NCBI RefSeq assembly: GCF_009662475.1
Contig: NZ_CP045571.1
Location: 1,920,501 to 1,984,500 of the forward strand
Source: Acidithiobacillus thiooxidans ATCC 19377
GTDB lineage: Bacteria > Pseudomonadota > Gammaproteobacteria > Acidithiobacillales > Acidithiobacillaceae
Reading direction: 5' to 3'
DNA length: 64,000 nt
Position 1 is the stretch's first letter. Each line of letters starts with the position of its first letter. Below are positions 1 to 64,000 of the stretch, one piece after another. The notes below the pieces were generated by a model. It saw only the letters and a list, made by a program, of their open reading frames with translations. It did not search any database and was not told the DNA's origin. A program made the position numbers and the translations under genes.

Positions 1-1256
1 ACCGCTTCCGGGGGCAGACTTTCGTCATCAACTTCGGTGGTAATGCCATTGCCGATGGCAGCATTCGCGGTCTGGCCCATGACATTGCTCTGCTCAACAG
101 CCTGGGGATTAACGTGGTGCTGGTTCATGGCGCCGGACCGCAAATTGATGCGGCTCTGCAGGTTCATGGCTTACAAACGCAACGCGTCAATGGTAAGCGC
201 ATTACCAGCCCCGAAGCCATGCAGGTACTGCGGGAAGCGGTAGGCGGCGCACGCCTGGTGGTGGAAGCAGCTTTGTCTGAAGGACAAATGGGCTCACCCA
301 TGGCACATGCCGGACTTCAGGTGGTCAGCGGTAATTTCATCATTGCCCAGCCTTTGGGTATTCTCGACGGGGTGGATTACCAAAGTACCGGGCAAGTACG
401 GCGGGTGGCCAATGAGGCCATGGAACGGCATCTGGCAGGTGACGAAATTGTCCTGCTTTCACCCATCGGTGTTTCTCCTACCGGAACCCTGTTCAATATC
501 CGTGCTGAAGAAGTAGCCGTCGCTGCAGCCATTGCTTTGGGTGCCGCAAAACTGGTTTTTTACATGGACGAGGACGGCGTTCTGGATGGAAATGGACAGC
601 TCCTGCGACAACTGACCTCATCAGAAATTCCGGGCTTGCTGGAACGTCAAAATATTTCGGCAGATGCCCGCGAGCATCTGCTGAGTGCCGGAGCAGCCTG
701 TGCCAGGGGCGTAGAACGTGTTCATCTGATTTCCCGGCATGTGGATGGTGCCCTGCTCCGCGAACTGTTTACCCGTGATGGCCTGGGCACGCTGATATCC
801 AGGGATTCCTTTGAACATATGCGGATGGCCACGGTCGCCGACATTCCCGGCATTCTCGCTTTGATCCGGCCTCTGGAAGAAAAAGGGATTCTGGTCAAAC
901 GCAGTCGTGAGCGCCTGGAAATGGAAGCAGATCATTTTGTGGTGATGGAACGGGACGGCAAGATTATTGGCTGCGCGGCCGTGTATCCTTATCCCGATCA
1001 GGGCATGGCGGAGGTCGCCTGTCTGGCAGTGGACAACCGTTATCGTCGTCAGGGACGCGGTGAGCGGCTGATGGCGTTTTGTGAGAACTGGGCCAGAGAA
1101 CGGCAATTGTCACAGATTTTTGTGTTGAGCACCCAAACTACCCACTGGTTTCTGGAGCGTAAATTCCGCCAGGGAAGCCTGGAGGAACTTCCTGTTCCAC
1201 GGCAGCAGCTCTATAATTTTCAACGGCGCAGTCAGGTTTTTTTTCAGATTCTCTGA
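1..1256 (+). CDS. argA: N-acetylglutamate synthase (5' end missing)
   Basis: First step of arginine biosynthesis: acetyl-CoA plus glutamate gives N-acetylglutamate, in the cytoplasm. The reading frame is already open at base 3 (FVINFGGNAIADG, the start of an amino-acid-kinase domain), so the start codon lies outside the window. The kinase-fold domain fills about the first two thirds (VLVHGAG, MDEDGV). A GNAT acetyltransferase domain follows, with the acetyl-CoA loop VDNRYRRQGRGERLM near the C-terminus. This kinase-plus-GNAT order is that of classical ArgA rather than ArgB, which lacks the GNAT part. It ends 10 bases from the convergent NYN gene. Confidence 0.93.
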   Translation, partial: RFRGQTFVINFGGNAIADGSIRGLAHDIALLNSLGINVVLVHGAGPQIDAALQVHGLQTQRVNGKRITSPEAMQVLREAVGGARLVVEAALSEGQMGSPMAHAGLQVVSGNFIIAQPLGILDGVDYQSTGQVRRVANEAMERHLAGDEIVLLSPIGVSPTGTLFNIRAEEVAVAAAIALGAAKLVFYMDEDGVLDGNGQLLRQLTSSEIPGLLERQNISADAREHLLSAGAACARGVERVHLISRHVDGALLRELFTRDGLGTLISRDSFEHMRMATVADIPGILALIRPLEEKGILVKRSRERLEMEADHFVVMERDGKIIGCAAVYPYPDQGMAEVACLAVDNRYRRQGRGERLMAFCENWARERQLSQIFVLSTQTTHWFLERKFRQGSLEELPVPRQQLYNFQRRSQVFFQIL

Positions 1257-1266
1257 GAAAACTGAT

Positions 1267-2232
1267 TTAAGGCGTGGTCTCCTCCAGAACTTCTGGTTCG
1301 ACTGCTTCCTCCGCTTCCCGAGTCTCTGCAAAATGCAGTTCTTCGCCGCGATCCAGGCTGTGTCGTTCGGGTTGTTTGCTCATGCCGCCACTACGTCCAT
1401 CATAGCGATTGACCACCGTACAGCGTCGGGCAATGAACCCGCCTTTTTCGGTTTCACTGGGCTCAATGTCAAATTCCAGAATAATATCCCGACTGGGGAG
1501 TTCGTCCGTATCCAGCTCGCGGGGCAAGTCGGAAATATGCACAAAAGCCGATTCGTAGGGAGAGTCCTCATGACGCGTATCAGTCACCCAGAGTCGGGCG
1601 GAGATATTGGTCAGAAAACGGATAAAACCAAAACCGCGCTCGGCTTCCCAACGAATACAAATACCACGAATACGCGAGCCCATTTCTCCCCATGGGACGC
1701 GCACATCGCCCCGGGTCGGGAGCAAACCAGGCACCAGATAGCCCGAATAAAAAGCATCAGCCTCGTGCTGCAATTCTCTGGAAACATTGCGAAATGCCAA
1801 CACTTCCACACGGCAACCCTTGTTTTGCAGTGCCCTGACTACCTGTAGAAAATCACCATCTCCGGTCACCAGCAACAACTGATCCAGTCGTTCGGACTGA
1901 AGCATGACATCCACCGCCAGATCCAGGTCGGCATTAGCTTTTGAAACCCGATTACCCTCATCATCCACAAACCAACGCACGGGCTTTTCAATGATTTTCC
2001 AACCCAGATCACGAACCGCCTGTTGGTAACTGCGGATACCTTCCCGGTACTCACGGTCACTTTTCATGCGTTCCCCATCCACGGCCATATAGGTATTCAG
2101 GCGCAGCAGGCGCGCCTGATCTTCACGCGCAGCGAAACGCCGCAATACGTCATAACGCATGGCATAGCCGCCGTTATAGCGCACATTTTCCGCATCTACA
2201 TAAACACCAATATGTAATTCACCATTACTCAT
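1267..2232 (-). CDS. NYN-domain (PIN-like) nuclease fused to a cold-shock-like domain
   Basis: A 321-residue putative RNA-processing protein. Residues 1 to about 165 form a NYN/LabA (DUF88) domain with the acidic residues expected of this PIN-like nuclease fold: YVDAEN near residue 12, NADLDLAVD near 100 and TGDGDF near 125. Residues about 185-265 carry a cold-shock/S1-like RNA-binding segment with the RNP1-like motif RGFGFIRF and a second FVHISDLP block. The C-terminus is acidic and low-complexity. It lies 6 bases downstream of ilvD and is probably co-transcribed with it. The function is inferred from the domains only; the RNA target is unknown. Confidence 0.8.
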   Translation of the reverse strand: MSNGELHIGVYVDAENVRYNGGYAMRYDVLRRFAAREDQARLLRLNTYMAVDGERMKSDREYREGIRSYQQAVRDLGWKIIEKPVRWFVDDEGNRVSKANADLDLAVDVMLQSERLDQLLLVTGDGDFLQVVRALQNKGCRVEVLAFRNVSRELQHEADAFYSGYLVPGLLPTRGDVRVPWGEMGSRIRGICIRWEAERGFGFIRFLTNISARLWVTDTRHEDSPYESAFVHISDLPRELDTDELPSRDIILEFDIEPSETEKGGFIARRCTVVNRYDGRSGGMSKQPERHSLDRGEELHFAETREAEEAVEPEVLEETTP

Positions 2233-2238
2233 GAATAA

Positions 2239-3915
2239 TCAGGACTCCAGAATGGCACCATTGGCCGCATTGGTAACCAGCTTGCGATAGCGCCGCAACC
2301 AGGAAGACGATAAAGGTTTCTCGACGGGCACCCAATGCTTGCGACGCTCGGCAAGCTCTTCATCAGTCAAATCGACATGAATTTTACCATTGTCCAGGTC
2401 CAGCGAGATGATATCACCGGCTTTCAGCAAACCAATCGGCCCGCCTTCAGCCGCTTCAGGAGAAATATGGCCAATACAGGCACCACGAGTGGCCCCGCTG
2501 AAACGACCATCGGTAATCAAGGCCACGCTTTCACCCAACCCCATTCCCATGATATTGGCGGTTGGCGTCAGCATTTCCGGCATACCGGGACCACCTTTGG
2601 GTCCTTCATACCGGATAACCACCACATCGCCCGCCTGCACCTCGCCCGCCAGAATCCCTTCGGCAGCACTATCCATACTTTCAAAAATCTTGGCAGGCCC
2701 AGAAAACCGGCGCATTTCCGGAATAACCGCACCAATTTTGACAATGCCGCCCTCGGGTGCGAGATTACCGAAAACCACCCGCAGCCCCCCCGTTGGAGAA
2801 ATAGGATTATCAGCCAAGCGAATGATTTTACTGTCCTTGACGCTCGCTTCCGAAACAATTTCACGAAGACTCTGACCGCTGACCGTCGGCTTGTCCAGAT
2901 GCAGTACATCGGGATTACGCTTGTGTACTTCATGGAGAATGGCGGGAATACCCCCTGCCCGACCAATGTCCTCAATATGCACGGTGGATAGTGCCGGCGA
3001 GACCTTTGCCAAATAAGCTACTTTCTGCGCCAGGTCATTGAGGCGGGAAAGCGGATACTGGATGCCTGCTTCGCGGGCAATGGCGAGGGTATGCAAAACC
3101 GTATTGGTAGAACCGCCCATGGCCATATCCAGAATAAATGCATTATCGATGGCGTCAAAGTCCACCAGCTGACGCATGGTCGGTCCGCCCGCCATGGCTA
3201 AAGCGACTACCCGGTCAGCCGCCTGGCGCACCAGATCTCGCCGTCCTGCCGCTGTCGCCAGAATCGTACCATTACCCGGCAACGCAATACCCAACACTTC
3301 CATCAGACAGTTCATGCTGTTGGCCGTAAACATGCCGGAGCAGGAACCGCAGGTCGGACAGGCCTTATCTTCAATTTCCTTGAGGCGGATTTCGGTAATC
3401 TGCCCGCGTTTGAACTGGCCCACAGCTTCAAATGCCGTCACCAAATCAATGGAAGTCCCATCGGAAAGTTTTCCGGCCTCCATCGGGCCACCGGACACGA
3501 ACACTGTCGGCACATCGCAGCGCAGCGCGCCCATGATCATGCCCGGTACAATTTTGTCACAGTTGGGAATACAGATCAGAGCATCCAGATGATGCGCCTG
3601 CACCACGGTTTCAATGGAGTCCGCAATCAACTCCCGGCTCGGCAATGAATAACGCATGCCATCATGCCCCATAATGATGCCATCATCCACGCCTATAGTA
3701 TTGAATTCAAAAGGAATACCGCCTGCCGCCCGAATATTTTCCTTGACGATGCGCCCGAACTCCTGCAAATGCACATGGCCGGGAATGATATCAATATAGG
3801 AGTTCGCCACACCGATGAAGGGCTTATCCATGTCACTGTCCGTGACCCCGCAAGCCTTCAAGAGGGAACGATGAGGGGTCCGTTCAAAACCTTTTTTGAT
3901 CATATCTGAGCGCAT
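2239..3915 (-). CDS. ilvD: Dihydroxy-acid dehydratase
   Basis: Converts 2,3-dihydroxy-3-methylbutanoate and its isoleucine-pathway homologue to the 2-oxo acids in branched-chain amino acid synthesis; an Fe-S cytoplasmic enzyme. The 558 residues fit the family. The cluster-binding cysteines are visible in [11 protein letters not shown] (about residue 118) and [11 protein letters not shown] (about 190), followed by the conserved TANSMNCL. The C-terminal domain has [10 protein letters not shown] and GHISPEA. The ATG at 3915 has an AGGT Shine-Dalgarno-like element just upstream. A second in-frame ATG five codons in is an alternative start. The NYN gene follows after 6 bases. Confidence 0.95.
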
Positions 3916-4065
3916 GTAAACCTCGTGCTGTATTCAGGAGGCCGACGTTTTTAACGCGGCCAGAAAGCGGAGCGGCAGCCGGAAAGCATAGTGGCCGACC
4001 GTCTGGTTGGTCTGAGGAGTATAGAACCAAGCGCCCGACAGGCCAAGCTGTCCCACCTCAGAAAT

Positions 4066-5118
4066 TCAGGTTTCAGCAGACGGTGGGGGTTGCAACCATT
4101 CCCGCCAGATGGCGAGCAGGACGGCGAGGATGACCGGCCCCAGAAATAATCCAAGCAGACCAAATGTCAGAATGCCACCCAGCACCCCAAACAGGACGAG
4201 CAGAAAAGGAATATGCACTGCGCTGGAAATCACCAGTGGCCGGATCAGATTATCAATCCAGCTCACCACCAGAGCCCCCCAAAGTGCCAGCCCCACACCC
4301 GCAGCGATTTGTCCATGGACCAGCAGCCAGATACTGGCAGCCCCCCACACCAGGGGCGTACCAAATGGTAAAAAAGAAAATAACAGCGTTATTACGGCAA
4401 GCAACACCGGGGCAGGTAATCCTGCTGCCCAATAGCCCAATCCCGCAAGGGCACCCTGAGCCAGGGCCGTCGCCAGAATTCCGTAAATGACAGCGCGAAT
4501 GGTGTTGGCCACGGTTTGCAGATAGTTATCCCCCCGCTGACCCAGAACCTGATGGACCATACGCCGCAGCTGATCAAGCAGTTCCAGTCCGTAACGGTAA
4601 AAGAAAAACGCCGTAATGAGGACCAACACCAGCAGGGCGGCAAAGCGACCAATCCCGCCTGCCAGCATTCCGATATGCCCCGCCCAGGCGGACAAATCTG
4701 GAGACAAAGCCCCCGGCCGAAACTGCGCTTTCCAGGAAGACGGTATTTGTTCAAGCAGGTTCTTTATCCAGCCGCTATGAGTCCATTGAGTGCTTATCAG
4801 GATATGGGCATCCTGCTGACTGAGTTCTGTCAGCACATGATGCAACTCTGTACCCAGGGTCATGCTAAGAAACAGAACAGGGAGAATGAAAATCAGCGCC
4901 AGCATGAATGTCGCTCCGCAGGCGGCCAGCAGGGGTGGCCAGTGACGGCGCATGGGCTTTGCCAAAGGCCACGTTGCGTAAACCAGAATGGCAGCCCAGA
5001 CAATAGCAGGCAGGAAAGGTGCGAGGATTTTCCAGACTAATGCAAAAAAAACAAGGGCAGCGAGAAGTTGCCCGAGGGCAAGTCGCAAATCGCGAACCGT
5101 CAGATCCGCGAGGCGCAT
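4066..5118 (-). CDS. AI-2E / PerM family transporter
   Basis: An integral membrane protein of 350 residues, the usual size for the AI-2E (PF01594) superfamily. Long hydrophobic segments at the N-terminus (LAALVFFALVWKILAPFL, then AIVWAAILVYATWPL) and a cluster of C-terminal helices with the typical glycine-rich segment PFLLVLFGVLGGI and LGLFLGPVILA are visible. Members export small molecules or act as ion antiporters; the substrate cannot be read from the sequence. It lies 6 bases downstream of the malic enzyme gene, on the same strand, and probably forms an operon with it. About 150 non-coding bases separate it from ilvD. Confidence 0.85.
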   Translation of the reverse strand: MRLADLTVRDLRLALGQLLAALVFFALVWKILAPFLPAIVWAAILVYATWPLAKPMRRHWPPLLAACGATFMLALIFILPVLFLSMTLGTELHHVLTELSQQDAHILISTQWTHSGWIKNLLEQIPSSWKAQFRPGALSPDLSAWAGHIGMLAGGIGRFAALLVLVLITAFFFYRYGLELLDQLRRMVHQVLGQRGDNYLQTVANTIRAVIYGILATALAQGALAGLGYWAAGLPAPVLLAVITLLFSFLPFGTPLVWGAASIWLLVHGQIAAGVGLALWGALVVSWIDNLIRPLVISSAVHIPFLLVLFGVLGGILTFGLLGLFLGPVILAVLLAIWREWLQPPPSAET

Positions 5119-5124
5119 GCTTGC

Positions 5125-6363
5125 CTAGAGACGGGAGACGCCGCTTTTGCGCGCGGCTGCACTCACTGCACCCGCCACCCATTGTCGCAGGCGCGGGTCA
5201 AGGGGCTTGGGAATGAAATATTCAGGCCCAAAGCTCAGTCCGTCAGTCCCTGAAAAACCATAGGCTTGTTGAACTTCTTCAGGAACGGGCTCCCGGGCCA
5301 AACGCGCCAGCGCATCGACAGCGGCCAGCAGCATTTCCTGATTAATCTGACTTGCGCGACAATCCAGGGCACCCCGAAATAAAAACGGAAAACCCAGGAC
5401 ATTATTCACCTGATTGGGCATATCCGAACGCCCGGTCGCCATGATGGCATCTGGACGCAAGCGTTTTACGGCAACGGGATCAATTTCCGGGTCAGGATTC
5501 GCCAGGGCAAATATCACCGGCTTTGCAGCCAGTCCGGACAAAGCCGCTTCGGGAATGGCACCGCGTACTGAAACGCCGATGACCGCATCGGCATCCGCCA
5601 GCATATCCATCAGGGTCCAATGCGCAGGTGCCGTAGCAAAGGGCTGGTGCCAGTGCGTCAGGTCGCTGCGGCCTGCATGCAGCACGCCATGCACATCACT
5701 CAAATACACCGCCTCAACACCAAGAGCGCGCAGCATCTTTGCAATGGCCAGACCCGCCGCACCGGCTCCAACAATGGCCACTTTAACGCCCTTAAAGACC
5801 TTACCCTGCAATTCCAGTGCATTTTGCAAAGCAGCGGCGACAATAACGGCAGTGCCATGCTGATCATCGTGAAAAACCGGAATGTCCAACATTTTTTGCA
5901 GGGCTTCTTCCACCTGAAAACACATGGGCGCCGCAATATCTTCCAGGTTGATGCCGCCAAAACCCGGAGCAATCGCCGCCACAACGTCAATCAGATGTTC
6001 CGCATCGCGGGCCTGTACTTCAATATCAAAGGCATTGATGTCCGCAAAATGCTTGAAAAGCAAAGCCTTGCCTTCCATGACCGGCTTACCCGCCAGTGTC
6101 CCGACATTACCCAGTCCAAGAACCGCCGTACCATTGCTGACTACGGCAACCAGATTACCCTTGCCCGTATAGTCGTAGGCTTTTTCCGGGTCAGCAGCAA
6201 TTTCCCGTACCGGTGCCGCAACCCCAGGGGTATAGGCAAGAGATAAATCATCCTGACTTTTACAGGGCTTGCTAGGTATGACTGAAAGTTTACCGGCAGG
6301 ACTTTGGGCGTGGTAATCCAGCGCCCGCCGTCGCAATTCTGCCTGGGCTTCAGCCTGTTCCAT
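5125..6363 (-). CDS. maeB: NAD(P)-dependent malic enzyme, short form
   Basis: Oxidative decarboxylation of malate to pyruvate. The N-terminal malic domain has [30 protein letters not shown] and HDDQHGTA. The NAD-binding Rossmann motif [12 protein letters not shown] follows, then [10 protein letters not shown]. At 412 residues it lacks the C-terminal phosphotransacetylase-like domain of E. coli MaeB (about 760 residues), so it is the short bacterial type, and the symbol is by family only. It sits 6 bases after rpmE. NAD versus NADP use cannot be decided here. Confidence 0.9.
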
Positions 6364-6369
6364 GGATAC

Positions 6370-6576
6370 TTACTGACCGCCGCCGTAACGCTTGCGGAAC
6401 TTCTCAACCTGACCCGCAGCAGAAACATTGCGCTGCTTGCCGGTATAAAAAGGATGGCATTCGGAACAAAGATCAATGTGAAGATCACGATTGGCCGTAG
6501 AACGGGTTTTAAACACATTTCCGCAACTGCAGGTCACAGTGATTTCTTCGTACTTGGGATGGATTTCGGATTTCAT
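6370..6576 (-). CDS. rpmE: 50S ribosomal protein L31 (zinc-binding type)
   Basis: bL31 of the large ribosomal subunit, 68 residues. The four cysteines of the zinc-containing (C+) form are present: C16 and C18 in CSCGNVF, and C37 and C40 in [10 protein letters not shown], with the characteristic HPFYTGKQR. Zinc-free paralogues that replace this form under zinc limitation lack these cysteines. It is followed after 6 bases by the malic enzyme gene and preceded by a recognisable sigma70-type promoter in the gap after rho. Confidence 0.97.
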
Positions 6577-6613
6577 AGTTGAGCTACTCTCGGGCCTGAA
6601 TACAAAGTGGCGA

Positions 6614-6642
6614 ATTATAGGGATAGAGGGGGCAAACGTCCA
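6614..6642 (-). promoter_or_regulatory. Predicted sigma70 promoter for rpmE
   Basis: Read on the minus strand, TGGACG (6637-6642) and a perfect TATAAT (6614-6619) are 17 bases apart, about 40 bases upstream of the rpmE ATG and just beyond the rho stop. Prediction from sequence only. Confidence 0.6.
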
Positions 6643-6650
6643 GCCAATCC

Positions 6651-7907
6651 TCAGCGATTCATGGAATCAAAAAATTCCGCATTGTTTTTGGTGGCGCGCA
6701 CCTTGTCGAGCAGAAACTCCATGGACTCCAAAGAATCCATAGGCGCCAGCAACTTGCGCAATACCCACATTTTGCTGAGCAAATCGGCAGGTACCAGCAA
6801 TTCTTCCCGACGGGTTCCGGATTTGTTGAGATTGATGGCCGGATAAGTGCGCTTCTCGGCCAGACGGCGATCCAGATGGACTTCCATATTACCGGTGCCC
6901 TTGAACTCCTCAAAAATCACTTCGTCCATTTTCGAGCCGGTTTCCACCAAAGCCGTAGCGATAATAGTCAGACTACCACCCTCTTCAATATTTCGGGCGG
7001 CGCCAAAAAAGCGTTTGGGCTTCTGCAGGGCATTGGCATCCACACCACCCGTCAACACCTTGCCGGAAGATGGAACAACCGTATTGAAGGCTCTGGCCAA
7101 GCGTGTAATGGAATCGAGCAGAATTACCACATCGTGCTTGTGCTCTACCAGCCGCTTGGCTTTTTCAAGAACAATTTCAGCAACCTGGGTATGCCGGGTT
7201 GCGGGTTCATCAAAAGTTGAAGAAACCACCTCGCCTTTCACCGAGCGTTGCATATCGGTCACTTCTTCCGGGCGTTCATCAATCAGCAGCACAATCAAAT
7301 AGCATTCAGGATGATTGGCAGTAATGGCGTGAGCAATTTGCTGGAGTAATACGGTTTTACCGGTTTTGGGCGGCGCCACAATCAAACCACGCTGCCCCTT
7401 ACCAATGGGCGAAACCAGGTCAATAATGCGTGGTGCCACTTCACCGTAAGCCACAGCATCATATTCCAGACGCAAAGGTTCATCGGGAAACAAGGGAGTC
7501 AAATCATCAAAATTGACCTTGTTGCGGGTCGCTTCAGGCGATTCAAAATTAATGCTCTCCACTTTAAGGAGGGCAAAATAGCGCTCCCCTTCCTTGGGAG
7601 GACGAATTTGCCCGGACACCGTATCACCCGTCTGCAGGTGAAAACGCCGAATTTGCGAAGGAGAAACATAAATATCATCGGGTCCGGCCATGTATGAGCC
7701 GGAAGCTGCACGCAGAAAACCAAAGCCATCCTGCAAAATTTCCAGCACGCCCTCGCCATAAATAGCATCGCCATTACGGGCATGCGCCTTCAGGATATTG
7801 AAAATAATTTCCTGCTTTTTCTGGCGAGCGGTACCGTCCAACCCCATTTCCTGGCAGATAACGGCCAACTCAGCAGCAGTTTTCCTTTTTAAATCTGTCA
7901 GGTTCAT
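6651..7907 (-). CDS. rho: Transcription termination factor Rho
   Basis: Hexameric RNA-dependent ATPase that ends transcription. The chosen ATG (7907) begins [14 protein letters not shown], the normal family N-terminus, and gives 418 residues. Features in order: the N-terminal helical domain, a cold-shock-like RNA-binding domain ([11 protein letters not shown]), Walker A ([12 protein letters not shown]), Walker B ([14 protein letters not shown]), the Q-loop region and the R-loop SGTRREELL. The frame stays open upstream to a TTG at 8024 that overlaps the trxA stop as TTGA. That would add a 39-residue basic then acidic extension and couple translation to trxA. Neither start has a strong Shine-Dalgarno sequence. 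Confidence 0.95.
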
Positions 7908-8020
7908 GGCTGTAGCGCCAGGATTTGGCGTCAGCAGAATCTCTTCTTCTTCAAGAAGAATATCTTCGTTGGGAAAAGACTTGGGTGTACGGGGTGATTT
8001 ACGGCGGGGACGTGGTGTAT

Positions 8021-8347
8021 TCAAAGTTGGCTATCCAGAAATGCCGTCAGTTGGGCTTTACTCAAGGCTCCGACTTTCGTTGCTTCCAGCTTTCCATTTT
8101 TGAACAGCAACAAGGTGGGAATACCACGAATACCATACTGAGGGGGGGTGTTGGGATTTTCGTCGATATTGAATTTGGCAATTTGTAATTTGTCAGCATA
8201 TTCAACGGCAACTTCTTCAAGAATGGGTGCAATCATTTTGCAAGGGCCGCACCACTCAGCCCAAAAATCAACCAGAACCGGCTTGGAACATTGCAGCACA
8301 TCGGTTTCAAAACTGTCATCAGACACATACGTAATAGCATCGCTCAT
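8021..8347 (-). CDS. trxA: Thioredoxin 1
   Basis: Cytoplasmic protein-disulfide reductase, 108 residues as in E. coli TrxA. It has the active site [10 protein letters not shown] at about residues 29-38, the buried catalytic Asp region (VLVDFWAEW), and the cis-proline loop [18 protein letters not shown] Shine-Dalgarno sequence lies about 10 bases before the ATG. It is upstream of rho on the same strand, an arrangement common in proteobacteria. Its TGA stop lies within the possible upstream TTG start of rho. Confidence 0.97.
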
Positions 8348-8672
8348 GGGAGATAGCTCCTCTGTCTCAGATTGTTACAGCGCTTTGGGTGGAGGTCATT
8401 TAGTGTGTTTCATATGGGATAATCCCAAACTCTAGGCACCGGACGGCGCTGGCAGGTTTGATCTTCTTTCAAATTGAAGGTGTGTGAAAGGATAGCACGA
8501 TATAAACGGTATGCAAGTAGCAAGTTTCTGGACATCTGCATTACAAAGGATTGTAATCAACGATACTGCAGTAGAATCAAGTTATGGTCAAGCCATAGTC
8601 ATGAATTGCCATCAAAATTCATTTCCCGATTACCGACACTTTTCCGCAGACCAGCAAAAAAGGAGCACCATC

Positions 8673-8980
8673 ATGTTTGGATTCCATACTGTCAGACACC
8701 CATGCAGGATATGGGAGCGCATGGCATTCGTATGGGGGGTTTAACGGGTCTGGGTGGTGCCGCTTTGGGCATGATCGCCGGGCAGATGGCCGACGATGGT
8801 GAAGATGCCTTCGAGAAAAGGCTGAAGGTGCAGGTCGCTGTCTGCCCACAGTGTAGTGATCTGTCATTCAAGTATCATGGTGGGCTTTCTGTGATTTTAC
8901 TTCCAGCACCACCATGCCACTACCAAGATGGCAGCGCTACTCAATGTTATAGCACCACTGATCAAAAGAAGTTTGAGTAA
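8673..8980 (+). pseudogene. Probable decayed small glycine-rich protein gene
   Basis: A good ribosome binding site (AAGGAG, 8670 region) precedes ATG 8673, but this frame stops after 23 codons at 8744. A neighbouring frame then reads as plausible protein: MGGLTGLGGAALGMIAGQ, a glycine-zipper-like segment, then DDGEDAFEKRL and a CPQC pair, running to 8980. A single frameshift around 8700 would join them. I do not recognise a family. It could also be chance. Confidence 0.3.
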
Positions 8981-9016
8981 TGCCCGTGCTTCGGCATAAT
9001 GCGAATCTTCGCTCAT
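8897..9016 (-). CDS. Possible 39-residue single-span membrane peptide
   Basis: From ATG 9016, a short acidic head (MSEDSHYAEAR) is followed by one strongly hydrophobic segment (LLLISGAITLSS, AAILVVAWW) and a stop. That is the layout of a small inner-membrane peptide. The Shine-Dalgarno is weak (GGAAAG, too far upstream), and the region is otherwise decayed, so this may be chance. Confidence 0.25.
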   Translation of the reverse strand: MSEDSHYAEARALLKLLLISGAITLSSAAILVVAWWCWK

Positions 9017-9269
9017 AATATATCTGCTGCTTTCCAGGTTGAACCCATTGGCACGATTGGTAGAAAAACGGTAACTTCCCGTCCTCTTAGTGGACAATTC
9101 TTTGCGGTTTCCGTTCAATGAAGAATTCGGCACTGGGGCTTTGATTTGCCTGTTTGCCAGTTGCAGCACCATATCAATGCGCCGAACACCCAAAGTAAGA
9201 CGAAAAGAAAGACGCGGCCAAGCTGGAAAAATTAAAGCCACTAAAAATCAGGGGCTTATTAGCAATGTG

Positions 9270-9362
9270 TGGCGGAGAGAGAGGGATTCGAACCCTCGAT
9301 GGAGTGTTTAGCCCCATACTCCCTTAGCAGGGGAGCGCCTTCAGCCGCTCGGCCATCTCTCC
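9270..9362 (-). tRNA. tRNA-Ser (GCU anticodon)
   Basis: Read on the minus strand, the acceptor arms GGAGAGA and TCTCTCC pair perfectly, followed by discriminator G and an encoded CCA. The anticodon arm CTCCC-loop-GGGAG contains GCU (loop CTGCTAA), reading AGC and AGU codons. The long variable arm and 93-base length are typical of class II tRNA-Ser. The T arm carries GGTTCGAATCC. Confidence 0.95.
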
Positions 9363-9371
9363 GGTAGGCGG

Positions 9372-9401
9372 ATAATACCCTGTTGTCTGGTCTGAGGTCA
9401 A
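9372..9401 (-). promoter_or_regulatory. Predicted promoter of tRNA-Ser
   Basis: On the minus strand TTGACC (9396-9401) and TATTAT (9372-9377) are separated by 18 bases, and the -10 box ends about 9 bases before the tRNA 5' end. The overlap with the 5' end of the plus-strand open frame from 9383 argues against that upstream start for the ABC ATPase. Confidence 0.6.
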
Positions 9402-9484
9402 AGTCTACCGACAAACGAATTTTCCCGGATTTTGAGCGTCTGACAATTATTCCACAGCTTGTGGTAACTTATTCGTCCCTGACA

Positions 9485-10174
9485 ATGGAGAAATTTCCAG
9501 TGACCGCACTTCTGGTCTTGAAGGATTTAGCCAAACGACTCCCCGGCAATAATGACAAATGTTTGTTCCGTGAAGCCAGTTTGGAGGTGAGTGCGGGAGA
9601 TTTTGTGGCCATCATGGGAGAAAGCGGCGTCGGTAAAAGCACCCTTCTGAACATTATCGCTGGCCTGGAACGACCGGATGGCGGACAAATGCATTTTCGG
9701 AATCAGGCACTCAACACCATGGATGATGACAGCCGCACCCTGCTCCGCCGCCGTCATATGGGTTTTGTGTTTCAGGCCTTTCACCTGATTCCGCAATTGA
9801 ATGTTACCGAAAACATCGCCCTGCCCTGGCGTCTCAACGGTCTGCCACGCAAGGACCTTCCCCAGCGTATTCAGCATCTTGCCGAACAGTTGGGCATTGA
9901 CGGAAAGCTGCAGGCCTGGCCCAGGGAGCTTTCTGGCGGCGAAATGCAAAGAGTCGCCGTTGCCCGGGCGATTGTGCATCGTCCTTCCCTGATTCTGGCT
10001 GATGAACCAACGGGCAGCCTGGATGCAGAATCTGCCGAATCGGTCATGAATTTGCTCTACACCGCACTGGAAGCGGAGGGACCGGCTGTACTGCTGGTCA
10101 CCCATTCTGAGGCTGCAGCTAACCAGGCGCAGCGCAAACTGCACTTTGATGCCCAGGGATTCCACGCCCTGTGA
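9485..10174 (+). CDS. ABC transporter ATP-binding protein (LolD/MacB-like)
   Basis: ATPase of an export-type ABC system of the LolD/DevA/MacB class. Walker [11 protein letters not shown]-loop VFQAFHLIP, signature [14 protein letters not shown], Walker [13 protein letters not shown] and the switch His in LLVTHSEAA are all present. ATG 9485 gives 229 residues, the family size. The frame opens at 9383, inside the divergent tRNA promoter, so that start is unlikely. The stop overlaps the ATG of the FtsX-like permease (TGATG), and the third gene is a secreted CrtC/AttH protein, so the three are one operon. Confidence 0.9.
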
Positions 10175-12678
10175 TGATGCGAATTCCTTGGCGGGCTGCA
10201 GTCTGGCGCCCCCTGCGACAACGTCCGGGTGCTACCGTTCTGGCCATGATCGGCATTGCCTTGGGGGTGGCTTTGGGGTTGGCCATTGCGCTCATCAATG
10301 TGCAGGCGGTCAGTGATTTTTCGGCGGGACTTCGCCATATGGCGGGTCAGGCAGATCTGACCCTCAGCGCTCCGGGTCCAGGTTTTAATAACGCCTGGTA
10401 TGCACGCCTGAGCATGGCGCCAAATGTAGCGATAGCGGCGCCCGAAATCCATTTGCAGGCGATCCTCATTCAACCCGCACACCAACAACCCCTTCAGATT
10501 CTGGGAATCGATGCCTTTCAGGCCGCCAGGATGGGGCAACCCCTGATCCCCCTGAATCTGCGCAGCCCGCTGGCCCTGCTGGACCCGCTGAATATTGCCC
10601 TGAGTTCCCCGGCTATGCAGAAGTTGAATGTTCACACAGGCGATTTCATTACTGTCAATGCGGACGGAATACCGCGCCGCCTCAAGGTGATCGGCACCCT
10701 TCCTGATGTTCCGGGCGTAGGAGTAATGGGTGTCATGGATATTGCTGCGGTGCAATGGTTATGGGGCCGTGGAAATGAAATCAATCAGGTCGATTTGCGC
10801 CTGCAACCCGGAATCAGCAATCAGGCTTTTGAAAAGCAGTGGCGGCCACTACTGCCCCCCGGAGCGCTTCTCGAAAGTCCCGCCCAGCAGGGTCGGGTAG
10901 CGGCTGATGCTTCAAGAGCCTATCGCGTCAATCTGCTGGTACTCTCTCTGGTGGCGTTATTTACCGGGGCGTTTCTGGTGTATGCCACACTCGCCATGGG
11001 GGTCGTGCGCCAGCGCCAGCAACTGGCACTTTTGCGGGTATTGGGTTTGCGTCGGCGCGAAATCATTATGGCAGTCATGCTGCAGGGCGTGGTGCTCGGC
11101 GTGCCCGGTGCGCTGCTAGGATTACCACTGGGGGTTATGACTGCCGGATTGGCTCTGATGCATCTCGGCGGAGACCTGGGCGCAGGATATTTCAGCAGCG
11201 CTGCCCTGCAATTACATTGGCATCCATTACTCATGAGTATATTTTTTGGGGCGGGGATGGGTGCCGCACTGATAGGGGCCTTTTTACCCGCCTGGGAAAC
11301 CAGTCGTGCCATTCCGGCCCAGGCTCTGCGTGCCGGTGCAGAAGAACAAAGTCATCTTCATCGCCAACATCCACGCATCGGCTTACTGCTGCTGATCATG
11401 GCTCTGGGTGGAGCTCTGGCCCCTGCCATTCATGGCATTCCCTATCTGGCTTATGGCGCTATTGCCTGTCTGCTGTTTGCCCTGCTCTTCCTGCTGGCTC
11501 CATTGCTGCGCCTTATCGTCCAGTTAATCCCCTTACCTGAAAGCAGTCTCTGGCGCCTGGCCCTGCTGCAATTACGGGGCGCTCCGGGGCGCGCCGCACA
11601 AAGTCTGGCCGCCGTCGTGGTAGCCTTCAGCCTGGTGGTAGCCATGGCCATTATGGTCGGTTCCTTTCGTGATTCAGTGGCCAACTGGCTGAGTGACATC
11701 CTGCGGGCTGATTTGTATGTGCAGGCGGGAAGTAATCAGGACGCATTACTCGCTTCCGGAACCGCACAATCCCTGTGCACGCTTCCAGATGTTCGCCATT
11801 GTTCACCGTTGCGCCGCATTCCATTGAATTTATTACCGGGTCATCCTCCCATCATGTTGCTGGCGCGCGGTATGAACCTGCAAGACCCCGGTCGGGAACT
11901 GCAAATACTCCGGTCTGTTCCTCTTCATACGCTGAAAGCACCGCCCGTATGGATTTCGGATATTCTGGCTGGCATCAGTGCCTGGCATCCAGGCCAGAAC
12001 ATCCGGATTCCTCTGGGCGGACAGCTTCGGACCGTCAGCATTGCCGGTATTTATCGCGACTACGCCTATCAGCAAGGATCCATTTCCATCCCGTTACAGG
12101 AATATCAACAGTGGTCCCATGATAAAGGCATCAATGGCGTAGCACTCTGGTTACAACCGCATGTGCCAGTCTCTGCCGCACTCGCACAATTGCATCAAAG
12201 CATCGCAAAAAGTCGGCAACTGCTGATTGCCACACCCCGGGAAATTCGCCACCGTAGTCTGCTGATTTTCAATCAGAGTTTTGCTGCAACTTATGCGCTG
12301 GAGGCCGTAGCCATGATTATTGGCCTGCTGGGAGTAAGCAGTGGTTTTGGTGCACAGACCCTGATGCGCCGCAACGAATTTGCCATGCTCCGGCATCTGG
12401 GGCTGCGCCATCGTGACCTGCTGGCCCTGCTTTTTGCCGAGGGCAGCATGCTTTCATTCGCCGGCATTCTCATTGGTGGCAGCCTGGGCATTGCCATCAG
12501 CGTGATTTTGATTGCGGTGGTCAATCCGCAATCTTTTCACTGGCACATGGGGTTTCAGCCTCCCTGGTTATTATTGGGAATAATCAGCGTGATTTTATGG
12601 ATAGCAAGTACCGCTACCATGATCCTTGCGGGACATCGCGCCCTGCGCAACAGCCCGGCGGTGTTACGTGATGACTAA
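10174..12678 (+). CDS. FtsX-like ABC transporter permease (large, two-unit)
   Basis: An 834-residue inner-membrane permease. Membrane segments occur at the N-terminus (AMIGIALGVALGLAIALI), in a middle group starting near residue 250, around residue 480, and as a final trio from about residue 690. Large periplasmic regions lie between. This is the DevC/MacB-like duplicated FtsX layout (two MacB-PCD/FtsX units). Partner of the preceding ATPase, with which it overlaps by one base; its last 8 bases overlap the downstream CrtC-like gene. Systems of this shape export lipids, lipoproteins or peptides from the inner membrane; the cargo is unknown. Confidence 0.88.
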   Translation: MMRIPWRAAVWRPLRQRPGATVLAMIGIALGVALGLAIALINVQAVSDFSAGLRHMAGQADLTLSAPGPGFNNAWYARLSMAPNVAIAAPEIHLQAILIQPAHQQPLQILGIDAFQAARMGQPLIPLNLRSPLALLDPLNIALSSPAMQKLNVHTGDFITVNADGIPRRLKVIGTLPDVPGVGVMGVMDIAAVQWLWGRGNEINQVDLRLQPGISNQAFEKQWRPLLPPGALLESPAQQGRVAADASRAYRVNLLVLSLVALFTGAFLVYATLAMGVVRQRQQLALLRVLGLRRREIIMAVMLQGVVLGVPGALLGLPLGVMTAGLALMHLGGDLGAGYFSSAALQLHWHPLLMSIFFGAGMGAALIGAFLPAWETSRAIPAQALRAGAEEQSHLHRQHPRIGLLLLIMALGGALAPAIHGIPYLAYGAIACLLFALLFLLAPLLRLIVQLIPLPESSLWRLALLQLRGAPGRAAQSLAAVVVAFSLVVAMAIMVGSFRDSVANWLSDILRADLYVQAGSNQDALLASGTAQSLCTLPDVRHCSPLRRIPLNLLPGHPPIMLLARGMNLQDPGRELQILRSVPLHTLKAPPVWISDILAGISAWHPGQNIRIPLGGQLRTVSIAGIYRDYAYQQGSISIPLQEYQQWSHDKGINGVALWLQPHVPVSAALAQLHQSIAKSRQLLIATPREIRHRSLLIFNQSFAATYALEAVAMIIGLLGVSSGFGAQTLMRRNEFAMLRHLGLRHRDLLALLFAEGSMLSFAGILIGGSLGIAISVILIAVVNPQSFHWHMGFQPPWLLLGIISVILWIASTATMILAGHRALRNSPAVLRDD

Positions 12679-13864
12679 GCGACGGTTCCCTGCAACATGC
12701 CGGGGCCTGGTCAGCTTATGGGGGCTTTGGGTCATGATCCTGCTGATCGCTTTACGCAGTACTTCAGTAGCTGCAGCGATCCTGCCACCCCGTGTACTCC
12801 CCCTGCAAAACCCGTCCCATGTTGCGGTGTCTGCACAAAATCCTCTGCATTTTCCCAATGCTTACGGCAGTCACCCTGATTTTCCGATCGAATGGTGGTA
12901 TATCACCGGCTGGCTCAAGAATGCTTCAGGACATCCTTTGGGTTTTCAGTTGACCTTTTTTCGCGTACGCCCCGCCATGGTCTGGGCAAACCCCAGTGCA
13001 TTCAATGCGCGTCAGCTGATATTGGCCGAAGCCGCCATCAGCGATCCAGCCGTCGGGCACTTACTGACTGCACAACGTATTGCCCGCTCCGGTCTGGGCT
13101 TGGCGGGCGCAGATCAAAACCATACCCGGGTCTGGATTCGACACTGGTTTCTGCAACAAACCTCATCCGGCTATCAAGCAGTCATTCAAGGTAAAAACAT
13201 GGGCTATCGGCTTCATTTTCAGATAACCCAAGCGCCCCTGCTGGAAGGCCCCAAAGGCATCAGCCAAAAGGGTCCTGACCCTAAAAATGCCAGTTATTAC
13301 TACAGTATTCCGCATCTGCAGGTCAGTGGTGACGTAAGCATCAAAGGACATAGTCAGGCGGTTCAGGGCGAGGCCTGGCTCGATCATGAATGGTCTGCCG
13401 CATACTTACCGAAAGCTGCCGTAGGCTGGGACTGGCTTGGACTGAACCTGCACAATGGCGCTTCGCTCATGCTGCTCATGATGCGCCGTGCTGATGGTAC
13501 TCCGCTTTGGCTGTCGGCCACCGAACGCAGCGCAGATGGACGGGTGCACTATTTCCATGCGGGGCAGATTCATATGCAAGCCACGGGCTGGTGGAAATCC
13601 AGCCGGACGGGCATCCGTTATCCAGTACGTTGGCAGATTCACGTCGGGGAACAGAAATTTTCCATTATGCCCCTGATGGACAACCAGGAATTTGATGCCA
13701 GCCACAGCAGCGGCACCATTTACTGGGAAGGGGCCGTGCGCGCCATCAGCCAGGGGAAAACTCTGGGTCACGGCTATCTGGAAATGACCGGCTACGGTGG
13801 TCGCCTGGCCCTCGGAGCCTCCTCTGAGTCTGAAGGACGCCAGACTGCGCCGAAACAACAGTGA
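12671..13864 (+). CDS. Secreted CrtC/AttH-type lipocalin-like protein
   Basis: A 397-residue protein starting at ATG 12671, which overlaps the permease stop by 8 bases. A basic N-terminus followed by WVMILLIALRSTSVAAA is a signal peptide with cleavage after AAA. The mature part opens with the CrtC/AttH hallmark FPIEWWYITGWL, followed by GFQLTFFRVRP, DHEWS and WDWLGLNL, the conserved blocks of PF07143. Some members are carotenoid 1,2-hydratases; others (AttH) are of unknown role beside ABC exporters. With an ABC operon and no carotenoid genes nearby, a periplasmic lipid-binding partner is more likely than a carotenoid enzyme. Confidence 0.85.
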   Translation: MTKRRFPATCRGLVSLWGLWVMILLIALRSTSVAAAILPPRVLPLQNPSHVAVSAQNPLHFPNAYGSHPDFPIEWWYITGWLKNASGHPLGFQLTFFRVRPAMVWANPSAFNARQLILAEAAISDPAVGHLLTAQRIARSGLGLAGADQNHTRVWIRHWFLQQTSSGYQAVIQGKNMGYRLHFQITQAPLLEGPKGISQKGPDPKNASYYYSIPHLQVSGDVSIKGHSQAVQGEAWLDHEWSAAYLPKAAVGWDWLGLNLHNGASLMLLMMRRADGTPLWLSATERSADGRVHYFHAGQIHMQATGWWKSSRTGIRYPVRWQIHVGEQKFSIMPLMDNQEFDASHSSGTIYWEGAVRAISQGKTLGHGYLEMTGYGGRLALGASSESEGRQTAPKQQ

Positions 13865-13877
13865 CATCCGGATTGAG

Positions 13878-14075
13878 GCTGAGAATTGCAGCAGGCCTGG
13901 GGGCTTTTTGCTCCAACGTCCCTTGCCTGTCGTTCTACGGCTCATCCTGCTGTCAGGAGAGAACTCGCCCTGCGGGCTCAGACAGCTCTCCTGACGGGCG
14001 CAGGATTTCACCAAGAACAACAACGGCGCGGGCCAAAGTCGCGGCAAAGCCGCCAGGCCTGCTGCCATTCTCAGC
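13878..14075. repeat. MITE-like palindromic element, 198 bp
   Basis: The ends 13878-13900 and 14053-14075 are 23-base inverted repeats with one mismatch, and the similarity continues inward over a GGCTTT block. A further inverted pair lies inside (GTCAGGAGAG at about 13954 and CTCTCCTGAC at about 13986), as does a GCGGC-AAA-GCCGC hairpin at 14041-14053. There is no coding capacity for a transposase, and no clear target duplication was found. It sits between the lipocalin gene and a TA module. Confidence 0.6.
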
Positions 14076-14107
14076 TTGGATACTTAACGACTTGACCTAA
14101 CAGTTTT

Positions 14108-14119
14108 TTGTGTACACAA
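14108..14119. promoter_or_regulatory. Palindromic operator of the Phd/PIN module
   Basis: A perfect 12-base palindrome TTGTGTACACAA lies 36 bases before the antitoxin ATG. Its core GTGTACAC is, as I recall, the type of site bound by P1 Phd, and the downstream gene is a Phd/YefM-family protein. Autorepression is inferred. Confidence 0.65.
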
Positions 14120-14155
14120 TTTCGCCTATTAATTCCAATATTGAGGACACATAAT

Positions 14156-14419
14156 ATGGAAATTTCCATTCGTGAGTTCAGAGCCCATCTTGCGCAGTAC
14201 CTCTCTGCAGCACAGCAGGGACAAACCCTCGATATCACCTCTCATCACAAACCGGTAGCCCGCGTTATCGGGATACCGTCTGTGACAAATTGCGGCATCA
14301 CCCGTCTTCTGGCCAGCGATATGGCCCAATGGCAAGGCGGCAAACCGTTGGGTGCAAGCATTTGTCTTTCATCCACTGCACGCAGCGTGTCAGAAATAAT
14401 ACTGGAAGATCGCGGTTGA
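14156..14419 (+). CDS. Type II antitoxin, Phd/YefM family
   Basis: An 87-residue antitoxin. The N-terminus MEISIREFRAHLAQYL, followed by AQQGQTLDIT and KPVARVIG, is the DNA-binding/dimerisation fold of Phd/YefM. ATG 14156 follows a GAGG ribosome site. The frame extends 16 codons further upstream across the palindrome, but that start is unlikely. Its TGA overlaps the TTG start of the PIN toxin gene (TTGA), so the two are translationally coupled. Confidence 0.88.
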   Translation: MEISIREFRAHLAQYLSAAQQGQTLDITSHHKPVARVIGIPSVTNCGITRLLASDMAQWQGGKPLGASICLSSTARSVSEIILEDRG

Positions 14420-14859
14420 TTTTATTTTGTGACACCTCCGCATTGATCAAGCTTTATCTGACGGAAGCGCACAGTGATGCTGTCAAAACCTTGCTTGCAC
14501 AGGCCGACGTAGTTGCTGGCTGTCGTATTGCCTGGGCTGAAGCCTGCGCGGCCCTTTCGCGGCGCGGACGGGAATCACCCACAGACATGCCCCTTATTGA
14601 ACAAGCCAAGCAGTATCTGGCCAAAGACTGGCCGCATTACCTGATCATCGAAGTGACTCAACACATTGTTGAACAGGCCGGTGATTATGCCGACGCTTTT
14701 GCCCTGCGCGGATATGACAGCGTACAACTGGCAGCCGCACATCAAGCCCAACAGGTTTCCGGAATGTCCGTCATGTTTGCCTGTTTTGATTTGCGCCTCA
14801 ACAAGGCCGCACAGTTGCTGGGTATGGAAGTGCCCTTCCTGCAAAAAAGTGGCCGATAA
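14416..14859 (+). CDS. PIN-domain (VapC-like) toxin
   Basis: A 147-residue ribonuclease-type toxin. The PIN acidic residues are visible: Asp in ILFCDTSALIKLYL (residue 6), Glu in AWAEACAAL (about 40), Asp in ALRGYDSVQLAAA (about 100) and Asp in FACFDLRLN (about 120). The start TTG 14416 overlaps the antitoxin stop. The open frame reaches back to 14290, but that part overlaps the antitoxin and does not look like PIN sequence. The pair is Phd-type antitoxin plus VapC-type toxin, a common mixed module; here it looks complete. Confidence 0.87.
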   Translation: MILFCDTSALIKLYLTEAHSDAVKTLLAQADVVAGCRIAWAEACAALSRRGRESPTDMPLIEQAKQYLAKDWPHYLIIEVTQHIVEQAGDYADAFALRGYDSVQLAAAHQAQQVSGMSVMFACFDLRLNKAAQLLGMEVPFLQKSGR

Positions 14860-14884
14860 TGCCTTACGTTGCTACACTGAAAGC

Positions 14885-15328
14885 ATGCCAAATTCCATTC
14901 CGCATCTACTCCTGCAAGAACAATTTCTGAACCGTTTTAATGGGCGCACCCTCATCGTCCATCGCGGTTTTCCTGATCAATATTTCAAGGAACTGCTGGA
15001 ACAGCCTGGTGGAGGCGGGCATTTCCGGATAGATGTGCGGATTCCTCCCGGCACGCCGCCGACACCCATTGAATGGGTTGTTCATCAACACGTCATCCCT
15101 CTGGATTTACCCATGCCGCTGCTGGTCAAGGTCGATCCGGACTGTCTGTATTTGCGCCATTTGCTGCATGGTGAGCATGTCGGGCATCCCAGCGAGATTC
15201 TCTGGATGCTAGATGCCATCCGTGAGCGTTATCACATGCGTCTGGAGCGCCAGCAGGGCTATTACCAGCCCGTGCCGGGGATGCCTGTAGAAGAAAATGA
15301 CCTTGACTATGACTTCAACAATGACTGA
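14885..15328 (+). CDS. Unrecognised 147-residue protein, possibly E2 (UBC)-like
   Basis: Not assigned by any motif I can name with certainty. The start is ATG 14885. It has one cysteine, C87 in PDCLYL. Residues 47-66 (FRIDVRIPPGTPP, then TPIEWVV) resemble the strand-turn-strand of ubiquitin-conjugating enzymes around their YPxxPP motif. The single Cys falls about where the catalytic Cys of a 147-residue E2 such as UbcH5 lies (C85), and a helix-like HPSEILWMLDAI follows. The HPN motif is absent. The next genes are an E1-like and a JAMM-like protein, overlapping by 8 and 4 bases. The E2 idea is inference from motif order and context; the safe call is 'hypothetical'. Confidence 0.6.
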   Translation: MPNSIPHLLLQEQFLNRFNGRTLIVHRGFPDQYFKELLEQPGGGGHFRIDVRIPPGTPPTPIEWVVHQHVIPLDLPMPLLVKVDPDCLYLRHLLHGEHVGHPSEILWMLDAIRERYHMRLERQQGYYQPVPGMPVEENDLDYDFNND

Positions 15329-16091
15329 CTCCCTGGATGATGCCGCCCTAATGCGTTACTCCCGACAGATTCTTCTGCCGGAAATTGACCTCGAAGGACA
15401 GAAACGTCTGCAGCTAAGCCGGGTACTGATCATCGGCATGGGTGGACTGGGTTGTCCGGCATCGCAGTATCTGGCTGCGGCAGGAATTGGACAACTGACC
15501 CTTTGCGATGGGGACGTTGTAGAAATCAGTAATCTGCAACGTCAGATTCTTTATACTGAAGCGGACCTGGGACGGCCCAAGGCCAGCGCCGCCCGTGAAC
15601 GACTGCTGGCCATGAATCCCCATATCCGGGTGAGTGCCTGGACTGAAAACGCCAGCAGTGAATCGCTGGGCAGCGCCCTGGAAACCCATGATCTGGTTCT
15701 GGATTGCTGCGACAATTTTCACAGCCGCCACGCCATCAACCGCGCCTGTCGCGAGGCTCGCGTACCACTGGTCAGTGCCGCCGCCATTCGCTGGGAGGGG
15801 CAGCTCAGTGTGTTTGATTTCCGGGACCCGGATACCGCCTGCTATGCCTGCCTGTATCCAGAACAAGGCGAAGAAAACGGTGAAGACACCTGCTCCCGCA
15901 ACGGAGTGCTGGGGCCCCTGCTGGGCATTCTCGGCAGTATGCAGGCCGTTGAGGCTATTCGTCTGCTCAGCGGTCACAACTCCCCGCTGAGCGGACAACT
16001 CCTGTTGGTCGACGCCCGCCACTGGCAATGGCGTCAGGTACAACTGCGCCGCGACCCAGCCTGTGGGGTTTGCGGCGGGGTCTGCGCATGA
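15321..16091 (+). CDS. moeB: MoeB/HesA/ThiF family E1-like adenylyltransferase
   Basis: Adenylates the C-terminus of a ubiquitin-fold carrier (MoaD or ThiS in known pathways). Motifs: RYSRQILLPEID at the N-terminus, nucleotide-binding VLIIGMGGLGCPASQYLAAAG, the DGDVVEISNLQRQ block with catalytic arginine, VLDCCDNFHSRHAIN, the zinc pairs CYAC and CGVC, and the Cys in DTCSRNGVLGP. ATG 15321 overlaps the preceding stop by 8 bases; in-frame ATGs at 15297 and 15309 are alternatives. The size (256 residues) fits MoeB. No moaD or moaE lies nearby; thiS is 7 kb away. The next gene is a JAMM-like protein, so a role outside molybdopterin synthesis is possible. Confidence 0.85.
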   Translation: MTDSLDDAALMRYSRQILLPEIDLEGQKRLQLSRVLIIGMGGLGCPASQYLAAAGIGQLTLCDGDVVEISNLQRQILYTEADLGRPKASAARERLLAMNPHIRVSAWTENASSESLGSALETHDLVLDCCDNFHSRHAINRACREARVPLVSAAAIRWEGQLSVFDFRDPDTACYACLYPEQGEENGEDTCSRNGVLGPLLGILGSMQAVEAIRLLSGHNSPLSGQLLLVDARHWQWRQVQLRRDPACGVCGGVCA

Positions 16092-16453
16092 ACCCTTTGA
16101 TTTTACCCCGCACTCTGGCCAACGCCCTGCTCGGTGATCTGCAGTCCGGCGCTGGACAAGGGCTGGTCGGCGCTTTGCAAGAACGCCCCTGCTCCGTTTA
16201 CCCGGTCAGTGCCGAACAACGCGGCATGGCGCTGGATCTGCTGACCAGCCGGGGCGAAACGCTTTTTGCCTACTATGCGGCGGCTCCGCAGGAACCTTAC
16301 AGCACTTTGCCCGAAAGGCCCCTGAGCCCCTTTGATCCACCCTACCAAATCCGTCTGGCAACCGACATCCGTGGGGTGATCGTACTACGCGCCTATGCCC
16401 GGACAGCCGGACAAGGCTGGCAAGAAAAAATCATCGAGCTGGAAAATGACTGA
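16088..16453 (+). CDS. JAMM/Mov34-like protein lacking the metal-binding motif
   Basis: A 121-residue protein overlapping the E1-like gene by 4 bases (ATGA). Its layout matches small bacterial JAB/Mov34 (M67) peptidases: an N-terminal helix, GLVGALQERPCSVYPV, then ALDLLTSRGETLFAYY, a loop where the HxHP motif should be (here AAAPQEPY), then LSPFDPPYQI in the place of the S-x-x-D region, and a final RGVIVLRAYAR strand. The histidines are replaced by alanine and tyrosine, so metal-dependent peptidase activity would be lost. The family assignment rests on alignment by eye and on the E1-like neighbour; it could be an unrelated protein. Confidence 0.5.
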   Translation: MNPLILPRTLANALLGDLQSGAGQGLVGALQERPCSVYPVSAEQRGMALDLLTSRGETLFAYYAAAPQEPYSTLPERPLSPFDPPYQIRLATDIRGVIVLRAYARTAGQGWQEKIIELEND

Positions 16454-17228
16454 AGACCATGGATTTTCGGTCATGTCCTTCAATATTCAGGTGGGTATTG
16501 GCTCTCATCGTGCCCGGCACATGCTGCTCCATGGCTGGAAATATGTAATGCCGCACGGCCAGAGTCTGCGCAATCTGGAACGCATTGCCGAAATTCTTTC
16601 AGAAGCGGATGTTGTCGGCCTGAATGAAGTAGATGCCGGCTCGTTTCGCAGCCAGTATGTGAATCAGGCCGGTTTTTTGGCAGAACGGGCGCACTTTCCT
16701 TACTGGGCACAGCAACGCACCCGTGATTTTGGCGAGCTGGCCCAGCACAGTAACAGCGTACTCTCGCGCTGGCCCATTGCCCGCAGTGAACCGCACACTC
16801 TGCCGAGCTTCATGAAAGGTCGGGGCATGCTGGAAACCAGCACCGAAATCAATGGTAGGCCTCTGACTGTCGTCATCACCCATCTGGGCCTCAGTCGTCA
16901 CGCCCGTTTCAGTCAAATCCGCGATCTCGCGCAACGTCTGCGCCAGCGCCGCCATCTCATTCTCATGGGCGACCTCAACTGCACTGCCCGCTCTCCGGAA
17001 ATCCGCCTGCTCCTGGCCGAAAGCGGGCTACAGGCGCCGCCCTGGAACCCGCCTACCTTTCCGAGCTGGTCTCCGCGCTTTTCCTTTGACCACATTTTCT
17101 GTAGCCCGGACCTGGAATTCACCGAAATTGAAAGTATTGGCGAACCCCTGTCCGATCATCTGGCTCTCAAGGCGCGATTGCGCTGGAACTCGAAGACAGC
17201 GGCAAATGTAACGACCCGGTCACATTAA
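16446..17228 (+). CDS. Endonuclease/exonuclease/phosphatase (EEP) family protein
   Basis: A 260-residue member of the EEP fold (DNase I-like; phosphodiesterases and phosphatases). The motifs are in order: VMSFNIQVG (Asn), VVGLNEVD (metal-binding Glu), VITHLGLS (His), LMGDLNCT (Asp/Asn), FSFDHIF and LSDHLALKA (catalytic Asp-His). No signal peptide. ATG 16446 overlaps the preceding stop by 8 bases, so it closes a four-gene overlapping operon. Its 3' end overlaps the convergent lipoprotein gene by 62 bases. The substrate is unknown. Confidence 0.85.
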   Translation: MTEDHGFSVMSFNIQVGIGSHRARHMLLHGWKYVMPHGQSLRNLERIAEILSEADVVGLNEVDAGSFRSQYVNQAGFLAERAHFPYWAQQRTRDFGELAQHSNSVLSRWPIARSEPHTLPSFMKGRGMLETSTEINGRPLTVVITHLGLSRHARFSQIRDLAQRLRQRRHLILMGDLNCTARSPEIRLLLAESGLQAPPWNPPTFPSWSPRFSFDHIFCSPDLEFTEIESIGEPLSDHLALKARLRWNSKTAANVTTRSH

Positions 17229-17673
17229 AAGGGATCCGGCTATTGAAAAGTCCTGTCACCAGATAGCCCTTGACCGCATAAGGCAAGCCTTTCTGACTGT
17301 CGACACTGCCTAGTTCACCCAACACGGGCAACAAATTTCCCGTAACCGGGATGGAGACTACGCTACTTCCATACGCCGGAACCTGTACGGGCTTATCCAG
17401 CAGGCCATAAGCCACCTGCCGGTTTTGCACCAACAAACGCGCCTCCCCGGCCTTAGCGCGCAAGGCGCTGCTGTTGGGATTGCTGATTTTCAGATCCAGG
17501 GTAAAAGTCTGCGACACAAAACCTACCGACTGGGGATGAATGCTTTCCAGTTGCACCTGCGGCGAATGGGCCGGAAAAGCGCTGCAAGCCGTCAACGGCA
17601 AAGCGGCCATCATCAGCAAAGGCCAACGCCAAAAACTTTGGGAGAAGCCAGCACTTCGTGTAACAATACCCAT
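17167..17673 (-). CDS. LEA14-type (water-stress/hypersensitive-response) lipoprotein
   Basis: A 168-residue predicted lipoprotein. ATG 17673 has TGGAGTGG upstream. The signal sequence WPLLMMAALPLTAC ends in a lipobox with Cys about 28 residues from the start. The mature part has VQLESIHPQSVGFVSQTF, LDLKISNPNSSAL and VPAYGSSVVSIPV, the pattern of the WHy/LEA14 beta-sandwich. The longer frame to 17745 would overlap the divergent mlaE start and has no proper signal peptide. Its position next to mlaEF suggests a role in envelope lipid or stress biology, not proven. Confidence 0.75.
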   Translation of the reverse strand: MGIVTRSAGFSQSFWRWPLLMMAALPLTACSAFPAHSPQVQLESIHPQSVGFVSQTFTLDLKISNPNSSALRAKAGEARLLVQNRQVAYGLLDKPVQVPAYGSSVVSIPVTGNLLPVLGELGSVDSQKGLPYAVKGYLVTGLFNSRIPFNVTGSLHLPLSSSSSAIAP

Positions 17674-17743
17674 CAGTCCACTCCAGCAGATCCAAGCGAC
17701 TGAGTATAACCCAAGGAATATCCGATAAAAGCCCATATCGCGC

Positions 17744-18850
17744 ATGACCGACCATAATCCCCAAGAGCCTCGCTGGCAGCTTCAGGAGCAGACCATTACC
17801 CTGAGCGGTCGCTGGACCTTACGCCGCCTGGGCGGCAGTTTTGCCCGACAGCAAAAAATGCTGAGCAACATTCACGCCGATCTGCTCTGGGATTTACGCA
17901 ATCTGGAAGCTCTGGACAGTGCCGGTGCGCTGCTGCTCTGGCAGGTCTGGGGAAACCGTTTCCCCGAAAAAATACAGTTGAACGATCTGCATCAGGCCAT
18001 ATTCACCCGACTGGCCGATTTACAACCTTTGACGCATCCCCCGCGCCGTCCCTTTCAGATTCTAGACGCTCTCGGTGCTTTTCTTGTCGAAACCGGCGGT
18101 GATCTTTGGGGGATTTTTTTGTTGATGGGTGCGCTACTGCTGGAATTCGGGCGCGGCTTGCGGTATCCCCGCAGCTTTCCCTGGCGGGAAATATCCGCCA
18201 CTATTGTCAGCACCGGCCCCAGTTCCCTGCCTATTTTGACGCTCATCGGTTTTTTGATCGGAGTGGTAATTTCCTTTCAGTCGGCTTCCACTCTGGCCCA
18301 ATATGGAGCCAACATCTACATCGTCAATATTGCCGGTCTGAGTATTTTGCGGGAGTTTGGCCCGTTGATCACGGCGATCATTCTTTCCGGCCGTTCGGGT
18401 TCGGCGTTTACCGCCCAGATCGGGGCCATGCGCGTTACCGAAGAACTCGATGCCCTGCGCACCTTTGGTATCCCCCCCATCCGCCGTCTGGTGCTACCCA
18501 AAGTCATCGCCCTGGCTCTGGTGGTTCCATTGCTGGTGTTGTGGACGGACATGGTGGGGATTCTCGGCGCCATGCTGGTCGCCAAGGCCAACCTGGGCAT
18601 CAGCTATCACTTTTTCATTCAGGAAATGCCCGTTGCCGTTCCCAGTTTCAATTTATGGCTGGGTATTATCAAAGGCGCCGTTTTCGGCATACTGATTTCT
18701 TGGATTGCCGGTTTTCATGGCCTGAAAGTCAAGCCCAACACCACCAGCCTGAGTCGGGAAACCACCAATTCCGTGGTGTTCTCCATCACCCTGGTGATTC
18801 TTATTGACGCCATCCTCGCGCTGGTATTTGCCAATACGGGGATTAGCTGA
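17744..18850 (+). CDS. mlaE: MlaE-type ABC permease with N-terminal STAS domain
   Basis: Inner-membrane permease of an MCE/Mla-type phospholipid transporter, 368 residues. Residues 1 to about 105 form a STAS-like domain (WTLRRLGGSF, LLWDLRNLEALDSAGALLLW). The rest is the MlaE core with LIGFLIGVVISFQSA, LIREFGPL-type sequence (LSILREFGPLITAIILSGR), GAMRVTEELDALRTFGI and the C-terminal ETTNSVVFSITLVILIDAIL. The fused STAS form replaces a separate MlaB. The stop overlaps the mlaF start by one base. No MlaD/MCE or MlaC gene follows; mlaF is the last gene on this strand. Confidence 0.9.
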   Translation: MTDHNPQEPRWQLQEQTITLSGRWTLRRLGGSFARQQKMLSNIHADLLWDLRNLEALDSAGALLLWQVWGNRFPEKIQLNDLHQAIFTRLADLQPLTHPPRRPFQILDALGAFLVETGGDLWGIFLLMGALLLEFGRGLRYPRSFPWREISATIVSTGPSSLPILTLIGFLIGVVISFQSASTLAQYGANIYIVNIAGLSILREFGPLITAIILSGRSGSAFTAQIGAMRVTEELDALRTFGIPPIRRLVLPKVIALALVVPLLVLWTDMVGILGAMLVAKANLGISYHFFIQEMPVAVPSFNLWLGIIKGAVFGILISWIAGFHGLKVKPNTTSLSRETTNSVVFSITLVILIDAILALVFANTGIS

Positions 18851-19701
18851 TGGAACGACCTGATGCCATCATCATGGAAAATATTGGTACCCGCTTCGGA
18901 GACTACTGGATTCACCGCAATCTGGACCTGAAAGTCCACTGCGGTGAAATCCTCGCCATTGTCGGTGGCAGTGGCACCGGCAAAACCACCCTGTTGCGGG
19001 CCATGATGGGCCTGGTCCCCATTGCCGATGGCAAGCTGACCATACTCGGCAAAAATCCGCAAACCCTGACCCTGCGCGAACAAATTGCCCTGCGCCAGCG
19101 CTGGGGCGTACTTTTCCAGCAAGGTGCCCTGTTTAGCGCCCTGACCGTTTTCGAAAATATTGCCTTTCCCCTGCGTGAATGGGGACACCTGACCCGCAGC
19201 GAAATCAATGATCTGGTGGCCCTGAAATTACAGATGGTCGGACTTCAGCCCAAAGATGCCTGGAAACTGCCCGCCGAGCTTTCGGGCGGCATGATCAAGC
19301 GCGTGGCCCTGGCGCGAGCGCTGGCCATGGAAGCGGAAATTCTCTTTCTGGACGAGCCCACCTCGGGACTGGACCCCATTGCCGCCTCGGATTTTGATGC
19401 ACTGCTGCGGCAGGTACATGCGGATATCGGCTTTACCGTGGTCATGGTCAGTCATGATCTGGACAGTCTCGCGGCCACCGCCAGCCGGGTGGCGGTACTG
19501 GCCGACCACAAGGTACTGACCGTGGGCCCCCTCAATGCAGTGCAGGCCGTGGATCATCCCTATATTCAGGCATTTTTTCATGGGGAGCGCGGTGAAAGGC
19601 TGCTCAACAGCCTCCGCGCCACCGGCAAGCTGCCTACTCTCCCCAGCGACGACCAATCTGGTTGGGCACGCCAATCTGATCCAGCACCCGCGCGACCATA
19701 A
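18850..19701 (+). CDS. mlaF: MlaF-type ABC ATPase
   Basis: ATP-binding partner of MlaE, 283 residues. Walker [10 protein letters not shown], signature [15 protein letters not shown], Walker [14 protein letters not shown] and the switch His ([10 protein letters not shown]) are present. The GMIKR variant of the signature is typical of MlaF rather than of importers. Its last 68 bases run antisense to the end of ubiX. With no MCE-protein gene adjacent, the substrate-binding partners must be elsewhere. Confidence 0.92.
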
Positions 19702-20251
19702 AATCCACCAAATCTTCAATGCGCTGGGGACGATGGTAAAAACCCGGACTGGCCGGCAAAATCCGCACCCCCATGCGCGCCAGACTCAGCATATTTTCCA
19801 GATGAATGGTCGAAACCGGACTTTCCCGGGGCACCAGCACCAACTTGCGGCCTTCCTTGAGCATGACGTCTGCCGCGCGTTCGGTCAGATTATCGGACAA
19901 ACCATGGGCAATAGCCGCGAGAGTGCCTCCCGAGCAAGGGCAAATCACCATGGCGCGAGGCGCATTGGAACCCGAAGCGACGGGGGAATACCAGTCATGC
20001 GGGGCATAAACAGACAACAGACCAGGCTCGGTCCCAAAATGGATATTGAGAAAGCGGGTGACACCCTCGGGCTTTTCCGGCAAATCCAGCCCCAGCTCTT
20101 CCTTGCAGACCACCCGCGCCGCGTCGGAAATCAGCAGATAAACCTGAATCCCGGCGGTGAGCAGGACCTCCACGAGACGCATACCGTAAGCTGCCCCCGA
20201 AGCACCCGTCATCGCCACACAAATACGGTCCTGCGGACTCTGTTCTGCCAT
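19634..20251 (-). CDS. ubiX: Flavin prenyltransferase UbiX
   Basis: Makes the prenylated FMN cofactor for UbiD-type decarboxylases (ubiquinone synthesis). 205 residues: N-terminal [17 protein letters not shown] (FMN-binding), [19 protein letters not shown], and the C-terminal [11 protein letters not shown]...[22 protein letters not shown] block, with PGFYHRPQ typical of UbiX. Last gene of a minus-strand run thiS-thiG-unknown-mpl-ubiX; its ATG overlaps the mpl stop by one base. Confidence 0.95.
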
Positions 20252-21624
20252 TATTTTTCTCCTGTTGTGACGGTATTTCTGCGCGCCAGTTCCGCCAACA
20301 AGCGCCCATGAATGCCCGCAAAAGCCCCGTTACTCATCACCAGAACCTGATCTCCGGCCTGTAATTCGTCAAGAATCTGCTGCAGCAGCTCATCTATGTC
20401 CGGGGAAACTTGCGCCGTTCCCGCCAGGGCAGCGCGAACATCCCAGCCTATATCGGCGGGGGCAAAAACAAAAGCACGATCAGCCCCCTGCAGGCTGGCA
20501 GCCAAAGTCTGCTGATGTATTCCCAGCTTCATGGTATTGGAACGCGGCTCCAGTACGGCAATCAAGCGGCCGGAGGCGCCCATCTGCCCGCGCAAGGCGG
20601 CAATGGTCGCCGCAATGGCCGTGGGATGATGGGCAAAATCATCATACACCGACACCCCGGCAGCGCTGCCCCGTAATTCCAGACGCCGACGCACCCCCCG
20701 AAAACTGCGCAAGGCGGCTATGCCCACGTCCAGGGGGACTCCAGCATGCCGCGCCGCCAGCAAGGCCGCCAGAGCATTTTCAACATTAAACACCCCCGCC
20801 GTATCCCACTCAGCCTGCCCACGCAACTGCCCCTGCTCCACAATACTGAAGCGCCGGCCATCGGGACTATCCAGTTGCACCTGCCAATCGCCCCCGTCGG
20901 CAAAATGCTGCACCGGCGTCCAGCAGCCCTTGTCCAGCACTTGCTGTAAAGCGGGTGCCGCCGCGTTGACGATCAACGCACCAGTACCAGGCACTGTCCG
21001 CAACAAATGATGGAACTGGGTGATGATGGCCGCGAGATCCGGAAATATATCGGCATGATCATATTCGAGATTATTCAGTATCAGCGTACGCGGATGATAA
21101 TGCACGAATTTGGAACGCTTATCGAAAAAGGCCGTATCGTATTCGTCGGCCTCAATCACAAAAAACGGACTATCGGTAAGCCGCGCGGAAATCCCGAAAT
21201 TCAGCGCTTCACCACCAATCAGAAAGCCCGGATTGAGTCCCGCTTCCTGCAAAATCCAGGTCAATATGGAAGTGGTGGTGGTTTTTCCGTGGGTGCCCGC
21301 CACTGCCAGTACCCAGCGACTGGCGAGAATCTCCCGCGCCAGCCAGGCAGGGCCGGAATCATAAGGAATCTGCCGATCCAGTACCGCCTCCACACAGGGA
21401 TTCCCCCGGGACAGGGCATTACCAATAATGACCAGATCAGGCGCGGGATTGAGCTGTGCGGGGTCATACCCTTCATGCACCACAATCCCCTCGCGGGCCA
21501 GCAGCTCGCTCATGGGTGGATAGGTGTGGGTATCAGAACCCGTTACCTGATGTCCGGCGGCACGCGCCAACAAGGCCACTCCACCCATGAAAGTCCCGCA
21601 AATACCGAGGACGTGAATATGCAT
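20251..21624 (-). CDS. mpl: UDP-N-acetylmuramate:L-Ala-gamma-D-Glu-meso-DAP ligase
   Basis: Re-uses the murein tripeptide by ligating it to UDP-MurNAc in cell-wall recycling. 457 residues, the Mur ligase three-domain layout: N-terminal [26 protein letters not shown]-binding [12 protein letters not shown], central [20 protein letters not shown] (a block characteristic of Mpl rather than MurC), [12 protein letters not shown], and the C-terminal domain with [12 protein letters not shown]. It sits between the unknown 193-residue gene and ubiX. Confidence 0.95.
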
Positions 21625-21630
21625 GCGGGA

Positions 21631-22209
21631 TTAGTGCATGGTACTGCGGGATGGAGCGCCCAAACGCTGATCAAGCATCTGATTGGCCAGTTCAAAAAGT
21701 GCAGAAAATTTTTCCAGCAACTCCTGATAACGGGACATCAACGCTTCTTCTTCGGCCAGCACCGGATGGTCGTCCAGAGAACGGGCCAACATGTCCCGGG
21801 CCATGCCCAAACGCTCCACCACCTCAAAATACGCCCAACCATCGGGAGGCTGGGCACTGGCTGCGGCCATTTCCTGCTGGTAATACCAAACCAGGGCGCC
21901 CCGGGTAACAGCCTGGGCAGCAGTGGGTTCTTCCACTTCCGTCAACTGCCACTCATGACTGGTGGGTTCCTGCCAGTCCATATACACATGCCAGCGCTGA
22001 CCGTTTTCGTCGGACATAAACTCCAGACGCACCCCAACCCCCTGGTCGCCAAGGCGGGCAATCAGGCGTTCTGCCTCTTCCCAATCATCGGCATAATCCG
22101 GAATGGGACTGCCGGGGACAGAACCCATGACCAGCAGCTCCACCTGCTCCAGATAATGGTCGTCCAGCGCGGCGCTACGGGCGATTTCCAGCGCGTCATT
22201 GCTACTCAA
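21631..22209 (-). CDS. Hypothetical protein between thiG and mpl
   Basis: About 192 residues if started at TTG 22209, which overlaps the thiG stop by 8 bases; the frame is open further upstream, but inside thiG. It is soluble and acidic, with no signal peptide, membrane segment or cysteine cluster. Visible blocks are [46 protein letters not shown] and a helical C-terminus ending [13 protein letters not shown] do not recognise a family. Its operon position suggests only co-expression with thiazole and cell-wall recycling genes. Confidence 0.7.
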
Positions 22210-22990
22210 AGAAGGTTCCTTCCAACGGACTGCTGGCGCTGGCATAGAGCTTGCGCGGCATCCGGCCAGCCAAAAATGCCTTGCGCCCGGCATCCACACC
22301 CAGACGCATGGCTTCCGCCATCAATATCGGATCCTTGGCAGCGGCAATGGCCGTATTCAGGAGTACCCCATCACAACCCAGTTCCATGGCTACCGCCACA
22401 TCCGAAGCCGTACCCACCCCTGCATCCACCAGAATCGGCACCGTCGCCTGTTCAAGAATAATGCGCAGATTGTACGGATTACGGATCCCCAACCCCGAAC
22501 CAATGGGCGCAGCCAGCGGCATCACCGCCACACAGCCCATTTCCGCAAAGGCCTTGCAGGCTACCGGATCATCCATGCTGTACACCATCACCTCAAAACC
22601 ATCGGCAACCAGGGTTTTGGCCGCTTCATAGGTTTGCCGCATATCTGGATATAGGGTCTGAGGATCGCCGATGACTTCCAGCTTGACCAGTTTCCAGTCG
22701 CCCAGTTCACGGGCCAGACGACAGGTGCGCACCGCGTCTTCAGCAGTATAACAGCCCGCCGTATTGGGAAGAATGGTAAATTGATCCGGAGGCAAAGCCT
22801 CCAGCAAATTGGGGGCGTCGCGATCCTGGCCAAGATTCACCCGACGCAGCGCCACGGTAATGATTTCCGCGCCCGCCGCATCCACGGCCGCCCGGGTTTC
22901 CGCAAAATCCTTGTACTTGCCCGTACCGACCAATAATCTGGACTGATACGCACGCCCCGCGATCACCAGGGGATCTTTATGTATGGTCAT
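22202..22990 (-). CDS. thiG: Thiazole synthase
   Basis: Builds the thiazole phosphate of thiamine from deoxyxylulose 5-phosphate, dehydroglycine and ThiS thiocarboxylate. 262 residues, TIM barrel. [12 protein letters not shown] near the N-terminus, the Schiff-base lysine in [11 protein letters not shown] (about residue 100), [16 protein letters not shown], and the phosphate-binding [32 protein letters not shown]. It is 42 bases downstream of thiS, its sulfur-carrier partner. Confidence 0.97.
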
Positions 22991-23032
22991 TATCTCACCT
23001 CAAAATAGGGATTGATGCCGCAGCGCCAACCA

Positions 23033-23233
23033 TTAACCGCCGCCCACCGCCTGAATAATTTCCAGACGATCACCCGCAGCAACCATAACCTCGCCATGGG
23101 TGCTGCGCGGCACAATTTCGCCATTGCGCTCTACCGCCACCCGCCGCTCCGCCCAACCCAAATCGGCCAGTAGCTCCAGCACCGTCATTTGCTCCGGCAC
23201 CTCACGGGGCACACCATTTACCTGTATCAGCAT
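23033..23233 (-). CDS. thiS: Sulfur carrier protein ThiS
   Basis: A ubiquitin-fold sulfur carrier for thiazole synthesis. 66 residues from ATG 23233 (MLIQVNGVPREVPE), with LLADLGW and VAVERNGEIVPRS, ending in the required C-terminal Gly-Gly (AVGGG), which becomes the thiocarboxylate. The longer frame to 23269 would overlap the Phd-like gene upstream. The E1-like protein at 15321 could in principle adenylate it; no dedicated thiF is seen here. Confidence 0.93.
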   Translation of the reverse strand: MLIQVNGVPREVPEQMTVLELLADLGWAERRVAVERNGEIVPRSTHGEVMVAAGDRLEIIQAVGGG

Positions 23234-23265
23234 GCCTGCGATGCTAGAACCTCCCCGCAGGGGCG

Positions 23266-23499
23266 TCAATCCCGCAACTCTTGCAAAAGATCCGCACTCC
23301 GTTTACGCCATCGCGGCATTTCTGCGCGAAATGCCGCAAGTCTTTCGAACGGGAGCGCGCTCGTGCCATTCTCCACACTCTCAACGCGCGCCACAGGACG
23401 CCCATGACGCGTAATGATAACCGTCTCACCATTTTCGACCTGATGAAGAATTTCACTCAGATGCGTTTTTTTATGCGCCAGCGTATAAGTTCCCATCAT
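23266..23499 (-). CDS. Orphan Phd/YefM-type antitoxin
   Basis: 77 residues. TYTLAHKKTHLSEILHQVENGETVIITRHGRPVARV is the characteristic Phd/YefM fold, with a C-terminal toxin-binding tail rich in Arg and Glu. The next gene on the strand is thiS, so the toxin normally encoded immediately downstream is missing. It may be an orphan that survived loss of its toxin, or an antidote to a toxin elsewhere. ATG 23499 and a second ATG one codon later are both preceded by GGGAG. Confidence 0.82.
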   Translation of the reverse strand: MMGTYTLAHKKTHLSEILHQVENGETVIITRHGRPVARVESVENGTSALPFERLAAFRAEMPRWRKRSADLLQELRD

Positions 23500-23614
23500 T
23501 TTCTCCCAAGATGGCTATATTTATGGCCAAAATAAAGGACCTAAACATCAAGATCAACAATTTTGGGGGTGATGCCTTGTATATAAACCAAAGCCCGCCT
23601 AGGATAACGAGATT

Positions 23615-23833
23615 ATGCCCACCATCGATCACATAGACGCAGCGCGGGTAGTGATCTACCTCAACGATCATCGTCCTGCTCATGTGCACGTGGTAAAAGG
23701 GGATGGTAAGGCAGTATTCATATTGCATTGCCCGAAAGGGCCACCGGAGCTACGGGAGAGCACTGGCTTTTCCAGGACGGAGATACGTCACATACTGGAA
23801 GAAAGCATATCCCGATTGGCATTATTCTGTTGA
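23615..23833 (+). CDS. DUF4160 family protein
   Basis: 72 residues with the DUF4160 pattern: a short N-terminal strand, then IYLNDHRPAHVHVVKG, then FILHCP and the helix GFSRTEIRHILEES. Members are often followed by a DUF2442 gene, as here 16 bases downstream, and such pairs have been proposed as toxin-antitoxin-like modules. The C-terminus (SRLALFC) is short compared with the family, so it may be slightly truncated. The function is unknown. Confidence 0.7.
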   Translation: MPTIDHIDAARVVIYLNDHRPAHVHVVKGDGKAVFILHCPKGPPELRESTGFSRTEIRHILEESISRLALFC

Positions 23834-23849
23834 GAGTGGGAGAGGTACC

Positions 23850-24284
23850 ATGGACCAGATAGACAAAATTCTTGAGCGCGACTGGGACGCTGCAAATCAG
23901 CGTGGACAGGAGACGCTTGCTGCTGGCCCACTGGCGGAGTCCGCCTACTATGACCAACCTACGGGAAAGGTCGTGATAGAGCTGAACAACGGTGTTGGTC
24001 TACACATCCCACCAGCATTGATTCAAGACATAGAGAATGCCACCCCCGCAGATATGGCAGAGATCGTCATTCAGGGACGTGGCCTTGGACTACACTTCCC
24101 GCGATTGGACGCTGATCTGTACGTCCCTGCATTGGCGCGGGGCGTTCTCGGTACATCGGCATGGATGCGCAGCCTTGGGCAGAAGGGAGGCGTATCAAAA
24201 AGCCCCGCCAAGGCAGCGGCAGCCCGAAGAAACGGACGGCTTGGCGGGCGACCACCATCCACAGAAAAGAAGGCTGTATCGTAA
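23850..24284 (+). CDS. DUF2442 family protein
   Basis: 144 residues from ATG 23850, preceded by a GAGAGG site. The middle reads VVIELNNGVGLHIPPAL, then GLGLHFPRLDADLYVPAL and GVLGT, the core of DUF2442. The C-terminus is basic (KGGVSKSPAKAAAARRNGRLGGRP), suggesting nucleic-acid binding. Its stop overlaps the start of the Uma2 gene by one base (TAATG). Probable partner of the DUF4160 protein; the role is inferred only. Confidence 0.72.
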   Translation: MDQIDKILERDWDAANQRGQETLAAGPLAESAYYDQPTGKVVIELNNGVGLHIPPALIQDIENATPADMAEIVIQGRGLGLHFPRLDADLYVPALARGVLGTSAWMRSLGQKGGVSKSPAKAAAARRNGRLGGRPPSTEKKAVS

Positions 24285-24883
24285 TGTCTCATGTTAGGCA
24301 GAGAGAGGCCCACAAGACACAAGGACGCATTCTGTCTAACAAGATGAGCGTTGATGAATATCTAGCCGGCGAGCAGGACGGTGAGTTCCGGCACGAATAT
24401 ATTGATGGCATGGTCTATGCCATGGTCGGTGCCAGTCGCCGTCACGCGCTGATAGTCACTTCCCTCACTCTCTTGTTGGGTCCCAAAGCACGGCAGCAAG
24501 GCTGCCAACTTTTCACCAATGACATGAAAGTGCGTATCCAGCAGGCCGGAGAGGAGAGCTTTTATTACCCCGACCTGATACTCGGCTGCGATCCCAACGA
24601 TCGGGAAACTTACTTCAGCACCCGCCCCTGCCTGATTATCGAAGTACTTTCTGAAAGCACCGAACGCATCGACCGGCGCGAAAAACTCTATGCCTATACC
24701 GGCGGACTGCCCAGCCTGCACGAATACCTGCTGCTCGCTCAGGACTGTCGTCATGCTGATCTATATCGCCGCAGGTCAGAAGGCTGGCAGCATGAAAAGC
24801 TTGTCGAAGGCAGCATCCATCTGGATTGTCTGGATATGGACGTGAGCATCGATGATATCTACCAGGATGCCGAGCGTGCGTAA
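24284..24883 (+). CDS. Uma2-family (DUF820) restriction-endonuclease-like protein
   Basis: 199 residues. SVDEYLAGEQDGEFRHEYIDG at the N-terminus, the acidic YYPDLILGCD, PCLIIEVLSEST (catalytic Glu region), REKLYAYTGGLPSLHEYLLL and VDLY-like HADLYRR make up the PD-(D/E)XK-type Uma2 fold. The family is greatly expanded in cyanobacteria and is linked with transposition and TA-like loci; the substrate is unknown. A longer frame upstream (from 24161) overlaps the DUF2442 gene and is not used. Confidence 0.82.
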   Translation: MSHVRQREAHKTQGRILSNKMSVDEYLAGEQDGEFRHEYIDGMVYAMVGASRRHALIVTSLTLLLGPKARQQGCQLFTNDMKVRIQQAGEESFYYPDLILGCDPNDRETYFSTRPCLIIEVLSESTERIDRREKLYAYTGGLPSLHEYLLLAQDCRHADLYRRRSEGWQHEKLVEGSIHLDCLDMDVSIDDIYQDAERA

Positions 24884-24944
24884 CAGCCCCATGCGTCGCC
24901 CAACGCCTTGACAGCATTCAGCCCCGCCCCCTAATCTCCTCACT

Positions 24945-25502
24945 ATGACCGCCGCTCCACGCCCTGCGCGCTATGAAGATCTTTTGGACCTGCCTGAAAA
25001 CATGGTGGGTGAGATCATTGCTGGCCAAATGCACACCCAACCCCGGCCGGCACCTGCTCATGCCCTTGCCACATCAAACCTTGGGGTTGAACTTGGACAA
25101 CCTTTCGGACGTGGGCGCGGTGGCCCCGGCGGCTGGTGGATTCTGGATGAGCCGGAACTACATTTGAATGCAGACATTCTCGTACCCGATCTCGCTGGCT
25201 GGCGCCGCGAACGCATGCCAGTGTTACCTCAAACCGCCTGGTTTGAAATGGCTCCGGACTGGGTCTGCGAAGTGCTCTCCCCCACCACGGCGCGCACAGA
25301 TCGCATTCTCAAACTCCCCCGCTATGCCGCTGCTGGCATCGCCCACTGCTGGTTAATTGACCCCGAAGTCCGCACTCTGGAAGCTTTCGCCAATCAGGAC
25401 GGTCATTGGCTGCTGTTGGGCACCTGGGGCGGCGATGATGAAGCCAGCATTGATCCGTTTGCGGCGGTGCCTTTGTCGCTGGCTGGGCTATGGGTGGATT
25501 GA
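24945..25502 (+). CDS. Second Uma2-family protein (full length)
   Basis: 185 residues. YEDLLDLPENMVGEIIAGQ, HALATSNLGVELGQPFG, ADILVPDLAGWRRERMP (catalytic Asp), WVCEVLSPTTARTDRILKLPRYAAAGIAHCWLIDP and EAF mark a Uma2 protein of a different subgroup from its neighbour. Its last 264 bases are repeated 1150 bases downstream as a headless copy. Stands 4 bases before the MNT nucleotidyltransferase gene, apparently in one operon. Confidence 0.83.
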   Translation: MTAAPRPARYEDLLDLPENMVGEIIAGQMHTQPRPAPAHALATSNLGVELGQPFGRGRGGPGGWWILDEPELHLNADILVPDLAGWRRERMPVLPQTAWFEMAPDWVCEVLSPTTARTDRILKLPRYAAAGIAHCWLIDPEVRTLEAFANQDGHWLLLGTWGGDDEASIDPFAAVPLSLAGLWVD

Positions 25503-25512
25503 AGATATGCGC
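25239..25512 (+). repeat. Direct repeat, copy 1 (274 bp)
   Basis: The 3' part of the full Uma2 gene plus the first bases of the MNT gene. The same sequence, with roughly a dozen differences, recurs at 26389-26662. The offset is exactly 1150 bases. Confidence 0.9.
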
Positions 25513-25806
25513 CTCAGCCCCCTGCAAATCGCCCAGATCCGCCAGAGCGCTGCCGAAAGCTTCGGCCCCGAAGCCCGTGTCTGGCTCTTCGGTTCGCGCG
25601 TGGATGACCGCAAGCGGGGCGGCGACATTGATCTGCTCGTTCAGACGCGCGCGCTGTCGTCTGACGTTGCATTGCGGTGCAAAATATGCATGCTTGGCCT
25701 GCTAGAATCCCGCCTTGGCGAGCAAAAAATCGACCTTGTCATCGAACAGCCTAACGATGATCGCCCTATTGTGCGCGTCGCCCACGAAACCGGACTTGCC
25801 TTGTGA
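25507..25806 (+). CDS. MNT-type nucleotidyltransferase (MntA-like antitoxin)
   Basis: 99 residues with the minimal nucleotidyltransferase motif VWLFGSRVDDRKRGGDIDLLV (GS-x9-DxD) and the later Asp in QKIDLVIEQ. In MntA/HepT modules this protein neutralises the HEPN toxin by adding nucleotides to its active-site Tyr. Its stop overlaps the GTG start of the HepT-like gene (GTGA), the usual coupling for such pairs. The N-terminus MRLSPLQIAQIRQSA recurs in two broken copies downstream. Confidence 0.87.
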   Translation: MRLSPLQIAQIRQSAAESFGPEARVWLFGSRVDDRKRGGDIDLLVQTRALSSDVALRCKICMLGLLESRLGEQKIDLVIEQPNDDRPIVRVAHETGLAL

Positions 25807-26279
25807 AACAGACGCCAGAACGACTCGCCTTGGCTCATGCCTATTCGACATGCCTTGGTCACGCGGAAGCCTTGCAGGAGGCGCTCGTTGATCTCCATCA
25901 GCGGGATCTGCACGAACTCGAGTGGAATAAGCTTGCCAAGGAAGATCGCCGTCTGCTCGATCAGTTCGCCTACCGATATACGCGCATTCAAGACGATATG
26001 GGTACACGACTGATGCCCGCCATTCTGTGCGCATTGGAGGAGGATATCGCCGCCATGCCTGTCGTGGATCGCCTCAATCGTCTGGAACAACTGGGCTGGC
26101 TACCCTCTGCGGCGGAATGGTCGGAACTTCGCCGTATCCGCAACGCATTTGCCCATGACTACCCGGAAACGCCAGCGGGACGCCACGCGCAGTGGCGCTT
26201 GGCTATAGCTGCCGCTGAACAGGTATTGACCATACTGAATGGATTTGCCACCCGTATGCACACAGTGCTGCCGGACTGA
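25803..26279 (+). CDS. HepT-like HEPN toxin
   Basis: 158 residues, all-helical. The HEPN ribonuclease motif R-x4-H-x-Y is intact in LRRIRNAFAHDYPE (about residues 112-122). GTG 25803 overlaps the antitoxin stop. The upstream helices (ALQEALVDLHQRDLHELEW, FAYRYTRIQDDMGT) fit the HepT/DUF86-like group. Together with the MNT gene it forms an apparently complete and active type of TA module. Confidence 0.85.
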   Translation: MKQTPERLALAHAYSTCLGHAEALQEALVDLHQRDLHELEWNKLAKEDRRLLDQFAYRYTRIQDDMGTRLMPAILCALEEDIAAMPVVDRLNRLEQLGWLPSAAEWSELRRIRNAFAHDYPETPAGRHAQWRLAIAAAEQVLTILNGFATRMHTVLPD

Positions 26280-26284
26280 ACCCT

Positions 26285-26380
26285 GTGCGCCTCAGCCCGG
26301 AACAAATCGCCCAACTCTGCCAGAATGCTGCGGAAAACCTCGGCCAGGAAACAGGCAGCCCATGTGGCCATATATTATGA
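26285..26380 (+). pseudogene. Truncated 5' copy of the MNT nucleotidyltransferase
   Basis: Starting at GTG 26285, VRLSPEQIAQLCQNAAENLGQ parallels the first 21 residues of the MNT protein at 25507 (MRLSPLQIAQIRQSAAESFGP). The similarity then breaks off and the frame stops at 26380. The GSx9DxD site is missing. A duplication remnant. Confidence 0.7.
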
Positions 26381-26652
26381 CCACCGTATGGTTTGAAATG
26401 GCCCCGGACTGGGCTTGCGAAGTGCTTTCCCCCGCCACGGCGCGCACAGATCGCATTCTCAAACTCCCCCGCTATGCCGCTGCTGGCATCGCCCATTGCT
26501 GGTTAATTGACCCCGAAGTCCGCACTCTGGAAGCTTTCGCCAATCAGGACGGCCATTGGCTGCTGCTCGGCACCTGGGGCGGCGATGATGAAGCCAACAT
26601 TGATCCGTTTGCGGCGGTGCCTTTGTCGCTGGCCGGGCTATGGGTGGATTGA
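26377..26652 (+). pseudogene. Headless Uma2 copy
   Basis: An open frame of about 91 codons (ATG 26377) carrying only the C-terminal half of the Uma2 protein encoded at 24945 and differing from it at a few positions (WACEVLSPATARTD, DEANIDP). It lacks the N-terminal part with the first catalytic Asp (LVPDLAGW). Probably non-functional, though the frame is intact. Confidence 0.75.
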
Positions 26653-26662
26653 AGATATGCGC
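26389..26662 (+). repeat. Direct repeat, copy 2 (274 bp)
   Basis: Second copy of 25239-25512. It again ends a few bases into an MNT gene start (ATGCGC), after which the sequence differs. Confidence 0.9.
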
Positions 26663-26716
26663 AAGCGTCCTGAGCAGATTGCAGCAAATATATTCTCAAC
26701 GGAAACGTTTGAATGA
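26657..26716 (+). pseudogene. Second truncated MNT start
   Basis: ATGCGC at 26657 opens MRKRPEQIAANIFS, again like the beginning of the MNT protein, and stops after 19 codons, overlapping the flippase ATG by 4 bases. A remnant marking the distal end of the duplicated unit. Confidence 0.55.
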
Positions 26717-28251
26717 GCGAGTCACCCAGTCTCACCGAGCCTGAAACAACACCAATCCTCAATGGTCCTCGCCTTTCCCATTCCACCTTGTTAAATCTAG
26801 CAGGTGCGGCCATCCCAGCGCTATTGCTACTGATAACCGTACCCCTTTACCTTCATCTCATTGGTGAAGCACGCTATGGGGTCCTAGCCATCGTCTGGCT
26901 ACTTTTGGGCTATTTCGGCGTGTTCGATCTGGGATTTGGTCGAGCCGTTGCTAACCGAATCGCCATTCTCCACGATGCTACCGCAGAAGAGCGGCAGGGT
27001 ATCTTCTGGACAGGTTTGGTTATCAGCGCAGTGACTGGACTGGTTGGCGGGGTTATTCTGTACCTGATCGGCGACTGGATTTTTGTCCACATCCTTCATA
27101 TTCAAAGCGCTTTGCGTATTGAAGCAGAAAATGCCATGCCATGGCTGGCATCGGCACTGCCTCTCGCCATTATTATTTCTTTATTGTCGGGTGCCTTGGA
27201 AGGTCGACAAGCCTTTATCGCACTGAATGGAGCACAAATTTTTGGTACGGTGCTCTATCAAATTTTTCCATTAATCATGGCTTATTCTGGATGGATCACG
27301 CTACCTTATTTGATTGCAGCTGCCATCACCGGCCGACTACTCAGCGCATTTTTACTTTTTGCACTGGCATATCGTCATGTACCCCTATCGCCGCGCCCTT
27401 GTTTTGACTTCAAACAAATACGATCATTGCTGCACTATGGCGGATGGATCACAGTCACTGGATTGGTTGGCCCTCTGTTGACCGTTTTTGACCGTTTTAT
27501 TATTGGTGCCCAAGTGGGCATGGTGGCTGTCACCGCTTACACCGTACCCTATAATCTGGTCATGCGCTCCACTATGTTACCTAGCAGCCTGCAAACAGCT
27601 TTATTTCCCCGATTTGCAATGCAAGAACCCGCCGATGCAGGGGCACTAGCGACACGGACAATAGTAACTATTGGGGCTCTCATGACCCCGATAGTGGTGT
27701 TGGGTTTGCTACTTCTCAAGCCTTTTATGATTTTTTGGGTAGGTACAGGCTTAGCAGAAAGGGCAGCCCCCGTCGGTCAAATACTTTTAGTTGGAATATG
27801 GGTCAATGCGCTGGCGGGAATACCCTATACCTATCTACAAAGCAGAGGACGTCCTGATTTACCAGCGAAATTTCATGTCCTGGAACTGATACCCTACATT
27901 GCAATTCTGTGGCTATTGATTGAACTGATTGGCATAGCGGGTGCAGCCTGGGCATGGGATCTACGCGTACTGGCGGATACCATGCTCTTGTTCTGGGCGG
28001 CGAAGACAACATCAGGACTGAGCCTTACTTTTGCTAGTTTACTACCAATTATTACGGCTTTTGTTATTGCTTTTGAATTGCCTTATGACTCCGTGCTATA
28101 TATTATCGCATCTATATTTTTGACAAGTATAAGTATCGGATGGTCTCTTGTTAGTATCCCGCAAGATCAACGTACAACCGTATCGCGTATGTTTTTGATG
28201 CAAGCAATAAACTTCTACTCAAGGTTGGTTCATAAAAAATATGACGCTTGA
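26713..28251 (+). CDS. Polysaccharide flippase (MATE/MOP superfamily, Wzx-like)
   Basis: A 512-residue polytopic inner-membrane protein with about 12 to 14 hydrophobic segments (AAIPALLLLITVPLYL, IVWLLLGYFGVFDLGFGRAVAN, GLVISAVTGLVGGVILYLIG and others). The motif GEARYGVLAIVWLLLGYFGVFDLGFG is the family start of lipid-linked oligosaccharide flippases. It moves undecaprenyl-linked sugar units across the membrane for O-antigen or capsule assembly. First gene of an AT-rich glycan cluster; its last 11 bases overlap the methyltransferase gene. Confidence 0.87.
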   Translation: MSESPSLTEPETTPILNGPRLSHSTLLNLAGAAIPALLLLITVPLYLHLIGEARYGVLAIVWLLLGYFGVFDLGFGRAVANRIAILHDATAEERQGIFWTGLVISAVTGLVGGVILYLIGDWIFVHILHIQSALRIEAENAMPWLASALPLAIIISLLSGALEGRQAFIALNGAQIFGTVLYQIFPLIMAYSGWITLPYLIAAAITGRLLSAFLLFALAYRHVPLSPRPCFDFKQIRSLLHYGGWITVTGLVGPLLTVFDRFIIGAQVGMVAVTAYTVPYNLVMRSTMLPSSLQTALFPRFAMQEPADAGALATRTIVTIGALMTPIVVLGLLLLKPFMIFWVGTGLAERAAPVGQILLVGIWVNALAGIPYTYLQSRGRPDLPAKFHVLELIPYIAILWLLIELIGIAGAAWAWDLRVLADTMLLFWAAKTTSGLSLTFASLLPIITAFVIAFELPYDSVLYIIASIFLTSISIGWSLVSIPQDQRTTVSRMFLMQAINFYSRLVHKKYDA

Positions 28252-29302
28252 CACTATTGAAAGTCAAAAATGGCCCGAGGATGGATTAGAACGGGTAGAG
28301 TGCTGTCCAATCTGCGGAGAGCCAGACAGAAAATTGCTCCATGCAGAACTAACCGACAGAGTATTTTTTTGTGCGCCGGGGAAATGGTCACTAAATCAGT
28401 GCACGTCTTGTGGGACAGGTTACCTGGATCCTAGACCGACATCAGATACAATAGCTTTGGCTTATAAGCATTATTTCACTCATAATGAAGAAAATGACAA
28501 TCCGAAAAGCAACTTTGCGTATATAAAACGAAACCTACGCAACGGCTACCTCAATTATCGCTACAAAGCGGATATACAACCCGCATGGATAATTGGAAGA
28601 TGGATTGCGGTTCTATGGCAGCGAAAAAGAAATCAGATAGATGAAAGCGTTCGCCACTTACCCAACAGTAACAACTCTGGACTATTGGTTGACATTGGCT
28701 GTGGTAATGGGCATTTTTTAAATACCGCGATGGAATTAGGATGGGAAGCCTGGGGTGTAGATATTGATCCAAAGGCAGTGGAAACCGCGCAAAAAACGGG
28801 AGCTAGAATTCTGCAAGGAGGCTTCCCAAAAACCGGATTACCTTCGGAACACTTCGATATAGTAACATTAAGCCATGTGATTGAACATGTGCATGACCCT
28901 ATAGCCGCCCTCCAAGAGGCATTCCGAGTTCTTAAACCTGGTGGTCAAATTTGGCTCGCAACTCCTAACATGGATAGTTTTGGTTATGCACATTTCCGTG
29001 AAAATTGGTTTGCGCTTGATTCCCCACGACATTTAGTTCTTTTCAATCCAATCAGCATGAAAAAGGCACTAATAAAATCTGGTTTTATAAATGTTAAAGA
29101 TAAATCTTGCGCTATAAATACATCAGATACCTTTAAATTCAGCCTACGCATCTCTCGCGGTCAAGATCCATATCATGCAAATGGCAGCAATCTACCTATG
29201 ACCTTGCAAATTTTGAGCAATCTTGCTAATTTCATAGAAACCATAGATCCCTCACAACGCGAAAATTTAACCATAACAGCACAAAAGCCACAATCCAATT
29301 AA
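28241..29302 (+). CDS. SAM-dependent methyltransferase with N-terminal zinc ribbon
   Basis: 353 residues. The N-terminus has four Cys in two pairs (CCPICGE and CTSCGTGYLDPRP), a zinc-binding header common in cell-surface-glycan methyltransferases. The class I SAM-binding domain follows: LLVDIGCGNGHFLNTAMELGWEAWGVDID (motif I and acidic loop), FDIVTLSHVIEHVHDP, EAFRVLKPGGQIWLATPN. A terminal KSGFINVK strand fits the family. It probably methylates a sugar or glycan terminus. Confidence 0.85.
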   Translation: MTLDTIESQKWPEDGLERVECCPICGEPDRKLLHAELTDRVFFCAPGKWSLNQCTSCGTGYLDPRPTSDTIALAYKHYFTHNEENDNPKSNFAYIKRNLRNGYLNYRYKADIQPAWIIGRWIAVLWQRKRNQIDESVRHLPNSNNSGLLVDIGCGNGHFLNTAMELGWEAWGVDIDPKAVETAQKTGARILQGGFPKTGLPSEHFDIVTLSHVIEHVHDPIAALQEAFRVLKPGGQIWLATPNMDSFGYAHFRENWFALDSPRHLVLFNPISMKKALIKSGFINVKDKSCAINTSDTFKFSLRISRGQDPYHANGSNLPMTLQILSNLANFIETIDPSQRENLTITAQKPQSN

Positions 29303-29447
29303 CATACAGGAAAAAATTGATTTCCGAGGAATAGACAACACTTAATAAAATACTATCAATAGCCTAAAACATAAAAATAACACTTCAGTTATGACCATCA
29401 CCACGAACCACAACAAATAGAGATATTAATAGCGAACAAGATAAACC

Positions 29448-30499
29448 ATGAAATAACTCCTTCCGATGTAACAGTTATCACTGTTACTTATGGTGACAGA
29501 AGAAGCTTCATAGACAGATTAATTCAGGCTGTTGCAAATGAAAAAATATTTAAAATTATTATTGTTGACAATGGCGCAAAATGGGATGTTGATATATGTA
29601 AGGAAAAATATAATGAAGAGTTTATTAGTGTTCTCAAAATGGGTAAAAATACTGGTTCAGCAACCGGATTTTCTGCAGGAATAGAATATGCCATAAACTC
29701 AGGATCAAAGTACTTATGGTTACTTGATGACGATAACAAACCTGAATGCGGATCCTTGCAGCAACTGTTAACACAATATATAAAATTATGCGAAAGCACT
29801 CCTGAAGAAAATTTGGCAGTCCTGTCATATCGACCCGCACAACAGATTATTCTTTCAAGTGGCGAATCATTAAAGTATGTCAATCCAAAAAAATCATCTT
29901 TCCATGGCTTTCACATTTGCGATATTCCTCATAAAATTCGTCGCAGAATTCCTTTCATTGATAATCATTATCGTAAAAACATACCAGACTGCGTATCTTT
30001 AGATGCGGCTCCTTACGGTGGACTTTTCATAAATTATAAACTAGTCAAAAAAATTGGACTTCCACGAAAGGATTTCATTCTTTATGAAGACGACACGGAG
30101 TATACCTATAGAATCACACAAGATTCTGGAAAAATATTTTGCATACTATCTTCAAAGATTGAAGACATGGAAGTTGCTTGGAATGCTGTCCAGCGTTTCA
30201 ATAATTCGTTTACCGCCATCTTGAAAGGAGCAGGAGATTTTAAAGCATATTATAATATGCGGAATTGTACATATCTTGATGAACATGTCCGCAAAGATAA
30301 TAGCATCATCTACTTTATCAACAAGAATATTTATATATCTATATTAAAATTTATGTCAATAGTTCATAAAAAGCCCGAAAGATTTAAACTTCTCTCTGAT
30401 GCAATAAAAGATGGAAAAAATAAAGTTATGGGCATAAAGGAAGGATTATCATTACCGTCCCACCAAAATAAAGACATATCTTACGAAGATTCGGAATAA
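29448..30499 (+). CDS. GT2 glycosyltransferase, apparent one-base frameshift at its start
   Basis: Family 2 glycosyltransferase: VTVITVTYGDRRSF, IIIVDNGAKW (first DxD-like region), then TGFSAGIEY, YLWLLDDDNKPE and LYEDDTEYTYRI, resembling rhamnosyl/galactofuranosyl transferases. The frame is open from 29381 to 30499, but it has no ATG, GTG or TTG before 29639, which lies inside the fold. ATG 29448 followed by one extra A in the next A run would read MKITPSDVTV and restore a normal start. As given the gene needs an unusual start or carries a one-base deletion near 29451-29453. Confidence 0.75.
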
Positions 30500-30670
30500 A
30501 ATCTTATGGTAAAAAAAATTCTAGTAATAATACTTAACTTCAATAAACCCATTGAAACATTACATTGCCTTGATAGTATATACAATAATAACGGTATATT
30601 TGATATTTTGATCATTGACAATGGATCCGAAAAAAAAATCAACAAGCACTCTTAAATAAAATAAAAGAGA

Positions 30671-30678
30671 AATACTTT
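30671..30678. repeat. Target-site duplication, left copy
   Basis: AATACTTT directly before the left end of the IS, identical to 31981-31988. Eight bases is the usual duplication of ISL3 elements. Confidence 0.95.
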
Positions 30679-31980
30679 GGTTCCTCGTCATTTCAAGTGG
30701 GTAGCCTGAGATCCAGCTTGCCCAGGATCAGGTAGGCCATGTTGATAAAGTTCTTGTGCGTGCGGTAACCCCGAGCCTTGGCCTTGGCGGATTGAATGAG
30801 GCTGTTGAAACCTTCCAGAATTCCATTGGTGATCTGGCTCTCGAACCATCGGAGCACGCCATCCCAGTGATTCATGATGGTGTAGGCGACCCTGACGATA
30901 GGCGGCAGATCGCTGGTTCTGGCGTTTTCCAACCAGGCTTTCAAGAGGGTAGCCCCCTGGTGGCGATTCTTGATCGTGAAGATGTCCTGAAAGGTCAGGC
31001 GGAACTGGTAGGCCTGCGCCGTCTTGAGGTTCTGGTCTTTGAGCAATTCCTGCAGCTTTTCTTTCTGCTTCATTTTGAGGTTGCAATCGTTCTTGAGCCA
31101 AAGCCAGCGGGTCTTTTTGAGATTTGGCTGGGTGAGGACTTCCCCCTTGCGCACGTCGTCTACGGCCTCGTTGACGAGCTTCATGAGGTGAAAACGATCG
31201 AAAGTGATCTCCGCATTGGGCAGGTGCTCGGCAGCCCCTTTCTGGAAGGCCGGCGAGAGGTCCATGCTCACATCGGTGATCGCTTCCGCGCTACCACCAT
31301 GGGCCTGTAGATCTGCGGAGAATTTCTCAAAGGTCTTGGCATCCTTGCCGGGAGTAGCGAACAAGAGTCGCCGGGCATTCAGATCCACGAAGAGCGTGAT
31401 GTAGTCATGTCCATGCCGACTGCTGGTTTCATCGACGCCGACGGCATGGACATTGGCCATATCCACCGCAGCACGAGCTTCGGGCACATAATGGTCAATC
31501 ACTCGCCACAGGAGCTTGTCGGTCTCACCGACCATGCGAGCTGCCGTCAATACCGGCATCTCCCGCACCAGGGTCATGATCAGCGCTTCAAAGAGCAGGG
31601 TGAAACGCGAGCCTTCCCGCGCCCAGGGAACAGATATCTGATGCACTCCATGCTCCTGGCACTTCACACGAGGTACACGGGCATGGAGATAGGCTTCATG
31701 CTGGAAGAAATCCATGTGCCGCCAGGTATGGTCACGGGTATCATGTACCGGACACTCCTCACCACAGACGGAGCAAGCAAAGCGACTACCTTTGGGAAAG
31801 TTGATGTGCAGATCCAGGCGTTTCTCCTCCACCGTGAAAGTCACATGATCCACCAACCACGGCGGAACCAATCCTAACGCGAGAGAAAACAGCTCTTCAG
31901 GGACCATCAGCTAACTCCTATTCAGGGCACGACCGCTCCACAGCATTCTACCCCCTACCCACTCAATCTGACGAAGAGCC
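30679..31980 (-). mobile_element. ISL3-family insertion sequence, ISAfe1-like
   Basis: 1302 bp. The ends 30679-30704 and 31955-31980 are imperfect 26-base inverted repeats sharing GG, TCGTCA and GTGGGTAG blocks. AATACTTT is duplicated on both sides (30671-30678, 31981-31988). One transposase gene fills the element. Length, ends and duplication fit what I recall of ISAfe1 of Acidithiobacillus ferrooxidans. It is intact and recently inserted, since the target duplication is perfect. Confidence 0.93.
30693..31907 (-). CDS. ISL3-family transposase
   Basis: 404 residues. The N-terminal zinc-binding part has FACSVCGEECPVHDTRDHTWRHMDF and HARVPRVKCQEHGVHQI. The DDE domain contains AVGVDETSSRHGHDYITLFVDLNARRLLFATPG, a second conserved block TDVSMDLSPAFQKGA followed by ITFDRFHLMKLVNEAVD, and the C-terminal SQITNGILEGFNSLIQSAKAKARGYRTHKNFINM (catalytic Glu). 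The stop lies inside the left terminal repeat. Not visibly broken. Confidence 0.96.
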   Translation of the reverse strand: MVPEELFSLALGLVPPWLVDHVTFTVEEKRLDLHINFPKGSRFACSVCGEECPVHDTRDHTWRHMDFFQHEAYLHARVPRVKCQEHGVHQISVPWAREGSRFTLLFEALIMTLVREMPVLTAARMVGETDKLLWRVIDHYVPEARAAVDMANVHAVGVDETSSRHGHDYITLFVDLNARRLLFATPGKDAKTFEKFSADLQAHGGSAEAITDVSMDLSPAFQKGAAEHLPNAEITFDRFHLMKLVNEAVDDVRKGEVLTQPNLKKTRWLWLKNDCNLKMKQKEKLQELLKDQNLKTAQAYQFRLTFQDIFTIKNRHQGATLLKAWLENARTSDLPPIVRVAYTIMNHWDGVLRWFESQITNGILEGFNSLIQSAKAKARGYRTHKNFINMAYLILGKLDLRLPT

Positions 31981-31988
31981 AATACTTT
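31981..31988. repeat. Target-site duplication, right copy
   Basis: AATACTTT directly after the right end of the IS; pairs with 30671-30678. Confidence 0.95.
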
Positions 31989-32823
31989 CAAATAATCATA
32001 ACAATCGATGAAATCATAAATAATAACCTAATAAAAAATAATAAAAAGAATGTTTATTTATTATTTTCAGAAAAAAACAATGGTTATTCTAAAGGCAACA
32101 ATATTGGCATCATGTTTTCTATTAATAATGGCTATATTTATTCTTTAATTTCTAACAATGATATTTATACCACTGATATAGATACCATCAATATACTAGA
32201 GAAAGCTATTAACCAAGATAACGGAACCGCATGGGTTGCGCCAAAAATAATCAATGTAAGCAATAAAACTGAAGGCCCATTTAATAAAACAGAAATTTCT
32301 GAGCTTTTTTTCAAAAAGGGTTTTTTACTTCCTATCTGGATTTTATTTTTAAGAAAAAAAGAAAAACGGAACAACGACCTGCTTGTAAATAAATACGAAT
32401 CTGGAATTGCAAATCCCTATATATTTGGCGGATCATTTGGGTTATTCAGAAACTCGTCACTTTTTGAAGTTGGTTTATTCGATGAGAACACTTTTTTATA
32501 CTCCGAAGAGCAAATTATTAGTGAACGATTGAATTATAAAGGATTTAAAAAGAAATACGTTCCTGAAGTTAGCGTAATTCACAACCATCATTATGACAAA
32601 GATGGGCTTAATTTTAGGCTAGAGTTTATTTTTTTGAAATCCAGGATTTACTATTACAGAAAATATAGAAATTATGGCTGGCCTTTAATCATACTAGGAG
32701 CAGCATCACGAATTTTCTGGCTAATTTTTTACAAGCCGATTATCATTATGTTAAAAAGATTTTTGTAGCTATCTTACAGATTATAATAAGCATTTTATAT
32801 ATTAATTTTCAATTTTTTCAATT

Positions 32824-34074
32824 CTACATAAACCGCTCCGCCCGATAAGGCTCCGGATCCGTAAACGGCGTTTCACCGCCCATCATTTCTGCCAGCAGGC
32901 GTCCGGTTGTGGGGCCGAGGGTCAGGCCCTGGTGGCAGTGGCCAAAGGCGTACCAGAGGCCTTTCTGGCCGGGGGCGGGACCGATAATGGGCAGCATGTC
33001 GGGGGTGCAGGGGCGTGAGCCCAGCCAGGCTTCCGGGTCCAGGCGCTCACCGAGGCTGGGCAGAAGTCGCCGGGCCTGGGCTTCGGCGCGGGTCAGGGGA
33101 ATGGCAGAACGGGGCGCGTCGCGGTCGGCGAATTCTGCGCCGGTCGTCAGGCGAATACCCCTTTGCATGGGGGCCAGTACATAACCCTGATCGGCGTCCA
33201 GAACCGGGTGGCAGAGCGGCGTGGCGGGCTGGCGGTAATGCATGTGGTAGCCGCGTTTCACGAAAAGCGGCGGATGAAAACCCAGGGCGCGGGTAATATC
33301 CGGCGACCAGGCTCCCAGGGCAATCACCAGTTCGGCGGCTTCTATGGGACCGTGTGCGCTTTGCACGCGCCATCCCGCTTGTTCTTTTTGCACTTTTTCA
33401 GCATTACCGGTGCGGAACTCGCCGCCCAGTTGGGTAAAGTAATTCAAATAAGCGCGTGTCAGCGCGTGGGGGTCGGTAACGGCCAGCGGTTGGGTCCAGT
33501 GAATACCTCCCGCAAGACCAGGGCGCAAAGTCGCTTCCATCTGCGCCACTTGTGCCGTATCCAGTGCATCATAAGTGACTCCAAAGTGCTCAGCCTTGTA
33601 GGCGGCCTCCTGCAGGGCATGATCCAGGGATTCTGCATGGGCATGAACCTGCAGCCAGCCACCGGCACGAAACAGGTTTGTCGCTCCGGCCAGACCGGCC
33701 AGGGCCAGATGATCATCCAGGCAATGGGTGATCAGGGCGGCATAGTGGCGGGCAATGGCCCGGTGCCGTTCTTCCTGGGAGTTGTACCAGTATTGCATAA
33801 AGGGAATAGCCAGACGGGGCAGCATGGTGCCGCGATAATAGGCTTCCGTCGAGCGATTGCGGGCGTAACTCAGCATCTGCGCCAGGGCACGCGGAAAGGG
33901 GTGCGGCATGACCGCCTCGCGCTGAATCAGGCCGGCGTTGCCAAATGATGTCCCCTCCCCCGGACCCTGGCGGTCGAGCAGCAGGGTTTGCCGACCGCGT
34001 AGTTGCAACTGCAGGGCAATAGATACACCGACAATGCCGGCTCCCAGGACGATGACAGCGTGTTGATTGGCCAT
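32824..34074 (-). CDS. FAD-dependent D-amino-acid dehydrogenase-like oxidase (DadA family)
   Basis: 416 residues from ATG 34074. The FAD-binding dinucleotide fold is at the N-terminus (VIVLGAGIVGVSIALQLQLRG, then LLLDRQGPGEGTSFGNAGLIQ), a DadA-type pattern. VIALGAWSPDITRALGF, KRGYHMHY and the C-terminal SRPCTPDMLPIIGPAPGQKGLWYAFGHCHQGLTLGP are typical of DadA/glycine-oxidase-like enzymes that deaminate D-amino acids into the respiratory chain. The upstream extension to 34182 is not supported. It borders the AT-rich glycan cluster and marks the return to core-like composition. Confidence 0.87.
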   Translation of the reverse strand: MANQHAVIVLGAGIVGVSIALQLQLRGRQTLLLDRQGPGEGTSFGNAGLIQREAVMPHPFPRALAQMLSYARNRSTEAYYRGTMLPRLAIPFMQYWYNSQEERHRAIARHYAALITHCLDDHLALAGLAGATNLFRAGGWLQVHAHAESLDHALQEAAYKAEHFGVTYDALDTAQVAQMEATLRPGLAGGIHWTQPLAVTDPHALTRAYLNYFTQLGGEFRTGNAEKVQKEQAGWRVQSAHGPIEAAELVIALGAWSPDITRALGFHPPLFVKRGYHMHYRQPATPLCHPVLDADQGYVLAPMQRGIRLTTGAEFADRDAPRSAIPLTRAEAQARRLLPSLGERLDPEAWLGSRPCTPDMLPIIGPAPGQKGLWYAFGHCHQGLTLGPTTGRLLAEMMGGETPFTDPEPYRAERFM

Positions 34075-34191
34075 CAGTACGGCTCTACTTGCCCGCGTGG
34101 AGGGCAACGAAGCTCCATAACTTCCACGTTCTCTGCCATGACGATCCCCTCTAAATGGCTTTAAAGCGAGATTCTGCCCCAATCACCTGCA

Positions 34192-34557
34192 TTATGCTAA
34201 TACAGCCTCCAGACGAAGCGAATGCGCAGCAGGCCGCACTTCTTTTTTTCGTCCGTGACCCGGCAACGGTTTTTCCTCGACAATAACCATTCCGGAATCC
34301 GCCAGCACGTCTATATCCCGCTTCACAGCACTACGATCACGCCCGAGACGTTCCGCAATCTCGGTAATGGAAAGCGGTCTTTCCAAAACCACTTGCATTA
34401 GAGCAAGTCGGGCTGTAGTCAGCAGATGCAGCAAGTCTGAGGGGTCTTCAAAACTGATGATTTTTTCTTCGGAAATGGGTTGTCCGGCATCTGCTGTACG
34501 GGCAATTTTCTTGCCGCGTTCAAAGAACGTTTTTTCATGGGCTACCTGCAGTAACAT
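34192..34557 (-). CDS. HTH antitoxin, TumA/HVO_A0114-like
   Basis: 121 residues. A winged-HTH segment is clear: LALMQVVLERPLSITEIAERLGRDRSAVKRDIDVLADSGMVIVEE (split here only in description), followed by a basic tail. It follows the TumE-like gene by one base. A strong AAGGAGG ribosome site inside the end of that gene precedes ATG 34557. In the TumE-TumA type the DNA-binding protein is the antitoxin and comes second, as here. Confidence 0.75.
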   Translation of the reverse strand: MLLQVAHEKTFFERGKKIARTADAGQPISEEKIISFEDPSDLLHLLTTARLALMQVVLERPLSITEIAERLGRDRSAVKRDIDVLADSGMVIVEEKPLPGHGRKKEVRPAAHSLRLEAVLA

Positions 34558-34558
34558 C

Positions 34559-34852
34559 TTATTGCCTCCTTAAGGCCATCCAATCCTCTTCAAAACGTAC
34601 TTCGATATCCTCAAAACTGATAAAATCTATCGGGTGCATATCCCACAAATAATGACGATGGTGGTATCCGTGCTGGTTGTCATATCCCACAACACGACCA
34701 TTATCCACTGCGCATATCGCGTGATTGATATAGGCTAGGTTGTACCGCGTTACTTCGCCCCTTTCATCCACCCACACTTCCCGGCGCAGCTGCCCGTTCC
34801 CTCGCTTTCTGTAAATATGATGAACCTCATCAACCAGTTGCTTGTCAGCCAT
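34559..34852 (-). CDS. TumE-family (DUF6516) toxin
   Basis: 97 residues from ATG 34852. EVWVDERGEVTRYNLAYINHAICAVDNGRVVGYDNQHG, then HHRHYLWD and FEDIEVRFEEDW, fit the DUF6516/TumE family, in which the short VGYDNxHG block is typical. The start is chosen over 34888, which adds a hydrophobic stretch not seen in the family. Toxin first, HTH antitoxin second. No mutation is visible. Confidence 0.77.
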   Translation of the reverse strand: MADKQLVDEVHHIYRKRGNGQLRREVWVDERGEVTRYNLAYINHAICAVDNGRVVGYDNQHGYHHRHYLWDMHPIDFISFEDIEVRFEEDWMALRRQ

Positions 34853-34986
34853 GATTAAATATATCACTTCTGATACCAAACAAGCCACTTATCTTCGCGA
34901 TCACCTCAAATTTTCTTTTGGTGGCTTGAGCAACTTGACAGAAGGCAGTGGCTCGGCCATGGTTGCGGGAAATTGTGAGGACACCC

Positions 34987-35826
34987 ATGCTGCATTTTCC
35001 TGATATCAATACCGTTGGTTTTCCCCTGGGTCCAATTACCATTCACTGGTATGGATTGCTTGAAATCATCAGCTTTGTCATTGCGACGGTATGGCTGATT
35101 CGGCGCGGCAAAATGTCGCACTGGAACTGGCGCAAGGAGCAGGTCGTCGATCTGGAATTTTATGTGGCAGTCGGGGCCATATTGGGTGGTCGGGTGGGTT
35201 ACATTATCTGGTATAACCTGCCCTACTATCTCAGTGAACCCCTCAAGATGCTGTATATATGGGATGGTGGCATGTCCTTTCATGGCGGATTGCTGGGCGT
35301 GGTGCTGGCCTGCTGGGCGTTTGCCAAGTCTCATCAAGATCACAGTTTTCTGCCCACCCTCGATTTTATTGCGCCGGCCGTACCCATTGGTTTGGGGCTG
35401 GGGCGTTTGGCAAATTTCATCAACGATCAGTTGTTTGGCCGGGTCAGTCACCTGCCCTGGGCCATGGTGTTTCCTGCCGGTGGACCGCAACCGCGCCAGC
35501 CTTCGCAAATTTACGAATTTCTGCTGGAGGGGGTGTTGTTGTTTCTGATTCTGGCCATTTACAGCCGCAAACCCCGTCCAGCCGGGTCTATTGGCGGGAT
35601 GTTCGTCCTGTTCTACGGGATTTTCCGTTTTGTGGCTGAGTTTGCCCGCCAACCCGATATTCAGTTGGGTTTTGTGTTTGGCCCGTTCACTATGGGACAG
35701 GTCTTGTCCGTACCGATGATTATTCTTGGCCCGGTGATTATCTGGTGGGCGTATAAGGGAGGCTTTGCCGAGTCGCCGCCGGCAACAAAACCTGCAACCT
35801 CCAGCAAAACCGTCAGCGAACACTGA
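34987..35826 (+). CDS. lgt: Prolipoprotein diacylglyceryl transferase
   Basis: Attaches diacylglycerol to the lipobox Cys of prolipoproteins in the inner membrane. 279 residues from ATG 34987 with a GAGGA site upstream. Seven hydrophobic segments, ITIHWYGLLEIISF at the N-terminus, GGRVGYIIWYN, MSFHGGLLGVVLACWAF and the Lgt signature GLGRLANFINDQLFGR are present. Downstream after 30 bases is the Rep helicase gene. Confidence 0.96.
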   Translation: MLHFPDINTVGFPLGPITIHWYGLLEIISFVIATVWLIRRGKMSHWNWRKEQVVDLEFYVAVGAILGGRVGYIIWYNLPYYLSEPLKMLYIWDGGMSFHGGLLGVVLACWAFAKSHQDHSFLPTLDFIAPAVPIGLGLGRLANFINDQLFGRVSHLPWAMVFPAGGPQPRQPSQIYEFLLEGVLLFLILAIYSRKPRPAGSIGGMFVLFYGIFRFVAEFARQPDIQLGFVFGPFTMGQVLSVPMIILGPVIIWWAYKGGFAESPPATKPATSSKTVSEH

Positions 35827-35855
35827 TTTTCGACATTTTCGGGAGCTACTGACCA

Positions 35856-37838
35856 GTGGCTGATGAACTCAATGCACCGCAATTGGAGGCCGTCCACCAC
35901 GTTCATGGCCCTCTGCTGGTTCTGGCTGGCGCGGGTTCCGGCAAAACCCGGGTCATCACCCGTAAAATTGTGCATCTGATTCGTGATCAACAGGTGGCCC
36001 CCAAACATATTTGTGCGGTGACTTTTACCAACAAGGCCGCCCGCGAAATGAAAAGCCGGGTCAGCCAATCCCTGCAGGGGCATAACAGCCGGGGCCTGAT
36101 GGTATCTACCTTTCATCGTCTGGGCCTGGATATTTTGCGCAAGGACATTGAACGCCTGGGTTATCGCAACAACTTCAGCGTCATTGATCCGGGAGACAGT
36201 CTCAGCATGGTGCGCAACCTGCTGCGCGATGCCAATGGTCCCAGTGATCTGGCAGAGGCCATTCAGGCGCGCATTTCGCGCTTTAAAAATGACGGATTTC
36301 TGCCCCAGGAGGCCCAGGGGGAAGATCGGCTGGGGGAAGAAGCAGCGGTCATCTACAAGCCCTATCAACGTGCCCTGAGTGCCTGCAATGCGGTGGATCT
36401 GGATGATCTGATTCTGCTCCCTACCCGCCTGCTGCAGGAAAACGAGGAAGCCCGCACGGCCTGGCAGGATCGTATCCGTTATTTACTGGTAGACGAGTAT
36501 CAGGACAGTAATGGTGCCCAGTATCGTCTGATCCGCAATTTGCTGGGCGTGCGTCACAACCTGACCGCTGTAGGGGATGATGATCAGAGTATTTATTCGT
36601 GGCGAGGGGCTGCAGCCGACAATTTGCATCGTCTGGCCCAGGATTATCCGGCCCTGAAAGTCATCAAGCTGGAGCAGAATTATCGTTCTACCGGCCGTAT
36701 TCTCCAGTCCGCCAACGCGGTGATTGCGCAAAATCCCCATCTTTTTGAAAAGCGCCTGTGGAGCACTCTGGGCGATGGACATCCCATCCGGGTGCTGAAC
36801 TGCGCCGATGAAAGTGATGAAGCCGAACAGGTGGTCAACGCCATTCTCCGTGACCGTTTTCAGCGCCAGGGAGAGTATCGGGATTATGCGATTCTTTATC
36901 GCAGTAACCATCAGTCCCGTCCTTTTGAAGCGGCTTTGCGCAATGCCCGCATTCCTTACCAGATTTCCGGCGGGTTGTCGTTTTTTGAGCGCAGCGAAAT
37001 CAAGGATTTTCTGGCCTATTTGCGTTTACTGAGTAATCCCGATGATGATCCGGCCTTTTTGCGCGCGGTCAACACCCCGCGTCGGGGCATTGGCAGCAGC
37101 ACCCTCGAAAAGCTCGGCGAGTTTGCCAAGGCCCAGAATTTATCTCTGTTTGCTGCGGTTTGGGAAGATGGGCTGGAACTGCCGGAAAAAGGCCGCAACG
37201 CCCTGCGCAGTTTTGCCGGATGGGTCAACCTGAAAGCCGATGAAGTCGAGAAGGCGGAGCTGATGCCGGCCCTGCAGAGCCTGCCCGATGATATTGGCTA
37301 TTTGCCCTACTTGCATAATGAAGGGGATGAAAAAGATGCAGCCCGGCGCTGGGAGAATATTCAGGAACTACTGGCCTGGATGCAGCGCCTGCAGGAGCAG
37401 GTAGATGGCCCGCAAACCCTGGTGGAAATTCTCAACCGGCTAATGCTGTTTAATGTGCTGGAGCGGGAAGAAGACGATGACCGCGATGTGCTGCGCCTTT
37501 CGACCCTGCATGCCGCCAAGGGCCTGGAGTTTCCCCAGGTGTTTCTGGTGGGCGCGGAAGAGGAGTTACTGCCGCATCGTAACAGTGAAACCCCGGAACA
37601 AATCGCCGAAGAGCGGCGCCTGTTTTATGTGGGAATGACTCGCGCCCGTTTCCGCCTGACCCTTAGCCGCTGCCGCAAACGACGGCGCTATGGTCAGGAC
37701 GTCAATCCCAAGGCCTCCCGCTTTTTGCAGGAAATCCCCAAGGAACATCTGGACTGGCAGGGTGCAGACAGCGAGGCAGAGACCATGGACCCCGCCGTGG
37801 CTTTTGCCCGCCTGCGCGAAATGCTGGGTAAAAACTGA
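35856..37838 (+). CDS. rep: ATP-dependent DNA helicase Rep (UvrD/Rep family)
   Basis: A 3'-5' superfamily 1 helicase, 660 residues, the size of Rep. Motifs: Q-motif ELNAPQLEAV, Ia/Walker A LAGAGSGKTRVITRKI, TFTNKAAREMK, Walker B LLVDEYQDSN, DDQSIYSWRGA, QNYRST, ISGGLSFFERSEIKD, STLHAAKGLEFPQVFL (motif V) and RRLFYVGMTRAR (motif VI). The GTG start (35856) is preceded by GGGAG. Helps replication forks pass protein blocks. Confidence 0.93.
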   Translation: MADELNAPQLEAVHHVHGPLLVLAGAGSGKTRVITRKIVHLIRDQQVAPKHICAVTFTNKAAREMKSRVSQSLQGHNSRGLMVSTFHRLGLDILRKDIERLGYRNNFSVIDPGDSLSMVRNLLRDANGPSDLAEAIQARISRFKNDGFLPQEAQGEDRLGEEAAVIYKPYQRALSACNAVDLDDLILLPTRLLQENEEARTAWQDRIRYLLVDEYQDSNGAQYRLIRNLLGVRHNLTAVGDDDQSIYSWRGAAADNLHRLAQDYPALKVIKLEQNYRSTGRILQSANAVIAQNPHLFEKRLWSTLGDGHPIRVLNCADESDEAEQVVNAILRDRFQRQGEYRDYAILYRSNHQSRPFEAALRNARIPYQISGGLSFFERSEIKDFLAYLRLLSNPDDDPAFLRAVNTPRRGIGSSTLEKLGEFAKAQNLSLFAAVWEDGLELPEKGRNALRSFAGWVNLKADEVEKAELMPALQSLPDDIGYLPYLHNEGDEKDAARRWENIQELLAWMQRLQEQVDGPQTLVEILNRLMLFNVLEREEDDDRDVLRLSTLHAAKGLEFPQVFLVGAEEELLPHRNSETPEQIAEERRLFYVGMTRARFRLTLSRCRKRRRYGQDVNPKASRFLQEIPKEHLDWQGADSEAETMDPAVAFARLREMLGKN

Positions 37839-37982
37839 ATGCCGGGTAAAAACTAATCTGATTCTGCATCAATACGCCAGACATCAAAATCATCTTGCAC
37901 GCATGGAGCATCCATGTATGCAACTATGACCGCATCGCAGGAACAAAAAGCATTCAAGACACCCACCGGATGACGCTTACGC

Positions 37983-38010
37983 AAAAAGGGCCATCCACAG
38001 ACAGCCCCTT
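37983..38010 (-). terminator. Predicted terminator downstream of rpsT
   Basis: On the minus strand, AAGGGGC and GGCCCTT form a short imperfect hairpin around an 11-base loop, followed by a T run, about 30 bases after the rpsT stop. Confidence 0.5.
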
Positions 38011-38033
38011 TCAGTGACAACAGCGCGCTGCAA

Positions 38034-38312
38034 TCAGTGTGCGGCGACGCTACCCATCGCCTTGACGCGTGCAGAAAGACGGCTCTTGGTACGTGCAGCA
38101 GCGTTAGGATGAACGATTCCCTTACCGGCAGTCTTGTCGATGACCGATTCTGCGGCATGCAGGGCCACGCGGGCTTCTTCCTGATTACCAGCGTGGACGG
38201 CCTTGAGCACCTTCTTCACGTAAGTACGCAGGCGTGAACGCATGCTGGCATTGCGCAAGCGGTGGTTTTCGTTTTGTAACACGCGCTTGCGCGCCTGAGC
38301 TGTATTCGCCAA
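38034..38312 (-). CDS. rpsT: 30S ribosomal protein S20
   Basis: Small-subunit protein bS20, 92 residues, with MANTAQARKRVLQNENHRLRN, helical and strongly basic, and the typical AESVIDKTAGKGIVHPNAAARTKSRLSARV. The start is TTG (38312), preceded by GGAGAG at normal distance. E. coli rpsT also starts with UUG, which limits its translation, so the weak start may again serve regulation. Confidence 0.96.
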   Translation of the reverse strand: MANTAQARKRVLQNENHRLRNASMRSRLRTYVKKVLKAVHAGNQEEARVALHAAESVIDKTAGKGIVHPNAAARTKSRLSARVKAMGSVAAH

Positions 38313-38473
38313 GTTTTACTCTCCGTGTCTTTGCGTAGCTGATTACTGCTGAATTTTGAAGCTGCAGATTTTGACCCTTTCCTGCAACATTGTCAACGGA
38401 TTATCTGCACATGCCGGGGTGGCAGGCGCAGCGTAGTCGCGACGGGGAAGACCTTGGCATTCGCTGTTCAGGT

Positions 38474-38495
38474 GTAATAAGGTAACACCTATTAC
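38474..38495. promoter_or_regulatory. Palindromic operator before the CopG/ParE module
   Basis: GTAATA (38474) and TATTAC (ending at 38495) with inner GGT and ACC form a 22-base imperfect palindrome, 20 bases before the antitoxin ATG. A likely autoregulatory site for the ribbon-helix-helix antitoxin. Inference from symmetry and position. Confidence 0.55.
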
Positions 38496-38514
38496 TGATA
38501 GCAGGAGGTAAACT

Positions 38515-38805
38515 ATGCCAGCCACTGCAGCAAAAACCGTATCGGTGAAACTGGATAACGATATACGCGATCGCATCCGGCATCTTGCCGATGTCCGACA
38601 CCGCACAACGCATTGGATAATGCGACAGGCCATTGAGGAATATGTAGAGCGCGAGGAAAAGCGTGAGGCGTTCCGGCAGGGTACGCTCAAGGCATGGGAG
38701 GAATATCAGGAAACCGGCCTGCACGTCACTGGAGACGAAGTAATCGCCTGGCTGGAAACGTGGGGCGACGATAATGAGCAGACTGCACCGGCATGCCACA
38801 AGTAA
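38515..38805 (+). CDS. Ribbon-helix-helix antitoxin (CopG/ParD-like)
   Basis: 96 residues. KTVSVKLDNDIRDRIRHLADVRHRTTHWIMRQAIEEYVEREEKR is the ribbon-helix-helix pattern, with the strand KTVSVKL and two helices. The C-terminal tail ETGLHVTGDEVIAWLETWGDD resembles toxin-binding tails of this group (TGxHVxxDEVxAWLxxWG). A strong AGGAGG site lies 6 bases before the ATG. It overlaps the toxin frame by 13 bases, and that toxin is broken, so this is an antitoxin without an active partner. Confidence 0.88.
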   Translation: MPATAAKTVSVKLDNDIRDRIRHLADVRHRTTHWIMRQAIEEYVEREEKREAFRQGTLKAWEEYQETGLHVTGDEVIAWLETWGDDNEQTAPACHK

Positions 38806-39086
38806 AGTTCGCGCCCGCTGCCTTGCGGGACTTGGAGCGGTTGCGTGAATTTTTGCGTCCGAAGAACCCGGTGGCCGCTAAACGGGCTGCTGCAGCCATC
38901 GTGTAATCCCTGCAAGCACTTGGACATCATCCGCATATTGGGCGCACGGTTGAGGGCTTGTCGGAAGAATTCAGGGAATGGCTGATCGAGTTTGGCGACA
39001 GAGGATATGTGGCCCGCTATCGCTATGACGGTGCTGCGCTGGTGACGATCCTGGCCATTTGGCACCAGAAGGAGGCCGGGCTTTGA
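38793..39086 (+). pseudogene. ParE/RelE-type toxin with an internal stop codon
   Basis: ATG 38793 opens MPQVKFAPAALRDLERLREFLRPKNP, the RelE/ParE fold. At 38904-38906 a TAA interrupts AAAIV-stop-SLQALGHHP. The frame then resumes correctly with GRTVEGLSEEFREWLIEFGDRGYVARYRYDGAALVTILAIWHQKEAGL (typical toxin C-terminus) to 39086. A single G-to-T change of a GAA codon explains it. Truncation at 37 of 97 codons must abolish activity. Confidence 0.9.
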
Positions 39087-39107
39087 CTTTTGTCAAAAAC
39101 CGCCGAG

Positions 39108-40145
39108 TTATTCTGCCGTCATTACCTGCACATGCCGGGGTTGCACGCAGACCTTGAGGAAGTTTCCCACGGTGATCTGTGCGTCTTCGGCCTGCTGGCG
39201 GGATAGCAGCATTTCCAGTGAGGCGGGTCCTTCCAGATAAAGGCGCATGCTCAGACCTTCCTTTCGGCAAGCTTTGACCTGCACCGACAAGGGATTGGGA
39301 CAACAATGCGCTGCTCCATCCTCTTGCAGGTAGATGTCTTCTGCGCGCATGGCCAATTGTACGGGCATTCCTACCGACAGAGCTGCTTGCCACCCGGCCT
39401 GCATCTGCCATCCGGAGCCCGCTACCTGCAGGCGGGAGTTGTGCTCAGAACCGACAATCTGACCCGATAGAAAATTACGGAAACCCAGCAATCGGGCTGA
39501 AGCAACATGACGCGGCCGTGCAAACACTTCGGCAGGGGCGCCTTCCTGGACAATGCGGCCATCGCGCAAAATAGCCATATGGTCCGCCAGCATCGCCAGA
39601 TGCGGATCGTGACTGACCGCCAGTACAGGAATCCCGAATACGTGAACCTCCCTTACCAGCTCATCCAGCACCTCGTCCCGAGTCGCCATATCCAGCGCTG
39701 AAGTGGGCTCATCCAGCAATAATAATTGAGGTTTTCGTGCTAGCGCCCGCGCCAGAGCCACCCGCTGTTTCTGGCCTCCGGAAAGTTCAGACGGAAAACG
39801 ATTCGCCAAATTTTCAAGACCAACCCGTTGGAGCAAGGCCAGGGCATCCATATGGCGATGGGCAGAGCGCGACAGGGGAAATGCGACATTTTCCCAGGCC
39901 CGCAAGTGCGGAAATAGTGCATAGCCCTGAGGCAAATAAGCAATGGGTCGTTGCTCTACGGCCAGATCTCCGTAAGGATTGACCTGGGCCGGGAGCAAAC
40001 CGGCAACGGCCTTCAGCAGCGATGATTTACCTACACCGGAGACGCCCAACAGTACGGTGAAGCCTTGTACCTGCAAGCTGATATCCAGGGCAAGAGGCTG
40101 CTGCATCTGGCAATGAATGTGCAGGGCGGGAGCCGATGGCTTCAA
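39108..40145 (-). CDS. modC: Molybdate ABC transporter ATP-binding protein
   Basis: 345 residues. Walker A GVSGVGKSSLL, AYLPQGYALFPHL, signature [15 protein letters not shown], Walker B LLLLDEPTSALD and AVSHDPHLAM are present. The C-terminal region past about residue 230 is an MOP/TOBE-like domain (LAMRAEDIYLQEDG, LSVQVKACRKEG), as in ModC. TTG 40145 overlaps the modB stop (TTGA); the frame runs further upstream only inside modB. The substrate could be tungstate. Confidence 0.86.
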   Translation of the reverse strand: MKPSAPALHIHCQMQQPLALDISLQVQGFTVLLGVSGVGKSSLLKAVAGLLPAQVNPYGDLAVEQRPIAYLPQGYALFPHLRAWENVAFPLSRSAHRHMDALALLQRVGLENLANRFPSELSGGQKQRVALARALARKPQLLLLDEPTSALDMATRDEVLDELVREVHVFGIPVLAVSHDPHLAMLADHMAILRDGRIVQEGAPAEVFARPRHVASARLLGFRNFLSGQIVGSEHNSRLQVAGSGWQMQAGWQAALSVGMPVQLAMRAEDIYLQEDGAAHCCPNPLSVQVKACRKEGLSMRLYLEGPASLEMLLSRQQAEDAQITVGNFLKVCVQPRHVQVMTAE

Positions 40146-40924
40146 AACATGGCCTGCGTCTGCCGCCGGGCGCGCAAACCAATCCAGAGTGGCAAGGGGA
40201 CAGCCACCAGAAAAAATATCCACAGCAAGGGGTAAACTGCACTGAGACCAATATCTTGCAAATTGACCCACAATTTGACCGGGATTCCCTCAGGGAAATA
40301 AGCCACAATCAACACAATGCCAAACTCACCCATGGCCCGTACCCAGGCCAGGGCCACCCCGGCTGACAAACCAATGCGCGCCAACGGTAAGGTGACCCGC
40401 CAAAAAGTCTGAACGCGGTTGCGCCCCAATGTCCTGCTGATTTGTTCGAGTTCGCGGGGAACACCTTCAAAAGCTGCCCGCGCTGCGATGATATAATAAG
40501 GCATCGCCCCATAAATCTGGGCGAGGATAAACGCCGGAGCCGTATTGGTGAGATAGATGCCGGCATGGCTGAATAAAGTACCCACGGGTGAATAGGGACC
40601 ATAAAAACTGCTCAGTAAAATACCCAGAGCCAGGGGTGGCGTCAGCAGGGGCAACATCAGCAGGGCATCAAAAAACCACTTGCCACGGCCCTGCCCGCGC
40701 GCCAGCCACCAGGCCAGCGGCGTTCCGGCCAGCACGGAAATAATCAGGGCCAACGCACTGTAAAGTAAGGAAGTCCGGATTGCACCAAGATCGCCATCGG
40801 CAAAATGAAAATCAGGCCAGTCCGTCGCAAATAGCAGCGCTGCAAAGGGGGCCAGCAAAAAGACAAATACCAGGCCAGCCAAAGCAGGCCCCATCCAGCG
40901 AAAACGGTCAAAACCCGTTGTCAT
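40142..40924 (-). CDS. modB: Molybdate/tungstate ABC permease
   Basis: 260 residues with five to six membrane segments and the binding-protein-dependent transport motif (AFEGVPRELEQISRTLGRNRVQTFWRVTLPLA region, EAA loop). The start is uncertain: ATG 40924 has no clear Shine-Dalgarno, while a GGGGAGGAG lies further upstream, next to an in-frame TTG at 40972. No modA follows or precedes within the window. A short open segment ending in SWE-stop just upstream, at about 41020-41100, might be the tail of a lost solute-binding protein; this is weak. Confidence 0.83.
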   Translation of the reverse strand: MTTGFDRFRWMGPALAGLVFVFLLAPFAALLFATDWPDFHFADGDLGAIRTSLLYSALALIISVLAGTPLAWWLARGQGRGKWFFDALLMLPLLTPPLALGILLSSFYGPYSPVGTLFSHAGIYLTNTAPAFILAQIYGAMPYYIIAARAAFEGVPRELEQISRTLGRNRVQTFWRVTLPLARIGLSAGVALAWVRAMGEFGIVLIVAYFPEGIPVKLWVNLQDIGLSAVYPLLWIFFLVAVPLPLWIGLRARRQTQAMF

Positions 40925-41150
40925 CCGATAGGCTGGAAAGCCTGGGCCATGATCCGCGCTTTGCAATACTCCTCCCCATAAAAGGTGTGCCAGGGAAAAC
41001 CTTACGTTATTCCCAGCTAAACATATCCGCAAGGTTATAGCGCTGCGGCACTACCCAGTCAAGCCTGCAGCAACAGCCCGGCGCAGCAACGGTCTACAGA
41101 GCAAGCTCAGGCCAAGGTCGAATAGTACATACATTATTCCGGCTTTTTTA

Positions 41151-41187
41151 TGCTATACTTATGGAATAGATAGCGTTAACTATCCAT
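41151..41187 (+). promoter_or_regulatory. Extended -10 promoter and inverted repeat before the DsrE gene
   Basis: TG-C-TATACT (41151-41159) is an extended -10 element. Directly after it, GATAG (41169) and CTATC (41180-41184) form an inverted repeat around CGTTAA, with ATGG and CCAT further out. A repressor bound there would block the start of transcription. Prediction by eye. Confidence 0.5.
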
Positions 41188-41203
41188 TAAAGAGTCAGAC
41201 ATA

Positions 41204-41551
41204 ATGCACTGGACCATCCTCCTCAAATCCGACCCCGAAGCAAAGGGTAATCCTGTTCTGCACGGCCTGCGCATGGCGGCGTCGGCTGTGGCGGATGGCG
41301 TTGAGGTGAGCGTTTTTCTTGCTCAGGAAGCCTGCCCCCTGGCTTTTCTGGATGAGCAAACCGGGGCAAAACAGTTGGTTCATCAGGATCTTATTCATGA
41401 ACTTCAGGAACTGGGTGCGAAGGTATATGTGGTCGGCCTGGAATGGCTGCATCAGTCTGAAAAAGCCCTGCTCAACTCCAGCATTGAGGCGGCCAGCATG
41501 AAAACCCTGGTCCGCCAGATGAAAATCTCCGATCAGGTCATCACCCTTTAA
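41204..41551 (+). CDS. DsrE-family protein
   Basis: 115 residues of the DsrE/DsrF-like fold: WTILLKSDPEAKGNPVLHGLRMAASAVADGVEVSVFLAQEA and the second half ALLNSSIEAASMKTLVRQMKISDQVITL (described in parts). Members act in sulfur relay or in thiosulfate transfer, usually through a conserved Cys. Here the only Cys is in QEACPLAFLD, about residue 46. In a sulfur oxidiser a role in sulfane sulfur handling is plausible but unproven. apaH follows 4 bases later. Confidence 0.78.
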   Translation: MHWTILLKSDPEAKGNPVLHGLRMAASAVADGVEVSVFLAQEACPLAFLDEQTGAKQLVHQDLIHELQELGAKVYVVGLEWLHQSEKALLNSSIEAASMKTLVRQMKISDQVITL

Positions 41552-41555
41552 AACC

Positions 41556-42392
41556 ATGGGTGCTACTTACGCTTTAGGAGATCTGCAGGGTTGTTGTGCC
41601 CCTTTCAACGAACTACTGCAAAAAGTCGACTTTGATGTGCAGCATGACCACCTCTGGTTGGCAGGTGACCTGCTGAATCGTGGTCCCGATAGTCGTCCAT
41701 TACTGAAAAAGCTTTTCAACTGGCAGGATCGCCTCCACATTGTGCTGGGTAATCATGATTTATATGCGCTTTCGCGCTGGGCGGGTATTGTTCCTGCCAA
41801 AAAAAGTGACACCCTTGCGGTACTGCTCGCTGACAAAAATGCCGGTGACTGGCTGGAATGGCTAAGGCAGCAACCCCTGCTCCATCATGACGAAGCGCTG
41901 GGCTGGACGATGGTCCATGCCGCCATCCATCCCGACTGGGACATTTCCAGCGCTGCAGAGCATGCTTTGCAGGTGCAGGAGGCACTATGCGGCCCGCACT
42001 GGAAACGCTTTTTGAAATCATTGTGGGCTGCGCCCGCTCCGGATCGCTGGGAAGGTTGCCGCAACGAAGTAGACGCTCAGCGTTTTCGGGTGGCGGTATT
42101 TACCCGCGCCCGTTATGCCACCGCAGATGGTCTTTTCAACTGGCCCAGCACCCTACCCAAAGACCTTGCGCATATGTATGCGCCGTGGCATCGATGGTTT
42201 TTTGAACGGCAGAGCAGTGGTTCTATTATCTGCGGGCATTGGGCGACTCAGGGTCTGCTGGTGCATGACCGCTTGCTGGCCCTGGACAGCGGCTGTGTCT
42301 GGGGTCGGCAGTTGAGCGCAGCGCGCATTGATCTCGCCGAGCCACTGATTCAGCAGATCAATTGCCCCGCCTATGCTCAACCCGGTAACTAA
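41556..42392 (+). CDS. apaH: Symmetrical bis(5'-nucleosyl)-tetraphosphatase
   Basis: Hydrolyses Ap4A to two ADP. 278 residues. Calcineurin-like metal motifs GDLQGC, GDLLNRGPDS and LGNHD; MVHAAIHPDWD and the C-terminal CGHWATQGL and LDSGCVWG are typical of ApaH. Starts 4 bases after the DsrE gene. Confidence 0.96.
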   Translation: MGATYALGDLQGCCAPFNELLQKVDFDVQHDHLWLAGDLLNRGPDSRPLLKKLFNWQDRLHIVLGNHDLYALSRWAGIVPAKKSDTLAVLLADKNAGDWLEWLRQQPLLHHDEALGWTMVHAAIHPDWDISSAAEHALQVQEALCGPHWKRFLKSLWAAPAPDRWEGCRNEVDAQRFRVAVFTRARYATADGLFNWPSTLPKDLAHMYAPWHRWFFERQSSGSIICGHWATQGLLVHDRLLALDSGCVWGRQLSAARIDLAEPLIQQINCPAYAQPGN

Positions 42393-42415
42393 GGAATAAC
42401 ATCAGCTCAGCAGAC

Positions 42416-44224
42416 ATGCCCACCATTACGCCCTCTCTCGAAATCCTGCGCCACACATTCGGCTATGAACAGTTTCGAGCCCCTCAAGAGGAAGTCATCG
42501 CCACACTCATGAGCGGCCAGGACGCACTGGTGTTGATGCCTACCGGGGGCGGCAAGTCATTGTGTTATCAGATTCCTGCGATCTCCCGTCCTGGTGCTGG
42601 TGTAGTCATATCACCACTCATCGCGCTGATGGAAGATCAGGTGAATGCCTTGCGGCAGGCGGGGGTTGCAGCGGCGGCTCTCAATTCCAGCATTCAGCCC
42701 CGGGAAATCCGCGAAACCGAAGAAGCCCTGCGCAGCGGCCAACTGGATTTACTGTACATTGCCCCCGAGCGTCTGCTGCAGGATCGTACCCTGCGCCTGC
42801 TGCAACAATGTCAGGTCAATCTTTTCGCGATTGATGAGGCCCATTGCGTATCCCAGTGGGGACATGATTTTCGCCCGGAATATTTGCAACTGAAGGTTCT
42901 TCACGAACGCTTCCCGGCCATACCGCGCATTGCCCTGACCGCCACCGCAGACCCCAAAACCCGTCTGGAAATCATCGAACGACTGGGACTGCAACGCGCA
43001 CGCATTTTTACCCGGTCTTTTGATCGTCCCAATATCCGCTACCACATCCACAGCAGCAGCCAGGGTGCGCGCAACGCCCTGCTGCGTTTTATTCGCGACC
43101 ACCATGATGGTGAAGCAGGCATTGTTTACTGCCTTTCCCGTAAACGCGTCGAAGAAATAGCTACATGGCTTCAGGCTGAAGGATTGGACGCCCTGCCCTA
43201 TCACGCCGGCCTTTCTGCAGATGAACGGCGTCGCCATCAACAGCGTTTTCAACGCGATGAGGGTGTCATTATTGTAGCAACTATTGCTTTTGGTATGGGT
43301 ATCGACAAGCCCAATGTGCGTTTTGTGGCCCATCTCAATTTGCCCAAAAGTATCGAAGCCTATTATCAGGAAACCGGTCGGGCGGGGCGTGACGGTTTGC
43401 CGGCTGAAGCCTGGATGCATTATGGCCTGCAGGATGTGGTGCAACTGCGGCAGATGATCCAGCAATCTGAAGCCGACCAGCAACGCAAGCAAATGGAAGG
43501 CCAAAAACTGGATGCCATGCTCGCTCTTTGTGAAACGACGCAATGCCGGCGCCAGACCCTGCTCAGCTATTTTGGCGAAACCCTCGCCCAGCCCTGCGGA
43601 AATTGTGACAACTGCCTGACCCCTCCGGCCACCTGGGATGCCACCGTCGCTGCACAAAAAGCCCTCTCTGCGGTACACCGCACGGGTCAGCGTTTTGGAG
43701 TTCAGTATCTGGTCGATGTCTTGCTTGCCCGCGATGATCCCCGTATTCAGCAATGGGGCCATCATCAACTCCGGGTCTATGGCATTGGCAAGGAATTATC
43801 TGCCAACGCCTGGCGCGCCTTGTTCCGCCATCTGTTACTCCGGGGCCTGGTTGAAGTAGATAGCGAAGGACATGGTGGCTTGCGTCTGAGTCCGCTGAGT
43901 CGTCCCATTTTGCGCGGCGAACAAACTCTCACCCTGCGCCAGCACGACAACGCCCAGCCCCGAAAAAAAGAGAAGGTCCAGGAAATTCCTGCCAGCGACA
44001 AAGCACTATGGGAAGATTTACGTCAGCATCGCCGCGCCCTGGCACAAACCCAGGGAGTACCTCCCTACGTGATCTTTCATGATGCGACGCTGATGGAAAT
44101 GCTGCGCCTGCGCCCCCTGAGCCTGGCCAGTCTCGCCACGGTGCCCGGCGTTGGTGAACGCAAACTCGCCGCTTATGGGGAATCGTTTCTGGCCATATTA
44201 CTGAATCACGCAGGCCGGTCCTAA
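42416..44224 (+). CDS. recQ: ATP-dependent DNA helicase RecQ
   Basis: 602 residues. FGYEQFRAPQEEVI, Walker A LMPTGGGKSLCYQIPA, the DEAH box AIDEAHCVSQWGHDFRPEY, TATADPKTR, YCLSRKRVEEIA, HAGLSADERR, VATIAFGMGIDKPNVRFV and QETGRAGRDGL. The zinc-binding domain has CETTQCRR and CGNCDNC. A winged-helix RQC part and a C-terminal HRDC domain (LREDLRQHRR-type, LATVPGVGERKLAAYGE) complete it. Full length for the family. Confidence 0.96.
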   Translation: MPTITPSLEILRHTFGYEQFRAPQEEVIATLMSGQDALVLMPTGGGKSLCYQIPAISRPGAGVVISPLIALMEDQVNALRQAGVAAAALNSSIQPREIRETEEALRSGQLDLLYIAPERLLQDRTLRLLQQCQVNLFAIDEAHCVSQWGHDFRPEYLQLKVLHERFPAIPRIALTATADPKTRLEIIERLGLQRARIFTRSFDRPNIRYHIHSSSQGARNALLRFIRDHHDGEAGIVYCLSRKRVEEIATWLQAEGLDALPYHAGLSADERRRHQQRFQRDEGVIIVATIAFGMGIDKPNVRFVAHLNLPKSIEAYYQETGRAGRDGLPAEAWMHYGLQDVVQLRQMIQQSEADQQRKQMEGQKLDAMLALCETTQCRRQTLLSYFGETLAQPCGNCDNCLTPPATWDATVAAQKALSAVHRTGQRFGVQYLVDVLLARDDPRIQQWGHHQLRVYGIGKELSANAWRALFRHLLLRGLVEVDSEGHGGLRLSPLSRPILRGEQTLTLRQHDNAQPRKKEKVQEIPASDKALWEDLRQHRRALAQTQGVPPYVIFHDATLMEMLRLRPLSLASLATVPGVGERKLAAYGESFLAILLNHAGRS

Positions 44225-44288
44225 TGGATCAAAACTTGCCCTGCAACAGGTCAGGTCGCATCATAGGACCAAACTTGAGGAAACCCGA

Positions 44289-44603
44289 ATGAACGAAAAA
44301 AGCTTTGCCGTCGCCGTTGAAAACACTCTGACAGAATTGCTGACCCGCATTGAGGAACGCACTGCGGATGTGGAATGTGATCTGGTGGACAGCGTGCTCA
44401 CCCTGCTCCTGCCAGATGGCAGCCAGATTATCATCAATCGTCAGGAGGCCGTTCAGCAAATCTGGCTGGCCTGCAGTGATGGTCCCGCCCGCTTTTCGGC
44501 CAAAGATGATCAATGGCTGGACAGCCAGACGGGAGAAAACCTGACGACCGCCCTGGGCCGGCTACTCAGCCATCGTTTACATGACCACATCATCCTGGAC
44601 TGA
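44289..44603 (+). CDS. cyaY: Frataxin homologue CyaY
   Basis: 104 residues, the CyaY length. MNEKSFAVAVENTLTELLTRIEE, acidic first helix with ERTADVECDLVDSVLTLLLPDGSQIIINRQEAVQQIWLA, then HDQWLDS-like ending. Frataxins bind iron and modulate Fe-S cluster assembly on IscS. Shine-Dalgarno GAGG lies before the ATG. Strands are alternately acidic and hydrophobic as in the family. Confidence 0.9.
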   Translation: MNEKSFAVAVENTLTELLTRIEERTADVECDLVDSVLTLLLPDGSQIIINRQEAVQQIWLACSDGPARFSAKDDQWLDSQTGENLTTALGRLLSHRLHDHIILD

Positions 44604-44607
44604 AATA

Positions 44608-45072
44608 ATGGCCTACTGGTTAATGAAAACTGAACCTGAAGACTTTTCTCTGGATGATCTCAAGGCGCGCGGCCAGGAACCCTGGGACGGTATCCGCAAT
44701 TACCAGGCACGGAATTTTCTGCGCAGCATGCAGCCGGGGGATGGCATTTTTATTTATCATTCCCGGGTCGCGGTGCCGGGTATTGTCGGGATGGCCGAAG
44801 TCGTCAGCAGTGCCCGACCCGACCCCACCCAGTTTGATCCGCACAGTCATTATTACGATTCCGGCTCAAGCCTTGATAAACCCCGCTGGGATCTGGTGGA
44901 CGTTGCCTATCGGCGTAGTTTTAGGCAATGCATTTCCCTGGATAGCCTGCGCAACATGCCGGAATTTGCGGATAGCCCCCTGGTACGCAAAGGCAACCGC
45001 CTGTCCATTCTGCCCATCACCCAAAGCCAATGGCAGCATGTGCTAAGCCTTGTTGACGATGGTCGCCAATGA
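44608..45072 (+). CDS. EVE-domain protein
   Basis: 154 residues from ATG 44608: MAYWLMKTEPEDFSLDDLKA, EPWDGIRNYQARNFLRSMQPGDGIFIYHSRV, GIVGMAEVVSSA and the LRNMPEFADSPLVRKGNRLSILPI terminus, the pattern of EVE/thymocyte nuclear protein 1 homologues (PUA-like fold, proposed to bind modified bases). The frame runs back to 44581 within cyaY. Overlaps the GST-like gene by 4 bases (ATGA). Confidence 0.9.
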   Translation: MAYWLMKTEPEDFSLDDLKARGQEPWDGIRNYQARNFLRSMQPGDGIFIYHSRVAVPGIVGMAEVVSSARPDPTQFDPHSHYYDSGSSLDKPRWDLVDVAYRRSFRQCISLDSLRNMPEFADSPLVRKGNRLSILPITQSQWQHVLSLVDDGRQ

Positions 45073-45761
45073 GCGATTCCGCCCGCGAAATCCACCTGTA
45101 TCACCGTTGGTCATCGACTGCCGGGCAGATGCTGCGGATGGTGTTGAGCGCCAAAAAACTGCACTGGCAAGATCATCCCTGTGCCCTGCGCGACCAGGAA
45201 ACCGCTTTTGATCTGGACTATGCGGACTTGCCGGTACTGGTCCATGCCAATGGCAAGAAACAGCAGGCGACGCTGTCCGAATTGGCGGAACTAGATCGGC
45301 TCTATCCCGAAACTCTACCTATGCAGCAGAATATTGCCGAGCCGGAATGGGCGGCTTTTTGTCAGTGGCGCAACAGCCTGACACCGCTGCTGGAAAGACT
45401 GATCGCTCCGGTTTTGCCGGCTTATGATGAAATCAGTCATGATGAAGAAGACATGAATTTTTATCGGAACGAATGTGAACGCCGTTTCCAGCAATCCGTC
45501 GAGGCTTTGGCCAATGATCGCTACGGCGCGTACCAGCAACTTGAGAGTCGGGGACGATTACGCGAATTGGGCAAAATCCTGGCTCGCCAGCACTTTTACA
45601 CGGGTGATTTGTCACTGGTGGATATTATCCTGACGGCCGACCTGCATTTACTCAGATTGCTGGATGGCGTGACCATTCCTTTGGATCTGCAATATTATTT
45701 TCAACGTGTCGCTGATGCCTGTAATATCTCGCTGAATGACGGCATGACCCAGTCCCTTTGA
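45069..45761 (+). CDS. Glutathione S-transferase-like protein (SspA-type)
   Basis: 230 residues. The thioredoxin-like N-terminal domain reads LYHRWSSTAGQMLRMVLSAKKLHWQDHPC, with a Ser-rich start, then LPVLVHANGKK (cis-Pro loop), and an all-helical C-terminal domain with a catalytic-fold helix DLSLVDIILTADLHLL. The active-site residue is uncertain, so it may be a non-catalytic regulator like SspA or a glutathione transferase. Downstream is a 110-residue unknown. Confidence 0.75.
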   Translation: MSDSAREIHLYHRWSSTAGQMLRMVLSAKKLHWQDHPCALRDQETAFDLDYADLPVLVHANGKKQQATLSELAELDRLYPETLPMQQNIAEPEWAAFCQWRNSLTPLLERLIAPVLPAYDEISHDEEDMNFYRNECERRFQQSVEALANDRYGAYQQLESRGRLRELGKILARQHFYTGDLSLVDIILTADLHLLRLLDGVTIPLDLQYYFQRVADACNISLNDGMTQSL

Positions 45762-45777
45762 TTTTCTGGAGTAAGTA

Positions 45778-46110
45778 ATGACTTATCAAGAGTTGGTGGA
45801 ATTTTTGAATCATCACCTGGGATATCCTTTGCTCGGTGATCTGAGCCCCGCAGAAGCCTTACAGGCTGCACAAAACAACACGCTGGAAGACCCCCTGACG
45901 GCGGAAGTGCTTATCGCCATTTACCAGGGAAACCAATGTCAGGCTTTGGGTGATCCGGTAGACCGTGCCCACAGTTTTGACGGACTGGCTCGCCTGCGGC
46001 TGCGCGCCCAGGCCGACGATGCCGACCCTTTCATTTTTCGCAAGGTGCTCAAATTGTCCCAGGAACTGGATAACGCCTTTGATCAGGAACTCATCCGGCA
46101 GCGGCAGTAA
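45778..46110 (+). CDS. Hypothetical protein, 110 residues
   Basis: A small acidic soluble protein, largely helical (MTYQELVEFLNHHLGYPLLGD, LRLRAQADDADPFIFRKVLKLSQELDNAF). A TGGAGTAAG ribosome site lies before ATG 45778. It ends a run of five plus-strand genes (cyaY, EVE, GST and others). I do not recognise the family. Confidence 0.7.
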   Translation: MTYQELVEFLNHHLGYPLLGDLSPAEALQAAQNNTLEDPLTAEVLIAIYQGNQCQALGDPVDRAHSFDGLARLRLRAQADDADPFIFRKVLKLSQELDNAFDQELIRQRQ

Positions 46111-46142
46111 GAGCTGCAATCTCCTGAATCAGGTGCCGCTCG

Positions 46143-48335
46143 CTAATCTTTTTTTTCAGCCGCCAGAATATCCAGATAACTTACCCAGTACCGGGGGCGG
46201 CTTTGTTTGTTACGTTTGGCAACATAAAGGGCTTCATCCGCATGGCGCAACAAACCGTCTGAATTGGCTGAATCTTCAGGATACAAGGTCAGACCGGCAC
46301 TGCAGCCTACCGATACCTTAATTTCAGCCTCTAGCACGAAAGGCGTAACTACGGCTTTGTATATATTATCCATGACCGGCAGCAGATCATCCGCCTTATG
46401 CAAACCTTCCAGTAAAATAACAAATTCGTCCCCCCCGAGGCGTACCAGAAAATCGGTACTACGCGTTACGCTCTTCAAGGCCTCAGACACTTTGATCAGT
46501 AGTCGATCACCCGCTTCATGACCATAGTTGTCATTAATGGGTTTAAAATCATCCAAATCAATAATCAAAATAACTAGCAGGGTATTATTGCGCTGCGCCC
46601 GCAATATGGCATGGGTGAAATAGGTATCCAAACCTCGCCGATTATTCAATCCCGTTAATGCGTCATGATTGGCTAACCAACTTTGCCGATTTTGCTCATC
46701 CGCCAGTTGCTTTTTCAGGTCCATTTCATCCAGACCGCGACCCAGCAATGATGCAACTCTATGCAAGAGCTCGTTCACATCCGCACTGATGAGATGTTCG
46801 ACCAGACAACATCTCACCACCAGAACACTCCACAACTTAGCGTTGCGAATAATCGGCAAGAGCGCAACCGGGAGCTCCGCACTATTTGCGCTGCCAGCTT
46901 CTGAGGGAAATAGCGCCTGTCCGGTTTTCCATACATGCAGCACCCTATCGCGCAGCAAATCGGCGGTAATTTGCTCCATCAAACTATTAGCATCCTCGGT
47001 TACCGACGAAACAAAAGCCAAGGTCTCCAGAGATAGATTCTCAGCAGGACGAGTCAGCCAGGCCGACTCAAACAAGGTGCTGCCTACCAGACGTCTGCAT
47101 ATTTCTTCTAACAAAGGTTGTTCTGCATTCATTTTGAGAACAGCATCGGCCTCATCCAGTAATGCCTGATAAAGCAAATTGCGGCGGAGAATTTCTGCCT
47201 TGTTACTGATCTGCTGATCGGCAACATGTAAAATTTCTGTGAGCTGATGCAGAAAAATCTGGAGATTATTACTGAAATATTCGGGATCCGTGCTACTGAC
47301 AAACAAAACTGCATGAACACCTGAATCATCCCACAAAGGCCATGCACCGATCACCGCAACATTTTTCATTCCGGGTTCAGTATTTTTCCAGGTTTGCAAA
47401 GCTGAATTTAAACGCAGCTCATCCACAAAAGGACGTTCTTTTTCGCGGACACGCTCCATGACCGTATCTAACCATCGCCAGCTTACACTGTCATTTTCCA
47501 AACCCATCCTGAGTAAAGCCTCAGGTATCTGCCCTCGAGAAGCCACTAATAAATTGGAAGTGTTTGTCTGTTTCTTATCGGGGTAGGCAACAATCCAGGC
47601 ACTGAGGGCATCAGCACGCGTAGTGAGCACGGAAAGGGCCAAGTTATAGGCCGCCGACAATTCCCTAACCTCAAGAATATCCTTAAGAAAATCGACAATC
47701 GCTAACTGATATCCTGAAATACGACTGACACTGACGGCATTCTTGCGCCTTTCCAGAAAAACAACAAAATCATCTGCTAGTCGAGTCCATAAAGTATGAC
47801 TTAATGTAACTGTATTTATCGATTTTGGCAGAAAAAAAACAATAACACCCTTTTCACCATCCAGACTACGGTATGGCACACTCAGACTCACATGAAAGGT
47901 GGCATCATCAGCAATTGGCCAATGTTTATAGGAAGCATCTCCCTTAAGCGACAGACGCTGGACACACCCACTATCCAATGTTTTCCGTACAGAACCATCT
48001 GCATCAAGAGGAATCGTCAGGCTAACAGCGACCTCTCTATGTGATCCCTCCAAAGACATGACGCTTACAGCGTTATCTATTGTTTTCTGCACACCAATCC
48101 AGACCAGAGAAGCATCCAGACGTTTAGCAAGGATGTCTGCCATCTGTCGCATAGTTGACGAAATGTCTTTGGTCAAAGAATCACCCAGAAGCCTATCCAC
48201 TTCCAACAGGGCAGACTGCAAATCAGCTTTGGCGTTCATCTCCCGGAACATCTTACGATTTTTAACCAGCGCACGATAAGCTAGAGACAATCCGACTAAT
48301 AAAAATAGGAGTAACAGTGTTTTCAGCATAAGCAT
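46143..48335 (-). CDS. Membrane-anchored GGDEF protein (diguanylate cyclase)
   Basis: 730 residues. One N-terminal membrane segment (TLLLLFLLVGLSLAYRAL), then about 500 residues of GAF-like sensory modules, and a C-terminal GGDEF domain: ANHDALTGLNNRRGL, LLVILIIDLDDFKPINDNYGHEAGD, and RLGGDEFVILLEG. The catalytic GGDEF signature is intact, and RSTD five residues before it is the RxxD inhibitory site, so cyclic di-GMP synthesis with product inhibition is likely. The next gene upstream is a dynamin-like GTPase on the same strand, 27 bases away. Confidence 0.87.
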   Translation of the reverse strand: MLMLKTLLLLFLLVGLSLAYRALVKNRKMFREMNAKADLQSALLEVDRLLGDSLTKDISSTMRQMADILAKRLDASLVWIGVQKTIDNAVSVMSLEGSHREVAVSLTIPLDADGSVRKTLDSGCVQRLSLKGDASYKHWPIADDATFHVSLSVPYRSLDGEKGVIVFFLPKSINTVTLSHTLWTRLADDFVVFLERRKNAVSVSRISGYQLAIVDFLKDILEVRELSAAYNLALSVLTTRADALSAWIVAYPDKKQTNTSNLLVASRGQIPEALLRMGLENDSVSWRWLDTVMERVREKERPFVDELRLNSALQTWKNTEPGMKNVAVIGAWPLWDDSGVHAVLFVSSTDPEYFSNNLQIFLHQLTEILHVADQQISNKAEILRRNLLYQALLDEADAVLKMNAEQPLLEEICRRLVGSTLFESAWLTRPAENLSLETLAFVSSVTEDANSLMEQITADLLRDRVLHVWKTGQALFPSEAGSANSAELPVALLPIIRNAKLWSVLVVRCCLVEHLISADVNELLHRVASLLGRGLDEMDLKKQLADEQNRQSWLANHDALTGLNNRRGLDTYFTHAILRAQRNNTLLVILIIDLDDFKPINDNYGHEAGDRLLIKVSEALKSVTRSTDFLVRLGGDEFVILLEGLHKADDLLPVMDNIYKAVVTPFVLEAEIKVSVGCSAGLTLYPEDSANSDGLLRHADEALYVAKRNKQSRPRYWVSYLDILAAEKKD

Positions 48336-48361
48336 TGTCCGGCCATCTATAACAGAGACCC

Positions 48362-50350
48362 CTATATAGAAAACTCTTCGTTGGAGTTTTTCCGTAAACC
48401 AAAATCCGGAATTATATCCATCAAATCACACAATGCTGCATAAGTTTCATTCAACATTGTGAGATTTGATTCCTTACCTTGTCTTTGTTGACTGAGAGAC
48501 TGAATACGTGGCTGGATATTGGTAGATGAATCTACAATAGCTTCCAGTGCGGCCATTTTCTCTTTCGACTGAGCAGCAAAAAGCTCTAATTGACGATTCA
48601 TCAAATCCAGAGACTCATTCACCCAATTGCGCAGCTCTTTTCGGGTTTCTTCTACAAATGCCTCAATTTGCTGGGCGAGAGAGAAAAAGGCTTTGCGAAC
48701 TACAGATCCTTGAGTAGAAGCAGCGATTTCCAAACGTTTCCCGAAGCGCTCATAGCGATCAGCTATTGCCAGCAACTCGGCACGCCGGGGTAAAATAGCA
48801 TAGGGAATAGTGTCAAGTTTGGGCAAACCATACTGTTGCTCAAGTATTCTATAGGCATCCAACATGAGTGCTGAAAGGCGATTAGCCCGTTCCAGAGCAT
48901 TATCAAATTGTGCAATAGTTTCTTCAAAAAACCGTGAAAACCGGTCATAAATACCGACCGTAGTCCAGGCAGCCAACAACTCGGTACGTGCAGACATGAC
49001 AATCTGATCAAGCTGTTCCAAAGAAAGCGCCTGTAATAACCAGGAATTGGCCGATTCCAGAAATTCTTGTTCTTTCAAGACAAAAGAATCACGATCACCG
49101 GCAAATGATCGCAACAGTTTTTGCTGCCTTTCCAGCAATCGCGGCAGCTGCTCGCCAGTTTGCGCCTGAAGCCGTTCCATACTTTCAATCTCGCCGCCGA
49201 GGTTCTTGATTTGCTCCTCCAAAAGCACCCGCTGATCAATAACCACTCTTTTAATCAGTCGTTGCGCACTATCAAGAATGGATTTGCACCTTCCTGGAAT
49301 AAGCGTTTCTGCTATGGCCTCTTCCAGCTCTTTCAGTCCACTTCTGGCAGACAATTGATCATCATGCCGGATGCGACCTAATAGGCCTTTCTGAGCAGAA
49401 ACGGCTATGACCTGATCAACATTTAGACCTAACTGCCCTGCAGTCTTTTCCCGTTGGGATTGAACAACTGCAGACTCCTGTCCGGGATCTCGTAAGTCAT
49501 CCCATAGCGTATCTACCTTATTCAATACCACCAACTGATTTTGTAAGGCATGGCGTCCGAGCGATTGTTCCCATATTGCGAGATCACTTTGAGTTACACC
49601 AGTATCGGCGCTCAGCACAAATATCAGAGCATCCGCACTACGCGCTGCCTCCAGGCCCAAATCCGCCTCGCTGCCCAAAGAGTTAAGACCCGGTGTGTCC
49701 AAGATGACCAATCCGGCCTCCAGAACCGGATGCGGCCATTGCAACAAGGCGTAACGCCAACGGGAAATCTTCACCATCCCTTCCCCGCAAGAAGCACAGT
49801 GCGTTGTTGCTATATTCGAACCCAATTCTTTAATCTGCGGGCATAATCCATAACTTCGGGCTTCTTGCACTGAAACACAAAGAGTTTCTGTCAACTGTCC
49901 CATAAGCTTTGCACAATCGTTCAGGTCATCGGGATTCAATGGAGAAAAAGTCCACAGACCAGAATTTTTCTTTAATTTTTCTATTGAATCATTGAGTGTT
50001 CTACTGCGTATTGGTAACAATTGAAGCGAAGGCGGCGCCAAGCCATAAGTAATTTCAACCGGACACATAGTGGTCTGCCCGGGACCAGAGGGCATCAGAC
50101 GCGCACCAAGATCTGAAAAAAACAGGGCATTAATGAGTTCGGATTTACCCCGCGCAAACTCACCAAAAAATGAAATACGCAGCTGATCTCCGGCGATTTC
50201 CCGGGATAGATTCTGCATCCGCAACATGGTACCACTAGGAAGAATTTCCAAATCGACAGAAAGCTTTGCTATTTGATCCACAGCATTTGCGATACGCATG
50301 CGCCATTGATGATATTCTCTCAGGTGTTCAATCAGCAACGGTAAGGCCAT
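48362..50350 (-). CDS. Bacterial dynamin-like GTPase
   Basis: 662 residues, cytosolic or membrane-associated. The GTPase domain begins near residue 60: P-loop FFGEFARGKSELINALF, the switch Thr in PSGPGQTTMCPVEI, G3 VILDTPGLNS, G4 VVLNKVDTLWDD. A CxxC pair (THCASCGEG) is inserted between them, unusual for dynamins. Long helical stalk and coiled-coil sequence follow (EEQIKNLGGEIESMERLQ). ATG 50350 is chosen because GGAGAG stands 7 bases before it. Such proteins remodel membranes or repair them; some are anti-phage. A strong predicted promoter lies upstream. Confidence 0.83.
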   Translation of the reverse strand: MALPLLIEHLREYHQWRMRIANAVDQIAKLSVDLEILPSGTMLRMQNLSREIAGDQLRISFFGEFARGKSELINALFFSDLGARLMPSGPGQTTMCPVEITYGLAPPSLQLLPIRSRTLNDSIEKLKKNSGLWTFSPLNPDDLNDCAKLMGQLTETLCVSVQEARSYGLCPQIKELGSNIATTHCASCGEGMVKISRWRYALLQWPHPVLEAGLVILDTPGLNSLGSEADLGLEAARSADALIFVLSADTGVTQSDLAIWEQSLGRHALQNQLVVLNKVDTLWDDLRDPGQESAVVQSQREKTAGQLGLNVDQVIAVSAQKGLLGRIRHDDQLSARSGLKELEEAIAETLIPGRCKSILDSAQRLIKRVVIDQRVLLEEQIKNLGGEIESMERLQAQTGEQLPRLLERQQKLLRSFAGDRDSFVLKEQEFLESANSWLLQALSLEQLDQIVMSARTELLAAWTTVGIYDRFSRFFEETIAQFDNALERANRLSALMLDAYRILEQQYGLPKLDTIPYAILPRRAELLAIADRYERFGKRLEIAASTQGSVVRKAFFSLAQQIEAFVEETRKELRNWVNESLDLMNRQLELFAAQSKEKMAALEAIVDSSTNIQPRIQSLSQQRQGKESNLTMLNETYAALCDLMDIIPDFGLRKNSNEEFSI

Positions 50351-50418
50351 GATCATCTCTCCATCCAACATCCGGGGCATCTGAAATCGTCTGGTACAAT
50401 TCCTAGGAAGTTGGCAAC

Positions 50419-50446
50419 ATTATAATGTAAAAAGGCGGGGTAACAA
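50419..50446 (-). promoter_or_regulatory. Predicted sigma70 promoter for the dynamin-like gene
   Basis: Minus-strand TTGTTA (50441-50446) and perfect TATAAT (50419-50424), 16 bases apart, 70 bases upstream of the gene and separating it from lptG. Confidence 0.6.
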
Positions 50447-50472
50447 CGAAAAAAAACAGCCAATAATTTCTT

Positions 50473-51552
50473 TTAAGTAATACGATGCAAAAAACCGGCG
50501 ATAAGAACAAATAGAACAATGGGAAACAGCGTAGCCATTACCGGGCTGATCCCTCCAGACACACTGATATATCCAGACATCTCCGTCAAAAAGTGAAACC
50601 CCAGCCCGAGCACCAGTCCGGCCATCACCCTGGCGGCTAGCCCTCCACCACGGGGATTGCGGGTGACAAATGGGACCGCCAACAGAATCATGATCAGGCC
50701 TACACACGGATAACTCAAGCGTCGCCAGAACGCCAAGGCAAAACGATTCATTTTAATTACCCCGGTTTGCAGATTCTGGTAGTTGCGCCAGAGCGTGGGC
50801 AGGGTCATGGTGCGCGTCGGATGGGCAAAACTGCTGAGCGTAGAAGGCGGCATTTTGATGTTCCAGAGCAAGCTTTGTTCATGCCGCATCTGTAACTGTT
50901 GCGGCGAAATCGTGGTCAACTCAACATTCTGCAATACCCAATGACCTGCCTCATAATATGCAGAAGCTGCGTGGGTCATGGTCTTCAGTCCCACCATCCC
51001 GGGACTGAGTGAGACGATGCGTACATCCTGCAGTATCTTGCCTGAATCACCCACTGCACCAATCTGAATGAGTTGCTTATCACGCCGCAACCAGAGCCCC
51101 TCATTTCCCATATTATGAAAACCGGCGCCGGGCTGACTGGCATTGGCCCACATGGCTTCAGATGCCGGAGCCGTAACAGGAATCACCCATTCTCCAAGGG
51201 CGAACATCAAAACCGTCCCCAGCAAGCCAACCAGCAACAAGGGCTGCTCCAGACGCCATAGGGACCAGCCGGACATGCGCAAGGCAATCACCTCAGAGTG
51301 GCCACTGAGAATACTCATCCAGACCAAGGCGCCAAGCAACAGGGCCAGAGGTATAACATCATAGGCAACTTCGGGCATTTGCAAAGCCGCGTACTGCATG
51401 AGTCGCGTCATATTCCAGATACCGTGCCCCGGCCCTGAAGCTTTGGCAATCAATTGGGCAACATAGACCAGCGCCAACAACAACAGCAATACAATACTGC
51501 TGTAGGCCAGCATGCCACGAAACAACAGTCGATCAGCGCGTTTCATGCGCAC
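50473..51552 (-). CDS. lptG: LPS export permease LptG
   Basis: 359 residues with N-terminal membrane helices (LLFRGMLAYSSIVLLLLLALVYVAQLI) and three C-terminal ones (SYPCVGLIMILLAVPFVTRNPRGGGLAARVM typical of YjgP/YjgQ). Periplasmic beta-jellyroll in between. The transmembrane permease of the LptB2FG lipopolysaccharide extractor. Overlaps the end of lptF by 20 bases. Confidence 0.92.
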   Translation of the reverse strand: MRMKRADRLLFRGMLAYSSIVLLLLLALVYVAQLIAKASGPGHGIWNMTRLMQYAALQMPEVAYDVIPLALLLGALVWMSILSGHSEVIALRMSGWSLWRLEQPLLLVGLLGTVLMFALGEWVIPVTAPASEAMWANASQPGAGFHNMGNEGLWLRRDKQLIQIGAVGDSGKILQDVRIVSLSPGMVGLKTMTHAASAYYEAGHWVLQNVELTTISPQQLQMRHEQSLLWNIKMPPSTLSSFAHPTRTMTLPTLWRNYQNLQTGVIKMNRFALAFWRRLSYPCVGLIMILLAVPFVTRNPRGGGLAARVMAGLVLGLGFHFLTEMSGYISVSGGISPVMATLFPIVLFVLIAGFLHRIT

Positions 51553-52666
51553 TCTGACTGAACAATACAGGCAGCAAACCCAAATCCCGACTCCGGCGGA
51601 GAAAAGTATAAAAAGCGATCAAGGCGATGCCCAGCACTACCCAGAGAAATCCCGGAAAAAGCGGCATTTTGCCCGCCATCATGTGCTCTTTTATATAGAT
51701 CAGAACGTTATTTATTGCCAGCAGGAAGAGAACGCCAAGCAACATTCCGGCGGCTCGACCACCACCGCGCGGCTCGCTGTAAGCCAGTGGAATAGCTAAC
51801 AATGCCAGAAGCGGCAGGGCAATAGGCCATATCAGACGCCATTGCAGCTCCGTCACCGCATAGCGCCTGTCCAGACCAGAAAAATGATCCACCAACTGGG
51901 TCAAGGATGCATTAGTCCAGCTGATTCCGCCAGCCTGGTTGCTACCATTGATAGCAGAATTGCCAAGCATCACCCGGTAACGCGCAAATGACAGCACCTT
52001 GAAACCATTTTGTCCGGGTTGACCGAGATAGCGCTGCCCATCAATAAGCACCAGACTGAGTGCGCCATCATCACCCGGTTTGATTTCCCCATAAGCTGCG
52101 GTTGCCATATCGGATTGTGCACCTTGGGCGATGGAGAGAAAAATTTCATGGTAACGGTGGGTATTTTTTCCGATGGCAGAACCCACATAAATCACCCTCC
52201 CCCCCGATAAGGAGGTGAAACTGCCGGGCTGCAGCATCGCTTCTGCAGCGACATTGGCCAGCCTTTCAGACTCCGACTGAAGCGTGCGTTGGGCTGCAGG
52301 CGCCCAAATCAACGCTAAACCCAGCTCCAGACAAAAAACAACCCCAGCCACCACGGCTACTGCAGGCAATAATCCTGTCAAACCGGTGCCTGTACTGCGA
52401 ATTGCCACCATTTCATTGGAACGATACAAATTGTTGAATACCAGATATACCGCGAAAAAAAACGCAAGGGGCAACACTGTCACCAGCAGTGTTGGTAGGG
52501 CCAGCCCCAACAATTGCAGGACAACCGGTAACGGCAACTGCCCCGATGCGACCTGCTTCAGTAGTTGGGTCAATTGACCAATCGCCAGAATGGCCAAAAT
52601 GACCAGACAGGTCAGCAGAAAGGTGACTGAAATATTACGGATAATCTGCAGATGGATGCGGGTCAT
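51533..52666 (-). CDS. lptF: LPS export permease LptF
   Basis: 377 residues; six membrane segments (SVTFLLTCLVILAILAIGQLT, VLQLLGLALPTLLVTVLPLAFFFAVYLV near the N-terminus; WPIALPLLALLAIPLAYSEPRGGGRAAGML at the end). YjgP/YjgQ family like its neighbour; forms LptB2FG with LptG. It starts 109 bases from the divergent pepA, an arrangement (pepA-lptF back to back) widespread in gammaproteobacteria. Confidence 0.93.
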   Translation of the reverse strand: MTRIHLQIIRNISVTFLLTCLVILAILAIGQLTQLLKQVASGQLPLPVVLQLLGLALPTLLVTVLPLAFFFAVYLVFNNLYRSNEMVAIRSTGTGLTGLLPAVAVVAGVVFCLELGLALIWAPAAQRTLQSESERLANVAAEAMLQPGSFTSLSGGRVIYVGSAIGKNTHRYHEIFLSIAQGAQSDMATAAYGEIKPGDDGALSLVLIDGQRYLGQPGQNGFKVLSFARYRVMLGNSAINGSNQAGGISWTNASLTQLVDHFSGLDRRYAVTELQWRLIWPIALPLLALLAIPLAYSEPRGGGRAAGMLLGVLFLLAINNVLIYIKEHMMAGKMPLFPGFLWVVLGIALIAFYTFLRRSRDLGLLPVLFSQSAHETR

Positions 52667-52775
52667 GGACGATTCTCTTGTAATCCATCACTTGATTCAC
52701 GGCGCCTTTGGGGCTTACTTTGTACACTTTCGTTCATATTGAATTCCTCAGTCACAGATTATCAGGAGATTTACC

Positions 52776-54275
52776 GTGGAGATAGCCATTCATGCCCTCA
52801 AGCCCAATACCGACAAAGTGGATTGCATCGTCGTCGGTGTTTATGAACACGGTATCCTGAGCCCTGCAGCCACCCTGGTGGATATAGCCTGTGACGGCGG
52901 CCTGCAGAAATTTATGGCGATGGGAGACTTCAGTGGCCAGTGTGGGGAAACCCAAATTCTCTATCAGCTACCCGGGTTGGCTACCCAGCGCGTGATGCTG
53001 CTGGGCTTGGGCACCCATGGCAAGCTTAAGGACAGCAAATTTCGCAAAGCGGTACAAAGTGCCGGCAAAGCCTTGCAGCAGGCGCAAATCAGCCAGGTCA
53101 GTTTTTATCTGCTGGAAACACCCGTTGCCCGTCGCTCACCCGCAGCTTTGAGCAAAATTGTAGTGCAGGCAGTCATGGATGCCGATTATCAGTTTGATCA
53201 TCACAAGGAACCTTCGGAAAAACCCCGGCGCAGCCTGACCCATCTGCATTTAAATGTAGCTGGTGGCGCGGAAGAAGAAGCGGCTGTAAAACAGGCCAGT
53301 GCCGAAGCGCTGGCGACCGCACGGGCAGTCGCCTGGGCGAAAGATCTGGCCAATGAACCCGGCAATATCTGTACCCCCACCTGGCTGGCACAACAGGCCG
53401 AAGCCATGGCGCAACGAACCGGAATCAAAAGCACCATTCTCGGTCCAGATGCCATGGAAGCACTGGATATGCGCTTATTACTGGGTGTTGCTCAGGGATC
53501 CCGTCAGGAACCACGCCTGATTATTCTGGAATACTGGGGAGGAAACGATGAACAGGCCCCCATTGTTTTTGTAGGCAAGGGCCTGACTTTTGACGCAGGT
53601 GGCATTTCTCTGAAGCCTGCTGACAAAATGGATGAAATGAAATATGACATGTGTGGAGGTGCTGCAGCTCTTGCTGCTATCCAGGCGGCTGCCGAACTGA
53701 AACTGCCTTTGAACATCATCACGGTAGTGCCTGCGTCTGAAAACCTGCCTGACGGCCAGGCCACGAAACCCGGTGATATTCACAAGAGCATGAAAGGGCT
53801 GACGGTAGAGGTCATTAATACAGATGCTGAAGGTCGCCTGATTCTCGCTGATGCCCTCACCTACGTTGAACGCTTCGAACCTGATGTCGTCATTGACATG
53901 GCCACCCTGACCGGAGCCTGTGTTATTGCCCTGGGGCACCAAACCACCGCTGTGTTGGGTAACCACGAAGGGCTGGTTCATGATCTGATCAGCGCTGGCA
54001 AGGAAAGTATGGACCGCGCCTGGGAATTACCTCTTTTTGAAGAATACCACGAACAGCTGAAGAGCCCTTTTGCGGATCTTTCCAACGTCGGTGGTCGTCC
54101 GGCCGGAACCATTACTGCCGCCTGCTTTTTGTCGCGCTTCACGGAAAACTATCATTGGGCACACCTGGATATTGCGGGCGTAGCCTGGAAAAGCGGCGAA
54201 AATAAAAGTGCCACCGGGCGCCCCGTCCCTTTGCTGGTCGAATATCTTCTCAACCGATCCCGTCAAACTGCCTGA
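52776..54275 (+). CDS. pepA: Leucyl aminopeptidase
   Basis: 499 residues, M17 family. IVFVGKGLTFDAGGISLKPADKMDEMKYDMCGGAAA contains the metal ligands and lysine; NTDAEGRLILADAL the second metal motif. The GTG start 52776 has CAGGAGAT upstream. Cytoplasmic; in E. coli PepA also binds DNA. holC, an unknown gene, valS, nhaA and nadC follow on the strand. Confidence 0.96.
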   Translation: MEIAIHALKPNTDKVDCIVVGVYEHGILSPAATLVDIACDGGLQKFMAMGDFSGQCGETQILYQLPGLATQRVMLLGLGTHGKLKDSKFRKAVQSAGKALQQAQISQVSFYLLETPVARRSPAALSKIVVQAVMDADYQFDHHKEPSEKPRRSLTHLHLNVAGGAEEEAAVKQASAEALATARAVAWAKDLANEPGNICTPTWLAQQAEAMAQRTGIKSTILGPDAMEALDMRLLLGVAQGSRQEPRLIILEYWGGNDEQAPIVFVGKGLTFDAGGISLKPADKMDEMKYDMCGGAAALAAIQAAAELKLPLNIITVVPASENLPDGQATKPGDIHKSMKGLTVEVINTDAEGRLILADALTYVERFEPDVVIDMATLTGACVIALGHQTTAVLGNHEGLVHDLISAGKESMDRAWELPLFEEYHEQLKSPFADLSNVGGRPAGTITAACFLSRFTENYHWAHLDIAGVAWKSGENKSATGRPVPLLVEYLLNRSRQTA

Positions 54276-54285
54276 GGGTAGCACC

Positions 54286-54711
54286 TTGCCGGCTGCTTCC
54301 TTCTATGACCTGCCAGCCACCCTGTTGACCCCGCAGGAACAATTACGCGCCATTTGTCGGGTCATCAACAAGGTCTGGCAAGTTGTTGGGGAAGCAGATA
54401 TTCTCTGCGCAGATTTGGCAACCGCTCAGAGCGTGGACGACATGCTCTGGACTTTTCAAGCGGATGCTTTTATTCCTCATGGACTGGGGGCAAAGTATTC
54501 TGTACGCATACACTACCAACAACCATGGCCGGATGCCTGCGTGGTTGCCGTGTTGTGTGCCTTGCAGAATCTTCCTGAGCCACTTCCGGCGTGTGAAAGA
54601 CTGGTAGATTTTATTCCAGCCGAGAGCAACGCTCGCGACCTGGCAAGAGAGAGATATAAAACATTGAAGAACATCGGATACACTTTGCAGGTACATACCC
54701 TGGAAGCCTAA
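54286..54711 (+). CDS. holC: DNA polymerase III subunit chi
   Basis: 141 residues from TTG 54286 (GAGGGTAG upstream). ASFYDLPATLLTP, LRAICRVINKVWQVVGEADILCADLATAQSVDDMLW and AFIPHGLG follow the HolC pattern of E. coli (helix then CxD, DEALWxxxxxxFVPHxL). Chi links SSB to the clamp loader. The pepA-holC-valS order is conserved in gammaproteobacteria, which strengthens the call. A longer frame to 54208 overlaps pepA. Confidence 0.88.
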   Translation: MPAASFYDLPATLLTPQEQLRAICRVINKVWQVVGEADILCADLATAQSVDDMLWTFQADAFIPHGLGAKYSVRIHYQQPWPDACVVAVLCALQNLPEPLPACERLVDFIPAESNARDLARERYKTLKNIGYTLQVHTLEA

Positions 54712-54725
54712 CCGGAGATACCACA

Positions 54726-55802
54726 ATGAATAAACAATCTGATCGCAAGGAACCAGTGCTTGAAGAATCACTGGAAGACAACGACGACGCGCCCTTGCTG
54801 CTTACCAAGGTTGTACGCGAAGGTTTACCTCCGCAGCTTTGGCGCCATGAAGAATCACCTTTCATGCCGGAACCCAATAGCGAATCCCATAAAACACCAG
54901 CACCCCTTGATGCCGGACAGGCCGATAAATTTTCGATGCAATGGGAAGAAGCTGAATCTGGCTCTACAGCCGTCGCTGACACAGAACAGGCTAAAATATA
55001 CACGCAAAGTGAAGCACGTTGGCAGCCAGCAGAAACAGCCAATCCGCAGCAGGACTTTGAAGACCGCGACCTGGAAGCAGCACTTAAGCGTATGCGCCAG
55101 GGACTCATGCAGTTTACCAGCTCCAGATCCGAGCCTACATTTGGAGAAAAAAGTGATTCCGATTTCGCAGATCAATCCATTACCGGTCTGGTCAGCGAAC
55201 ACCTGAAGCCTGCACCAATAAATCCGGAACCCGCTGAAAAACCAATACGGTTTGAAGAGGATATTGGCGAATCGCCAGTGTCTGAAGCCTTGCAACCTGA
55301 GCACATTATCAATGAAACTGCAGAGAGCAATCCCGAACCCGCCGAAGAACCTGTTGAGGAAGTAACTGTAGATGCTACCAGGGTTGAGCCGGAGGCTTCC
55401 ATTACAGATACGGCCGCAGATGCGGCAATTAAGCCATCCGTCGAAGAACATCAAGAAGAAGAACATCAAGAATTTGTGGAAGGACATCCAGTACAGGAAT
55501 CCGAGCCATCACCTGTGCCAGAAAAAACTCCTCTTGATCTGGATTTCCTGAAAGATTTTGAGCAATTACTGTTTCAGGAAATAGAAAGACGGGTCATTAA
55601 CGAGATGGAAGAACAGATGATTCAGCATCTGCAGAAAGTCTGGAAAGAACAGGTCAGTCTGACCTTGATGCGTACGCTGGCGCTGGAAGGCATTAAATTG
55701 CGCGAAAGTCTTGCCCAGGAAATGCGCGCTTCCCTACCTGAAATTCTTCAGCGGGTACTGCATAATGGCCTGGAACAAATCACCCCCACCGAACCTGACT
55801 GA
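54726..55802 (+). CDS. Glu-rich unrecognised protein between holC and valS
   Basis: 358 residues. Residues 1 to about 265 are low complexity and very rich in Glu, Pro, Ala and Ser (EPAEEPVEEVTVDATRVEPEAS type; EEHQEEEHQE repeats), with no hydrophobic segment. The last 95 residues are helical (FLKDFEQLLFQEIERRVINEMEEQMIQHLQKVW, ending QRVLHNGLEQI). ATG 54726 has a GGAG site upstream. It stands where other proteobacteria have only a short gap. No family recognised; the disordered head and helical tail suggest a scaffold or partner-binding protein. Confidence 0.72.
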   Translation: MNKQSDRKEPVLEESLEDNDDAPLLLTKVVREGLPPQLWRHEESPFMPEPNSESHKTPAPLDAGQADKFSMQWEEAESGSTAVADTEQAKIYTQSEARWQPAETANPQQDFEDRDLEAALKRMRQGLMQFTSSRSEPTFGEKSDSDFADQSITGLVSEHLKPAPINPEPAEKPIRFEEDIGESPVSEALQPEHIINETAESNPEPAEEPVEEVTVDATRVEPEASITDTAADAAIKPSVEEHQEEEHQEFVEGHPVQESEPSPVPEKTPLDLDFLKDFEQLLFQEIERRVINEMEEQMIQHLQKVWKEQVSLTLMRTLALEGIKLRESLAQEMRASLPEILQRVLHNGLEQITPTEPD

Positions 55803-55811
55803 TGAAGGCTC

Positions 55812-58633
55812 ATGACTGACCATTTAGACCGCCCGTTCGCCCCCGCCGAAATAGAACAGACCTGTTACCAACGCTGGGAGGGACTTGGAATATTCCAGCC
55901 TCAGCCCGGGCAAACCCCCTACTGCATCATGTTGCCCCCCCCCAATGTCACCGGCACCCTGCATATGGGGCATGCTTTTCAGGATACCCTCATGGATATT
56001 CTTGTCCGGGTTCACCGGATGCGCGGCGAAGAAACACTTTGGCAACCCGGCACCGACCACGCCGGAATTGCCACACAAATGCTGGTGGAACGGCAGATTG
56101 TTCAGGAAGGTGGTGATCGTCATCAGATGGGTCGCAGCGCCTTTCTGGAGAAAGTCTGGGAATGGCGTCATGCGTCAGGGGGGCATATTACCCGACAGAT
56201 GCGCCGTCTGGGCGCCTCCTGTGACTGGTCGCGGGAACGCTTCACCCTCGATAGCGGCTTGTCACAAGCGGTCACCGAAGTATTTGTGCAACTTCACGAT
56301 GAGGGCCTCATCTATCGTGGCAAACGTCTGGTCAACTGGGATCCGGTCCTGCGCACCGCCGTATCCGATCTGGAAGTACTCAGTGAGGAAGAAGACGGTT
56401 TTCTCTGGCACATTCGTTATCCACTGAGCGATGACAGTGGTTCTCTGGTGGTGGCGACCACCCGTCCGGAAACCCTGCTGGGAGACGCCGCTGTTGCTGT
56501 GCATCCCGACGACCCACGTTATGCCTCCCTGATTGGCAAAACTCTGCGTCTGCCCATCATGGGGCGAGAAATTCCGGTCATTGCCGATCATTATGTCGAT
56601 CCGGAATTTGGCTCGGGATGCGTCAAAATCACTCCGGCCCATGATTTCAATGACTATCAGGTGGGTCAGCGTCACCATTTACCCCTGATCAACGTATTCA
56701 CCCCCGATGCCCGTATTCGGGACAGCCTTGAGATATTCAACAGCGCAGAATCCACTCCGGCCGAAGAAATTCCAAGCGCACTCAGAGGACTGGACCGCTA
56801 TGCTGCGCGTAAGCAGATACTGGCCCAACTGGAAAGCGAAGGACTTTTAGTCCAGACAGACGCCCACAAGCTGATGGTGCCGCGTGGCGATCGTTCCCAG
56901 GCGGCCATTGAACCCTATTTGACGGATCAGTGGTATGTAAAAGTGGCACCACTGGCTGAACCCGCCATCAAGGCCGTAGAAGAAGGCCGGATTCGCTTTG
57001 TGCCGGAAAACTGGAACAAAACCTATTTTGACTGGATGAACCGGATTGAAGACTGGTGTATTTCCCGGCAGCTCTGGTGGGGACACCAGATTCCGGCCTG
57101 GTATGGCCCCGACGGGCACATATTTGTCGCACGCCACGAAGAGGAAGCCCATAGTCAGGCCAGCCGCCATTACGGGATGCCCGTGGTCCTCGAACGGGAT
57201 CCCGATGTGCTCGACACCTGGTTCAGCTCCGCCCTCTGGCCATTTACAACTCTTGGCTGGCCGGAAAAAACACTGGATCTCGCGCGCTTTTATCCGGGTA
57301 GCGTTCTCGTTACCGGATTCGACATCATTTTCTTCTGGGTCGCACGCATGATCATGATGGGTTTACGCTTCATGGATGAAGTACCCTTCCAGGAAGTGTA
57401 CATCCATGGCCTGGTCCGCGATGCCGAAGGTCAGAAAATGAGTAAATCCAAGGGTAACGTGCTGGATCCCATTGATTTGATCGATGGTATCAGCCTGGAA
57501 GATCTGGTTGCCAAGCGCACCAGGGGACTCATGCAGCCGCAAATGGCTGCCAAAATCGAAAAATCCACGCGCAAGGAATTTGCCGAGGGGATTCCCGCCT
57601 TCGGAACTGACGCCCTGCGTTTTACCTTTACTGCTCTGGCCACCCAGGGTCGGGACATCAAATTTGATTTGAAACGCGTGGAAGGTAACCGTAATTTCTG
57701 CAACAAACTCTGGAATGCCGCGCGTTTTGCCATGATACAGGTTCCCGAAATCAGCCTGCTGCACGGCGAGAGAGAACTGATGGCCCCGGAACGCTGGATT
57801 ATCGGACGCCTGCAGCACTGTGAAGCAGTAGTAAATACTGCCATTGATCAGTATCGCTTTGCCGATGCTGCCCACGCACTATACCAATTTTTCTGGAATG
57901 ATTACTGCGACTGGTACATTGAACTCTGCAAACCGGTGCTGCGTGAAGACAGCCCGTTTACGGCGGCGCAGCAATGCGGAACCCGCAACACCCTGTTGCG
58001 GGTACTGGAAGCCGGTTTACGTCTGCTGCATCCGGTGATGCCGTTCATCAGTGAAGAACTCTGGCAGCGCATTGCACCCATGCTCGACAAAGGCGGTAGC
58101 AGCATTGCTGTAGCGCCCTACCCCATAGCCGATCTGCAACGTGTGGATCCCGAGGCCGATGCCGATACGGAATGGCTCATCAATGCCATTCGCGCCGTAC
58201 GCTCCGTTCGTGGTGAGATGGACATCCCGCCCAGCAAATTACTGCCAGTTTTGTTGCAAGGCGGCGTTGCCCGGGATCGTACCCGTGCAGAGCACTACCA
58301 ACCCTGGCTGTTTGCCCTGGCCCGTTTAAGCAGTCTGGAATGGCTGTCAGACAGCGAAGAAGCCCCCCGGCCGCTCTGCAACTGCTGGGAGATCTGAAAG
58401 TCCTGGTCCCTCTGGCCGGGGTCATAGATGTGGGTGCCGAGCGGGCACGTCTGCACAAGGAACAGCAACGTCTGGAATCCGACCGGGGTAAGACCCTCGG
58501 TAAACTGAGCCAGGAAAGTTTTCGTAGCCGTGCTCCCGCCGAAGTCGTCGCCAAGGAAGAAGAGCGTTTGCGGGAAATTGAAGCGGCCCTGCAGCAACTG
58601 GAGGAACAGGCAGCACGACTGGAGTTGCTCTGA
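55812..58633 (+). CDS. valS: Valyl-tRNA synthetase, frameshifted near the 3' end as given
   Basis: Class I synthetase: HMGH ([18 protein letters not shown]), editing domain, [18 protein letters not shown] and KMSKSKGN are normal. The first frame runs to a stop at 58397 (861 codons). The C-terminal coiled-coil arm ([25 protein letters not shown]) continues in another frame to 58633. The frames switch at the C6 run 58363-58368: with seven C the sequence reads [13 protein letters not shown] without interruption, giving about 940 residues, the family length. Either a base is missing in the assembly or the gene is truncated. ValS is essential, so a sequence error is more likely. Confidence 0.9.
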
Positions 58634-58635
58634 AC

Positions 58636-60003
58636 ATGGCGGATTCCGAGTCTCGCCAAACACATTACTACCCCCTCGAACTGCTCTTTGGCAAGGTCTT
58701 TTCGCCTTTCGAGCAGTTTTTGCGACGCGCGACAGCAGGTGGAATTATTCTCATTGTCGCGACACTGCTAACCCTGTTCCTCAGCAATTCCCCCTGGCAT
58801 CAGTCCTATCACCTGTTTTGGGAAAATCATTTCGGCATCCATTGGGGTCATTGGATACTCGACCAGAGTCTGCACCACTGGATCAATGACGGACTGATGG
58901 TCGTGTTCTTTTTTGTGGTCGGTCTGGAATTAAAACGGGAATTTATGGTAGGAGAATTATCTTCCCTACGGGACGCAGCCCTGCCCATTATTGCCGCAGG
59001 GGGCGGGATGCTGGTACCTGCACTGATATATCACCAAATCAATCCCAGCGGGCCTGCCGCCGAAGGCTGGGGAATTCCCATGGCCACAGACATTGCCTTT
59101 GCCATTGGCATCCTGGTTTTACTGGCCTGGCGGATCCCGCGTAACCTGATTGTATTTCTGACCGCTCTGGCTATTGCCGATGATCTTGGCGCGGTACTGG
59201 TCATTGCTATTTTTTACACTCCATCACTGAATGTTTCGGCATTGATCATCGCCGGCTTGATTCTGCTGGCCTTGATTCTGCTTAACCAGAGTGGCGTTCG
59301 CAAAGTTCTGCCTTACCTGATTCTGGGGCTGCCTTTCTGGTATTTTGTGATGCTCTCCGGCATTCATGCCACGGTCGCCGGCATTCTGCTCGCCTTCACC
59401 ATCCCTGCACGGGGACGGGTTCGTCCTGACCAACTGGCGGACACCCTCAGCGCCCGCAGTGAAAACCTGCGCGATACCATCATTCACAGCAAACGGCTTG
59501 ATCCGCTGGTCAACGGCAAGCTCGCGGGCATCATTCAAAGCATTGAACACAGCAGTGCCGAAGCCATTGCCCCGCAACAACATCTGGAACATCGCCTCCA
59601 GCCCTGGGTAACTTTTGCCGTGATTCCCATTTTTGCGCTGGCCAATGCCGGCATCAATTTCGCCCACATCAGCATTGAAATACTGCTCAGCCGGGTCACG
59701 TTGGGTATTTTTCTGGGACTGGTGCTCGGGAAATTTGTCGGCATTTCCCTGGCAAGCTGGCTGGCCATCAAAATCAGAATGGCCCGCATGCCCAGCGGGG
59801 TGAGTTGGCCCCATCTTCTTGGTGCTGCCGGTCTGGCCGGGGTCGGCTTCACCATGTCTCTATTTATCAGTGACCTGGCCTTTAAAGATGCATTGCTGGT
59901 AGAAGAAGCCAAGTTGGGCATTTTACTGGCTTCATTGACTGCCGCCTGCGCAGGATTAATCTGGTTGTTTTGGGTAGGCAGCAAAACCAAGGAGTTGGAA
60001 TGA
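58636..60003 (+). CDS. nhaA: Na+/H+ antiporter NhaA
   Basis: 455 residues, about eleven membrane segments. FFFVVGLELKREFMVGELSSLRDAALPIIAAGGGM, TDIAFAIGILVLL, ALAIADDLGAVLVIAIFY (the paired aspartates) and GFTMSLFISDLAF are NhaA signatures. It starts 3 bases after valS and its stop overlaps nadC (ATGA). In an acidophile the role may be Na+ and pH balance. Confidence 0.95.
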   Translation: MADSESRQTHYYPLELLFGKVFSPFEQFLRRATAGGIILIVATLLTLFLSNSPWHQSYHLFWENHFGIHWGHWILDQSLHHWINDGLMVVFFFVVGLELKREFMVGELSSLRDAALPIIAAGGGMLVPALIYHQINPSGPAAEGWGIPMATDIAFAIGILVLLAWRIPRNLIVFLTALAIADDLGAVLVIAIFYTPSLNVSALIIAGLILLALILLNQSGVRKVLPYLILGLPFWYFVMLSGIHATVAGILLAFTIPARGRVRPDQLADTLSARSENLRDTIIHSKRLDPLVNGKLAGIIQSIEHSSAEAIAPQQHLEHRLQPWVTFAVIPIFALANAGINFAHISIEILLSRVTLGIFLGLVLGKFVGISLASWLAIKIRMARMPSGVSWPHLLGAAGLAGVGFTMSLFISDLAFKDALLVEEAKLGILLASLTAACAGLIWLFWVGSKTKELE

Positions 60004-60827
60004 TTCCTGAAGACCTCATAGATGTCGTCAAACAGGCCCTTCGCGAAGACCTCGGGAGCGGTGATCTGACCGCTGCACTCATTCCCGAAGCGCAGACACT
60101 CCAGGCCCGCATCATCAGTCGTGAGCCGGGGATTCTCTGTGGACAACCCTACGCCACGGCCACGTTTGCCGCAGTTTCCGAGCAACTGAAGCTACACTGG
60201 GAAGTTGCCGAAGGGAGCGCCGTTACCGCCGATCAGGTGCTGTGCCAACTCGAAGGCCCAGCCCGCGCCCTCCTCAGCGCCGAGCGTTGCGCCCTGAACT
60301 TTCTCCAGACCCTGTCGGGCACCGCAACGGCCGTGTATCATTTTGTAGTATTGCTGAAGGGCAGCAGGACCCGCCTGCTGGACACCCGCAAGACCATACC
60401 CGGCTTACGTCAGGCACAAAAATATGCGGTGCGTGTGGGTGGCGGGCACAACCATCGGCTGGGGCTGTTTGACGGGATTCTCATCAAGGAAAATCACATT
60501 GCCGCCTGTGGTGGCATTACGGCGGCGCTGAGTGCTGCCAGGTCCCTTGCTCCGGCCCTGACCCGCACCGAAATTGAGGTGGAAAATCTGGAACAACTCG
60601 AAGAAGCTTTGGTGGCAGGGGCGGACATGATCCTGCTCGATAATTTCGGGCTGGAATCCCTGCGCCAGGCCGTGCAGAGAGTGGCCGGAAAAATTCCTCT
60701 GGAAGCTTCGGGGAATATGGGCATCCACAACATAGCCGCTGTGGCCGCTACCGGCGTCGATTTTATCTCTGTCGGCAGTCTTACCCGGAATTTACAGAGC
60801 CTGGATTTATCCCTGCGCTATTTTTAG
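60000..60827 (+). CDS. nadC: Quinolinate phosphoribosyltransferase (decarboxylating)
   Basis: 275 residues; converts quinolinate and PRPP to nicotinate mononucleotide in NAD synthesis. LREDLGSGDLTAALIPE, AERCALNFLQTLSGTAT, LLDTRKTIPGLR, VGGGHNHRLGLFDGILIKENHI, EIEVENLEQLEEAL, MILLDNFGLE and EASGNM are the family blocks. ATG 60000 overlaps the nhaA stop. Converges on the VOC-like gene with one base between the two stops. Confidence 0.96.
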   Translation: MIPEDLIDVVKQALREDLGSGDLTAALIPEAQTLQARIISREPGILCGQPYATATFAAVSEQLKLHWEVAEGSAVTADQVLCQLEGPARALLSAERCALNFLQTLSGTATAVYHFVVLLKGSRTRLLDTRKTIPGLRQAQKYAVRVGGGHNHRLGLFDGILIKENHIAACGGITAALSAARSLAPALTRTEIEVENLEQLEEALVAGADMILLDNFGLESLRQAVQRVAGKIPLEASGNMGIHNIAAVAATGVDFISVGSLTRNLQSLDLSLRYF

Positions 60828-60828
60828 C

Positions 60829-62064
60829 TCAGGCGCGGGCTTCTGCATCCAGGCTGCGCAGCGTCTCATCAGCGCCAGCAGCAGCGGTCAGATCAGCGAC
60901 ATTTTCCTTGGTGAAAAATCCCTGAAAACCACCAAAACGCTGCACGTATTCAATAATCAGGGAAGAGTGCTCAGAAGCACTGGAAAAAATCTGTTTCAAG
61001 CCTTCCTGCTCCGAACCGATGACCTGCAACAGAAACTTCTGCCCGCAATTTCGCAGAGCGTCCACCACATAATCAATGTTGATCTGATCCTGAGTACGTC
61101 CGTCTTGCACGCCCACGGCAATGTGATGCAGGCGGGGGCCAAAATTACGCACAAAGGCCTCGGTGGGTGAAGGCTGACCAATCAAATGATTGCAAAAATA
61201 AGGATGATTGGCAGCGGTAAACACCTTGGCAGGACTATTCAACACATTTTCATAATGCACGCTTTTGGTAACATTGGTAGAAGAGTTCTGGTCTGGAATA
61301 TCGTAAGAACCCCAGTAGTAATAACTGGACAGAGTCAGATATTCGAGAATGGCGGCTTCCCGGTTCTGACTGTATACCCGGGTTGCCAGATGATCGATGG
61401 GCAGCAGTAATTGCTCCAGACCCAGTTGTTCTCGTAACACTTTGGCTTGTTCAAAAGCCACCTGCATATCATCGCGAATGGAAGACACGCCGAGGGAATA
61501 AACGCGGATGTCATCATCAGGCCGTTCCCAGTAACCGACAATATTGTGGGTATAGGGAGAAGGTTTGACGATAACCATATTGCCCGGCAACTCCAGGTGC
61601 CGCACCTGCTCCTGATTAAAAAACCGAACTTCGCGGTTTTTTTGTACGACAACTACTTCATGGAGATTTTTGACCTGAAAGACTTCTCCCATGTATCGCG
61701 AGTTGGGACGCTTGGCCCCCACTGGATACACCTCGTTCAGGCTGCGGAAAATACCATGCAGATTGGGATCTTTCACTTCACGAACCAACACATCGGGCGC
61801 ATTCATATCAATGCGGAGAATGTGGGTGGAATGCTGATCGGTTTCGAGGGTGACCAGATAATTGTAAGGCGTCATCAAACACAATTCATGCACATAAGCG
61901 GCAGAATGTCCCGGCTCTACCGTAATCATCAGCGCATCGATGCGGCCAATATTTTCCGTAAGCCCCTGGCGATCGCGATCTTCCAACAGGCGCCCTAACC
62001 ATTCTTCAAAAAAAGCCGAATTCTGCTTGTCACCCTGCCGCTGAAAATCTATTGATGCTTTCAT
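60829..62064 (-). CDS. VOC/HPPD-like protein of unknown function
   Basis: About 411 residues from ATG 62064 (GGGGTGG upstream; 62091 is the alternative start). The C-terminal half looks like a pair of vicinal-oxygen-chelate modules: PIDHLATRVYSQNREAAILEYL, then RLHHIAVGVQDGRTQDQINIDYVVDALRNCG and SSLIIEYVQRFGGFQGFF, like the end of 4-hydroxyphenylpyruvate dioxygenase. One His in LHHIAVGV and one Glu in IIEYVQR could be metal ligands. The first half has no match I know. The substrate is unknown. Confidence 0.72.
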   Translation of the reverse strand: MKASIDFQRQGDKQNSAFFEEWLGRLLEDRDRQGLTENIGRIDALMITVEPGHSAAYVHELCLMTPYNYLVTLETDQHSTHILRIDMNAPDVLVREVKDPNLHGIFRSLNEVYPVGAKRPNSRYMGEVFQVKNLHEVVVVQKNREVRFFNQEQVRHLELPGNMVIVKPSPYTHNIVGYWERPDDDIRVYSLGVSSIRDDMQVAFEQAKVLREQLGLEQLLLPIDHLATRVYSQNREAAILEYLTLSSYYYWGSYDIPDQNSSTNVTKSVHYENVLNSPAKVFTAANHPYFCNHLIGQPSPTEAFVRNFGPRLHHIAVGVQDGRTQDQINIDYVVDALRNCGQKFLLQVIGSEQEGLKQIFSSASEHSSLIIEYVQRFGGFQGFFTKENVADLTAAAGADETLRSLDAEARA

Positions 62065-62145
62065 CCACCACCCCGATTCGCCTTCAAACACTGCTTGTCA
62101 GTTTAACGCGCTGAACTCATTTTCCCAAACCGGACGTATGCTTTA

Positions 62146-62174
62146 TTGACAAGATACCGTTTGGTCGGTATCTT
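62146..62174 (+). promoter_or_regulatory. TetR operator embedded in a sigma70 promoter
   Basis: TTGACA (62146-62151) and TATCTT (62169-62174) are 17 bases apart. Nine-base perfect inverted arms AAGATACCG (62151-62159) and CGGTATCTT (62166-62174) around TTTGGT fill the spacer. The centre ACCG-TTTGGTCGGT resembles NemR-type sites as I recall them. The first ATG of the TetR gene is 9 bases after the -10 box. Confidence 0.75.
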
Positions 62175-62182
62175 CCAAGCTT

Positions 62183-62800
62183 ATGATGACTATGAGCCAA
62201 CGTAAAACGCGCAATCCCGAACAGACCCGCAACGATCTTCTGGATGCTGCTTACCACGAAATTCTGGAATCCGGCTTTCAGGCTGCGAGTCTGGAGCGTA
62301 TCCTCGCTAACACTTCCGTAAGCAAAGGGGCGCTTTATCATCATTTTGGTACCAAGCGCGATCTCGGGCTCGCGGTCATTGAAGAAGTGATCGGGCCGCA
62401 ACTGGAAGAGCGCTGGTTTACCATGCTCGCCCAACACGATAATCCCATCATTGGTCTGTACAACCTCATTGCAGAAAAAATTTCCCAAGCGGATGAATCC
62501 GTCATTCGCTATGGTTGCCCGCTCAACAACCTGATTCAGGAAATGAGTCCTCTGGATGAATCCTTTCGGCAGGGTCTGCAAAAAATCATTGAACGTTGGG
62601 TAGAAGTCGTCACACAGGCACTCAAGGAAGGTCAATCCGCAGGTCAGGTACGTCAGGACTCGAATCCCGAGGATATCGCCCTTTATATTGTTGCTTCCAT
62701 TGAAGGCTGTGTCGGGCTGGGCAAAAACGCCCAATCCATCGATGCCTACCAACGTTGCCTCCGGCAACTACAAGTTTATATTCAGTCTTTAGCGGTCTGA
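62183..62800 (+). CDS. TetR-family repressor (NemR-like)
   Basis: 205 residues. N-terminal HTH RNDLLDAAYHEILESGFQAASLERILANTSVSKGALYHHFGTKRDLGLAVIEE is a typical TetR domain. In the ligand half RYGCPLNNLIQEM has the GCxLxNLxxE motif; E. coli NemR carries a redox-sensing Cys at about this place, so this Cys may sense electrophiles. The operator sits between its own -35 and -10 boxes, implying autorepression of the operon with the two downstream enzymes. No Shine-Dalgarno is visible before ATG 62183; the transcript may be leaderless. Confidence 0.87.
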   Translation: MMTMSQRKTRNPEQTRNDLLDAAYHEILESGFQAASLERILANTSVSKGALYHHFGTKRDLGLAVIEEVIGPQLEERWFTMLAQHDNPIIGLYNLIAEKISQADESVIRYGCPLNNLIQEMSPLDESFRQGLQKIIERWVEVVTQALKEGQSAGQVRQDSNPEDIALYIVASIEGCVGLGKNAQSIDAYQRCLRQLQVYIQSLAV

Positions 62801-62854
62801 TCCCGTAATAATCCCCCCTTCCCTTTTTTCATGCTCGAATAAGGAGGTAGAGTG

Positions 62855-63583
62855 ATGTCTGAAATTCATTCCGAATGGCTACAACTGGAAAATGGTCCCC
62901 GCGCCTGGTACGCCCGCCCCGGCGGCAACGGCCCGCATCCTGGCGTCGTCATATTTATTGAAGCTTTTGGCGTAAACAGCCATTTTCAGGAAGTAGCCGA
63001 ACGATTTGCCAGGGCGGGATACTGCGCCATCGTCCCAGATTTGTATCATGGCAAGGTGTACGAATATGCCGACTTTGAAAATGCCATCGCGCACCTTAAA
63101 ACCCTGAAAGATGATCTGGCCATGCAGGAAGCGGGGCTGGCCATTGCCGAACTGCAAAAACGTCCCGAAGTCATGAAGCACGCCATCGGCGCTGTCGGCT
63201 TTTGTATGGGCGGCCGCTTTGCGTTCATGGCCAATGCCGTACATGCCGACAAAATCGGCGCGTCCGTCGCCTTTTATGGCGGTGGCATTGCCCCGGATAA
63301 GGATCCGGCCGGACGCCAACCGCTCCTGCATCTGGTCGAGCAGATGCGCGCCCCGCTGCTACTCCTTTACGGGGCCGAAGATCAATCCATCACCCCGGAA
63401 GAACATGGACGCATTGCCGCAGCCCTCAGCACCGCCAAAAAGCGTTATACCCTGACGCTGTTCCCCGGTGCCCCTCACGGGTTTTTTGCCGACCCGCGTG
63501 ACAGCTATCGTCCCGAAGCTGCCGCCGAAGGCTGGCGCCTTACCCTGGATCATTTCAGTCAGCATCTTGGAGGGCAGGCATGA
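62855..63583 (+). CDS. Dienelactone hydrolase family protein
   Basis: 242 residues, alpha/beta hydrolase. Nucleophile Cys in VGFCMGGRFA, Asp in YGAEDQSI, and His in FPGAPHGFFAD complete the triad of dienelactone hydrolases. ATG 62855 is preceded by AAGGAGGT (62841-62848) at good distance; GTG 62852 is closer and less likely. The stop overlaps the next start by 4 bases (ATGA). Probably cleaves lactones or acts on electrophilic compounds together with the OYE enzyme. Confidence 0.88.
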   Translation: MSEIHSEWLQLENGPRAWYARPGGNGPHPGVVIFIEAFGVNSHFQEVAERFARAGYCAIVPDLYHGKVYEYADFENAIAHLKTLKDDLAMQEAGLAIAELQKRPEVMKHAIGAVGFCMGGRFAFMANAVHADKIGASVAFYGGGIAPDKDPAGRQPLLHLVEQMRAPLLLLYGAEDQSITPEEHGRIAAALSTAKKRYTLTLFPGAPHGFFADPRDSYRPEAAAEGWRLTLDHFSQHLGGQA

Positions 63584-64000
63584 GTCACAAACTGTTCACA
63601 CCCTGGACCCTGCGCAGCATAACGCTGCGCAACCGCATTGTCGTCGCCCCCATGTGTCAGTACTCCACCCCGGACGGGGTAGCCGGTGACTGGCACATGG
63701 TTCACCTCGGCAGCCGCGCGGTGGGTGGCGCCGGACTGGTCATGGCCGAAGCCAGCGCTGTAAGTCCCGAGGGTCGCATTTCTCCGCGCGATCTGGGTAT
63801 CTGGAACGACTCCCAAGCCGAAGCTCTGGCACCCATCGTCCGCTTCATGAAAAAACAGGGGGCCGTAGCTGCCATACAAATTTCCCATGCCGGACGCAAG
63901 GCCTCTACTCAGGCCCCCTTTGCCGGCGGCGCACCTATCGCGCCTGATGCAGAACAGGGTTGGCAACCTTATGGCCCCAGCCCGCTGCCTTTCAGTCCGG
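63580..64000 (+). CDS. Old Yellow Enzyme family NADH:flavin oxidoreductase (3' end missing)
   Basis: The first 140 residues of an OYE-type FMN ene-reductase: KLFTPWTLRSITLRNRIVVAPMCQYS (the YqjM-type C-Q-Y-S at the FMN loop), GDWHMVHLGSRAVGGAGLVMAEASAV, and AIQISHAGRKAS with the substrate-binding HAGRK. It reduces activated C=C bonds and electrophiles. The window ends inside the gene. Overlaps the hydrolase stop (ATGA); under the TetR operator. Confidence 0.92.
   Translation, partial: MSHKLFTPWTLRSITLRNRIVVAPMCQYSTPDGVAGDWHMVHLGSRAVGGAGLVMAEASAVSPEGRISPRDLGIWNDSQAEALAPIVRFMKKQGAVAAIQISHAGRKASTQAPFAGGAPIAPDAEQGWQPYGPSPLPFSP

Follow-up and report, generated by a model that had tools for sequence, protein, structure and literature searches.

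A MoeB-type E1 encoded with a degenerate JAMM protein and an unnamed cysteine-free protein in Acidithiobacillus thiooxidans

Three overlapping genes of Acidithiobacillus thiooxidans ATCC 19377 raise the question of whether the E1-like enzyme encoded among them belongs to a ubiquitin-like conjugation system or to sulfur-carrier metabolism. Bacterial operons that combine E1, E2, and JAB genes are known, with Bil and CBASS as examples. The genes lie in the window, the 64,000-nucleotide stretch of DNA that was analyzed (G000:C1:1920501-1984500, within a 3.4-Mb genome), and an earlier note, made from the letters alone, had read them as a possible divergent E2-E1-JAMM trio, with a sulfur-carrier system serving ThiS and MoaD as its own alternative. 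That observation is largely right, in the sense of partly confirmed: genes 1 to 3 are a variant form of the known pairing of E1 and JAMM in sulfur-carrier metabolism, joined by a protein of an unnamed family, and the alternative proves a better reading than conjugation. The three open frames are present as described (Table 1), the first two overlapping by 8 bases and the last two by 4, and the gene run extends past gene 3, as gene 4 overlaps it by 8 bases.

Table 1. Features of the locus and their coordinates in the window
Feature	Coordinates	Strand	Description
P0001 (gene 1)	14885..15328	+	147 aa, unnamed family, predicted alpha/beta fold with thioredoxin-like element order, no conserved Cys
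P0002 (gene 2)	15321..16091	+	256 aa, MoeB-type E1-like adenylyltransferase
P0003 (gene 3)	16088..16453	+	121 aa, degenerate JAB/MPN (JAMM), without Glu, HxHP, and SxxD motifs
P0004 (gene 4)	16446..17228	+	Endonuclease/exonuclease/phosphatase family protein (Pfam)
ThiS	23033..23233	-	66-aa sulfur carrier, end ...AVGGG, no tail
thiG (thiazole synthase)	22202..22990	-	Downstream of thiS; PF05690, 368 bits

The middle protein, which had been claimed as an E1, is of the ordinary MoeB type. P0002 matches Pfam PF00899 with 276 bits and, over its full length, the NF004281 MoeB subfamily with 316.1 bits (cut-off, 266), while staying under the cut-off of the moeB equivalog TIGR02355 (281 versus 376.55). 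Three ThiF-family proteins were found in the genome, and P0002 alone is of the MoeB/ThiF type; of the other two, one is of PRTRC type and one is nearest TcdA but scores under the TcdA model cut-off. Enzymes of the MoeB/ThiF family adenylate the C-terminal Gly-Gly of ThiS and MoaD, which leads to thiocarboxylates. The genome encodes two PF02597 carriers, ThiS and MoaD, both with Gly-Gly ends and no tail; ThiS lies ~6.6 kb from the gene set, upstream of thiG, and MoaD lies outside the window, followed by the MoaE gene. Because P0002 is the only MoeB/ThiF-type enzyme and both carriers are present with Gly-Gly ends, it likely activates ThiS and MoaD, as judged from gene presence. The full-length match over the NF004281 cut-off and the Gly-Gly carriers are what P0002 shares with MoeB/ThiF adenylyltransferases, whereas the TIGR02355 score and its company at the locus, a dead JAMM and a protein of an unnamed family, set it apart.

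The earlier statement that no ubiquitin-like protein is adjacent agrees with a PF02597 profile scan of the operon, which gave no match, but the window as a whole does contain the di-glycine ubiquitin-fold protein ThiS. The proposed search for C-terminal di-glycine ubiquitin-fold partners was fruitful, turning up ThiS in the window and MoaD elsewhere. A reading as a defense system was rejected, as the PADLOC E1-E2 matches of MoeB are partial and stem from the common ThiF domain.

Gene 1 had been taken for a possible E2, with C87 as the catalytic Cys and IPPGTPPTPIEWVV as the counterpart of the E2 YPxxPP strand. P0001 does have a single Cys, at position 87, but in an alignment of 34 relatives only 3 have Cys there, no other column exceeds that count, and no CxxC is found in the family alignment. 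The AlphaFold2 model of P0001 (pLDDT 90.1, pTM 0.85) is predicted to follow the order alpha-beta-alpha-beta-alpha-beta-beta-alpha-beta-beta-alpha, with helices between the first strands, and residues 61 to 73, the supposed strand region, are modeled as helix. In the UBC fold, one helix is followed by four consecutive strands. By element order, the predicted structure is not UBC-like, which is how the proposed fold comparison came out for this protein, and gene 1 is not supported as an E2; with the missing conserved Cys and the non-UBC model order, that identity was rejected. UBC is also absent from the 50 Foldseek and 50 structure-comparison matches listed for P0001, an absence that alone excludes nothing.

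The relationships of the gene 1 product are distant at best. P0001 has no match in Pfam, NCBIfam, or PADLOC (the last two having been tried with P0001 alone), and a Pfam search with gene 1 and its relatives gave only stray matches, each in one member and with E values of 0.15 or weaker. No solved sequence relative was found at a useful E value. Foldseek gave no match with E <0.001 (best, 0.17), and thioredoxins make up most of the closest solved structures, though the resemblance is weak: the best VIA match has Z 5.0 (rmsd 3.7, 91 aligned) and is a different protein from the best Foldseek match. A sequence relationship to thioredoxin was rejected, as the hhalign comparison, with a thioredoxin profile that is narrow, yielded E 0.27, whereas a JAMM control reached 0.13. 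Residues invariant in 34/34 relatives include H26, G28, F47, R48, P61, P76, and P78, together with R91, H92, L93, H117, and N138, and this invariant set suggests a putative site for binding, not for redox chemistry. Gene 1 resembles thioredoxin-like folds without CxxC in its strand and helix order and in the invariant prolines P76 and P78 before the third strand, while differing from them in an extra C-terminal hairpin and helix, a sequence relation that was looked for and not found, and a Z score of 5.0 at best. The most likely reading of the model, and a weak one, is that the gene 1 product may be a non-redox thioredoxin-like binding or chaperone protein.

The conservation of the neighborhood, proposed as a check on the trio, gives a divided answer. 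Among 31 Acidithiobacillales genomes searched, gene 1 was found in 23, and in all 23 it stands directly before MoeB, often overlapping it, which places the gene order beyond chance. Gene 4 adjoins the set in 17 of the 21 Acidithiobacillaceae loci with gene 1, and some of the other 4 run into a contig end. Against this, genes 1 and 3 are lost independently while MoeB stays. Four genomes of the same genus (G003, G005, G007, and G008) carry MoeB and gene 3 without gene 1, and gene 1 is probably absent likewise from G014, where contigs are split and a doubtful 28-residue match (E 0.07) before MoeB may be a remnant of it. Gene 3 is present, by BLAST or frame reading, in 20 of the 22 order loci that can be evaluated (the contig of L025 ends too early); in the other two, L039 and L040, none was found in the 450 bases after MoeB. 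Because genes 1 and 3 are lost independently and MoeB is kept, a conjugation system is not supported.

Outside the order, 17 gene 1 loci were examined, 15 from a class sample of 369 genomes and 2 from Sulfuriferula. In two of the 17 (L065 and L072) the contig stops on the flank that MoeB would occupy, and in the 15 with both flanks visible no MoeB adjoins gene 1; a partial, weaker ThiF-domain match lies 2 to 5.5 kb away in 5 of the non-order loci. As far as seen, then, gene 1 adjoins MoeB only in Acidithiobacillales. Elsewhere, one gene cluster lies near gene 1 in five loci and was identified as a FIST-domain protein in L058 and L063, the two scanned, a phosphoribulokinase cluster lies near it in three (one scanned, L061), and transporter genes are also among its neighbors.

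These distributions bear on two alternatives. Conjugation of a ubiquitin-like protein by a divergent E2-E1-JAMM system whose JAMM only binds would fit the gene order and overlaps, the presence of an E1, and the JAB fold predicted for gene 3, and bacterial E1/E2/JAB operons do exist (types 6a to 6e in passages of Iyer 2006, PMC1779556). The present locus shares with those operons the adjacent E1-like and JAB genes but, unlike them, has no catalytic-Cys E2, no dedicated ubiquitin-like protein that could be found, and a JAB site that is lost. Together with the helices between the first strands of the gene 1 model, its separation from MoeB in the 15 non-order loci with both flanks, and the independent losses, this makes such a system highly improbable. 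As a second alternative, gene 1 could be a working partner of MoeB in sulfur transfer, either a sulfur-donor docking protein or a MoeB regulator, with genes 1 to 3 as one sulfur-delivery module. The 23/23 adjacency within the order and the thioredoxin-like element order speak for it, but MoeB and gene 3 do without gene 1 in the genomes named above, and elsewhere gene 1 keeps company with FIST, phosphoribulokinase, and transporter genes rather than MoeB; we regard this partnership as quite unlikely.

Gene 3 had been described as a JAMM-like protein in which the peptidase looks dead, and both parts of that description are borne out. P0003 itself has no Pfam or NCBIfam match, and PF14464 matches 2 of 15 aligned gene 3 orthologues, one of them L031, but not P0003. 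The other family of the order is represented by two genomes (G029/G030; loci L031 and L038), and in both an intact JAB gene follows MoeB, with the motifs GEE(I/V)CGLIG, HSHP, and SATD. The L031 JAMM matches gene 3 of the window directly (E 1.4e-5). Alignment with these intact orthologues shows that in P0003 the HSHP motif has become AAAP, the Glu-bearing stretch before GLIG is deleted, and the Ser-x-x-Asp is gone, leaving no intact JAB metal site. The first His of HxHP is Ala, as had been noted, but the second is also Ala and not Tyr. The structural comparison agrees with an MPN assignment: the predicted model of P0003 has an intact fold (pLDDT 83.5), a Foldseek match to JAB/MPN with E 2.2e-4, and Pyrococcus JAMM1 (PfJAMM1, 5ld9_A) as its best solved match (Z 10.9, rmsd 2.7, 112 aligned). 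The shared place after MoeB and the direct match to the L031 JAMM show that gene 3 goes back to a JAMM that was once intact at this locus. An MPN fold without a metal site is found in Rpn8, CSN6, and eIF3 subunits. Several such MPN-minus chains are among the structural matches of the P0003 model; unlike them, P0003 is bacterial, has 121 residues, and is encoded next to a sulfur-carrier E1.

The motifs are intact in only 2 of the 20 gene 3 copies found in the order, and the gene has nevertheless been kept. For gene 3, the close clade gives a dN/dS of 0.13, nine of ten wider pairs give 0.24 to 0.44, and the tenth gives 0.105, compared with 0.10 and 0.10 to 0.22 for MoeB, 0.21 and 0.07 to 0.21 for gene 1, and 0.06 and 0.07 to 0.16 for gene 4 (close clade and wider pairs, respectively), all of these ratios being rough because several dS values exceed 1 and are near saturation. 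Gene 3 is under purifying selection, though it changes faster than MoeB, its dN being 1.7 to 2.8 times that of MoeB in 9/10 wider pairs. That faster change, the lost motifs, the shorter protein, and the two genomes without a gene 3 after MoeB are what would be expected of a functionless, decaying relic. Set against this are a dN/dS that stays below 0.45 in 10/10 wider pairs and in the close clade is lower than that of gene 1, an open frame with its overlaps retained, and the intact predicted fold, and a relic is in our view unlikely. Gene 3 is a traceable case of JAMM active-site loss in which the gene is kept and intact orthologues are one family away.

What the intact protein does can be approached through the carriers. 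The intact JAMM matched in 96 of the 369 class-sample genomes; among the best 30 loci of these 96, MoeB lies within 1.5 kb in 15, two from the order itself, and HxHP..S/TxxD is kept in 30/30. JAMM-positive genomes (35, then 16) were chosen from the class sample by a match to the L031 JAMM with E <1e-30, and JAMM-negative genomes (35, then 16, picked mostly for completeness) from outside the 96, negative meaning no match to the L031 JAMM only, with more distant JAMMs possible. The JAMM motif, checked in 30 of the 51 positive genomes at first and in the remaining 21 after the tail test, is complete in 49/51; the exceptions, G229 and G232, are missing the Asp, and in neither was a tailed carrier seen. 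The carriers used were those listed PF02597 matches that have E values no weaker than about 1e-10, reach the profile end, and terminate in Gly-Gly, ThiS and MoaD being assigned by C-terminal letters alone. Weaker PF02597 rows and rows stopping short were excluded, as was one row (L174, from G028) that is not a carrier, and three JAMM-negative genomes without a carrier (G034, G053, and G142) were left out of the tail counts.

Residues following the Gly-Gly are confined to JAMM-positive genomes in this comparison. In the first set, 22 of 67 carriers from JAMM-positive genomes are tailed, versus 0/61 from JAMM-negative genomes and 0/15 from Acidithiobacillaceae, and the genomes with a tailed carrier number 17/35, 0/34, and 0/8, respectively (Fisher p 1.2e-6 for positive versus negative). 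The pattern was first noticed in 12 of these 35 positive genomes, and without them the counts are 11/23 versus 0/34 (p 7.3e-6). A second set of fresh genomes, drawn after the prediction had been set down, gave 8/16 versus 0/14 genomes (p 0.0027) and 8/32 versus 0/22 carriers. Over both sets, 25/51 JAMM-positive and 0/48 JAMM-negative genomes have a tailed carrier (Fisher p 1.5e-9, uncorrected for phylogeny). Two positives of the second set, G041 and G193, owe their status to a third carrier, one that is fused to a rhodanese-like stretch and has another JAMM-like gene beside it; leaving both genomes out gives 6/16 versus 0/14 (p 0.019) for the second set and 23/51 versus 0/48 (p 1.2e-8) for the whole. 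Tails range from one residue up to complete ThiS-ThiG fusions (L317 and L324); tailed ThiS of the G030 type, for instance, ends GGG-A and that of the G131 type GGG-TAADNREGK. For three ThiS-ThiG fusions and two rhodanese-like ones the DNA examined ends inside the frame. The counts suggest a rule: among these genomes, tailed carriers, ThiS-ThiG fusions included, occur only where this JAMM is encoded.

In the usual carrier chemistry, tailed carriers and ThiS-ThiG fusions would be expected to be inactive without cleavage, and QbsD/QbsE and HcyD/HcyS are known cases of JAMM proteases that mature carriers. From the co-occurrence described above and the work on DRJAMM, the intact JAMM probably cuts tails or fused proteins off ThiS and MoaD precursors, exposing their Gly-Gly. 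According to passages of PMC8832034, DRJAMM of Deinococcus cleaves fused MoaD-MoaE so that a Gly remains at the C terminus, which fits a carrier-maturation role for the intact JAMM. Gene 3 has in common with such carrier-maturing JAMMs the JAB/MPN fold and intact orthologues with the full motif next to an E1; it is unlike DRJAMM, QbsD, and HcyD in that P0003 is without catalytic motifs and the host carriers need no trimming. In passages of Iyer 2006 (PMC1779556), a JAB peptidase is described as paired with an E1+rhodanese protein, and JAB genes are said to be missing from thiamine and MoCo operons; carrier tails are not mentioned in these passages. A literature search, blurred in part because ThiS is read as the common word "this," showed among the papers listed none recognized as linking ThiS or MoaD tails to a MoeB-linked JAMM.

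The association could also arise if the JAMM frees carriers from conjugates and the tails are tolerated by-products. Other JAMMs, such as HvJAMM1, are said in parts of PMC8832034 to cleave ubiquitin-like SAMPs, and about half of the JAMM-positive genomes have no tails. On the other side stand the inactivity expected of uncleaved tailed carriers and ThiS-ThiG fusions from established chemistry, the 0/48 JAMM-negative genomes with tails, and the cutting of a MoaD-MoaE fusion by DRJAMM, and we consider by-product tails rather improbable. Because about half of the JAMM-positive genomes, and also G029 of the other family with its intact JAMM and three untailed carriers, show no tail, the JAMM must have further or other substrates besides the tailed carriers that we favor. 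A maturation role for the JAMM becomes directly testable in ordinary bacteria.

Taken with the state of gene 3, we think it probable that the locus combines a MoeB sulfur-carrier activator, a decayed carrier-maturation JAMM, and an unnamed cysteine-free protein that is not an E2. MoeB would adenylate the Gly-Gly of ThiS and MoaD for thiocarboxylate formation, and the ancestral JAMM of gene 3, often encoded next to MoeB, would have exposed the carrier Gly-Gly. Because the Acidithiobacillaceae carriers (all 15, in eight genomes) already end in Gly-Gly, protease activity may have become dispensable, and the catalytic motifs would then have decayed, the loss itself being visible in the alignment and dispensability being its putative cause. 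The leftover MPN-minus domain probably binds MoeB or a carrier. In a more far-reaching version, which we hold to be decidedly improbable, the MPN-minus protein would have taken on a new, permanent role at the side of MoeB or of ThiS/MoaD, much like that of Rpn8 with Rpn11, and with the cysteine-free family would form a sulfur-delivery module tied to autotrophy.

Autotrophy enters through the distribution of gene 1. Relatives are found on 14 named contigs, 12 from Acidithiobacillus or Igneacidithiobacillus and 2 from Sulfuriferula, and a literature search recognized no paper on the gene. In the class sample, 19 of 369 genomes carry it, and a RuBisCO large subunit is encoded in 19/19 of these, versus 187/369 overall (Fisher p 2.4e-6, uncorrected for phylogeny). 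Gene 1 belongs to an unnamed cysteine-free family that so far occurs only in RuBisCO-bearing genomes of the sample, and its product may be a component of autotrophic metabolism that has yet to be studied.

The trio of gene 1, MoeB, and the degenerate JAMM gene 3 is separated from the lipocalin (CrtC-like) gene by two genes, one for a Phd/YefM-type antitoxin and one for a PIN-domain protein. As the PIN gene is missing from the corresponding place in several relatives (loci L005, L006, L009, L010, and L011), the pair was recently inserted or lost. MlaE permease and ABC ATPase genes are found near gene 1 in the window and near its homologue in both Sulfuriferula loci (L016 and L017). Pfam supports these assignments in the window and at L016, and the common neighborhood may be a coincidence. 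Outside Acidithiobacillales, members of a single gene cluster adjoin the gene 1 homologue at five loci (L058, L059, L060, L063, and L064), and both members scanned (L058 and L063) are FIST-domain proteins.

Locations of genes neighboring gene 1 or its homologues, and of a PRTRC-type ThiF gene
Feature	Locus	Coordinates
Antitoxin and PIN-domain genes	Window	14108-14859
MlaE permease and ABC ATPase genes	Window	17744-19701
MlaE permease and ABC ATPase genes	L016 and L017	about 4350-6220
PRTRC-type ThiF gene	L003	G000:C1:1748049-1748738

Among the ThiS/MoaD-type carriers, ThiS-ThiG fusion proteins, with the ThiG portion named by eye, occur at five loci, complete at L317 (genome G200) and L324 (G067) but truncated at L230 (G277), L275 (G165), and L280 (G372), where the retrieved DNA stops within the frame. 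All five genomes encode JAMM, the intact relative of gene 3. At L331 (G193) and L342 (G041), a third carrier, whose final residues are ...PAVAGG, runs on into a stretch that by eye is rhodanese-like, and a second JAMM-like gene adjoins it at each locus. Two JAMM homologues, L366 (G229) and L370 (G232), carry Asn or Glu where the metal site should have its last Asp; neither genome has a tailed carrier, that is, one with residues after Gly-Gly.

The genome that contains the window also carries a PRTRC-type ThiF gene elsewhere, preceded by frames that by eye resemble other PRTRC genes; this region is probably a mobile element.
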